Assembly (NCBI GenBank): GCA_947488865.1
Contig: CANLCB010000007.1
Coordinates: 1 to 43,880, forward strand
Length of the DNA stretch: 43,880 bases
Reading direction: 5' to 3'
DNA from: Deltaproteobacteria bacterium
GTDB lineage: Bacteria; Bdellovibrionota_C; UBA2361; OMII01
Positions 1 through 43,880 of the stretch are shown here, one piece after another. Position 1 is the first letter of the stretch. Each line of letters opens with the position of its first letter. The notes beneath the pieces were generated by a model. The model searched no databases. It had not been told where the DNA came from and was given only the letters and a program-made list of their open reading frames with translations. The translations under genes and the position numbers were made by a program.

Positions 1-11
1 GCCGTCTCCGT

Positions 12-1328
12 ATGCGGCTATGCGCACTAGCTGCTTTCATGTTTTCCTGCACAACCCAATACAACGCCTATTCAGCGCCTCCGATCCTACCCGGAGCCAC
101 CGGATTCGGCATCGATACCGTCGCGGGCAGCGGTCGACATCTACCTAAAGCAAGGTCATCCATCTATATCATTACGAACCTACGCGACGAGGGTCCAAGA
201 AGCCTAAGGGACTGCGTTAATCAACGAGGCCCCCGCACGTGCCTCTTCGCCACTAGCGGACAGATATTCCTCTCGAAAGCCATCAGGATAAAAAACCCCT
301 TTATTACGATCGCCGGACAAACAGCCCCCAGGCCGGGAATTACTTTACGGGGCGCCGGATTGAGCGTAGAAACTCACGACGTCTTGATCCAGCACTTGGC
401 GATTCGCCCCGGAGATTCGCGTGGTGGACAGCCACCTGAGCAAAGGGATGGTGTATCCATCGGCGCCGCGCCACCGAGAACCGCTTTTAATGTCGTGTTG
501 GACCACCTCTCTTTGACTTGGGCAACCGATGAAAACGCGTCAACCGCGTATTCCACCACTCATGACATCACGATTTCGCACTCCCTAATCGCGGAAGGGC
601 TGCACCGATCGATTCACCCGAAAGGACCGCACAGCAAAGGGTTGATGATCGGGGATGGAAGCAAGCGCATCTCCATTCTCCGTAATGTGTTGGCGTTCAA
701 CGAAGAGCGAAACCCTTACTTAAAACCTGATACCTCAACTGAGTTCATTAACAATGTAGTATACGGGTGGGGCCCAAATGGCGGATGGTCGCTCTGTAAT
801 ATTTCCAACTACGACAATAGCTCGCTGCCGATTGAACTGACCTTCATCGGAAACACCTATAAACCTGGCCCCTCAAGCGCTCCTCTGTGGCCCCTTTACG
901 CCAAGAGCACTCCGCTTGGAAACCAGATTTTCGAGGCGGATACGATAGCCCCCGCACGACCCGAAAACGTCCCCACCGCTAAAACCGCATCGGTAATCTC
1001 CCCTCCGGTAGCGTCCCCTGGAACCATCTCCCTTCCGGCGACTCAAGCTTACCCTCTAGTCCTTGAGACCGTAGGGAGTCGCCCTGGCCAGCGAAGCAGA
1101 ATCGACTCCCGAATCATCGCGGATATTCAAAGAGGAACCGGGGAACTCAAAGACTGCCTAAGCGGGTGTAGGCGACCGGCAGGTTCCCCGCGAATCCCCC
1201 GCCAAGTCTGGAGAGTTCCAAAACTTCCTCCTAAACCGTTTGCGGATACCAATAAAGACGGCTACACAGACCTAGAGAATTGGCTTCACTCTCGCGCTAT
1301 GGCTGTGGAACGACTGCGCTCTCGATAG
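12..1328 (+). CDS. Secreted pectate-lyase-like (right-handed beta-helix, PL1-like) protein
   Basis: 438-aa ORF; N-terminal signal/lipobox-like MRLCALAAFMFSC; GFG..TVAGSGR, ITNLRDEGPRSLRDCV, ITIAGQTAPRPGITL and LDHLSLTWATDE are typical of pectate lyase-like proteins. The true start could lie upstream of the window edge. Confidence 0.75.
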   Translation: MRLCALAAFMFSCTTQYNAYSAPPILPGATGFGIDTVAGSGRHLPKARSSIYIITNLRDEGPRSLRDCVNQRGPRTCLFATSGQIFLSKAIRIKNPFITIAGQTAPRPGITLRGAGLSVETHDVLIQHLAIRPGDSRGGQPPEQRDGVSIGAAPPRTAFNVVLDHLSLTWATDENASTAYSTTHDITISHSLIAEGLHRSIHPKGPHSKGLMIGDGSKRISILRNVLAFNEERNPYLKPDTSTEFINNVVYGWGPNGGWSLCNISNYDNSSLPIELTFIGNTYKPGPSSAPLWPLYAKSTPLGNQIFEADTIAPARPENVPTAKTASVISPPVASPGTISLPATQAYPLVLETVGSRPGQRSRIDSRIIADIQRGTGELKDCLSGCRRPAGSPRIPRQVWRVPKLPPKPFADTNKDGYTDLENWLHSRAMAVERLRSR

Positions 1329-1355
1329 GCATTGCGGAGGGGCACAATCGGAGCC

Positions 1356-2315
1356 TTAAGCCTCGACATTCGCGCCATACCACGAATTGAATATGCGCAT
1401 TCCGTCCTCAAAAGAAGTCTCAGGCGCATAACCAAGCAACGAGCGTGCTTTCGAGATATCAGCGTTCGTTATCTCTACGTCTCCTGGCTGCGGTGGAAGC
1501 TGTTCAATGTGCAGAGCCTTGCCAGTAACTCGACTAATGATATCTAAAGCCTCATTGAGACTAACCGTCGCGGAATTCCCAAGATTGAAGATCTCGAATC
1601 CGAGTGCGCGGTCGATGGCGGCCACAAACCCCTTGGCGAAATCGCCCACAAAAGTGTAATCACGACGAGTCTCGCCGTTCCCGAACTTTTTAATTGGAAG
1701 CGATTTTCGAGCCGCCGTTAAGAAAAGCCATGGCGCCATATCAGGTCTGCCACGAGGACCATACACTGTAAACGGCCTCACCACGTTTACGTTCATCTTG
1801 TAAAGATGGTGATACGTGTGCGCCAGTACCTCCGTAGCCTTTTTAGTCGCGGCATAAGGAGAGATCGGCCTGTCTGTCGCCGAATCATCCTCTCGGAAGG
1901 GCACACGAGTTGAATTTCCATACACTGACGATGAAGAGGTTATCACGGTATTATCAACTGAGTGTTGTCGAGCAACTTCCAAGAGAGTCAGGGTGCCATT
2001 CACGTTGCTTTGGGAGTATACGTACGGATCCTCTATTGAGGGTCGAACCCCCGCCCGAGCGGCTAAATGCGCTACGTGAGTAATCTGATGATCACGGAAC
2101 GCGGTCTCCAAAAGCGCTCGATCCTCTAGTTCTCCCTCGACAAACCGAAACGTTCCGTACTTTCTAAGAAGAGCGATATTTCGGCGTTTATTCTCTACGG
2201 AGTAGTAGTCGTTAACGTTATCGTAGCCGACAACCACGTCGCCCCGCTCTAGCAACATCTCGGAAACATGAGAACCGATAAATCCCGCGGCTCCGGTAAC
2301 GAGAACTCTTTTCAT
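1356..2315 (-). CDS. NAD-dependent epimerase/dehydratase (extended SDR, UDP-glucuronate 4-epimerase-like)
   Basis: N-terminal VLVTGAAGFIGSHV Rossmann motif, SSSSVYG, YAATKKATE (YxxxK), NVVRPFTVYGPRGRPDMA. Confidence 0.9.
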   Translation of the reverse strand: MKRVLVTGAAGFIGSHVSEMLLERGDVVVGYDNVNDYYSVENKRRNIALLRKYGTFRFVEGELEDRALLETAFRDHQITHVAHLAARAGVRPSIEDPYVYSQSNVNGTLTLLEVARQHSVDNTVITSSSSVYGNSTRVPFREDDSATDRPISPYAATKKATEVLAHTYHHLYKMNVNVVRPFTVYGPRGRPDMAPWLFLTAARKSLPIKKFGNGETRRDYTFVGDFAKGFVAAIDRALGFEIFNLGNSATVSLNEALDIISRVTGKALHIEQLPPQPGDVEITNADISKARSLLGYAPETSFEDGMRIFNSWYGANVEA

Positions 2316-2482
2316 GAACGTGAACTCCTAAAAGTGGCCCGAAGTTGTATTTTGAATGCAAATCGAGCTGAATGCAATGTACCCTGAATAGCGTAAAAGG
2401 GAGATACCTATACCCGTTTTCACGGTCGATTAATGAGCTTAATCAGCGTCATTCCGGCAGAAGGGGTTCATGATGCTGCGTC

Positions 2483-3595
2483 ATGATAAAACGAGAACTC
2501 CGCCTCATTTCACGAAAAATCATCCATCTAGTTATCCTTACCAGCCTGTTAACGGGGTGCATCCGGTACACTCCCTCGCGGGAGGAGATTCAAGAGCGGG
2601 CGAGGAAGGACGGAGCCCCCGCAGCCCCTCTCGGCACCGAGCAGGAATTCCATGAATACGAGAAGCATCTCGAGCAACGGCTAAATGGCCTGCTATCGGA
2701 GCGCGCGTACTTGCTCGAAGTCAGTCAGTCCCTGACCGGCTACTCCCTAGGTCCGGGTGACCAGATCGAAGTCACCGTCTTCGGCTTCAACGACCTAACA
2801 ACTATCACCGAGGTTTCCCCGTCTGGAACTATCCATCTACCGCTCGTTGGCGAGACCTCCGTCGCCGGACGCGACCTTGGCATGGTCAGAACTCACCTCA
2901 GCGCCGCCTATAGCAAGTTCATACGAAACCCAAAGGTGGACGTAGCCATCAAAAACGCTCAGGCTAATCGAGTGTCAGTGATCGGCGAAGTCTCGAAGCC
3001 AGGAATGTACCCGCTCCGTCGAAATGGCCAGCTCATCACCGAACTCATCTCGGAGGCCGGTGGAAGAAGCCAGCTCGGCAGCAACCGTCTCATCCTCCTC
3101 CCGGCGCCGAAAATCGGCGCAGGAAAGCCTCATAACAAACCGTTACCGAGCTCAACAGGCGGCGTGGAGATAGAGATGGATGCCCTTTTCGGCAAGATAG
3201 ATACGCCTCCGGTGCTCATCCCACTCCTCGCCGGGGATACCGTAGTCGTACCAGAGGCTGGCAAATATGAAGTAGACGGAGAAGTCGAAAAACCAGGCTC
3301 ATACCCCCTCTCCTCACAAGCATCAGTCATGAGCGCTATCGCGTCAGCGGGGGGCTTCACATATTCATCGGACGTTAAAAAAGTGGAAGTCATTCGAGAG
3401 ATCGGCAATGGACGAAAGGCTCTCGCGACACTAGACCTTGAAGAGGTAGGCCTACGAGGCGGCAAAGATATTCGCCTCCGTTCAGGAGATCTCATTCGAG
3501 TTCCAAGCGAACCAGGGCTCTTCTTCGAACGTCAGGTCGTTGAGTCGCTAAACTCTCTCTTCAACGGGGTGAGTGTAAATAAGCCAGTCAACTAA
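2483..3595 (+). CDS. Polysaccharide export outer-membrane lipoprotein (Wza/OtnA-like, Poly_export + SLBB domains)
   Basis: Lipobox LTSLLTGC; GYSLGPGDQIEVTVFGFNDLT...VSPSGTIHLPLVGE; repeated SLBB-like GEVSKPGMYPL and GEVEKPGSYPL. Confidence 0.9.
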   Translation: MIKRELRLISRKIIHLVILTSLLTGCIRYTPSREEIQERARKDGAPAAPLGTEQEFHEYEKHLEQRLNGLLSERAYLLEVSQSLTGYSLGPGDQIEVTVFGFNDLTTITEVSPSGTIHLPLVGETSVAGRDLGMVRTHLSAAYSKFIRNPKVDVAIKNAQANRVSVIGEVSKPGMYPLRRNGQLITELISEAGGRSQLGSNRLILLPAPKIGAGKPHNKPLPSSTGGVEIEMDALFGKIDTPPVLIPLLAGDTVVVPEAGKYEVDGEVEKPGSYPLSSQASVMSAIASAGGFTYSSDVKKVEVIREIGNGRKALATLDLEEVGLRGGKDIRLRSGDLIRVPSEPGLFFERQVVESLNSLFNGVSVNKPVN

Positions 3596-3633
3596 AGAGA
3601 TTCAAGCTGTCGTGTACTTCAACCAGGATACTT

Positions 3634-6003
3634 ATGAAGCAGACTAACACTCTCCCTATTTCCCACCACAACCTTTCGATACCCAACGAGGGAGGATGGT
3701 CGTCAACTCCTCTTACAGCCTCACCGGTCCAACCAGAGGCTGCCCATCTCGGCGAGTATCTACAGATATTTAAGAAGCACGCCTCCCTTATCGCCGGATG
3801 CACCGCCATATCTGGAGCCGTCGCGCTGGTCTATTGCGCCATCACACCACCTTTATACACAGCCGAAACGATCCTCGAGCTGAAGGGATACGCTCCATTG
3901 CTTGCGAACAACGCCTCCGAAACTCTCTTTGGTAACGACACCAGAAAAATTGAATACCAGAAGACCACTGTGGCGAAGCTGAAACTCGCAGGGCTCGCGG
4001 ACTCCGTCCTCTCCAAAAACAATCTTGCCCAAGATCTAAGCGACTATTGGGATGGAAACAGATCTCCACTATCTCGATTTACCACAGGCATAGCCAGCGC
4101 GTTCTCCGGCCCTGCACAACCAGCCTCATTACGAAGCCCCGACCCCCTTTACTCAATTAAGCCAGACATCCTCAACCGATACCTTGGGATGGTGGAGGTA
4201 AATCCCGTTCATGAGACCAATCTTGTGGGCGTACGCGTCACGACAACAGATCCAGGACTCTCTCAGCGGCTCGCCAACGCCCATGCGACGGGATTCATCT
4301 CCCATCTGCAAAGAGAGCGCCAAGAGGCGATAGCGGCGAACGCTAGTCTCCTTCAGCGCCAAGCTCAGGACCTCAAAAGTCGGGTAACAGTCGCCGAGGG
4401 CGAACTCTCAAGCTATGCCGCTAAGAACAAATTGTACGGCGTCTCCGATGACGGCGCGAAGGTCGCTAACACACGACAAATCGACTCGTTGTCCGGCTTG
4501 CTAGCGGAAGCAACGGGACGACGCATAAGAACTGAGAGCCTGCTCAGCGAGATTAACTCGCGCAAGATCGACGAACTTTCAGTTACCGATGACGAGATCG
4601 TCCGCCAACTCAGATCAAGTCTACAAATAGCAGAGGCGGACTATGCCACTTTGGGCAGCCGTGTCACTGCAGCGTATCCAGGAATGGTTGAGCTAAAAAC
4701 CAAGATCGACACGCTTAAGAAAGCCATCCTTGATGAGCGAAAACGCTCGATACGGGTCCTTCAAACACAACTCTTCAACGAGCGCGATGCCGAGGCGAAA
4801 CTCAAGCAGCAGATTGAGGGTGAGAAAGCGCAGGCTCAAGACACCTCTCAGCGTTTGATTCAATACAACGTCCTGGCGAAGGAGGCGACCTCTCTCCGAG
4901 ACCTTTACCAGACCGTGTTGAAACAGGTCAAGGAGATAGAAGTAAGCGCCGCGAGCGGCGCTAGTCACGTATTTGTAACTGACTACGCCACTCTCCCGAC
5001 GTCGCCGAGCGCCCCGAAAAAAAATCTCATTGTAACGCTTTTCTCTCTTTTAGGGCTGGCGCTGGGACTCATCGTCGCCCTCATCATGGAGGCGTTTGAC
5101 AACACAATAAAATCAACTGACGATGTGCGAGTGTCTCTCGATCTGCCGCTACTTGGAGCTGTTCCCCGCTTTGGAGATCAGTCGGGCCTTGGTGTAGACG
5201 CCGTACCTCCTCGGCTGGAATACGTAGCGGAGGAAGCACCTTCAGCTTCTTCAGATTCGAGCAAACTCTCCGCGCTCCCCGATCTTGAGGTCGATTCGTT
5301 GTCGAGCAAGATAGTACCGGTAAACGCCCCTCAAGATGTGGTTTCGGAGGCCCTACGAACAATCAGAGCCGGAATACTTTTGTCATCAGCGGATCACCCA
5401 CCAAGAGTAATCATGGTTACAAGCGCCATGAAGGGAGAAGGCAAAACGACCGTTCTGTTTAATCTTGCCGCGACGCTTGCTCAAGCCTCTCACAAAACGC
5501 TCATGATTGATGGCGATCTTAGGGAACGAGGGCTTACCAAAATCTTCTGCAAGGATACGGGGCCGAGCGGGTTAGGACTCTCTAACTATCTCACCGGCCA
5601 GGCTCAACTTGACCAGGTGATTCGAACCACTCCCGTGCCAGGGTTGTACATCCTTCCGGCGGGGAGCAAAGCGCCAAATCCCGCAGAGCTGCTCAGCTCA
5701 ACCACCATGCAGGAGATGATAGGATCCCTTTCGGACGAATATGACTTCATTATCGTAGACTCTCCTCCTGTCCTCCCAGTTGCGGACGGATTAACGCTCT
5801 CACGCGTTGTAGATAGTGTGGTACTTGTCGTGCGAAGCCAGACTACGGATCGAGAGATGGCTCAAGAATCCCGACGCCGGCTCCTTAGAGTAAAGGCCAG
5901 GATTCTCGGTGTTGTGCTTAACGACCTCGACACTTCCTCAAATGACCGTGATAGCATGCTCTACCAAGGGTACGCGGACACGGAAGAGTCGGTGCTTACA
6001 TAG
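3634..6003 (+). CDS. Polysaccharide chain-length determinant / BY-kinase (Wzc/GumC-like)
   Basis: Wzz-like N-terminus with coiled coil, then a CpsD-type kinase domain: VIMVTSAMKGEGKTTVLFNLA (Walker A), TLMIDGDLRERG (A'), YDFIIVDSPPVLPVAD (B). Confidence 0.93.
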   Translation: MKQTNTLPISHHNLSIPNEGGWSSTPLTASPVQPEAAHLGEYLQIFKKHASLIAGCTAISGAVALVYCAITPPLYTAETILELKGYAPLLANNASETLFGNDTRKIEYQKTTVAKLKLAGLADSVLSKNNLAQDLSDYWDGNRSPLSRFTTGIASAFSGPAQPASLRSPDPLYSIKPDILNRYLGMVEVNPVHETNLVGVRVTTTDPGLSQRLANAHATGFISHLQRERQEAIAANASLLQRQAQDLKSRVTVAEGELSSYAAKNKLYGVSDDGAKVANTRQIDSLSGLLAEATGRRIRTESLLSEINSRKIDELSVTDDEIVRQLRSSLQIAEADYATLGSRVTAAYPGMVELKTKIDTLKKAILDERKRSIRVLQTQLFNERDAEAKLKQQIEGEKAQAQDTSQRLIQYNVLAKEATSLRDLYQTVLKQVKEIEVSAASGASHVFVTDYATLPTSPSAPKKNLIVTLFSLLGLALGLIVALIMEAFDNTIKSTDDVRVSLDLPLLGAVPRFGDQSGLGVDAVPPRLEYVAEEAPSASSDSSKLSALPDLEVDSLSSKIVPVNAPQDVVSEALRTIRAGILLSSADHPPRVIMVTSAMKGEGKTTVLFNLAATLAQASHKTLMIDGDLRERGLTKIFCKDTGPSGLGLSNYLTGQAQLDQVIRTTPVPGLYILPAGSKAPNPAELLSSTTMQEMIGSLSDEYDFIIVDSPPVLPVADGLTLSRVVDSVVLVVRSQTTDREMAQESRRRLLRVKARILGVVLNDLDTSSNDRDSMLYQGYADTEESVLT

Positions 6004-6032
6004 AGCTCTCCTCGCTATTAGCGTCACTAATT

Positions 6033-6117
6033 CCCGTGCACCTGCGCGTGAAGGTACAATTGAACGAAGCAGCCACAAATATGAGACTCTACCAAGAGGG
6101 CCGTTCACGTTCACGGC
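6033..6117 (-). repeat. Dispersed intergenic repeat, copy 1
   Basis: Minus strand: GCCGTGAACGTGAACGGCCCTCTTGGTAGAGTCTCATATTTGTGGCTGCTTCGTTCAATTGTACCTTCACGCGCAGGTGCACGGG; aligns by eye to 27230..27324. Confidence 0.55.
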
Positions 6118-6213
6118 ATACTCTTCCCGAGGTGCCCGTGCCCCCGCTCTTACCTACAGGCGGCCGGGCACGAGCCGAGGGAACAAAGGAAGACCAGAGC
6201 ACCTCGTACTCTT

Positions 6214-6882
6214 TTACCGAGCTCCCGACCCCGAAAGCACAACGCCAACGGTCTTCAACACAATCCACGCGTCGAGTGCCAAGCTTTGACGCTTAATATA
6301 GACCAAGTCAAACGCGAGCTTTTGTCGGTATCCATCAGAGAATCGAGGATAGCCCTGAATCACCTGCGCGAGCCCTGTCAACCCAGCTCGAACCCTAAGC
6401 CGACGGCTGAATCCAGGAATCCTCTCCTCAAACTCGCGGGCGAGCTCAGGACGCTCTGGCCTCGGACCAATGAGGCTCATGTCTCCTTTGAGAACATTGA
6501 GCAGCTGCGGGAGCTCATCAATTCGAGTTTTTCTGAGAAAGCGACCAATCGGAGTTACTCGCGGGTCATTTTCCTGGGCGAGCGTGGCACCCCGGCCATT
6601 TTCGGCGTCCGGTCGCATTGTTCGAAACTTATAAAGCTGAAACTCTTTTCCGCCTTCAGTGAGACGGCGCTGAGAGAATAGAATGGACCCCGGGGAGGAG
6701 CATCGAATCGCGACGGCTGCGAACACCATCAGCGGCGACGCCGCAACACATACACCGAAAGCTCCTACGATATCGAGCGCTCTCTTAACTGCGTGATATA
6801 CAGGAATCTCACCCTCCATGTCTCGCTCACGATGCGTTAGATCGATCGAATCAGTAGAAGTACCCAGTTCAAATTTGTTCAT
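6214..6882 (-). CDS. Undecaprenyl-phosphate sugar phosphotransferase (bacterial sugar transferase family)
   Basis: [82 protein letters not shown]. Confidence 0.95.
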
Positions 6883-7030
6883 TATCCCTCCATGTACATA
6901 GGCCTCACGATCTCGAGAGCGCGGTCATCATCCAACTCAGTGTAAAACGATTAATTGGTGGCGTTGATCACACACACTTGAGCGTCGCGAATGGTAGTCT
7001 TCGTATACGAGATTGCGGAGAGAAAATCCT

Positions 7031-8233
7031 ATGCGAGTTATCATCCTTTATAATACGTCGTGGTATGTGTATCTGCTTCGACGAAATCTTATTCGCGCGT
7101 TACAGCATGCGGGCTGCGACGTGACTGTTGTGGCTCCGCCTGATGGATATACGGATCGGGTAAAACAATTGGGGGTAGCGTTCGCGCCGATCTCACTTTC
7201 GCCCTCAAGCGCGCATCCTATTAATGAGCTCTCTACTGTTGTTGAGCTCCATAAAGTACTCTCAAGACTCAAACCCGACGCGGTTCTGTCGTTTACTATC
7301 AAATGCAATCTTTACGCGGGGCTGTGCCAGCGATTGCAGTCATATCGCCTTATCGCGAATGTCTCTGGCCTTGGAGAAACGTTTACACAACCCGGGATTT
7401 TACGAATAGTTGTGAAGTCCCTGTATAGGATGAGCCTGGGGAAGTCGCACCGAATCTTCTTTCAGAACTCCGAAGATAGAGAGCTCTGCGTGACAAGCAA
7501 GCTTGTGCCCCCCCGGAACTCCGAAGTAATTCCCGGCTCTGGAGTTGATACCATTTATTTCACGCCTGTGACCAAGCGTGCCTCACCGTCGAGAACCTTT
7601 CTCATGTTTGGAAGACTTCTTCCCCAGAAAGGTTTTCAACACTTCCTTGAGGCCGCCCGGATTCTTCGCGCTGAACTCGGCGACATCGTTCATTTCTGGA
7701 TCTTAGGAACTCCAGATGTCGAGCGCGCGGAGTCTCTCAAGCTGCTTTCATCTATTCGTGAAGCTCATAGAAATGGAACTGTTCGGTATCTTGAATCAAG
7801 TGATAATGTGCTTCCGATTATCCACGACAGCGATGTGGTAGTTCTTCCATCCACGTACAACGAGGGAGTCCCACGGTCTCTTCTAGAGTCACTCGCGTGC
7901 GGCAAACCGATTGTTACAACCGACTGGAAGGGATGTCGTGAGACGGTTCAGCACGGGAAAAATGGATACCTCGTGCGCCCTAACGACCTCGACTCTCTTG
8001 TACGGGCGCTACGTTCACTGGCCACCTGCCCCCCGGAACAGCTAGCGAAATTCGGCGCGGCGAGCCGGCTCCTTGCGGAACAACGATTTGACGAGCGGAA
8101 TGTCTTGGACGCCTACTTAAGAGCGTTAGATCTCTTGGATGTCTCGAAGGATCAACTATCCGACCAAACAACGCATCCAGCTTTTATACCACCTCTCGAT
8201 GCGACCTCCGCTAATCAAGCGGTGGGCACATAA
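7031..8233 (+). CDS. Glycosyltransferase family 4
   Basis: ORF 7013..8233 with likely start at MRVIILYNTSWYVYL; FGRLLPQKGFQHFLEAARIL, VLPSTYNEGVPRSLLESLACGKPIVTTDWKGCRETV. Confidence 0.88.
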   Translation: MRVIILYNTSWYVYLLRRNLIRALQHAGCDVTVVAPPDGYTDRVKQLGVAFAPISLSPSSAHPINELSTVVELHKVLSRLKPDAVLSFTIKCNLYAGLCQRLQSYRLIANVSGLGETFTQPGILRIVVKSLYRMSLGKSHRIFFQNSEDRELCVTSKLVPPRNSEVIPGSGVDTIYFTPVTKRASPSRTFLMFGRLLPQKGFQHFLEAARILRAELGDIVHFWILGTPDVERAESLKLLSSIREAHRNGTVRYLESSDNVLPIIHDSDVVVLPSTYNEGVPRSLLESLACGKPIVTTDWKGCRETVQHGKNGYLVRPNDLDSLVRALRSLATCPPEQLAKFGAASRLLAEQRFDERNVLDAYLRALDLLDVSKDQLSDQTTHPAFIPPLDATSANQAVGT

Positions 8234-8260
8234 TCAACGCTTCAGGACAAGCAGGCGAGT

Positions 8261-9760
8261 TTATGCGGCATAGGGCATCGCCTTGGCCTTACGCTCGGCC
8301 TGACCTTTAACGAAAGAAAAGGCGACTGAGCGAGAGAGTATGCTCCAGCCAAACAGTACCGAGGCCCCAACCGCTAAAAATGTCACCGCGGCAATCATCG
8401 CTAGCGTAATCAAGGGATGGCCTCCAATCGTTCGCGCATGGGGTAGAGCGATATGCACTGCCATCCCCACAAAAACGGTTACCCAAGCTCCAGGCATATG
8501 CGCTCGTACCACCGCGTGAAGCGGTAGGTTGATGAGGCGAGCCGCTAGCTGAGTCATAAGAACGTAATTGACGACAACCCCACCAACAACGGCCCATGCC
8601 ACCCCCAAGACACCATAAAGGGAAGCCCCTGCCCAAGAGCCAATCAAGACAATCAAGGTGTACCACATCTGACGCGTCGTATAGCCGACCATCTCTCCCT
8701 GAGACCGAACAACAGTATCACCGCATTTGTACGTAGTTCGACAGAACACGCCTAAGGACAGCACCGAGAGTACAGGACTGATAACCAGCCATTTGTCACC
8801 GAACAACACGAGAATGATCTCATCACTGAGAAGATACATAACAACCGTCGCGGGGAGGGCGACAAGTGTGGCCACCTCTAAAGTCACGCTAAAAGCTCGC
8901 CGCATAGACACGGCGTCAGTCTGCTTCTGAGCGAGCGCGGGGAATAGTACTCGCTCGAATATCTGGCCCACTATCATCGCAGGAATCGTCATTACCTGAT
9001 ACGCGCGGGAGTACATGCCAAGCGTATCGGTTCCCAACAACCGGCCGACTACAAAATTATCTCCCTGCAGGGAGATGAAGTTGAGGATCCGTCCGGCGCT
9101 AAATCCTATCCCCTTTCCAAGTAAACCCCGAGCGCTTTCCCGTGACCAAGTGCCCCCTCGAGGAAGGGACACCGCAGCCCTTACTAAAAACACCCGAACA
9201 ATCTTCATTACAATGTGCGAAGCGACTAGCGCCCACACCCCCGCGCCTAGCATCGCGCCCCCGATCCCGACACAACCCGCTCCTATAACATACGCCGAGG
9301 TCTCAGCTCTCACGATCTCTCGAAATCGTAGCTGGCGTTGAAGCATTCCATCAGGAACAACCCCGTACGCGTCGATCAGAAAGCCAAACGCGAGCGCGGA
9401 CAAAACACCCTCGACTCCCGGCTCGCGAAAAAAAATCGCCACAAGAGGAGCGGCACCGCACAAAGCAAGAGTAATCAGAATACCCGAAAGTACAGAGAGC
9501 CGGACGGCCGTTACAACATCGTCGTCGTTAATACGCTCCTTCTGAATAAATGCGGGCGCAATCCCCACCTGTCCGACTCGCTCGGCGCAGCTTGTACAGA
9601 TAAAGGCAATCGCGATTAACCCGAAATCGTGGGGTGCCACCATGCGCGTAAGGACCGCCAGCACTCCAAGCCGAAGCCCGGTTTGCAAAACCATCCCTGC
9701 ACCGATCCAACGCATTCCGCGGATAACTGACGATCCAAAACCACCTTCGGAGATTTTCAT
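8261..9760 (-). CDS. Polysaccharide flippase (Wzx/WzxC-like, MOP superfamily)
   Basis: 499-aa polytopic protein; LAVLTRMVAPHDFGLIAIAF, GIAPAFIQ, NFVVGRLLGTDTLGMYSRAYQVM. Confidence 0.9.
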   Translation of the reverse strand: MKISEGGFGSSVIRGMRWIGAGMVLQTGLRLGVLAVLTRMVAPHDFGLIAIAFICTSCAERVGQVGIAPAFIQKERINDDDVVTAVRLSVLSGILITLALCGAAPLVAIFFREPGVEGVLSALAFGFLIDAYGVVPDGMLQRQLRFREIVRAETSAYVIGAGCVGIGGAMLGAGVWALVASHIVMKIVRVFLVRAAVSLPRGGTWSRESARGLLGKGIGFSAGRILNFISLQGDNFVVGRLLGTDTLGMYSRAYQVMTIPAMIVGQIFERVLFPALAQKQTDAVSMRRAFSVTLEVATLVALPATVVMYLLSDEIILVLFGDKWLVISPVLSVLSLGVFCRTTYKCGDTVVRSQGEMVGYTTRQMWYTLIVLIGSWAGASLYGVLGVAWAVVGGVVVNYVLMTQLAARLINLPLHAVVRAHMPGAWVTVFVGMAVHIALPHARTIGGHPLITLAMIAAVTFLAVGASVLFGWSILSRSVAFSFVKGQAERKAKAMPYAA

Positions 9761-9912
9761 GCCGACTTTCTACACCAGCATGGGATCTATTTTGTATCGA
9801 GGGTGCCATGCCCGGCGATTGTCTTGCTGTCTCCCTGCGATAAGTCATGCTCGACGCCGCTTGGCTTCATCTTTCCTTGAAATCCCTCCCTCCCTGCTCG
9901 TACCGTACAGCT

Positions 9913-11166
9913 ATGAAGCGCTCCAGTGACATCTTTCCTACTCTCTTTCTGGTCTACGCACTGTGCACTCTGCCGATAATATTTTCGGTCGCCGACCAAC
10001 CCCTCAACCGATTTGGGTATCTCCCAATCGCGCCTACGGCGTTCACACTTATCGCGCTTTCCCCCTTCGTCGTCGGTGCCTTGATGTCAGATCTTAAGGC
10101 GCGCCACGCTCAAAAAACGATCCTTCCAGCTCGTGCGAATTACCTCCCACTACTCGCGTTTCTCTTTCTTGTCGCAACCTCACTCGTTGGAGCTATGCTA
10201 CCAACCGCCTACTGGGAAGAGGGAGGGAAGTGGATTTTTCTGATCACCTACGGGTTCATCGTGGTCGTATGCGCGAGCTACGCCCCCTTGAGCGGACTCA
10301 CACTGTCCGGAACCCAAACCATCGGGCTACTCTCACTCGCTCTCGTCGCGGGCTCTCTCTATCACGACTTTCATGCACCGGGGACCTACGCCGCTCTGGG
10401 AGAGCGCCCCTCGGGGTTCTCTGGAAACGCGAACTACTCCGCTCTCATCTCTGTGATGACCGCCGCGTCATCCCTTGACTACTCGTCGCGTCGGAAGGGG
10501 TTGTTCAACCTCTCCATATTTGCTCTTGCCGCATACATCGTCATCGGCACCATGTCTCGAAGTGGAGCTTTAGAGCTCGCGACACTCTTCGGAGCGTTCA
10601 CCTATTTCCGGCTCCGCGACACCTCTAATCTTCATCGCGAGCTGCAGAGAATTGGAATATCAACCTGCATTCTCGTGGGCATCGGAGTAGGAACGATTTT
10701 CTATCTGGCCAACTCAACCCCCGCGGGAGGAGAGCAATCTCGCCTCTACCGGCTCACTCACTCCAAGCAGGTAGATGACGGCTCTACGGCAAGTCGCCTC
10801 TTCGCCGTGCAGGAATGTTTACGACGAATTAACGACTCTCCGATCCTTGGACATGGCACGGGCTACGCCCGAACGCTCCCAGAGCTTCCCCACAATCTCT
10901 ACCTCCAACAGTGGGTGAATAACGGACTCCCAGGATTCCTCGGCTACATCACATTTCTCGGACTCTCTTTGTACCTGTTTTCGATTCGCCGATTCCGGCC
11001 AGGTCAGGCATTCATTCTGGTAGCTCTGATAGGGAGTGGGTTTAGCCACAATGTTCTGGACCAGCGAACGTTCCTCGTATTGTACGGGATCCTTCTTACG
11101 CTCTCGCTTACTTACTATAGACCGGCCATAGCGAGGTATTCGCGCGCCGCTTCAGCCGCGCCGTAA
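9913..11166 (+). CDS. O-antigen ligase/polymerase-like membrane protein (Wzy/WaaL)
   Basis: Polytopic; RPSGFSGNANYSA, central GTMSRSGALELA, loop ILGHGTGYARTLPELPHNLYLQQWVNNGLPGF. Start taken at the internal Met (9913) of ORF 9847..11166. Confidence 0.85.
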   Translation: MKRSSDIFPTLFLVYALCTLPIIFSVADQPLNRFGYLPIAPTAFTLIALSPFVVGALMSDLKARHAQKTILPARANYLPLLAFLFLVATSLVGAMLPTAYWEEGGKWIFLITYGFIVVVCASYAPLSGLTLSGTQTIGLLSLALVAGSLYHDFHAPGTYAALGERPSGFSGNANYSALISVMTAASSLDYSSRRKGLFNLSIFALAAYIVIGTMSRSGALELATLFGAFTYFRLRDTSNLHRELQRIGISTCILVGIGVGTIFYLANSTPAGGEQSRLYRLTHSKQVDDGSTASRLFAVQECLRRINDSPILGHGTGYARTLPELPHNLYLQQWVNNGLPGFLGYITFLGLSLYLFSIRRFRPGQAFILVALIGSGFSHNVLDQRTFLVLYGILLTLSLTYYRPAIARYSRAASAAP

Positions 11167-12227
11167 CGCGCGAGCGCATAGCGGCTCGCTTCTTCACCTC
11201 GAGGCTCGTGGAGAGTTTCATGCATGGCCTTCGCGAGCGCGACCTCATCACCAACAGGCACCAATCGTCCGTACTTTCCGTTACACAAGATCTCTGATGG
11301 ACCCGTTTTGCAATCGGTTGAAACAATTGGAGCGCCCAACGCCATCGCCTGAACGATGACATTCGGCAGTCCCTCATACTCAGAGGCGAGCACAAAGAGG
11401 TCTGCCCGTTTCATGAAAGCGAAAGGGTTGCGCTTGAACCCAAGAAAAGCGACGTCTCTACCCAACCCTAGTCGCTCGACCTCCTGTAACAACTGATGCC
11501 GACGACTTCCATCACCCAAGACGACCAGGCGAGCGTCTACGCGCGCTCTCAATCTTTTAAAAGATTTGAGCAACACACTGAATCCCTTATGCCCCTCTAA
11601 CCGTCCCGCGCTTAGCACTACAGGCTTCTCTTTATGCGCGAACCATGGATGATCGACCGACTCCTCCGCCTGCGTGAGCACCTCTTCTGAAATGACAGGC
11701 GTTGGGATTACCTGTACCTTCTCGCTTAAAGTGTGGTCCATCGCCGATAGCTCCTCAGCGACCCCTTCAGAAACCGCGATAATTCCCTGGCTCATCCGAT
11801 ACGCGAAAGGCGCAGCCTTATAGGTCACCCATCGAAAGAGGGTATTCTTGGGACTTGAGACTGGCGCGTTCGATTCGCGAATGATTACCCGAGTTTGAAC
11901 TTTTGCCATACGGGCCGCGAGCGCGGCTACCACATTCGCGTTCATAATGGTCGAGTAGAGTGCTCTAGGCTGATGTTCCTTAAGATAGCGGACAAGCCGC
12001 GGCAGGGCGGCCATCGTTTTAGGACGATCAAGATCCACTACCCGCACGCCGTCTGGAACAAATTCTCGCAAGAATCCTTCAAATTTTGTGACCACAAGGT
12101 CCACCCGGTACCCTTTGCGAACGAGCTCTCCAGCAAACACTATCATCGCTCTCTCAGCCCCTCCGCCATGAACACTTGGAATAAAAATAGCTATCAAGGG
12201 CGCACTGCCCTGTACCACGTCGGTCAC
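11115..12227 (-). CDS. Glycosyltransferase family 4
   Basis: IFIPSVHGGGAERAMIVFAGELVRKGYRV, LSAGRLEGHKGFSVLLKSF, LASEYEGLPNVIVQAMALGAPIVSTDCKTGPSEIL. Confidence 0.92.
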   Translation of the reverse strand: MTDVVQGSAPLIAIFIPSVHGGGAERAMIVFAGELVRKGYRVDLVVTKFEGFLREFVPDGVRVVDLDRPKTMAALPRLVRYLKEHQPRALYSTIMNANVVAALAARMAKVQTRVIIRESNAPVSSPKNTLFRWVTYKAAPFAYRMSQGIIAVSEGVAEELSAMDHTLSEKVQVIPTPVISEEVLTQAEESVDHPWFAHKEKPVVLSAGRLEGHKGFSVLLKSFKRLRARVDARLVVLGDGSRRHQLLQEVERLGLGRDVAFLGFKRNPFAFMKRADLFVLASEYEGLPNVIVQAMALGAPIVSTDCKTGPSEILCNGKYGRLVPVGDEVALAKAMHETLHEPRGEEASRYALARYGAAEAAREYLAMAGL

Positions 12228-12257
12228 TGTTTCCTCCTTACCTTACTCTATTAAGAA

Positions 12258-13190
12258 CTAGCGCTTTGACTTCCTAAACCACTCAACCGTTCGCTCTATC
12301 CCCTCGGAGAGTTGAACTTTCGGATTCCATTCGAGCCGCTGGCGGGCACGTTCATTGTCGATACAGCTGCGCATCTGCTCTCCGCCCTTAGCCGGGGCGT
12401 GCTCGACCGGAGCGTCTGGCGCGATACCTTTTCGAATCATGCCAGCGATTTCAAGAATAGGAGTCTCCCGACCAGTTCCAATATTGAAGATGCCGCGCGC
12501 CCGTGAATCAACCGCCCTTCCTACAGCTTCCGCGACATCTTCCACATAAACAAAATCGCGTGTCTGCTCGCCGGTTCCATTGATGGTGATTCCTCGCTTG
12601 GCGAGAAGATGTTGCGCAAAGATCGCAACCACCCCGGCCTCACCGTGGGGATTTTGACGCGGTCCGTAGACATTTGAGAGGCGCAGCGAAGTACTCGTCA
12701 CTCCCCACGCCTTGTTCCAAAAATCCAGATACTCCTCACCAACTCGCTTCGAGAGACCATACACGCTCTCTGGATTAATGGGATGATCCTCGTTGGCTGG
12801 GAACGCTACCTGCTCTCCGTATATCGCTCCCCCTGACGATAAGAACACAACATGGGCGCCCCGCTGCTCGCGTAGAGCCGAGAGCATATTAACGAGCCCA
12901 GTGACGTTAATATCGGTATCGACCTGCGGTTGCTCCATACTCGCACGGACAGAGATCTGAGCGGCGGCATGAACCAGAATTTGCGGGGAGAGCCTCTCTA
13001 GGAGATCGCACGCTGAGGCGGAGCGAATATCAACCTTGTGAAAGACCACTTGAGGCACATGTTCAAGGTTCTCCCGACTCCCACTTGAGAGGTCATCCAG
13101 TACATAAACATCGTGCTTGCGCGCTAACAACGCGTCCACGATATGAGACCCGATGAAACCGGCTCCGCCAGTCACCACAATTCGCGCCAT
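12258..13190 (-). CDS. NAD-dependent epimerase (UDP-glucose 4-epimerase-like), tandem paralog A
   Basis: MARIVVTGGAGFIGSHIVDALLARKHDVYVLDDLSSGS; SSGGAIYGE, YGLSKRVGEEY, SLRLSNVYGPRQNP. Start chosen by alignment to the neighbouring paralog. Confidence 0.93.
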   Translation of the reverse strand: MARIVVTGGAGFIGSHIVDALLARKHDVYVLDDLSSGSRENLEHVPQVVFHKVDIRSASACDLLERLSPQILVHAAAQISVRASMEQPQVDTDINVTGLVNMLSALREQRGAHVVFLSSGGAIYGEQVAFPANEDHPINPESVYGLSKRVGEEYLDFWNKAWGVTSTSLRLSNVYGPRQNPHGEAGVVAIFAQHLLAKRGITINGTGEQTRDFVYVEDVAEAVGRAVDSRARGIFNIGTGRETPILEIAGMIRKGIAPDAPVEHAPAKGGEQMRSCIDNERARQRLEWNPKVQLSEGIERTVEWFRKSKR

Positions 13191-13326
13191 ACGCCCTCCC
13201 TTGGTCATGAAGTATGCCCAAGAGACGAAACGAACTCTCAAGCGCGCCCATCGTGACACGATAAATAGTTCCGAGCATTGAACTCGGTCACCCGCTGAGA
13301 GGGTTCATAATGAGATTGCTAAGCTT

Positions 13327-14259
13327 TTAACGAGCTGTCGACTTGTACCACGCCACGGTCCGCTCAAGACCCGCCGCGAAATCAACTTGTGGAGTCCATG
13401 AGAGCTTTCCTCGCGCCGCACCGTTATCGATACAGCTACGCATCTGCTCTCCGGCCTTCGCCTCACCATACGAGATAGAAGCTTTAGGAGCGGTCAAATC
13501 GCGAAGACGCTCAGCCAAGTGCGCGATAGTGGTCTCTTTCGATGTACCGATGTTGAACTGACCAAGCGCACGGGTATCAACCGATCGCCCCACAGCCTCG
13601 GCGACATCCTCGACGTAGACGAAATCGCGAGTCTGTTTTCCACTTCCATTAACCGTAATGTCTTTGCCCGCGAGAAGTCGCTCACAGAAAATCGCGACAA
13701 CTCCAGCCTCTCCATGAGGATTCTGTCGTGGACCGTATACGTTTGAGAGACGCAACGAGGTACTCGTTACCCCCCAAGTCCTGCTCCAGAACTCTAAATA
13801 CTCCTCACCCACCCGCTTCGAGAGACCATACACGCTCTCAGGGTTGATGGGATGATCTTCCTTCGCTGGAAATGCTACCTGCTCCCCATAAACAGCTCCG
13901 CCAGATGAGAGGAATACGACGTGAGCCCCTCGGCCATGGCGCAATGCCGCCAAAATGTTCACAAGCCCCGTCACGTTGAGGTCGGTATCAAGGGCAGGCT
14001 GGTCCATACTCGTCCGAACCGATACCTGAGCTGCCGCATGCACCACAAACTCAGGGGCTAGCCGCTCAACAAGAGCGCACGCTTCTGGGGATCGTATGTC
14101 CACTACATGAAGCTGTACCCCTTGCGTGTGGGCCAAGTTCGCTTTTGATCCACTGGACAGATCGTCGACAACGTGAACCTCGTGACCACGAGCTACTAAC
14201 ACATCCACAATGTGCGAGCCGATGAATCCTGCGCCCCCTGTAACAACGATTCGTGCCAT
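13327..14259 (-). CDS. NAD-dependent epimerase (UDP-glucose 4-epimerase-like), tandem paralog B
   Basis: MARIVVTGGAGFIGSHIVDVLVARGHEVHVVDDLSSGS; very similar along its length to 12258..13190. Confidence 0.93.
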   Translation of the reverse strand: MARIVVTGGAGFIGSHIVDVLVARGHEVHVVDDLSSGSKANLAHTQGVQLHVVDIRSPEACALVERLAPEFVVHAAAQVSVRTSMDQPALDTDLNVTGLVNILAALRHGRGAHVVFLSSGGAVYGEQVAFPAKEDHPINPESVYGLSKRVGEEYLEFWSRTWGVTSTSLRLSNVYGPRQNPHGEAGVVAIFCERLLAGKDITVNGSGKQTRDFVYVEDVAEAVGRSVDTRALGQFNIGTSKETTIAHLAERLRDLTAPKASISYGEAKAGEQMRSCIDNGAARGKLSWTPQVDFAAGLERTVAWYKSTAR

Positions 14260-14367
14260 AATTTTCTGGATCCTTTTCCTCGTATACCACAAGCGAAACG
14301 CACCGCTCGCAGCGGCCTCTACCGTAACCGATTAGGAGATATGGAGAAAGAAGAAGAAAAGTAAGAA

Positions 14368-14441
14368 TGCGCCCTGAGGGATTCGAACCCCCGACCCTCT
14401 GGTTCGAAGCCAGATGCTCTATCCAGCTGAGCTAAAGGCGC
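14368..14441 (-). tRNA. tRNA-Arg (anticodon TCG)
   Basis: Reverse complement GCGCCTTTAGCTCAGCTGGATAGAGCATCTGGCTTCGAACCAGAGGGTCGGGGGTTCGAATCCCTCAGGGCGCA folds as a cloverleaf: acceptor GCGCCTT/AGGGCGC, anticodon loop CTTCGAA, T-arm GGTTCGAATCC. Confidence 0.97.
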
Positions 14442-14605
14442 ATAACGGGAATAGACTGAGGAGGCTACACCAACATTATCCCCCTCGTAAAGTCTCTCGC
14501 CCTCTAAAAGTCACTCCCACCCTCAGGGATAAGTCCCTGTTACGATACCCAAAAGAAGGTTTTTCCCCTTGTCCTACTCCTCATGCGGGTTAATCTTCCT
14601 CACGT

Positions 14606-17227
14606 ATGCTCAGCAGACTCGTAAAAGCCGCCCTTTCGCTTCGTTACAAAGTCACCATCGAGGGCCTCACGTCCATCTCGAGCCCTCGCGGTGTCCTCAT
14701 CATTCCCAATCACCCTGCAGAGATAGATCCAGTGATTGTCTCAACACATCTCTGGGATCTTCTCCATCCACAACCGGTAGTTCTCGAGACAATGTACAAT
14801 CTGCCAGCGCTCAATCCCATGATGCGCGCTATCAAAGCGATACCGATGCCAGACATGGAGTTCGACTCGGGCCCATACAAACGCAAGAGAATCTCGGCGG
14901 CTCTCGACGATGTGGTTAACCGCCTGCGCAACGGCGAAAACATACTGATCTACCCCTCTGGACGTCTCTCCGTCACAGGGGAAGAGCGCCTCGGAGCCGC
15001 TTCAGGCATATACTCAATTCTGCGAGAATATCCCGACGTCCCGATCCTCATGGTACGAACGAGAGGGCTCTTCGGCAGCATCTTCTCGAAAGCGTTAACG
15101 GGCGGCGAGACTCCGCCAGTCGTAGACACTCTGCTAAAGGGCGTCAAAACTCTTCTGCAGAACCTGATCTTCTTTACTCCTCGTCGTCCTGTGCAGATCC
15201 ACCTCTCCTTTAATCCGAGCGATCTACCGCGGGCCGCCGATCCCCGAACCCTAAACAGATACCTTGAGCGTTTCTACAACGACTCCACCCCTGAAAAAGC
15301 GAAATTAATACCGTACCACTTTTGGAGCTCTACCGTGCCAGCGCTCCCAGAGAAGCCAGAAAGCTCGCGCTCTTCTCAGGAAATCCCAGAACACGTGCGA
15401 ACAAAAGTTCTTAATCACATTGCTCGAATCGCGAGCGTTGACGCGCATGACCTAACCCCAGAAACCCTACTTGGGGATCAGCTCGGGCTCGACTCTCTTA
15501 CTACAGCCGAATTACTGATCTGGCTCGATCGAGAGTTCGAGGTCAACGACATCGAACTTGGGGAGCTTTCTACCGTTGGAGCGCTCCTGCAAGCCGCTAT
15601 CGGTCAGCTCAGCTCACAGGTCGCTCGGCACGACTTCGAGGTCCCTGAGCGGTGGGTATCAACAGTGCCTTCTCGCCCCGTCCCTACATTAAGTCCGGCA
15701 AAAACACTCGGCGAGGCGTTCCTTGATGTGTGCGACATAATGGGAACTCTTCCCGCCATCGGCGATGAGCGCTCAGGCGTTCTCTCATGGGCAGATGTGA
15801 AGATGAGAACACTCTTACTCGCCCGTAAATTTGAGAAGCTACAGGGGTCCCATATCGGCCTCATTTTTCCGGCCTCTGTTGCTGGCTCTCTCACCGCGAT
15901 GGCTGCCATTCTGGCGGGCAAAATCCCCGTCTTCCTCAATTGGACAGCCGGAAAGAGAGCTCTCGTTCACGCGTGCGAATCGACACACCTCACCACAATC
16001 GTTACGGCGCAATCCTTCCTCGACATCGTCCCCACAGATCTTGAATACCTGGAGTCCAAATTTCTCCTTCTGGAGAATCTTCGACGCGAAATAACGCTTG
16101 TTGATAAATTCGTCGCCAAGAGATTAGCTCAGCGGTCCGCTGGTCGAGTATCGCGGTACTTCTCTTTAGATGAACGATCTCCGCGAAACCCAGCGGTAGT
16201 ACTCTTCACAAGCGGCTCCGAAGCTCTGCCCAAGGGAGTGGCCCTGACACACGAGAACCTCCTTTCAAACATCACCGGCATCATGGAGGCATTTCCTCTC
16301 ACCCGTAACGATGCGCTTCTCGGCTTTCTCCCCACCTTCCACTCGTTCGGATTGACGGTATGCACCCTACTACCTCTGGTCACAGGCCTCCGTGTTGCGT
16401 ACCATCCGAATCCTAATGAAAGCAGAAAGATCGCTCGGTCAGTTCATAAGTGGGGATCCACAATCATGGCCGGCACCCCAACGTTTCTGCGCTCTATTAT
16501 CGCCGCCGGCGGACCAGAACAGCTCTCATCACTGAGAACTCTCATCTCAGGCGCTGAGCGCGCCCCTCAGGAGCTCTTCGACGCCGCAAGCCGCGTCAAC
16601 CCAGAGATAACCGTACTCGAAGGATATGGGATTACAGAGTGCGCTCCCGTGGTGAGCCTTACACGCCCAGGAGAACCGCGAGTCGGTGTAGGAAAACCTC
16701 TCTCAGGGACCGAGATCGTAATCGTTCATCCAGAAACACTTGAGCTCCTACCTGATGGAACCGATGGCCTGATCCTAATCAGTAGCCCCAGCGTATTCCC
16801 TGGATATCTCGACCCCTCGATAAATCCGTTCGTTGAAGTACTAGGCAAGCGGTACTACAACTCCGGAGACATGGGGCGATTGGATCGGGGCTCACTCGTT
16901 ATCACTGGGCGCCTCAAGCGCTTCATCAAGATCGCGGGAGAGATGGTGAGCCTCACAGCCGTCGAAGAGGCGCTTCAAAAGCATATTCAATCACCCGACG
17001 GAGCGCCGGCAGTCGCCGTCCTCTCAAAAGGAAGCGAAGGCGACTCTCGACCACTTCTCATCCTCTTTACTTCTGAATCAGTCACGCTCGAGGCGGCGAA
17101 CAAAATCCTACGAGAGGCGGGCTTCCCCTATCTCGTATCGCTTGCGGATATTAAAAAGATTACGCCTCTACCCCTTCTGGGAAGCGGAAAGACAGACTAC
17201 CAAGAGCTTAAGAGCCATCTCACCTAG
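14606..17227 (+). CDS. Fused glycerophospholipid acyltransferase (PlsC-like) - acyl carrier protein - AMP-dependent acyl ligase
   Basis: N-terminal NHPAEID (HX4D) and IYPSGRLS; central ACP-like LLGDQLGLDSLTTAELLIWLDREF (DSL Ppant site); C-terminal adenylate-forming VVLFTSGSEALPKGVALTHENL, GYGITECAPVVS, YYNSGDMGRLDRG. Confidence 0.9.
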   Translation: MLSRLVKAALSLRYKVTIEGLTSISSPRGVLIIPNHPAEIDPVIVSTHLWDLLHPQPVVLETMYNLPALNPMMRAIKAIPMPDMEFDSGPYKRKRISAALDDVVNRLRNGENILIYPSGRLSVTGEERLGAASGIYSILREYPDVPILMVRTRGLFGSIFSKALTGGETPPVVDTLLKGVKTLLQNLIFFTPRRPVQIHLSFNPSDLPRAADPRTLNRYLERFYNDSTPEKAKLIPYHFWSSTVPALPEKPESSRSSQEIPEHVRTKVLNHIARIASVDAHDLTPETLLGDQLGLDSLTTAELLIWLDREFEVNDIELGELSTVGALLQAAIGQLSSQVARHDFEVPERWVSTVPSRPVPTLSPAKTLGEAFLDVCDIMGTLPAIGDERSGVLSWADVKMRTLLLARKFEKLQGSHIGLIFPASVAGSLTAMAAILAGKIPVFLNWTAGKRALVHACESTHLTTIVTAQSFLDIVPTDLEYLESKFLLLENLRREITLVDKFVAKRLAQRSAGRVSRYFSLDERSPRNPAVVLFTSGSEALPKGVALTHENLLSNITGIMEAFPLTRNDALLGFLPTFHSFGLTVCTLLPLVTGLRVAYHPNPNESRKIARSVHKWGSTIMAGTPTFLRSIIAAGGPEQLSSLRTLISGAERAPQELFDAASRVNPEITVLEGYGITECAPVVSLTRPGEPRVGVGKPLSGTEIVIVHPETLELLPDGTDGLILISSPSVFPGYLDPSINPFVEVLGKRYYNSGDMGRLDRGSLVITGRLKRFIKIAGEMVSLTAVEEALQKHIQSPDGAPAVAVLSKGSEGDSRPLLILFTSESVTLEAANKILREAGFPYLVSLADIKKITPLPLLGSGKTDYQELKSHLT

Positions 17228-17242
17228 CGCCTCAGACGCTCA

Positions 17243-18568
17243 CTACTCTCCTAGCGAATCTACAGCCGCCAGGAACGGATCTAAATACCGAGCTTGAAAC
17301 GAGAGCTGAAACGGTCGAGATGTCCCGGCCTTCATATCATGAACCCACAAAGTGTTATGCGGGATAAGCGGGATTCCGAGCTCCAGTAGCTTATCGTAGA
17401 GGACATCCTCACGAGGACCTTTTAAGACGGTGTAACAGCAGCCACTCTCGTCGGGGACGTATTGAGAATCCTTCAACACCTTCTCAAGAATGTCATTGGG
17501 GTCGCGCCCCCGATCTTTTGACAGCTCCATCTGCATGAGCGTTCCAGTGTCTTTGCGTCGAGTCAGTATCTCTTCAACGTCAGCCAACACCTCCCTTGGA
17601 TCCTCGCTAGCCGACAATCGCCGCTCAAAGTCGATCGCCTCATCGTACGCGAGCTTAGTCGAGGCGCGATCACTACCCTTTTCAAGAACGAGCCGAGCTC
17701 GAGCGTCTTCAGCGTAGAGCTTTCCTATAAGCCGACGAATAACTTCGTCGCACTCACTTCGCGGAAATTGGAGCAATTCAAAGACCCCCGGCGATAGCTC
17801 AGTGCATGAGCGCCACATGGCGCGCGCGATCTCTAACGACTCTTGGTAGCGCGTCATCAGCGGAACAAGCTGCGACGGGAGCTCTACGCCATTCCCCCAC
17901 TCAGTTATCAGCGATGTCACCGCCTCGATCGGGCGCGGCGGCGGGTCCTTCTCAGCCCCTCGCAACCACGGAAACGAGAGCGCCTGGATAGTTTCAAGAG
18001 CCTCAGACACCGACGAGAACAGCGGGTCCGTTACCGGACGCCCTTGCAAATCCGTCAACGCCATCCGTACGAGCCGCTGAACCCAGGGATCAGAGCACCC
18101 ACTGAGAGCATGCTGCACCTGCGAAAAGACCTTTACGTCTGGATCCGTTCGCTCCCCAAGTTTCACATCATCATCAACGAGAGATGGGAAGGCCTCTAGA
18201 GTCGCCCCCTCCAACGCGTACGCGCCAAGCATCACCGCCATCTGGCGCTTGTAAAGCGTGGCGTCTGTAAGTAACAACGCGTGACTACCTGGGCGAATAC
18301 CCCCCATAAACGAGTTCTCTCCGAACCCTTGCAAGGAGTTCAGGAACCCAACCTCATTCATGACCTTCAATTCAGGCGCGTTGCCCCGCTCGAGCAATAT
18401 CGTACGAAACACAGCGGCGGAGGTCACTACAGATGGTAGATTATCAACAAGCGAACCCCGCCCCAGAAGAACAAGAAGGGTATCAACTCGACCCAGCTCA
18501 AGCGGCGCCACCGGCCCACACAGCGCCTCAAATCGCAGATGAGTCGGATGGTGATACCCTCGCTCCAT
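17243..18568 (-). CDS. Hypothetical protein, no family recognised
   Basis: 441-aa ORF filling the gap between the acyltransferase fusion and the guaA-proximal ORF; no familiar motifs. Confidence 0.75.
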   Translation of the reverse strand: MERGYHHPTHLRFEALCGPVAPLELGRVDTLLVLLGRGSLVDNLPSVVTSAAVFRTILLERGNAPELKVMNEVGFLNSLQGFGENSFMGGIRPGSHALLLTDATLYKRQMAVMLGAYALEGATLEAFPSLVDDDVKLGERTDPDVKVFSQVQHALSGCSDPWVQRLVRMALTDLQGRPVTDPLFSSVSEALETIQALSFPWLRGAEKDPPPRPIEAVTSLITEWGNGVELPSQLVPLMTRYQESLEIARAMWRSCTELSPGVFELLQFPRSECDEVIRRLIGKLYAEDARARLVLEKGSDRASTKLAYDEAIDFERRLSASEDPREVLADVEEILTRRKDTGTLMQMELSKDRGRDPNDILEKVLKDSQYVPDESGCCYTVLKGPREDVLYDKLLELGIPLIPHNTLWVHDMKAGTSRPFQLSFQARYLDPFLAAVDSLGE

Positions 18569-18574
18569 CAGAGC

Positions 18575-18781
18575 CTATTGCCTCTTTTTAAGATGATCCG
18601 CTACCAATGCGCGCGCTTTCTCAAGCAGAGAAGTCTCACCGAAGCCAAACTCCGCGACGGAGATCTCTTCCCCGTCAACATCAATTCGCACTTCGAGACC
18701 CTCTCGAAACGGCCTTCTGATGAAGACCGCCTCAAACTCTCGACCATCGACCTCAAAGGTTTTCGTCCAAACCTCTTCCAT
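18575..18781 (-). CDS. Small hypothetical protein (68 aa)
   Basis: ATG 12 nt after the guaA stop, TGA just before the 441-aa ORF, same strand; MEEVWTKTFEVDGREFEAVFIRRPFREGLEVRIDVDGEEISVAEFGFGE... reads as a plausible beta-rich small protein. Confidence 0.6.
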   Translation of the reverse strand: MEEVWTKTFEVDGREFEAVFIRRPFREGLEVRIDVDGEEISVAEFGFGETSLLEKARALVADHLKKRQ

Positions 18782-18793
18782 CGATCAAAGCTC

Positions 18794-20332
18794 TTACTCC
18801 CACTCAATGGTTGCCGGTGGCTTGCTGGAGATATCCATGACCACGCGGTTAACGCCCTTCACCTCGTTTACGATGCGATTGCTAACGCGTCGAAGAAGCG
18901 GCTCAGGAAGGAACGCCCAGTCGGCGGTCATTCCATCTTCGGAAGTTACGGCGCGAAGCGCGATGGTCTCGTCGTATGTGCGACCGTCACCCATCACTCC
19001 CACGCTACGTACAGGGAGAAGCACGGCGAAGGCCTGCCACAACCCCACGTACAACCCTTCAGCTCGAATCTCCTCAAGGAAGATATGATCAGCCTCTTGA
19101 AGGGTCTTAACGCGTTCTGGGGTAATCTCGCCAAGAATACGAACGGCGAGACCTGGTCCAGGGAACGGCTGTCGTTGCAGGATCTCAGTTGGCATATCCA
19201 ACTCGCGACCCAACACGCGAACCTCATCCTTGAACAACTCACGGAATGGCTCAATGAGAGAGAACTTTAAACGCTCCGGAAGACCGCCCACATTATGGTG
19301 AGTCTTGATGGTAGCCGATGGTCCACGAACCGATACACTCTCAATCACATCTGGATAGAGCGTCCCCTGCACGAGGTGCGTAACCCCCTCAAGGGACTTC
19401 GCGTGCTCCTCAAATACCTCGATGAAAACACGGCCAATAATCTTTCGCTTCTGCTCAGGGTCCGTAACGCCCCTAAGCTCTCCGAGGAATCGCTCTCGAG
19501 CGTCCACGAGCGTTACGTTGAGTTCAAGCTCCTTGAGGCGAGCCATTACGGACGCGGCCTCGCTCTTTCGCATCAATCCAGTGTCAACGAAGAAACAGTG
19601 AAGTCTCTCGCCCAAAGCTTTCGATACGAGAACGGCAGCAACTGTAGAATCGACGCCACCCGAGAGCGCGCAAATAGCTTGCGCCGGCGCTGGCACTTGC
19701 TCAGCGATACGCTTTACGCTCTGCTCAATAAAGTTACCAGGCGTCCAATCTGGAGCGCACTTCGCGATGTTGTATACGAAGTTCTTCAGAAGGGTCTTGC
19801 CTTCTGGGGTGTGAACCACTTCTGGATGGAACTGCAAAGCGTGTATTGGCTTCGATGTGTGGTAGATCGCCGCGATCGGCGCGCCACTGCTCGACGCCGA
19901 GCACGCGAACCCCGTAGGGAGTTTCTCAACGTGATCACCGTGACTCATCCACACCGCAAGACGCTCGCCTTTCTTCCAGTTCTCGAAAAGACCAGCCGAA
20001 GCCTCGACAGTTACGGTCGATGGACCGTACTCACGAGCGGCCCCTCGTCCAAGAGCTCCGCCACCGTGATGGGCGAGAAGCTGCATGCCGTAGCAAATAC
20101 CCAAGGTCGGAAGATTCGTATTAAGCCACGCCGTGTTGAAGGCGGGAGCGTCACTATCCGTCACGCTTGCGGGACCACCTGAAAGTATGAGCCCTTTAAC
20201 CTTTGAGAGATCAACAGTCGAAGGGTCGATAGTGCAAGGTCGTACCTCGCTGTACACATTAAACTCACGAACTCGGCGGGCGATGAGCTGGGTATATTGA
20301 GAACCGAAATCGAGGATGAGAATCACAGGCAC
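18794..20332 (-). CDS. guaA: GMP synthase (glutamine-hydrolysing)
   Basis: [57 protein letters not shown]-terminal KPPATIEWE. Confidence 0.98.
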
Positions 20333-20360
20333 TCCGTCTAGTTTTAGAACTTCGTTTCCC

Positions 20361-20385
20361 TGAAAAGGATCAATCCTTTCGGGGG
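20361..20385. other. Strong imperfect hairpin in the divergent guaA / secreted-orphan intergenic region (boundaries approximate)
   Basis: CCCTGaAAAGGA-TCAA-TCCTTTCGGGG: about 11 bp stem with one bulged A (core AAAGGATCAATCCTTT). Confidence 0.5.
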
Positions 20386-20495
20386 TACTTCATGCTTTCA
20401 TAGTTTCGCAAGGCTTAAGAACAAAGTACAGCTAATGGAGCCCGGTATTTCATACCGATAGCCCTATTAGACCCAATTTTTCGGACACCGAACCG

Positions 20496-21392
20496 ATGAA
20501 TCGACGCACGACCAGATTCGCACTCGCCCTCCTCTGCCTAGTTAGCCCCTTATCGGCCTCCAGGGCGGACTATATTCTCACCCGCGCCTCAGGGGTGTAC
20601 CAACACACCAACGGCTCTACAAAGGTTATTCTGGGCACTAAAAACGACGCTCAGGGACTCTTCATCGTCGACGGCCCCGCGATATCCCCTCAGGAATTTA
20701 ACCTCGAAACCATGAGTCCAGAGGGCGCTCGCCACGTCTTCATTAAGTTCGACGCGCAAGCTCAACCACCAACCTATTCAGAGATCATCATCAACGACAA
20801 AACGTACAAGGTCTCAGGAAATCTGACCTTGAGCGTCGGTCCCAAGACACTCGTGAGTGTCGACAACAACAACCCCTATTTGACGGTGGTTACCGAAGGT
20901 AGCCAAGCGAACGAAGCTCCTTCGATTCTCGGATTTTCCGGCCTCAATGAGATCGTGAAAGGAAGCGGCACGATGGCGACAGCTCTCGCCGCTAATCAAT
21001 TGAACGCTGACGTCGCCAAAGTGATTCGCCCTTACGCGGTCGAGAACAACGAACTCACCCTAAACGGCAAGCCGGTCACCAACTCACTCATCGGTACGTT
21101 TATCAAGCCCGAGAGCGAGTGCCTAAAACCTAACACCGTAATCCTCTTGGCGAACGAGATGACGAAGATTCAAACGGCAAAGAGCGAAGACGAGCGAATC
21201 AAACTCCTCGATCAGTCAATGAAAGACGCGAAGAAGAGCTCTCGGCTCCAAGAGAACCTCGTACTCAAAACAGATCCAAAATCCGTCATTCTCCTCGATA
21301 TACGAGAAAAGAACGTGCGAGAGATGCACGCCATCGCGCTCAAAGCTTCCAAGGAGAAGATTTGCGTTATCTCGGACCTCGGCGGGAAATAA
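20496..21392 (+). CDS. Secreted hypothetical protein
   Basis: 298 aa with Sec-type signal peptide MNRRTTRFALALLCLVSPLSASRA; no recognised domain. Confidence 0.7.
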   Translation: MNRRTTRFALALLCLVSPLSASRADYILTRASGVYQHTNGSTKVILGTKNDAQGLFIVDGPAISPQEFNLETMSPEGARHVFIKFDAQAQPPTYSEIIINDKTYKVSGNLTLSVGPKTLVSVDNNNPYLTVVTEGSQANEAPSILGFSGLNEIVKGSGTMATALAANQLNADVAKVIRPYAVENNELTLNGKPVTNSLIGTFIKPESECLKPNTVILLANEMTKIQTAKSEDERIKLLDQSMKDAKKSSRLQENLVLKTDPKSVILLDIREKNVREMHAIALKASKEKICVISDLGGK

Positions 21393-21408
21393 TTCCCACC
21401 GAACGCGC

Positions 21409-22926
21409 CTACGCGGCCCGTCGACGCTGATTCGTGATTCGACTACGTCTGCGGAAGAGAATGCGAATGTCACATCCAGGGAACGGATGCACTTTGCGCA
21501 ATGAGTTCTTCAGATACCGCTCGTAGTTAAACCGCAATCGATCGGGGTGATTTACGAACACCGCGAACGTTGGTGGGTTTGTCGCTGCCTGCGTAGCGTA
21601 AAGAAGCTTAATCGGCATTCCACGATAGACCGGCGGCGGCTTAGAGAGAAACGCCTGAGTGAATATCTTGTTCACTTCAGCGGTTGAGAGGCGAATTTGG
21701 GACGCTTTGTCTACCTTCGTTACCTCATCAAACACCGCGAGACATCGCTGTCCCGTCAGAGCTGACACGAAGATAACTGGAGCGTAGGCCGCGAACTTGA
21801 ACACCTCTCGGATCGCTCTCCGGTACGCTTCGGCGATACGAGGATCTTTTTCGATCAAGTCCCACTTATTCACCACGATAACGAGAGCCTTACCCTTCTC
21901 ATGCGCGAGACCAACGATCCTCGCGTCCTGCTCCGTTGGCACTCCTTCCGAAGCATCCAACAAGAACACCGCCACATCGCTCTGAGCGAGAGAACGGAGA
22001 GTTCGAATGTTACTAAACCGCTCAACGGTATTGTCTCGTACCCCCGCCTTCTTACGAAGACCGGCGGTATCGACGATGTCAAATCGTTGACCGTTGCGGA
22101 CGAGTTCACTCTTGATACTGTCTCGCGTAGTGCCAGCGATAGGCGAGGTAATCATCCGCTCTTCACCGAGAAGTCTATTAACGAACGTGCTCTTTCCCAC
22201 GTTCGGCTTTCCGATAATCGCGATGTTGATAACACGATCGGGATTTTCATCGACGACAAGTGGAAACTCCGCAGGGAACTCACCTTCCACGCCTTCGACA
22301 CTATCGCTCGCCTCATCCTCACCACTCTCTCGTGTTGAATACGCGGCATCATCCTCGTTTGATTGCTCGTCAAAGCGCTCATCCTCACCATCGGCCAGCT
22401 CTTGCACCAGCTCAGAAGGGCCAACCAACTCTTCCATCTTGGCGAGAAGCTCTTTAATGCCTCGACGGTGCGCGGCGCTCAATGGAAGGATCTCATCGAG
22501 ACCAAGACCATACAACTCTGTAGCGGTCAGCGCGGAAGACGGCTTTTCGCACTTGTTCGCGATGTAGATAGTTGGCTTTTCCATCTGGCGGACAAGGTCT
22601 ACTACCTCATTATCGAGCGGGTGAAGCCCGTGCAATCCGTCAAATACCACAAGGATCAGATCGCTCTGCTTCATCGCGAGTTGAGTCTGGGCCTTGACCG
22701 CGTCGTGCAGCACAAGATCCTCCTCTCCGATAAGCGCTCCGGTATCGACAAGCGCGAACGGGAAGTCAAAGCGAGTAACGACTTCATAATACCGGTCGCG
22801 AGTAACTCCCGGTTGATCTTTGACGACCGCTTTACGACGACCAGCGAGGGCGTTAAAGAGAGTCGACTTTCCTACGTTTGTTCTTCCAACGATACAGATC
22901 GTCGGCAGTGCGTGTTGATTTCTCAT
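21409..22926 (-). CDS. der: Ribosome assembly GTPase Der (EngA)
   Basis: Two G domains, GRTNVGKSTLFNAL and GKPNVGKSTFVNRL; GTTRDSIK; C-terminal KH-like region. Confidence 0.97.
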   Translation of the reverse strand: MRNQHALPTICIVGRTNVGKSTLFNALAGRRKAVVKDQPGVTRDRYYEVVTRFDFPFALVDTGALIGEEDLVLHDAVKAQTQLAMKQSDLILVVFDGLHGLHPLDNEVVDLVRQMEKPTIYIANKCEKPSSALTATELYGLGLDEILPLSAAHRRGIKELLAKMEELVGPSELVQELADGEDERFDEQSNEDDAAYSTRESGEDEASDSVEGVEGEFPAEFPLVVDENPDRVINIAIIGKPNVGKSTFVNRLLGEERMITSPIAGTTRDSIKSELVRNGQRFDIVDTAGLRKKAGVRDNTVERFSNIRTLRSLAQSDVAVFLLDASEGVPTEQDARIVGLAHEKGKALVIVVNKWDLIEKDPRIAEAYRRAIREVFKFAAYAPVIFVSALTGQRCLAVFDEVTKVDKASQIRLSTAEVNKIFTQAFLSKPPPVYRGMPIKLLYATQAATNPPTFAVFVNHPDRLRFNYERYLKNSLRKVHPFPGCDIRILFRRRSRITNQRRRAA

Positions 22927-22927
22927 A

Positions 22928-23773
22928 CTATTCCTCCGACGCTCCTTGATCCGACGTCTCTACAACAGGCTCGGGAGCCACTAAAAATTTCGCGTCAATA
23001 TCATCCCCAGGCTTCAGGTGAAGCAGCGCCTCTTCAGCGGCGGCCTGCTGCGACGCTTTCTTAGTTGGACCACGACCACGTCCAACAACCTGACCATCGA
23101 CCTCAACTAACGAAACGAAAACGGGCTGATGCTCAGGCCCCTCGACACACTCAAGTCGATACACTGGAGCTTCACTGCCGGTCGCGTGCAACGCCTCCTG
23201 AAGCTCTGTTTTTGGATCGCGCGGAGTCACCGTCACGAGCCGCTCCCCGAGCAAGCGCTCAACACATTGACGAGCGATTTCGTATCCACCTTCACGGTAC
23301 AGAGCGCCCAGCACGGCCTCAAGAACGTCCGCCAGAATGGATGGACGATCAGCGCCACCAGAGGCGAGCTCGCCACGACTTAATCGAATAAACTTTCCGA
23401 GCCCTAACTCACGAGCGATCTCAGCTAGAGAAGTCGTGTTCACCAACGCGGCTCGCATCTTTGAAAGCTCACCCTCACGGGCTTCCGGATGGCGGTCAAG
23501 AAGAAGGTGGGCTACCGCGAGATCGAAGACCGCGTCACCGAGGAACTCCAACCGCTCATAGTCATTCTTCGCGCCACGAGCGTGAACTGAACGATGCGTC
23601 AACGCGCGCTCAAGCCATGCCTTATCCGTAAATGTAAATTGAAGTCGCTCTTCGATCTGATGGAAGTGCTCTTGCCCGAGGGGCTCGGCGACTGGGCGAC
23701 GTTTTTTGTTCTCATCGTCTCCGCTCTCGGCGGCGACCTTAAGGATTCCGAATCTCATCTGTAAAGGCTCCAC
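22928..23773 (-). CDS. rnc: Ribonuclease III
   Basis: ALTHRSVHARGAKNDYERLEFLGDAVFDLAVAHLL signature; dsRNA-binding GRGRGPTKKASQQAAAEEAL. Start may be the internal MRFGIL (about 23758). Confidence 0.95.
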   Translation of the reverse strand: MEPLQMRFGILKVAAESGDDENKKRRPVAEPLGQEHFHQIEERLQFTFTDKAWLERALTHRSVHARGAKNDYERLEFLGDAVFDLAVAHLLLDRHPEAREGELSKMRAALVNTTSLAEIARELGLGKFIRLSRGELASGGADRPSILADVLEAVLGALYREGGYEIARQCVERLLGERLVTVTPRDPKTELQEALHATGSEAPVYRLECVEGPEHQPVFVSLVEVDGQVVGRGRGPTKKASQQAAAEEALLHLKPGDDIDAKFLVAPEPVVETSDQGASEE

Positions 23774-23938
23774 ATTTGAAGCCTCACAATCACAAAAGTA
23801 GCCTACAGTGTACGATTACAATGGGCTCTCTTTGGTGATTGGAGGAATAAGTACAACGACCGATAGTGTACCTGGTGCTCCCGGTCTATTCAACCAAACC
23901 CAAGTATCTGTTATTCCAGAGTGTTTCAGCGGCGCCCC

Positions 23939-23982
23939 CTTGAGCGAAGACAGCAAGAGGCATGTTTCCGTTCACGTGCACG
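23939..23982 (-). repeat. Dispersed intergenic repeat, copy 2 (shorter/diverged)
   Basis: Minus strand: CGTGCACGTGAACGGAAACATGCCTCTTGCTGTCTTCGCTCAAG; shares GTGNACGTGAACGG, CCTCTTG and CTTCG.TCAA with copy 1. Confidence 0.45.
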
Positions 23983-24026
23983 AAACAACCCAGGGACAAG
24001 GGACTGCAAAGCCCCGAACGAGACTT

Positions 24027-25166
24027 TTACATTTTCGCGATCCGACCACCCGCGAGGAGCTCTTCGTTGTTAAGATCGTACACGACAGCGGCCTGCCCCG
24101 GAGACACCGCGGCCCATTCCTCGTGCCAAGAGAATTGGCACGTGTCTTTGTTAATCACTCGCATCCTTGCCCGCACACCCGAGTGCCGAGAGCGAACTTG
24201 CACGACGACTTCCTGCTCTATCCCCTCTTCACCCGCCTGAACTCGCTTAAGCAGCGTCGGGTTTACCCAGTGCATCTCGTTTACGACAAACCCTTCACGC
24301 TTCAGATCCTCGCGCGAACCAACGATCACTTTATTGGTCTGAGGATCGAGATCCACCACGTACACAGGCTCCGCGAGCCCTCCGATGTTAAGTCCCTTTC
24401 GCTGTCCTACCGTGAAGCGGTGAACGCCGTCATGCTCTCCGAGCTTCGTTCCATCCTTCAAAACGAAATCACCACGAGAGCGCCCCCCACCGATCTTTGT
24501 CACGAAATCCTGAACGCTGCCCGCGATGAAGCAGATATCCTGACTCTCAGGCTTGTCCGCTGTCACGAGACCAACCTCACGAGCGATCTCTCGAATCTGC
24601 GGCTTGGTGTAATCACCGATCGGAAAGAGCGTCTTACTGAGCTCATCCTGACGGCAGGAGTACAAGAAATAACTCTGATCTTTATCTCGGTCGACACCAC
24701 GCAAAAGGTGGTATCCTTCCTCGCTCTTCTTGATACGGGCGTAGTGACCCGTCGCCACATGAGAACATCCAAAGCTTAACGCCCGCTCTCGCAGCTCCCG
24801 AAACTTCACCTTGCTGTTACAATCGATACAGGGATTCGGGGTCATCCCCAACTGGTACGTCTCAACGAAACGATTGATAACCTCTCGCTCGAAGGTCTTC
24901 TCAAAATCCACAACGTAGAAAGGAATATCAAACATGGCCGCCACGCGACGTGCGTCGCAGAAATCGGCCGGAGAACAACAGGTTGCCCTACTGTTTTCAG
25001 CGGAGTTTTTCTTGTAATCCCACACCTGCATCGAGACGCCGACAAGCTGCGCTCCCGTTTTTGAGAGAAGGTACGCCGCCACGGAGGAGTCAACACCTCC
25101 TGACATCGCGACAACTATCGATGTTTGCTCTATTGAATCCGAGATCGCCTCAGCCGTATTTGTCAT
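24027..25166 (-). CDS. mnmA: tRNA-specific 2-thiouridylase MnmA
   Basis: VVAMSGGVDSSVAAYLL, MTPNPCIDCNSKVKF, ATGHYAR, KDQSYFLYSCRQDELSKTLFPIGDYTK, ESQDICFI, TVGQRKGL. Confidence 0.97.
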   Translation of the reverse strand: MTNTAEAISDSIEQTSIVVAMSGGVDSSVAAYLLSKTGAQLVGVSMQVWDYKKNSAENSRATCCSPADFCDARRVAAMFDIPFYVVDFEKTFEREVINRFVETYQLGMTPNPCIDCNSKVKFRELRERALSFGCSHVATGHYARIKKSEEGYHLLRGVDRDKDQSYFLYSCRQDELSKTLFPIGDYTKPQIREIAREVGLVTADKPESQDICFIAGSVQDFVTKIGGGRSRGDFVLKDGTKLGEHDGVHRFTVGQRKGLNIGGLAEPVYVVDLDPQTNKVIVGSREDLKREGFVVNEMHWVNPTLLKRVQAGEEGIEQEVVVQVRSRHSGVRARMRVINKDTCQFSWHEEWAAVSPGQAAVVYDLNNEELLAGGRIAKM

Positions 25167-25178
25167 ATCACTCCCTCT

Positions 25179-26330
25179 CTACGCCGCCCGAGGCACAGAC
25201 CGCATCCTCGTCACCGCTTTGCTTAACGACGCTACGAGGCGCTCCACGCCAGCGTCATCACAATCCGCTCTAAAACTCACTCGAATCGTCGAGCGCGTGT
25301 GTTCCTCGTCAAATCCCATCGCCATAAGAACATGTGAGGGCTCGGGCTTACCGGAAGAGCACGCGGCACCTGATGAGATTAAGATTCTCTCCAAGTCCAT
25401 CGCTACAATGAGATCGTCGGCTCGAATGCCGGCGAGATACACGCTGGAGGTGTTGGGCAATCGCGAAACCGCGCGAGCGTGAAACTCTACATCCGACAAC
25501 TCTGCCGTGAGACGCGTCTCAAAAAGATCTCGAGTATGGCTCATTCGCGCGAAACGCTCACTCCCCTCTTTCTCAATCAGTTCAAGCGCCTTTCCAAAAA
25601 CGTTAATCCCGAGAACATTCTCGGTTCCGCCGCGCAGTTTACCTTCCTGAGCTCCGCCACGAATCAACGGCTCAAGCTCAAGACCGTGTCGAAGAACAAG
25701 AGCACCAACACCCGAGAGGCCCCCGATCTTGTGAGCGGAGAGCGTCATCGCGTCCACACCAAGCAAAGAGAACACGCACGGAATCTTTCCGAGCGCTTGC
25801 GCGGCATCGGTGTGCACAATCGCCTTAGGCGCAATCGTCCTCACAGCGGCGGCAATTTCTTGAATCGGATTAACACTCCCAACCTCGTTGTTTGCGAGCA
25901 TTATCGACACAAGAGCTGTTTCTGGCGTTACATGCCGCACAACACTCTCAACAGACACCAAGCCATCCCGCTCTGGCTGAACGAGAACAACAGAGCGTCC
26001 CTCTCTCTGATATTGAAGGACTGGAGCCAGCACGCACGGATGCTCAAGGGCTGAGGTAATGAGCCCCCCTCCACGCTGAGCCGCCCCCCGAATAACCATA
26101 TTGTTGGCCTCTGTGGCCCCGGAGGTAAACACAACCGTATCTGCCCCGCCGGCTCCCACCACCCGCCGCAGGGTTGCCCGGGCCTCCTCTATATCCGCCC
26201 TAGCCCGCTGCCCCCCTCGGTGGGTCGAGCTCGGATTACCTAAAGAATTCAGGCACGACGAGATAACCCCTCGAATTTGCTCATCGGGGGAATACGTAGC
26301 ATTAGCGTCGCAGTCCAAGATAGGGCGCAA
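25179..26330 (-). CDS. Cysteine desulfurase (NifS/IscS family)
   Basis: FTSGATEANN, SIMLANNEVGSVNPIQEIA, HTDAAQALGKIP, LSAHKIGGLSGVGALVLR (PLP Lys), SSGAACSSGKPEPSHVL. Confidence 0.95.
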   Translation of the reverse strand: MRPILDCDANATYSPDEQIRGVISSCLNSLGNPSSTHRGGQRARADIEEARATLRRVVGAGGADTVVFTSGATEANNMVIRGAAQRGGGLITSALEHPCVLAPVLQYQREGRSVVLVQPERDGLVSVESVVRHVTPETALVSIMLANNEVGSVNPIQEIAAAVRTIAPKAIVHTDAAQALGKIPCVFSLLGVDAMTLSAHKIGGLSGVGALVLRHGLELEPLIRGGAQEGKLRGGTENVLGINVFGKALELIEKEGSERFARMSHTRDLFETRLTAELSDVEFHARAVSRLPNTSSVYLAGIRADDLIVAMDLERILISSGAACSSGKPEPSHVLMAMGFDEEHTRSTIRVSFRADCDDAGVERLVASLSKAVTRMRSVPRAA

Positions 26331-26393
26331 AAAAGCCTCACTTTGTACAGGGTACCGGGAGAATACCGATACTCCCAGTGTGGTGAAGTTACA

Positions 26394-26666
26394 ATGGCTA
26401 CGTTAACTACGCAAAGTATCGGGGTAGTTGGAACCCAGATCTATGCAAGTCAGTTCCAAGCCAACCAGGTAAGGGCAACCGAGGTTGCTCAGGCCGCAGG
26501 TGTACTTAACAAGACCCAGGCCGAGGCTCTAAAGAACCCTACCAAGGTGCGCGAGGACAAGAAGCGAGGGGCAGACTCCGAAAGAGTCGAAGGGACCTTT
26601 GCCGACCAGGAGATAGCGGATAGCGACGTCTCCCAGGGTACCCATAGGCTAAACAAGACCGCCTAG
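26394..26666 (+). CDS. Small hypothetical protein (90 aa)
   Basis: In-frame ATG inside ORF 26277..26666: MATLTTQSIGVVGTQIYASQFQANQVRATEVAQAAGVLNKTQAEALKNPTKVREDKKRGADSERVEG...; GTGAAG-type upstream sequence. Confidence 0.55.
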   Translation: MATLTTQSIGVVGTQIYASQFQANQVRATEVAQAAGVLNKTQAEALKNPTKVREDKKRGADSERVEGTFADQEIADSDVSQGTHRLNKTA

Positions 26667-26695
26667 CCGGGACCGCTTCTTGGCATCTATGAGAA

Positions 26696-26715
26696 GGTCG
26701 TACCGTCTTACGACC
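26696..26715. other. Perfect inverted repeat / hairpin downstream of the 90-aa ORF
   Basis: GGTCGTA-ccgtct-TACGACC, 7-bp stem, 6-nt loop; no U tract follows, so terminator status is uncertain. Confidence 0.5.
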
Positions 26716-26787
26716 GTAGGCGACTTACGCTCAACTCTCCACCTACAATTCTCCGCAACATCCTAGCTCGCTACACGATTAGTCATT

Positions 26788-27219
26788 ATGAGATGGCGAA
26801 CCATCGGACTCTCCTGGATGCTATGCGTCTTCATCGCGGCACGATTCGCGTTCGATGTAGTACCACGCACATCGACCTATGCGTCGATATCAGCACTCAC
26901 CCCCTACGATGAATTAGATCCTGAGAGCATCCTGGCATCAGGCGGACGGATTCCCATCGCCTGCTCAGACCAATCAACACTCGAACTAATCTCTGGCGTT
27001 TCACACACCCTAAGCGAGGAATTGCTGCAAGCGCGAAACTCTATACAGAGACTGACGCGTCGAATTGGAGAGCGTGCGGCACTCCTCACTATCCATGGAG
27101 TTGGCGAAAAACGGGTCGAGCAACTGCTGACCTACTTCGATCCTGGAGCAACGTGCTCAAAAACCCTTCCCTACGCCCCCTTTAAACCTCAACCTAAAAG
27201 AGGACCTCCAGTGCGGTAA
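26788..27219 (+). CDS. Membrane-anchored mini helix-hairpin-helix protein (ComEA-like HhH)
   Basis: 143 aa with hydrophobic N-terminus WRTIGLSWMLCVFIAARFAFDV; C-terminal HhH motif ALLTIHGVGEKRVEQLLTYFDPG. Confidence 0.6.
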   Translation: MRWRTIGLSWMLCVFIAARFAFDVVPRTSTYASISALTPYDELDPESILASGGRIPIACSDQSTLELISGVSHTLSEELLQARNSIQRLTRRIGERAALLTIHGVGEKRVEQLLTYFDPGATCSKTLPYAPFKPQPKRGPPVR

Positions 27220-27229
27220 AACCGCCGCC

Positions 27230-27324
27230 CCGTGGACGTGAACGTGCTCGTACTCGAGGGATACAGCAAAGAGTCGCAATCGCTGCTTCGCATATTCGTT
27301 CATGTGTACGTGCAGGTGCAAGGG
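27230..27324 (+). repeat. Dispersed intergenic repeat, copy 3
   Basis: CCGTGGACGTGAACGTGCTCGTACTCGAGGGATACAGCAAAGAGTCGCAATCGCTGCTTCGCATATTCGTTCATGTGTACGTGCAGGTGCAAGGG. Confidence 0.55.
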
Positions 27325-27433
27325 CCTGCCCCGCTTCCACGAGCACAGTCAGTGGCGACGGATGCAAGGCGATTCCCCTCTTTATCTTTCACCCTGATAT
27401 GTCTATGTATAAGCGTGATTATCTGGGGAACTT

Positions 27434-28522
27434 ATGCGTATCCTTGCCATCGCCACGACCGTAGACAAACCAGAGGCCCACATCTTCTCGGGACTCGCTC
27501 GCTCTGGCGTTCAGGTCTGGATTATCGCGACCCCCCTCCCTGAGCATCGCGAACTACTCACCTCAAGTGGCGTTCACATCATAGACCACTCGTTCACTCA
27601 TCGCTTTGATCGCACGGGCATAAAGCTCATACGAAAGATCGTACGCGACAACTCAATTGACGTTGTCTACGCGCTTTCTAATCGAGGCCTCTCATGTGCC
27701 GTTCTCGGGTTGATGAATCAAAAAATCCCAATCGTCGCGTATCGCGGCACGATGGGACATCTAAGCCGGTTCGATCCAACAGCGTGGCTAACCTACCTCA
27801 ACCCTCGCGTCAAAAAGATCATGTGCGTATCACAGGCGGTACAAAAATACCTCCTAGATCTAGGCATCAAGGAAGACAAAGCGGCTCTCGTATACAAAGG
27901 ACACGACATTGAGTGGTATCAAACCCCTCCACCGCCCCGAAGCTCTGAAGGGATCCCTGAAGAAGCCTTCGTGGTGGGATGCACCGCTGTCATGCGACCA
28001 GTAAAAGGAGTCGATGTGCTCATCGAAGCCGTCGCCTCACTTGTAAAGGAACTTCCAAACCTTCACCTTCTCCTTGTTGGCCCAATCAAAGATCCAACCA
28101 TCGACAAACTCCTGAAAGAGTTCCCCGAAACAAACCGCCTGCATTTAACCGGATACAGAACCGACGCGACTCGCCTTGCTCGACTCTCAGATGTCGTTGT
28201 CATGGCCTCGAAGACCCGCGAAGGATTCCCGAAATCGGTCATCGAGGCGATGTCTCAAGGAGTACCCGCCATTGTTTCGGCCGTTGGAGGAATGCCCGAG
28301 CTTGTCGATCAGGGAAACGCTGGAATTGTTGTACCTCCAAGCGACGTTCCCGCCCTGGCCAACGCGATTCGACAGCTGTATCAGAATCCAGAACAAGCAA
28401 AGACCCTCGGACGGCTCGGGCAAAGACGAATCGTCGAGGTATTCAATATCAACACCACAATCCAAAAGACTCGAAACATCCTGGACTCTCTCACAAAGAG
28501 AAACGTGACGATTCAGAAGTGA
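27434..28522 (+). CDS. Glycosyltransferase family 4
   Basis: VGCTAVMRPVKGVDVLIEAVASL, MASKTREGFPKSVIEAMSQGVPAIVSAVGGMPELVDQGNAGIVVPPSDVPALA. Confidence 0.9.
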   Translation: MRILAIATTVDKPEAHIFSGLARSGVQVWIIATPLPEHRELLTSSGVHIIDHSFTHRFDRTGIKLIRKIVRDNSIDVVYALSNRGLSCAVLGLMNQKIPIVAYRGTMGHLSRFDPTAWLTYLNPRVKKIMCVSQAVQKYLLDLGIKEDKAALVYKGHDIEWYQTPPPPRSSEGIPEEAFVVGCTAVMRPVKGVDVLIEAVASLVKELPNLHLLLVGPIKDPTIDKLLKEFPETNRLHLTGYRTDATRLARLSDVVVMASKTREGFPKSVIEAMSQGVPAIVSAVGGMPELVDQGNAGIVVPPSDVPALANAIRQLYQNPEQAKTLGRLGQRRIVEVFNINTTIQKTRNILDSLTKRNVTIQK

Positions 28523-28525
28523 CAA

Positions 28526-28540
28526 GGTCGCGGAACGACC
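28526..28540. other. Small hairpin 3' of the GT4 gene
   Basis: GGTCG-cggaa-CGACC just after the 28522 stop; followed by only a short T-rich stretch (CTATTTC). Confidence 0.4.
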
Positions 28541-28647
28541 TATTTCGCAACAACTCCAAGGGGGTAGAGATATCCACATGACGCCTCTGTGTCCCTCGGC
28601 GCCCATAAGTGTTGACTATCGCCTCAAGCCAAATTAACGTTTGGACA

Positions 28648-28698
28648 TGATGTTCAAGTATTCCGTCCATCATCATCATTTCCATCATCGCGCCTAAC
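28648..28698 (+). CDS. Candidate His-rich leader peptide / mini-ORF (16 aa, MMFKYSVHHHHFHHRA)
   Basis: ATG ATG TTC AAG TAT TCC GTC CAT CAT CAT CAT TTC CAT CAT CGC GCC TAA; 6 His codons of 16; lies 62 nt before the next gene's ATG. Confidence 0.4.
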
Positions 28699-28759
28699 GC
28701 GATCGCACCCCCTTTTCTCATTACATTTTTGTTTTTTATTTTCCCTCTCCGAGGATTTT

Positions 28760-29803
28760 ATGTTCCGTGACCTTCTAGCAAAAACTATCCGCTCTGACAT
28801 TACCGCGGCAGCTCAGTCCCCAAACATCCTTGCCGCCGCAAAGACAGCCACCCTTGAAGATGGATCTTGGGAATCTCTCACAGGCCCTCAACGAGACGCG
28901 AGACAAGTGAAACGTTTCGCAAGCTCCCTGGATCGCTTCTCAGAACTCGACTGCGCCTCGCTTTTAGTCCCTCAAGTACCCATCACCTCTCAGGTAGTGG
29001 ACATCACGTCTCGACTAATCGCGTTGGACAAGCCAAACGCGACCAACCCAACGCGTATCGAACTTCTAAAATCAGTCGGTCAAAAGATTCAAGAGGGGCG
29101 CCCTCTGGAGATGGTCGCGTCTCTGTGCCTTGAAAAAGGCCCGGGACTGCGTAATGGGAAATTGAATTGGTTTCTCTACGGTCAACGAGGAGAGACTCCT
29201 TCCACCCTCGCCACGGAGGCCTCAATCAAGGGATGGGGCACCGTCAAACGAATCCTTGACACAATCAAGTATCCCATAAACGTGAGATTCCTGCTGGGAG
29301 ACCTCGATTACGCGATCGTGGACGGATGTAGTTCCTGGTGCAACCCGGGATGGGAAGCGATCCTGACTACAGACACCGATCGCATCGTACGGGAAACACA
29401 ACAGCTCGCGGACAAATTCTTCGGCACAGAGAGAAATGTCCGGGTTGTGAAATGGTCCTCGATCTACTCGCCAAATGAGATCGTCGCCCAGCTTGCTCGC
29501 GCGGAGACGCTCATCTCTCCTGAACAATCTCCCCAAATAATGAGGGGTAGTTTTGAGATATACAAGCGCCAATGGGGGTACGCGTCGCTCGCTCGAAAAA
29601 TTGGAATCGACGAGAAAACACTCGATACCTTTATCATCGGTGACGTGCAAAGAATGGCCGCTCAATACCGGGTGGAGGCGAATTACGTTCAACTGTATAA
29701 CGGAATCCAATTGTGGTGTGAGGCCACGCCAAATCCTGGTTGGCCGATCGCGCTCTCTAACTTCGATCGAGCAGGATATGTTCCATCATTAATTATGGAG
29801 TAG
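28760..29803 (+). CDS. Hypothetical protein, no family recognised
   Basis: 347-aa ORF with GAGG Shine-Dalgarno-like sequence upstream (ccGAGGattttATG); its stop at 29803 nearly abuts the MccF-like gene start at 29806. Confidence 0.8.
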   Translation: MFRDLLAKTIRSDITAAAQSPNILAAAKTATLEDGSWESLTGPQRDARQVKRFASSLDRFSELDCASLLVPQVPITSQVVDITSRLIALDKPNATNPTRIELLKSVGQKIQEGRPLEMVASLCLEKGPGLRNGKLNWFLYGQRGETPSTLATEASIKGWGTVKRILDTIKYPINVRFLLGDLDYAIVDGCSSWCNPGWEAILTTDTDRIVRETQQLADKFFGTERNVRVVKWSSIYSPNEIVAQLARAETLISPEQSPQIMRGSFEIYKRQWGYASLARKIGIDEKTLDTFIIGDVQRMAAQYRVEANYVQLYNGIQLWCEATPNPGWPIALSNFDRAGYVPSLIME

Positions 29804-29805
29804 TC

Positions 29806-30756
29806 ATGACTAAGAAAACTTATACGATCGGTGTTATCGCCCCATCGCTCCCGAGTGAGGGCAAACGAAAAGAAAAAGTCCAAGCGGCCATAGCGCATCT
29901 CGAGAAATCGGGGCACACGGTACTAACCGGTAAAAGCGCTTATGCCATCACCGGATACAAGAGCGCCTCTGCCCAAGAACGCGCGGCGGAGCTTCTCACG
30001 TTTCTCACAGACCCGAGCGTAGACATGATTGTGGCGACTACCGGCGGATACAACAGCAACGAGATCTTAGAGTTTCTAGACCTCTCGAAGATTGCACCGA
30101 CACAAAAGACTTTTGTGGGGTACAGCGACTGCACCACTCTCTCCATGGCATTTCAACGCTACAATGTCTGCTCCTCAGTATGCGGACCAATGCTCGTAGA
30201 CTACGTGGATTACCCGGAATGCTTCGAGCGACTTTTCTCGGCTCTCGATGGCACACCGCGCCTCCTGACAAATGAGTCTGAATCGTGGGAGTCGAGCGAA
30301 AAAGGACGTTTTTCCATGGCCCCAATGCGACGCCTGACCAACAAGAACTCGTCGGGCGTGGGAAGCGCTCTCGCCGCTAATCTTAGCACCCTCTGCTTAA
30401 TGCTTGGCACTCCCTACCTTCCCTCGTTTTCAGAGAGAGTCCTCTTTCTTGAGTACGATCGGGAGGAACAAACCGCGCTCCCTTCGGTCGAGCGCTTCTT
30501 GTGGCAGCTCCGTCAGAACGGCGCGTTACAAAACCTCGCTGGCCTTGTTTTTGGCGCTCTGCAACCCAGCGTCGCCGCCGAGGAAACGGATACGGACACC
30601 ATTGAACGCATTCTTGGAGAGGTAACCGCGGAATACACCTATCCTGTAATTTATAACGCTCAATTCGGACACATCTATCCAAGCTGGGTGATCGTAAACG
30701 GGCAAGAGACTCGAATATCTGAGGACGGTTTGAGCGTCAGTTTGAGCGTCAGATAG
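29806..30756 (+). CDS. Peptidase family S66 (LD-carboxypeptidase / MccF-like)
   Basis: IGVIAPSLPSEGKRKEKVQAAIAHLE; nucleophile motif FVGYSDCTTLS; FLEYDREE; NAQFGHIYPSW (GHxxP). Confidence 0.88.
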   Translation: MTKKTYTIGVIAPSLPSEGKRKEKVQAAIAHLEKSGHTVLTGKSAYAITGYKSASAQERAAELLTFLTDPSVDMIVATTGGYNSNEILEFLDLSKIAPTQKTFVGYSDCTTLSMAFQRYNVCSSVCGPMLVDYVDYPECFERLFSALDGTPRLLTNESESWESSEKGRFSMAPMRRLTNKNSSGVGSALAANLSTLCLMLGTPYLPSFSERVLFLEYDREEQTALPSVERFLWQLRQNGALQNLAGLVFGALQPSVAAEETDTDTIERILGEVTAEYTYPVIYNAQFGHIYPSWVIVNGQETRISEDGLSVSLSVR

Positions 30757-30775
30757 GGAGAGAAGCGGGAATGTA

Positions 30776-32047
30776 CTAAGCGGCCTCTTCAGAGGTCGCG
30801 ACGTCAAAATCTATAAACTCGTCGTGCAGGGCACGAACAGCCACCTCGCAATACTTACGAGGAACCAACACTGACATTTTAATTTCGGACGTGTTGATCA
30901 TAGCGATATCGATTCGCTCTTTCGCGAGAGCTCGAAACACTCGAGCCGCGACACCCGTATGATACCGCATGCCGATTCCTACCACTGAAACCTTGGCGAT
31001 ATCACGATCAATCATCGCCCCTTCAGCGCCCAACTCAGGAACCATCGCGCGAATTGTTTCAAGCGCGGTAAGGCTGTTCTCATCCGGAACGGTGATGCTC
31101 AGATTTACCGAATTGGCGTTTACCGTTTCCTGCGAGATCATGTCGATAAATACGCTCTTTTCGGCGAGCACATCAAAGAGGTTCGATATCTTCGAGATGT
31201 CCGGTGACATTCCCTGGATCATGATTCGCGCTTCATCGAGTCGATACGTCACGCCCGTAACTATAGGCTTCTCCATAAGCTCCCCCTCCGGCACGATCCA
31301 TGTGCCATTTTGTCCTGGCTCCAACGCCCCAGCAAAAGTTGATAACACCACCAACGGGATGTTGTAGCGCATGGCAAAATAGACTGAGCGAGTATGAAGA
31401 ACTTTCGCTCCAAGGCTCGCCAACTCAAGCATCTCTTCGTGCGAAACCCGCTCGAGAAGCTTCGCTCCTTTCACCATCCTCGGGTCTGTCGAGAACACTC
31501 CCTGAACGTCCGTGTATATATAACAGGCAGTCGCGTTCGCCGCGGCAGCAAGCGCGACCGCTGTAATATCAGATCCACCTCGACCTAATGTGGTAATATC
31601 ACCGTCTTCAGTGACTCCTTGAAACCCAGCGACAACCAAGACCGTACCGTCTTCCATCATGCGGTTGAGACGCTCAGAGTCCACGCCCTCAATCAAAGCG
31701 TTCGTATGCTCAGCGGTGGTCGCGATGCGAGCTTGTGGGGCGAGTAAGCTTTTCGCGGGTATTCCGATCTCCAGCAATCGCATCGCGAGAAGGGATACAG
31801 TGACCTGCTCACCGCTAGCTAAAAGGACATCCATCTCACGAGGATTTGGTCGCTCAACGCAACTCTTAGCCAGCGCGACCAACTTATTGGTCTCGCCGGC
31901 CATGGCGGATACAACCACAATAAGGTTGGAGTCGGGGGATTCCTTGCGATGGCGCGCGACTATGTCAGCGACCAATTTGACACGAGAGACATCGCCAACA
32001 GAGGTACCACCGAATTTCAGAACTATGACGGGCTTCTGTGTGACCAT
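30776..32047 (-). CDS. lysC: Aspartate kinase
   Basis: VLKFGGTSVGDVSRVKLVADIV, TLGRGGSDITAVALAAA, C-terminal ACT-like regulatory region. Confidence 0.96.
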   Translation of the reverse strand: MVTQKPVIVLKFGGTSVGDVSRVKLVADIVARHRKESPDSNLIVVVSAMAGETNKLVALAKSCVERPNPREMDVLLASGEQVTVSLLAMRLLEIGIPAKSLLAPQARIATTAEHTNALIEGVDSERLNRMMEDGTVLVVAGFQGVTEDGDITTLGRGGSDITAVALAAAANATACYIYTDVQGVFSTDPRMVKGAKLLERVSHEEMLELASLGAKVLHTRSVYFAMRYNIPLVVLSTFAGALEPGQNGTWIVPEGELMEKPIVTGVTYRLDEARIMIQGMSPDISKISNLFDVLAEKSVFIDMISQETVNANSVNLSITVPDENSLTALETIRAMVPELGAEGAMIDRDIAKVSVVGIGMRYHTGVAARVFRALAKERIDIAMINTSEIKMSVLVPRKYCEVAVRALHDEFIDFDVATSEEAA

Positions 32048-32520
32048 TAGGAATCAACCAATTCAGGGGGAATTCGCGACAGCAACGCCGCGCTCTCCTG
32101 TCCCTCAATCCCTACCACGCGCTCATCACTTTCACTAGAACTACCAACCAGCATGGAGATCGTTATCTGAATCATCAAACTTTCGTTAATCTCAGGGCAA
32201 CGCTCAGGCCACTCTATAACCCGAACAACCGATTTCGGGGTTCGCCCAAAAAGCTCTTCCGGCAACTCTTTCAACCGATACAGATCCCAATGCTCAACGG
32301 TCAAACCATCACGAACCGGATATTCGTGCTGCAGGGTGTAGGTCGGCGAGGCGACAGCTCGAATGTCTCCTTTCAGAGCCTCAATCAGATACCGCACAAA
32401 GGTGGTCTTCCCCGCGCCTAGATCGCCTTTCAGTCCGAGGGAATATCCCCCTTCAATCCAAGACGCGCACGCGCGCGCGAAGCTCGCTGTATCCTGCTCT
32501 GAGCGCAATCGCACTTTCAT
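32047..32520 (-). CDS. tsaE: tRNA t6A biosynthesis ATPase TsaE
   Basis: LKGDLGAGKTTFVRYLIEAL (P-loop), SPTYTLQHEY, VEHWDLYRL, VIEWPE. Confidence 0.93.
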   Translation of the reverse strand: MKVRLRSEQDTASFARACASWIEGGYSLGLKGDLGAGKTTFVRYLIEALKGDIRAVASPTYTLQHEYPVRDGLTVEHWDLYRLKELPEELFGRTPKSVVRVIEWPERCPEINESLMIQITISMLVGSSSESDERVVGIEGQESAALLSRIPPELVDS

Positions 32521-34145
32521 GCTCGTTCAAACTCTCCTATTACTGAGGCAGCCGCCCACGCAATATCAGTGGCGATGATCGGCCCTCCCGTTCGCTCGGC
32601 GGCTCGCTCTCCCGCAACAGCGTGAATGTACGCCCCCACAACAGCTGCCGATCTCGTACTCGACACACGCCCCATACACGCGGCGATGATGCCACTTAAG
32701 ACATCTCCGCTTCCACCGGTCGCCAGATATGGAGTACCCCGAGGAACAATAAACCCGCGCCCCCCATCGTATACCAATGTTCCCGCGCCTTTTAAAAGAG
32801 CCACGCATCCATACCGCTGCTGAAGCGCCTGAACAGCGGAAAATCTGTCCGCCTGAACACGATCAGTGGTCGTACCCAACATGGTCGCCGCTTCTCCTGG
32901 ATGAGGGGTAATCACCGCGTCAAGACCAGTCAGGGATACATTAAGGCGCGCTATGTGAAATAAAGCATCCGCGTCACACACAACACGCACGCTCTGAGAC
33001 GAAAGCCCTTCCAGTACCCCTTTTACAAACGCGCCGGTTCGTTCGTCTCGTCCCAATCCTGGCCCAATCACGACAGTCGAAACCTTTTGAGCTTCGGCCA
33101 AAACTATCGAACAGTCTTCTTCCGTGTAACACGCTCCATCACCTGGGATGAGCGTGTGCATACATTCAGGAGGTATCTCTGGACTCAACCACGTGCTTCG
33201 CGTAGCACGGGTCACTAGGGGAACTCCCGCTCGCAACGCTCCGAGCGCGGCCAACGCGCTCGCTCCTGGCATAACCGCGGATCCCCCAACAATAAGAACC
33301 CGGCCAAACATTCCTTTGTGAGCGTCAGGGGCACGAGGAGAGAGTTTCTCAAGGTTAGCTCCTAACGCCAATGAAAACGCGACGTCGGAGCGTTCATCGA
33401 TCCCGATGGGCACTCCCGTAACAACTCCGCACGCGCTTCGGGCCGGAAATTGCATCATTCCACGCTTCACCAGCTCGATACTGACGGTATAGTCCGCGCT
33501 AATGTGCGGAACGAAAACCGCTCCACAATCAGCATCCACTCCCGTCGGAATATCAGCCGACACGATGAGAAGCTCAGGACGCCGACCTTTAGCCTCCATC
33601 AACAGACTCACGAGTTTACCGATCTCCCCCCTGGGAGCGTCCCGTTGCCCTGTTCCAAGGAGCGCGTCAACAACGACCGTAGCGCTACCCAGCGTCTGAT
33701 CGAACGAGCTCTGATTAATCTGACTCACGAAGGGTGGGAGAGAGGTTCCTTGTGAAGCAAGAAGCGATGCTACCGAGCGAAAACGCTGAACCTGCTCGAG
33801 ACAATCATCCGAGTACCGACTCGCCTGAGCGATTACAGCCGATACCTGATACCCACGCTCAGCTAAAACGCGTGAGACAACGAGGCCATCGCCGCCGTTA
33901 TTTCCAGGACCACACAGCACCAGAACATTCGCTAAGGTTTTGCCACCACGCGTCTCCAAGAGTCGGCATATGTAATCCGCAATCGAGACACCCGCTCGCT
34001 CCATCAGCTCTAAGCTTGGAGTCCCACCTGAGATCGTTACGGCATCAAGGCGAGCCATCTCGGAACTCGACGGCGCCGCTAGAGCCTCGTCTTTAAGGCT
34101 GGCAAACGCGACCGTTCCGAAACTACCAAGTGATACCTCTATCAC
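32517..34145 (-). CDS. nnr: Bifunctional NAD(P)H-hydrate repair enzyme (epimerase + dehydratase)
   Basis: N-terminal YjeF: LCGPGNNGGDGLVVSRVLAERGY, VDALLGTG, DIPTGVDAD; C-terminal GRVLIVGGSAVMPGA, VVIGPGLG, ITPHPGEAATML, ATGGSGDVLSGIIAA. Confidence 0.95.
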   Translation of the reverse strand: MIEVSLGSFGTVAFASLKDEALAAPSSSEMARLDAVTISGGTPSLELMERAGVSIADYICRLLETRGGKTLANVLVLCGPGNNGGDGLVVSRVLAERGYQVSAVIAQASRYSDDCLEQVQRFRSVASLLASQGTSLPPFVSQINQSSFDQTLGSATVVVDALLGTGQRDAPRGEIGKLVSLLMEAKGRRPELLIVSADIPTGVDADCGAVFVPHISADYTVSIELVKRGMMQFPARSACGVVTGVPIGIDERSDVAFSLALGANLEKLSPRAPDAHKGMFGRVLIVGGSAVMPGASALAALGALRAGVPLVTRATRSTWLSPEIPPECMHTLIPGDGACYTEEDCSIVLAEAQKVSTVVIGPGLGRDERTGAFVKGVLEGLSSQSVRVVCDADALFHIARLNVSLTGLDAVITPHPGEAATMLGTTTDRVQADRFSAVQALQQRYGCVALLKGAGTLVYDGGRGFIVPRGTPYLATGGSGDVLSGIIAACMGRVSSTRSAAVVGAYIHAVAGERAAERTGGPIIATDIAWAAASVIGEFERA

Positions 34146-35503
34146 TGCGCCCCGATCTCTCGCTCAATAATCTCAGCGAGGTCAGACGCGTGGCGCTTAC
34201 AGGCGTCCTCATCCTCACACTCAACCATGACACGCGCCTTATTCTCAGTACCGGAGTACCGAACCAGCACTCGTCCAGTGGTTCCGAGCTCCTGCTCCTT
34301 CTGCTCAATCGCCCGCACAAGCGGCTCGATAGTTGAGAGGTCTGGACGCTGCGACACCTTGATGTTGATAAGCTTCTGAGGGAACGCCACGAATCGAGAC
34401 GCGAGCTCTGAGAGTGGTCGCTCTTTACGGCACATAACTGACATAACCATGAGAGCAGTCAAGAGACCATCTCCCGTAGTAGCGTAATCAGAGAAGATTG
34501 TGTGACCAGATTGCTCTCCACCGATCTGACATCCTTGCCGAATCATCTCCTCAAGTACCGCTCGATCACCTACGCCGGTACGAACCACCTGAAGACCGTG
34601 CGCGTTGAGCAACTTCTCTAGTCCGAGGTTCGACATCTGAGTCGCTACCACGAGATCATTCTTCAGCAAGCCCCGCTCTTTCATATCGATGGCGCAGATC
34701 GCCAGAGCGATATCGCCATCCAATACACGGCCCTTTTCGTCCACAAGGATGCATCGGTCCGCGTCGCCATCAAGCGCGATGCCAAGATTGAGGTTCTGCT
34801 CTGTGACGAGCTTTCCGACGACCTCAGGATAGAGACTGCCAAACCCGGCGTTGATGTTACGCCCACTCGGGCTCACTCCACGGGAAACAACATCCGCGCC
34901 CAACTCGGAACACGTTTGAGGGCCGACAACGTACGCGGCTCCGTTCGCGCAATCGAGTCCAATTTTCAAGCCCTCAAGAGAGCACTCTCTCGGAAAATTC
35001 TCTTTGAGATAGACCGTATATCGGCCTACCGCGTCATTAATTCGTGTCGCTTTTCCGATCTGCGTGGAATCAATCGCGCCATCCAAGACGCCTGGCTCTA
35101 GGAGCTGCTCAATCTCAAGCTCCAGCTCATCGGCCAACTTGAAGCCATCACTTCCAAAGATCTTAATGCCGTTATCCTCGAAAGGATTGTGCGACGCCGA
35201 GATCATAATGCCAGCGTCCGCGCGCATACTCTTGGTTAAATACGCGACTCCTGGTGTTGGAACTGGGCCGCACAACATAAGATCAGCTCCCATCGCCGTA
35301 ATACCAGCGGCGAGAGAGCTCTCAATCATGTATCCCGACAGACGAGTATCCTTACCGATCAGGATTCGATGCTTCCGCTGATCTTTCATGAAGACTTTAG
35401 CGACCGCTTTTCCGAGACGAACGAGGGTCTCAGGATCGAGCGGCGAGCTTCCAGCAACCCCTCGAATCCCGTCAGTACCAAAATACTTTCTGCCATTTGC
35501 CAT
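34142..35503 (-). CDS. glmM: Phosphoglucosamine mutase
   Basis: KYFGTDGIRGVAG, GIMISASHNPFEDNGIKIFG, LDGDADRC, GEQSGHTIF, RYSGTENKARVMVE. Confidence 0.96.
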   Translation of the reverse strand: MANGRKYFGTDGIRGVAGSSPLDPETLVRLGKAVAKVFMKDQRKHRILIGKDTRLSGYMIESSLAAGITAMGADLMLCGPVPTPGVAYLTKSMRADAGIMISASHNPFEDNGIKIFGSDGFKLADELELEIEQLLEPGVLDGAIDSTQIGKATRINDAVGRYTVYLKENFPRECSLEGLKIGLDCANGAAYVVGPQTCSELGADVVSRGVSPSGRNINAGFGSLYPEVVGKLVTEQNLNLGIALDGDADRCILVDEKGRVLDGDIALAICAIDMKERGLLKNDLVVATQMSNLGLEKLLNAHGLQVVRTGVGDRAVLEEMIRQGCQIGGEQSGHTIFSDYATTGDGLLTALMVMSVMCRKERPLSELASRFVAFPQKLINIKVSQRPDLSTIEPLVRAIEQKEQELGTTGRVLVRYSGTENKARVMVECEDEDACKRHASDLAEIIEREIGAQ

Positions 35504-35533
35504 ACAATTACTCACGCAACATCAAAAGAAACT

Positions 35534-36496
35534 TTATCGTCGCCTCTTCTCGGCCCCCTGCTTAGGAAGCTTTTGAGCGGACTTTTTCCCTGAAAGAACC
35601 AGCACAGAATCGGGCTCTACCTTAACAACCGAGCACTCCTCACAGGCGTCTGGAAGCTCCACCCGGACTGAGAACTTCGCGCCATCATCCCCCGGCCTCT
35701 CTGAAACTCGGACGAAGGGAATGACCTGGTCCGCCTTAAGGTCCGCAACCTCGGTTGGTGGACCTTCGACGATCACATCAACCTCGGTTGGCTCAATCAT
35801 AACGCCAGTGGTCGCCGGCACAGTACGAAGCTCAACAGGTCGCTTCGCGAATGACATCTGGTCAGGAATCTCATTAATAGCTACCCGAACCGATACATTC
35901 TTAGCGCCGAGCATTGTGTGACTTCCGGGGTTGCGGACCCCGAGCGTTACCGTCTTTGATTCTGAAAGCGTTTCTAAATCTAAGGGCTCAGTCTCTACCG
36001 TTTTAATCTGCTTTAATTCAGAACGAGGGCCTCGCACCGTTACAACTTTAGGCTCAAAATCGAGACGAGAAAGCGTGTACTGCTTATCGAGCTGCCCCAC
36101 GCGAGGCACCTCTACTTTAAATTCGCGCCGCTCTATCGGCTCAAAGACAAGCTCCATCTCTGAGGGTTCTACACTTAAGACCTCAATCATTGAGGGAACC
36201 ACGAGATCTGTTGGCTGGAGAGATACTCGAATCCGATCCTCTGTTCGCTCGGGGACGGTGACCTTAAACGGAGGTGGAGATGACGCGATCGGCCCTACCA
36301 AGAATGATGGCCCTCGCAAGGTAACCTGAACCATCCTACGAGTTGGCTTTACGAGCACTTGGTCCTCGGGCGGATTTTTGATCTCCAGAGGAACAGACAT
36401 ACTCAAGACGCTTGAATTGCGCTCACTCGTAACCGAATACGCAAGCAATATGGCCGCGAGCAGGGAAACTAATTTGAGAAGCCTATTGTCCGTCAT
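35534..36496 (-). CDS. YbbR-domain protein (CdaR-like regulator of diadenylate cyclase)
   Basis: N-terminal TM (KLVSLLAAILLAYSVTSERN) with repeated YbbR-like segments; start overlaps the cdaA stop. Confidence 0.85.
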   Translation of the reverse strand: MTDNRLLKLVSLLAAILLAYSVTSERNSSVLSMSVPLEIKNPPEDQVLVKPTRRMVQVTLRGPSFLVGPIASSPPPFKVTVPERTEDRIRVSLQPTDLVVPSMIEVLSVEPSEMELVFEPIERREFKVEVPRVGQLDKQYTLSRLDFEPKVVTVRGPRSELKQIKTVETEPLDLETLSESKTVTLGVRNPGSHTMLGAKNVSVRVAINEIPDQMSFAKRPVELRTVPATTGVMIEPTEVDVIVEGPPTEVADLKADQVIPFVRVSERPGDDGAKFSVRVELPDACEECSVVKVEPDSVLVLSGKKSAQKLPKQGAEKRRR

Positions 36497-37298
36497 GCTC
36501 CTCCTCTAGGTGTCTACTTGATGACCTACGACCACGGAAGGCAAAAGAGTTCTTCTCGAGGATTTCACGGAGCGAGGACGAATCGAGATTTCGGTGAATC
36601 GCGCCATCCATAAAGAGCGAGATCGCGCCTGTTTCCTCAGAATTGACAATCACCATCGCGTCGCTTCGCTCAGTGATCCCCAGCGCAGCGCGATGCCTCG
36701 TTCCGAACTGAGGATCGATGTCGGGATTGAAGCTGAGAGGCAAGACGCAACCAGCCGCTTTAATTCGCCCACCTTCAATAATGACAGCTCCGTCGTGCAA
36801 CGGAGAATCTTTCGTGAAGATACTGTACAGGATCTTGCGACTCACCCGAGCGTCGAGCAGCACGCCCTCAGCCAAGAACTCATCAAGCCCCACCTCGCGT
36901 TGAATCACAATAAGACTTCCAAGCTTCGCCTTGGACATTCTGTGGGCGGCGAGAGCAATCTCCTCCTGCACACGATCGGATACTGATTTTGATTGCTTAA
37001 AGAGAAAGGGTTGCGAGCCCATCTTCGTCAGAGCTCGACGAATATCATCTTGGAAAATAACCACTACGAGGAGGATGAACGAGTTGAATACGCTATCAAT
37101 CAACCACGCCAAGGTCACCAGACCTATCTTCTTGGCTATGAAGTAAACAATGGCGACCGCCAGGAGCCCTACGAGCATTGGAAGAGCGCGCGTTCCTCGA
37201 ATAACGAGCAACGCGCGATACATCAGAACAGACACGAGCAGAACATCCACTACGTGGATGAGCGTGTTCGTGGATATTCCCCATGCTCCAAATTCCAT
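36483..37298 (-). CDS. cdaA: Diadenylate cyclase (CdaA/DacA, DisA_N domain)
   Basis: N-terminal TM helices; DSPLHDGAVIIEGGRIKAAGCVLPLS (DGA) and FGTRHRAALGITE (RHR) catalytic motifs. Confidence 0.95.
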   Translation of the reverse strand: MEFGAWGISTNTLIHVVDVLLVSVLMYRALLVIRGTRALPMLVGLLAVAIVYFIAKKIGLVTLAWLIDSVFNSFILLVVVIFQDDIRRALTKMGSQPFLFKQSKSVSDRVQEEIALAAHRMSKAKLGSLIVIQREVGLDEFLAEGVLLDARVSRKILYSIFTKDSPLHDGAVIIEGGRIKAAGCVLPLSFNPDIDPQFGTRHRAALGITERSDAMVIVNSEETGAISLFMDGAIHRNLDSSSLREILEKNSFAFRGRRSSSRHLEEEHDGQ

Positions 37299-37381
37299 AC
37301 AACTCCACAGAGACTGAAAACAATCAGCCCTAAGACTTTACGTAACAACGGACCGCGCTCTAACGAGACAGCGAAACAGTC

Positions 37382-39274
37382 CTAGGCCGCTACCGACACA
37401 CCCTGACCTGATTGATCACCACCTTGTGGTCCTGAAGGTCCACCTTGGGGCCCTGGAGAGAACCCCTCCCCTCGAAGGATCTTGTCGATATCCTCCGCGT
37501 CAAGGGTCTCCTTCTCAACAACTGCCTTAGCGAGCGAATGGAGCATATCCACATTCTCAGTGAGAATCTTCCTAGCCACCTCGTACTGAGAGCTCAGAAG
37601 AGATTTCACCTCTTGATCGATTTCGAACTGAATAGTCTCGGAATGCTCCCGTGGCTTCCCAAGCTCTCGGCCAAGGAACACATGCTCCTCTTTGCTGTTG
37701 TAGTGAATTGGACCGAGCTTCTCGCTCATTCCCCACTCACACACCATACGGCGAGCGATGTCAGTGGCTCTTTGGATGTCACTGCTGGCTCCGGTATTCA
37801 TCTCGTTGAAGACTAATTCTTCAGCGACACGGCCGCCGAAAAACACCGCCAATTGATCCATCCAATATGACCGTGAATACGTATGGCGATCATTCTCTGG
37901 GAGCTGCTGCATGAGGCCAAGCGCCATGCCGCGAGGAACGATCGTGAGCTTGTGAACCGGATCCGCGTTAACCAACTTCTTCGCGACTAACGCATGACCT
38001 GACTCGTGATACGCAGTGGTAAGCTTCTCCTTCTCGGAGAGAAGCATCGAACGACGCTCAGCGCCCATCATCACTTTGTCTTTGGCGTACTCAAAATCCG
38101 ATCGCTCAACAACAGACTTGTTCTTGCGAGCGGCGTAGAGAGCCGCCTCATTCACAAGAATTTCAAGATCTGCTCCCGAGAACCCAGGGGTTCCACGGGC
38201 GATAATGTTGAGATCAACATCAGGAGCGAGCGGAACCTTCTTGGTGTGTACTTTAAGGATACCGAGACGGCCATTGAGATCTGGACGGTTAACAACCACA
38301 CGACGGTCAAAACGACCTGGTCGCATGAGGGCTGGATCCAACACATCTGGACGGTTTGTCGCCGCGATGAGGATTACGCCCTCATTACTCTCGAATCCAT
38401 CCATCTCAACGAGGAGTTGGTTAAGGGTTTGCTCACGCTCATCGTGACCTCCGCCCATTCCCGCGCCACGGTGACGCCCGACCGCGTCGATCTCGTCGAT
38501 AAAGATGATACACGGAGCGTTCTTCTTTCCTTGAATGAAGAGGTCGCGCACACGAGACGCTCCGACACCCACGAACATCTCCACGAAATCCGATCCAGAG
38601 ATGCTGAAGAACGGAACGCCCGCCTCACCAGCGATCGCCTTAGCGAGAAGAGTCTTTCCAGTACCAGGAGAACCGATGAGAAGCACTCCCTTAGGGATGC
38701 GCCCGCCGAGACGGGTAAACTTCTTCGGATCTTTCAAGAACTCGATAATTTCCTCAAGCTCATTTCTAGCCTCGTCTATTCCAGCTACATCAGCGAACGT
38801 GACTTTCTGCTGACTCTCCGTGAGGAGCTTCGCGCGAGACTTTCCGAAACTCATGCCTTTACCAGCGCCCATTTGCATCTGCCGCCATACCGTGAAACCG
38901 ACCACCAACAGGAGGAGCATCGGAAGCGCGTTCATGATGAAGAAAAGATAGGAAGACTGATCCGCTGGCTCAACGACCTTTACGTCAACGCCATTCTTAA
39001 CAAGCGTTGGAACAAGCGTGTCGTCTTTTGGAAGCGTCGTATGAAATTGACCAAACTCGGACTGGTCCTCTTTCACCCGATACTCGCCATACAGCGAAGT
39101 ACCTTCAATGCGCACCCCTCGCACATTGTGCTTCTCAACTTGTTGAATGAAATCCGTGTAGGACAACTCTGTAGCTAGTTCAGACTTCTGCTTGGCAATG
39201 CTGTATACCATTAGAACTAGAAGAATAATTGCGAGCCAAAAGACACCGTTTCTCGTCACCTGAGTACTCTCCAA
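37382..39274 (-). CDS. ftsH: ATP-dependent zinc metalloprotease FtsH
   Basis: [64 protein letters not shown] (HEXXH), C-terminal Gly/Pro/Gln-rich tail. Confidence 0.98.
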
Positions 39275-39281
39275 ACCTAGT

Positions 39282-39468
39282 GTGCGGAAATCGCACTACT
39301 CGTCACTTCACCATCCGTATCACTCCGATAGAGCCTGAACAGGCTCCAGTTCGGTATGAGAGCGTTCATCCGTGGCACGAAAACCCGTTTGAACTGGAAT
39401 GAGTGTTAAGCAACCCTTATTGTTTACCCCAGTCAGCACTATCCGACAACAATAAGGATATAAGGGTT
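39282..39468 (-). promoter_or_regulatory. Structured tilS-ftsH spacer / ftsH leader with several inverted repeats
   Basis: Inverted repeats read directly: GTGCG-gaaat-CGCAC (39282-39296); GAGCCT-gaac-AGGCTC (39331-39346); TCCAGTTC...GAACTGGA (about 39346-39398); CCTTATTGTT (39415-39424)/AACAATAAGG (39448-39457), competing with AACCCTTAT (39412-39420)/ATAAGGGTT (39460-39468). Confidence 0.5.
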
Positions 39469-39480
39469 CCGACCGTTTAC

Positions 39481-40455
39481 CTAGATTTTTTGACCCTCTG
39501 GAGGGCTCAAGAACAGCCCCCCTTTCCGCATTTCGAGGGTTCGCCCCCCACCTACATCGACCCGACCATTCTCGACCCGCAGAAGATTCAGAAGCACCTC
39601 GGCTCGCCCCTGGCTAATGGTATGCCCCAAAAGAGGAGTAAAGAGGGTTTGGGCAACTCTCCACTGAACGGCAGGATGGGCGGAATGAAGCTCAGTCCGG
39701 CATCGATTAACCCATTCGGGAGCATCGAACTCGATGGCACCCACCGAGCCCGCCACCTGCTCAGCCATCCAGCGCAAGGCATCGCAATCCTCGGCGAGGG
39801 CCTGGGCCCGCTCCGCCAAGCTCCATACAATGGAGGCATCAAACTCCGACTCAATAAAAGGAATCACCCTCTTTCGGATACGATTCCGAACCAAAGAGGT
39901 GTCCTCATTCGTAGGGTCTTCCACAAAAAGTACGGATTGCTCGACCACATACTCCTCAATCTGAGCCCGGGTTATGTCCAGCAAAGGTCGCAGACACCCC
40001 CGCTCCTCATCGGAATCTTCGATAGTATTCAGCTCCTTATTGGCGATCAGCCGCATGAGCAGGGTCTCGGCGACATCGTTCGCCGTATGAGCGGTAACGA
40101 TGTGATGCAGCCCCTGCTCTCGCCTAAGCTGTTGGAAGGCATCGTACCTCCCCCTTCTCGCCCACGCCTCCATGTTCTCCGTGACGGGCCGCGCGCCAAG
40201 GGTCCGAATATGGCAATCGACTCCAAGCTTTTTACACTGAGCAGCCACAAAGGCCGCGTCACTTGCGCTGTTGGGACGAAGGCCGTGATCGACGTGACAG
40301 ACTTCGAGATGGAGAGATTTAAGCCGCCGCACGTTGGAAAGGGCGTGCAGAAGCACTGAGGAATCCTTCCCTCCGGATACAGCCACCAAGAGCCTTGAGC
40401 CGTCTGGAACTCTCTGAGAGAGCGCCGTGCGTATGGAAATTCGTCTGCGAGCCAC
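39481..40455 (-). CDS. tilS: tRNA(Ile)-lysidine synthase
   Basis: RLLVAVSGGKDSSVLLHAL, VCHVDHGLRPNSASDAAFV, HHIVTAHTANDVAETLLMRLI, RPLLDITRAQIEEY. Confidence 0.94.
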   Translation of the reverse strand: MARRRISIRTALSQRVPDGSRLLVAVSGGKDSSVLLHALSNVRRLKSLHLEVCHVDHGLRPNSASDAAFVAAQCKKLGVDCHIRTLGARPVTENMEAWARRGRYDAFQQLRREQGLHHIVTAHTANDVAETLLMRLIANKELNTIEDSDEERGCLRPLLDITRAQIEEYVVEQSVLFVEDPTNEDTSLVRNRIRKRVIPFIESEFDASIVWSLAERAQALAEDCDALRWMAEQVAGSVGAIEFDAPEWVNRCRTELHSAHPAVQWRVAQTLFTPLLGHTISQGRAEVLLNLLRVENGRVDVGGGRTLEMRKGGLFLSPPEGQKI

Positions 40456-40521
40456 AATGGGTCAAGACTATAGCCTATCGGCCCTCTTTAGAAAGGCTTA
40501 GCGAAGCCGCGGAACATACCC

Positions 40522-41055
40522 TTATTTTTGTTCGGCCACCTTTATTGTCAGCTTCTTCGACCCGCTATCCGGGGAATCAACCAAAGGAAGCGTAATGGTT
40601 ACAATCCCTTTGGAAGCGGTAGCCTCCACCTTATCTTCCTGAACTCTCAGATCGCCCAGGGGAACTATACGCTCAAATGGACCGTAGGCTGATTCAACAT
40701 ACGTCCAGCCGGAGTCGCCGGCGGGGTCCATGAGCGGCTTACGCTCACCCCGAATCGCCAAACCTTGCGAGGTAAGCGAGAGCTCAATATCCCGCTCGTC
40801 CATACCAGGCAACTCCACCTGAACGACAATCGCCGTTTCATCCTTACACACATTCACCGTTGGAGCGAAGGTCGCTAACTTCTCCCCTAGCTGCGCCAAG
40901 GGTTCGGACACAAAATCAGGAAGGATAGAGGCGCCCGAGACAACGTCATTGAAGAGCCTATTGATCTGCTGTTGAAGGTTCGTTACCGCGTCGCGCTCAG
41001 GACCGAAGGGCACTCGCTTCTTCTTCCAACGCCACGGCACCACATTTCCAGACAT
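40522..41055 (-). CDS. Hsp20/alpha-crystallin family small heat shock protein
   Basis: PTVNVCKDETAIVVQVELPGMDERDIELSLTSQGLAIRGERK...GPFERIVPLGDLRVQEDKVEATASKGIVTITLPL. Start chosen at MSGNVVPWRWKKKR inside ORF 40522..41127. Confidence 0.92.
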   Translation of the reverse strand: MSGNVVPWRWKKKRVPFGPERDAVTNLQQQINRLFNDVVSGASILPDFVSEPLAQLGEKLATFAPTVNVCKDETAIVVQVELPGMDERDIELSLTSQGLAIRGERKPLMDPAGDSGWTYVESAYGPFERIVPLGDLRVQEDKVEATASKGIVTITLPLVDSPDSGSKKLTIKVAEQK

Positions 41056-41127
41056 ACGCCCCTCCACACGACACACTAACTCCTCCCTTAGGGATGAGCT
41101 ATGACGCCCCGGAGAGGTATAGCCCAA

Positions 41128-41547
41128 TTAAGACGAGCTTGGAACTTTTCTGATATTGTCCCAGCTATACAAGCCAGGGCCGCTGTACATAAGCGACACG
41201 GAAGCGGCGAGGAGGATAATATCTTTGTTAAAGAGGTCGTGATGCCCCGGGAAGAAACCGAAGGCAAACACGAACGAGAGCAGCATCAATGCCGAGAGCA
41301 ACCCCATAAGAGTGGTCCACAAACCAAGAACGAGGAAGCCACCTAGCGCAACCTCCGCGTACGGCAGCAGCGTCGCGTAGAGTGAGGAAGCGTTGTCAGG
41401 CAGCACGCCAAACCCCTTCACTTGCTGGATGAATGCCGCAAGCGCTTCTAGCTTACTGAGACCCGCCAATACGAAGTAAGCGCCCAACGTAACCCGAATA
41501 AAAAACGGAGCCCACCCCGATGGACCAACTGGTTGGTTAATCTTCAT
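41128..41547 (-). CDS. DoxX family membrane protein
   Basis: FFIRVTLGAYFVLAGLSKLEALAAFIQQVKGFGVLP...YAEVALGGFLVLGLWT; start at MKINQPVGPSGWAP. Confidence 0.85.
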   Translation of the reverse strand: MKINQPVGPSGWAPFFIRVTLGAYFVLAGLSKLEALAAFIQQVKGFGVLPDNASSLYATLLPYAEVALGGFLVLGLWTTLMGLLSALMLLSFVFAFGFFPGHHDLFNKDIILLAASVSLMYSGPGLYSWDNIRKVPSSS

Positions 41548-41790
41548 GACTTTATCTCCTCCGCTTCCGATGACCCGGCTCACAACTCATCAGCCAGGTT
41601 GCATGTTCTGACTTTTGATAACGTAATGAAACGAGTACAAATACTTCCGCTACCTCGAATGAGGGCACACCTGTCGCCCTACGCATATTCGGGTACCGAA
41701 AACACCCGTCCATAAGATAGGATGTATAAAAGTTTACGACAACGGACGAAGTGAGGGGGACTACCCTTTCACCAAAAATAGGCTCACCGC

Positions 41791-42759
41791 ATGGAACACC
41801 TCACCACTCAATCACCAGGAGAGATCTTTCAACGAATCAAGAGCGAGCTGCACCGAGAGATTATCGGACAAGACAAGCTCCTTGACCGGCTCTTGGTCGC
41901 CCTTCTAGCGGATGGCCACATCCTTCTTGAAGGAGTGCCCGGACTTGCGAAGACCAGGACCCTCATGGCGCTGACCAAGGTGCTCGACGCCAAGATGAGC
42001 AGAATTCAGTTCACCCCCGACATCCTCCCTTCCGACGTGGTCGGTACGGAAGTGTACCGCCCGCAAAGCGGCGACTTCGTCATCAGAAAAGGTCCCGTTT
42101 TCACAAACCTCCTGCTTGCCGACGAGATCAACCGAGCGCCAGCCAAGGTTCAATCCGCTCTCTTACAAGCGATGCAAGAGCGGGAAGTAACGATTGGAGA
42201 AGAAACCTTCCGACTTCCCGAACCATTCCTGGTGCTGGCGACACAGAATCCACTCGAACAGGAAGGGACATACGCGCTCCCTGAAGCGCAAGTAGACCGA
42301 TTTCTCATGAAGGTGAACGTCGGCTATCCCTCGTTCGATGAAGAGGTCGCGATTATTGACCTAGCCTCTGGCAAGCAATCGGCCCCTACCCCCCTCACAA
42401 AGGTTCTTCCCATCTCCGACCTGGCCTCGCTACGCGCCCAGTGCGAACAACTGTACGTAGACCCAAAGATCGATCGCTACATCGTGTCACTCGTTCACGC
42501 CACCCGAAGCTCGGACGCGTACGGCCTAAAAGGAATGATCGAATGGGGAGCGTCTCCTCGAGCCAGCATCGCGCTTCGAGTATGCGCTCGGGCGCTCGCC
42601 TTCATCAAAGGAAAACAGTTCGTCACACCTGACGATGTGAAGGAGATAGCCCCGGACGTCCTTCGTCACCGAGTACTCGTTACCTTCGAGGCGGAGGCTC
42701 GCGGAGTGGACAGCGATGAAATCATCCGAGTGCTACTCTCAAGCGTAACGGTTCCTTAA
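41791..42759 (+). CDS. MoxR family AAA+ ATPase
   Basis: GHILLEGVPGLAKTRTLMAL, FTPDILPSDVVGTEVY, LLADEINRAPAKVQSALLQAMQEREVTIG, VLATQNPLEQEGTYALPEAQVDRFLMK. Confidence 0.96.
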   Translation: MEHLTTQSPGEIFQRIKSELHREIIGQDKLLDRLLVALLADGHILLEGVPGLAKTRTLMALTKVLDAKMSRIQFTPDILPSDVVGTEVYRPQSGDFVIRKGPVFTNLLLADEINRAPAKVQSALLQAMQEREVTIGEETFRLPEPFLVLATQNPLEQEGTYALPEAQVDRFLMKVNVGYPSFDEEVAIIDLASGKQSAPTPLTKVLPISDLASLRAQCEQLYVDPKIDRYIVSLVHATRSSDAYGLKGMIEWGASPRASIALRVCARALAFIKGKQFVTPDDVKEIAPDVLRHRVLVTFEAEARGVDSDEIIRVLLSSVTVP

Positions 42760-42788
42760 TCGTTGTACGGTACCAATTAAGCGCGACG

Positions 42789-43673
42789 ATGCTCACAGCT
42801 CCACGGTTCACACTCAATCGGTCATCTGAAGTCAGGCGAATACAGCTTCGTTCCAAACGTCTGGTCACCGGAGACCTCATGGGGCAGTACCGCTCAGCCT
42901 TCCGAGGAACCGGGCTGGTGTTTACGGATATTCGCGAATATCAGCCAGGAGACGACGTCAAACACATTCACTGGAAAGCCTCCGCGAGAACCGGCAAGGT
43001 TTTTGTGAAGTCCTACGAAGAAGATCGTCAACTTCGAGTGCTTCTCGCCATCGACGCAAGCGCCTCGATGCGAGCCCTCAACGAACAAGGGGCCTTTTCT
43101 CGAGCGATGGAATTCACGTCACTGATCGGAGCCCTCACTCAAGCTGGCAACGACCTGTTTGGACTCTCGCTCTTTGCCGACAAGCCTCTAACCTACCTTC
43201 CTCCAAAATCAGGCGCTAAGCGTATCCAGCAGATCATCTCAGCCCTCATGAGCGCCGAGCCTTCCAATCCAGGAACCGATATGGCGGCGGGACTCCGAAA
43301 CGTCTCACTTCTTAATCGCAAGCCAAGTATCATCTTCGTGCTCTCTGATTTCTTCTCGAACGAGTTCCGAGACGAACTTAGAACTTTGTGCTCGATTCAC
43401 GATGTCATACTCGTGCAAATCGAATCGGCCCTTGAGAAGATCGAAAACTGCGGACTCGTGAGCTTCTTTGACGCTGAGAGCGGCCAACGGGTCGTCGTGG
43501 ATACCGCAAACCGCGCGGTGAGACAGGCGTGGGACGCCCAGCTCCAAAAACGCCGAACCGAACTTCACGATCTCGCCCAGCGCTCTGGCGCGGACCACAT
43601 CGTTCTTACAGACAATCCGATTCGCCCCCTCTTAACGCTCATGCGCGAACGCGCTCGGAGGATCTCTCGTTAA
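42789..43673 (+). CDS. DUF58 domain-containing protein
   Basis: FTDIREYQPGDDVKHIHWKASARTGKVFVKSYEEDRQLRVLLAIDASASM; follows MoxR. Confidence 0.93.
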   Translation: MLTAPRFTLNRSSEVRRIQLRSKRLVTGDLMGQYRSAFRGTGLVFTDIREYQPGDDVKHIHWKASARTGKVFVKSYEEDRQLRVLLAIDASASMRALNEQGAFSRAMEFTSLIGALTQAGNDLFGLSLFADKPLTYLPPKSGAKRIQQIISALMSAEPSNPGTDMAAGLRNVSLLNRKPSIIFVLSDFFSNEFRDELRTLCSIHDVILVQIESALEKIENCGLVSFFDAESGQRVVVDTANRAVRQAWDAQLQKRRTELHDLAQRSGADHIVLTDNPIRPLLTLMRERARRISR

Positions 43674-43674
43674 G

Positions 43675-43880
43675 ATGAATACTCCCGCGCCAACACCATA
43701 CGACATAACCGAGATTCCTCGCTTTGCGTGGGAGCCAGGCCCGGTTCAGTGGGCGGCGCTGGCGATTCTTATCGGCATGGCGGCTTTCGCGCTTCTTCGC
43801 CCCCCTAAAGGGCGCAACCTTAAGAGCGAACAGATGATCGATTCACTTTTCGCGGACCTCCTCTCCGCGAGCAAAGCAAC
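43675..43880 (+). CDS. Partial CDS, small membrane protein of the MoxR/DUF58 operon (possibly DUF4381-like), truncated by the window end
   Basis: ATG 1 nt after the DUF58 stop; MNTPAPTPYDITEIPRFAWEPGPVQWAALAILIGMAAFALLRPPKGRNLKSEQMIDSLFADLLSASKA... open to the end of the window. Confidence 0.65.
   Translation, partial: MNTPAPTPYDITEIPRFAWEPGPVQWAALAILIGMAAFALLRPPKGRNLKSEQMIDSLFADLLSASKA

Follow-up and report, generated by a model that had tools for sequence, protein, structure and literature searches.

A His-rich mini-ORF in a conserved leader of a rare two-gene cassette from an uncultured bacterial lineage

In E. coli, the genes of the his operon are preceded by a leader whose short ORF contains a run of His codons. 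A His-rich mini-ORF was also noticed in a 43,880-nt stretch of bacterial DNA (hereafter the window; contig C7 of a 1.47-Mb assembly, 70% complete), raising the question of whether it belongs to a regulatory leader, encodes a peptide product, or arose fortuitously from a CAT repeat. The relevant features of the locus are as follows.

28612..28640, plus strand: putative promoter TTGACT-N17-TAACGT (TTGACT at 28612-28617, TAACGT at 28635-28640); hexamers and spacing are the same in G009, a genome of the same genus
28647..28697, plus strand: His-rich mini-ORF of 16 codons, MMFKYSVHHHHFHHRA and stop (ATG at 28647, TAA at 28695-28697); the G009 counterpart is MTYFSSVHHHLHHRS and stop
28662..28704, plus strand: near-invariant leader block TCCGTCCATCATCATC..TCCATCATCGC.CCTAACGCGATC, covering codon 6 through the stop codon together with the hairpin's 3' arm
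28673..28750, plus strand: C-rich, G-poor 78-nt stretch (C/G = 4.5), candidate Rho-loading (rut-like) leader
28687..28703, plus strand: hairpin ATCGCG-CCTAA-CGCGAT with a 6-bp stem, mini-ORF stop in the loop
28726-28742, plus strand: T-rich tract TTTTTGTTTTTTATTTT within the C-rich, G-poor stretch
28744..28754, plus strand: mini-hairpin CCUC-UCC-GAGG, which would occlude the GAGG Shine-Dalgarno sequence (28751-28754) of the 347-aa gene; identical in G009
28760..29803, plus strand: gene (ATG at 28760) for a 347-aa protein without sequence family, with a predicted class-Ic aminoacyl-tRNA-synthetase-like (HUP/Rossmann) fold
29806..30756, plus strand: S66 serine peptidase, MccF-like, with GGYNSN, GYSD and FGHIYP motifs

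The mini-ORF and its flanking elements

The mini-ORF was present as given in the preliminary description, except that the start codon quoted there (28648) was one base too far to the right. His accounted for 6 of the 16 codons, four of them consecutive, and for 5 of 15 in the G009 counterpart. In a census of ATG-initiated ORFs of 8-40 codons in a 144-kb sample of this genome (n = 1134), no other than this mini-ORF combined five or more His codons with an HHH run. The earlier caveat that such a CAT run can arise by chance was thus weakened by this rarity, together with the retention of the leader in a second genome. The 347-aa gene could not start at the mini-ORF, as the two are out of frame (113 nt apart). 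An antisense reading on the minus strand (ATGATGATG...), which stops after 15 codons in G009 and runs on in the window, was dropped by eye.

Transcription had been proposed to start almost at the mini-ORF from TTGACT and a weak -10-like hexamer. TTGACT, the 17-nt spacing and TAACGT were all kept in G009. TAACGT matches TATAAT at only 3/6 positions, and the consensus promoter scan did not report a promoter here. As the gap between the -10-like hexamer and the mini-ORF ATG is 6 nt in both the window and G009, transcription may start at, or within one base of, the ATG, which would make the mini-ORF leaderless.

The local fold at the stop-codon hairpin gave a z-score of -2.98. The G009 hairpin retained five of the six pairs with one lost, and the whole G009 leader folded no better than shuffled sequences (z = +0.80). 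Stems of at least 6 bp over the stop codon were found for 3.6% of the mini-ORFs in the window, and are hence not rare by themselves. The scan of the plus strand from 28500 to 28900 found no terminator-like site, in agreement with the earlier remark that no canonical terminator precedes the T tract. Fold prediction found no alternative terminator/antiterminator folds of the leader, and an Rfam search gave no match above chance.

Distribution of the cassette

Among 12 genomes of the family, one close relative of the 347-aa gene was found, in G009 (80% identity; record CAIXKI010000053.1), and within the order one distant relative was found, in G027 (30% protein identity). Copies of the cassette were thus present in 3 of the 383 genomes searched. 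No copy of the 347-aa protein was found in plasmids, phages or viral contigs. In all three copies, an S66 peptidase gene comes next; the three peptidases belong to one subclade, those of G009 and G027 being 84% and 44% identical to that in the window. The G009 cassette sits elsewhere in the genome behind other upstream genes, and only from the promoter-like hexamer onward do the window and G009 resemble each other. The promoter, the leader and the gene pair therefore constitute a single accessory unit. The presumed tie between the element and the downstream gene pair was borne out by this conservation at another site. Loss of the ORF or the His run in close relatives, named in the preliminary description as an outcome that would refute it, was not seen in G009, the sole close relative having the genes.

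Conservation of the leader

The G009 mini-ORF differs in length by a single 3-nt change and keeps the frame, the stop, the His codons and the hairpin. The block of about 40 nt from codon 6 is near-invariant between the window and G009, while identity at 4-fold sites is as low as 48% and 51% in the two genes, which shows selection at the nucleotide level and hence that the block is functional. When 44 genomes of the phylum were searched with the second half of the block, allowing at most 3 mismatches, it was found only in the window genome and G009.

The conservation begins at codon 6 and does not end at the stop codon but also takes in the hairpin's 3' arm. The five to six changed codons of the mini-ORF are all nonsynonymous with no synonymous change, and codons for the same residue share the third base as well. 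In contrast, about 62% of the changed codons in the 347-aa gene (about 114/184) are synonymous-only, and of the codons for an unchanged residue in the two cassette genes 57-61% are identical. If the mini-ORF evolved like the 347-aa gene, the chance of finding no synonymous-only codon among five to six changed ones was estimated at <1%. Constraint was therefore seen on the nucleotides, whereas selection on the peptide was not supported. That the length change is in frame says little in favour of coding, because slippage in a CAT repeat yields multiples of three anyway. The weakest point of this analysis is its depth, namely two close sequences and one distant one.

The distant leader, upstream of the G027 gene, contains the following ORF.

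L029 9063-9004, minus strand: leader ORF of 19 codons, MTSIFPPFLDLILHRLSCR and stop

Codons 14-15 of this ORF encode His-Arg, just like those of the window mini-ORF, but this is its only His and no His run is present. At the end of the mini-ORF lies a 6-bp hairpin (ATCGAC-TCTCCT-GTCGAT), in which two stem pairs differ from those in the window on both arms yet still pair. An ORF, a hairpin and a C-rich leader are thus retained ahead of the gene pair despite the 30% protein identity. The G027 leader may be homologous to that of the window, although neither a short ORF nor a hairpin is unusual on its own. As the His run is absent from G027, His sensing cannot be general to the cassette, in conflict with the notion of a general His sensor.

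The 78-nt stretch starting at 28673 is the compositional extreme of both strands of the window (43.9 kb), corresponding to 0.006% of windows of that size. The C/G ratio of the leader was 4.0 in G009 (top 0.08%) and 3.1 in G027 (top 0.3%), each ranked within its own contigs. A short leader ORF followed by C-rich, G-poor and unstructured RNA is the usual setting of Rho-dependent attenuation. Rut-like composition alone does not prove the action of Rho; termination of this type perhaps takes place at the leader.

The two cassette proteins

The 347-aa protein had no family match in Pfam, NCBIfam, PHROG, PADLOC or the PDB sequences. An AlphaFold2 model was built from three sequences (pLDDT 65.7, pTM 0.63). 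Its Foldseek comparison with the PDB returned the isonitrile synthase PIsnA, TyrRS and many cyclodipeptide synthases (CDPS), with probabilities of 0.91-1.00 for the top 19 matches. The probabilities for PIsnA, TyrRS and CDPS were 0.99-1.00, but with E-values of 0.015 or worse and TM scores up to 0.50, for a model of pLDDT 65.7. A second, low-confidence model of the G027 protein, which shares the same alignment and is not independent, also had CDPS, PIsnA, TyrRS and PvcA among its better matches. On these models, the 347-aa protein probably has a class-Ic synthetase-like fold.

Sequence membership of the CDPS or DIT1/PvcA enzyme families is not indicated. There was no Pfam match to PF16715 (cyclodipeptide synthase) even at E 10, the GxSxxN signature was absent, and the hhalign probability was 1%. 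Likewise, no Pfam match to PF05141 (DIT1/PvcA) was obtained, the PAFPxKSxN and DGxVFxDL signatures were absent, and the hhalign probability was 0.4%. The profile comparison is uninformative here, since the PvcA and CDPS profiles were not significant to each other either and the sequences were too few. The 635-aa protein of G005 with a weak PvcA match, considered as an intermediate, showed no similarity to the 347-aa protein. The gene pair proved less orphan than thought earlier, as a class-Ic synthetase-like fold was predicted for the 347-aa protein and the partner was assigned to S66 as an MccF-like peptidase.

The nearest solved structures of the S66 protein were BA_5613 and MccF proteins, and it was closer to the MccF type than to LD-carboxypeptidase; in the tree it grouped with the MccF type only weakly (70/55). 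Family searches found no MccB/ThiF-like adenylyltransferase or exporter in the cassette, and neither defence (PADLOC) nor PHROG families for it.

Several other ORFs were recorded in these genomes. A 475-aa protein in G009 (L040:1480-2907, contig C147) carries PF16715 (E 3e-28) and PF00497, family-3 solute-binding (E 3e-14); it is the only PF16715 match in the 44 phylum genomes and lies in the same genome as the second cassette copy. The 635-aa protein of G005 (L043:1204-3111, minus strand, contig C48) has a short C-terminal piece of PF05141 as its sole Pfam match (residues 491-537) and may be a large protein distantly related to isonitrile synthases. In the same genome, which belongs to the genus of the window, L012:1456-2445 (contig C58) encodes a second MccF-like S66 peptidase (GGFNS, FGHTYP), directly after a gene resembling lysyl-tRNA synthetase by eye. 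Within the window, a 143-aa ORF upstream of a glycosyltransferase gene (26788-27219) has no Pfam or PHROG family, and three ORFs of about 300 aa (19295-20182, 20496-21392 and 39403-40359) have no Pfam match. As the reverse strand is open over 19295-20182 and 39403-40359, those two may not be genes.

Possible roles of the leader

The element is a true leader, conserved together with the rare cassette that it precedes. We consider that the mini-ORF belongs to a cis-acting leader with translation-coupled attenuation, perhaps of the Rho type, at a probability of roughly 0.45. Transcription would begin near the mini-ORF ATG, and a ribosome would read about 16 codons, ending inside the small hairpin. 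The G-poor, C/U-rich leader would then be exposed, leading to premature, probably Rho-type, termination and to closure of the CCUC/GAGG Shine-Dalgarno hairpin. Alternatively, the leader would be passed. Expression of both genes would in this way depend on how the ribosome fares on the mini-ORF. Histidine is a possible signal. This reading draws on the hexamers, mini-ORF, hairpin and Shine-Dalgarno hairpin preceding the gene pair at the other site in G009, on the near-invariance of about 40 nt with constraint past the stop, on the C/G extremes of three leaders, and on the ORF, hairpin and leader kept in G027. The weak -10 hexamer, the absence of a terminator/antiterminator fold from the predictions, the z-score of the G009 leader and its hairpin short of one pair argue against it.

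The strongest competitor, although itself somewhat unlikely, is an untranslated regulatory RNA or DNA element, with the ORF being an accident of a CAT repeat in a conserved 5' UTR. The exclusively nonsynonymous codon changes with preserved third bases, the conservation running from codon 6 past the stop, and a 3-nt length change such as triplet slippage would give without coding all fit this explanation. It accounts less well for the ATG, frame and stop kept in both genomes, the constant 6-nt gap between the -10-like hexamer and the ATG, and the G027 ORF with His14-Arg15.

A classical his attenuator, in which ribosomes stall on the His codons at low charged tRNA-His and the synthetase-like enzyme perhaps consumes His-tRNA, is improbable. 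The six His codons (five in G009), four of them consecutive, and the predicted fold, common to enzymes that use aminoacyl-tRNA, would suit such a mechanism. The missing terminator/antiterminator pair and the single His in the G027 ORF speak against it, as does the failure to find hisG, sought as a comparison, in the window genome (assembly 70% complete). Moreover, the downstream genes encode a synthetase-like protein and an S66 peptidase and not the his pathway, and the his-type attenuation suggested in the preliminary description thus found little backing. We regard as still more doubtful that the mini-ORF encodes a ribosomally made precursor peptide which the synthetase-like enzyme would modify and for which the S66 protein would provide self-immunity or processing, in the style of microcin C. 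The order of peptide, hairpin, enzyme and MccF-like peptidase, the GGYNSN/FGH motifs and the structural proximity to MccF are in line with it. However, the cassette has no MccB/ThiF-like enzyme or exporter, the peptide ends in Ala/Ser and not in Asn, no conservation at the peptide level was seen, and no such peptide occurs in G027. Its 15-16 residues also fall where the yield of microcin C, which decreases from 11-residue peptides upward, is reduced (PMC6495379).

Cyclodipeptide synthases, which adopt the HUP fold of the class-I synthetase-like proteins, make amide bonds with aminoacyl-tRNAs as substrates (PMC2922099). A similar use of aminoacyl-tRNA by the 347-aa protein would give an aminoacyl-tRNA-sensing leader a purpose. 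As a long shot, the leader ORF might read the aminoacyl-tRNA used by a new branch of synthetase-like enzymes (His in the window and G009; e.g. Leu in G027), and the MccF-like peptidase might then process what the enzyme makes. If the leader did sense His-tRNA, attenuation would act on a consumer of aminoacyl-tRNA and not on an amino acid pathway. A leader-ORF-like element is linked to a rare cassette (3/383 genomes), whose enzyme has a predicted CDPS/isonitrile-synthase fold and stands beside an MccF-like peptidase. Should the fold prediction hold, the cassette would represent a new family, small and testable, in the chemistry of tRNA-linked peptides or natural products in an uncultured lineage.

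Comparison with known systems

The leader resembles that of the E. coli his operon in having a short ORF with a His-codon run upstream of genes, but differs in the absence of his biosynthetic genes and of a terminator/antiterminator, in the stop codon inside a hairpin, and in the loss of the His run in G027. With tnaC-type Rho attenuation it shares a short ORF and, between this and the genes, a C-rich, G-poor leader; no similarity to TnaC was seen here, and Rho is suggested by composition only. The 347-aa protein differs from CDPS and DIT1-PvcA isonitrile synthases in the lack of significant PF16715/PF05141 matches, of their motifs and of the usual tailoring partner, while the predicted fold and an invariant Ser (S121) at the first strand are alike. 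The microcin C operon (mccA-hairpin-mccB, mccF), with a hairpin terminator between mccA and mccB (PMC6495379), differs from the cassette, where the enzyme is of a type other than the ThiF/MccB adenylyltransferases, no transporter is present and the peptide is without a terminal Asn; the two are alike in combining a tiny ORF, a hairpin, an enzyme and an MccF-like S66 peptidase.
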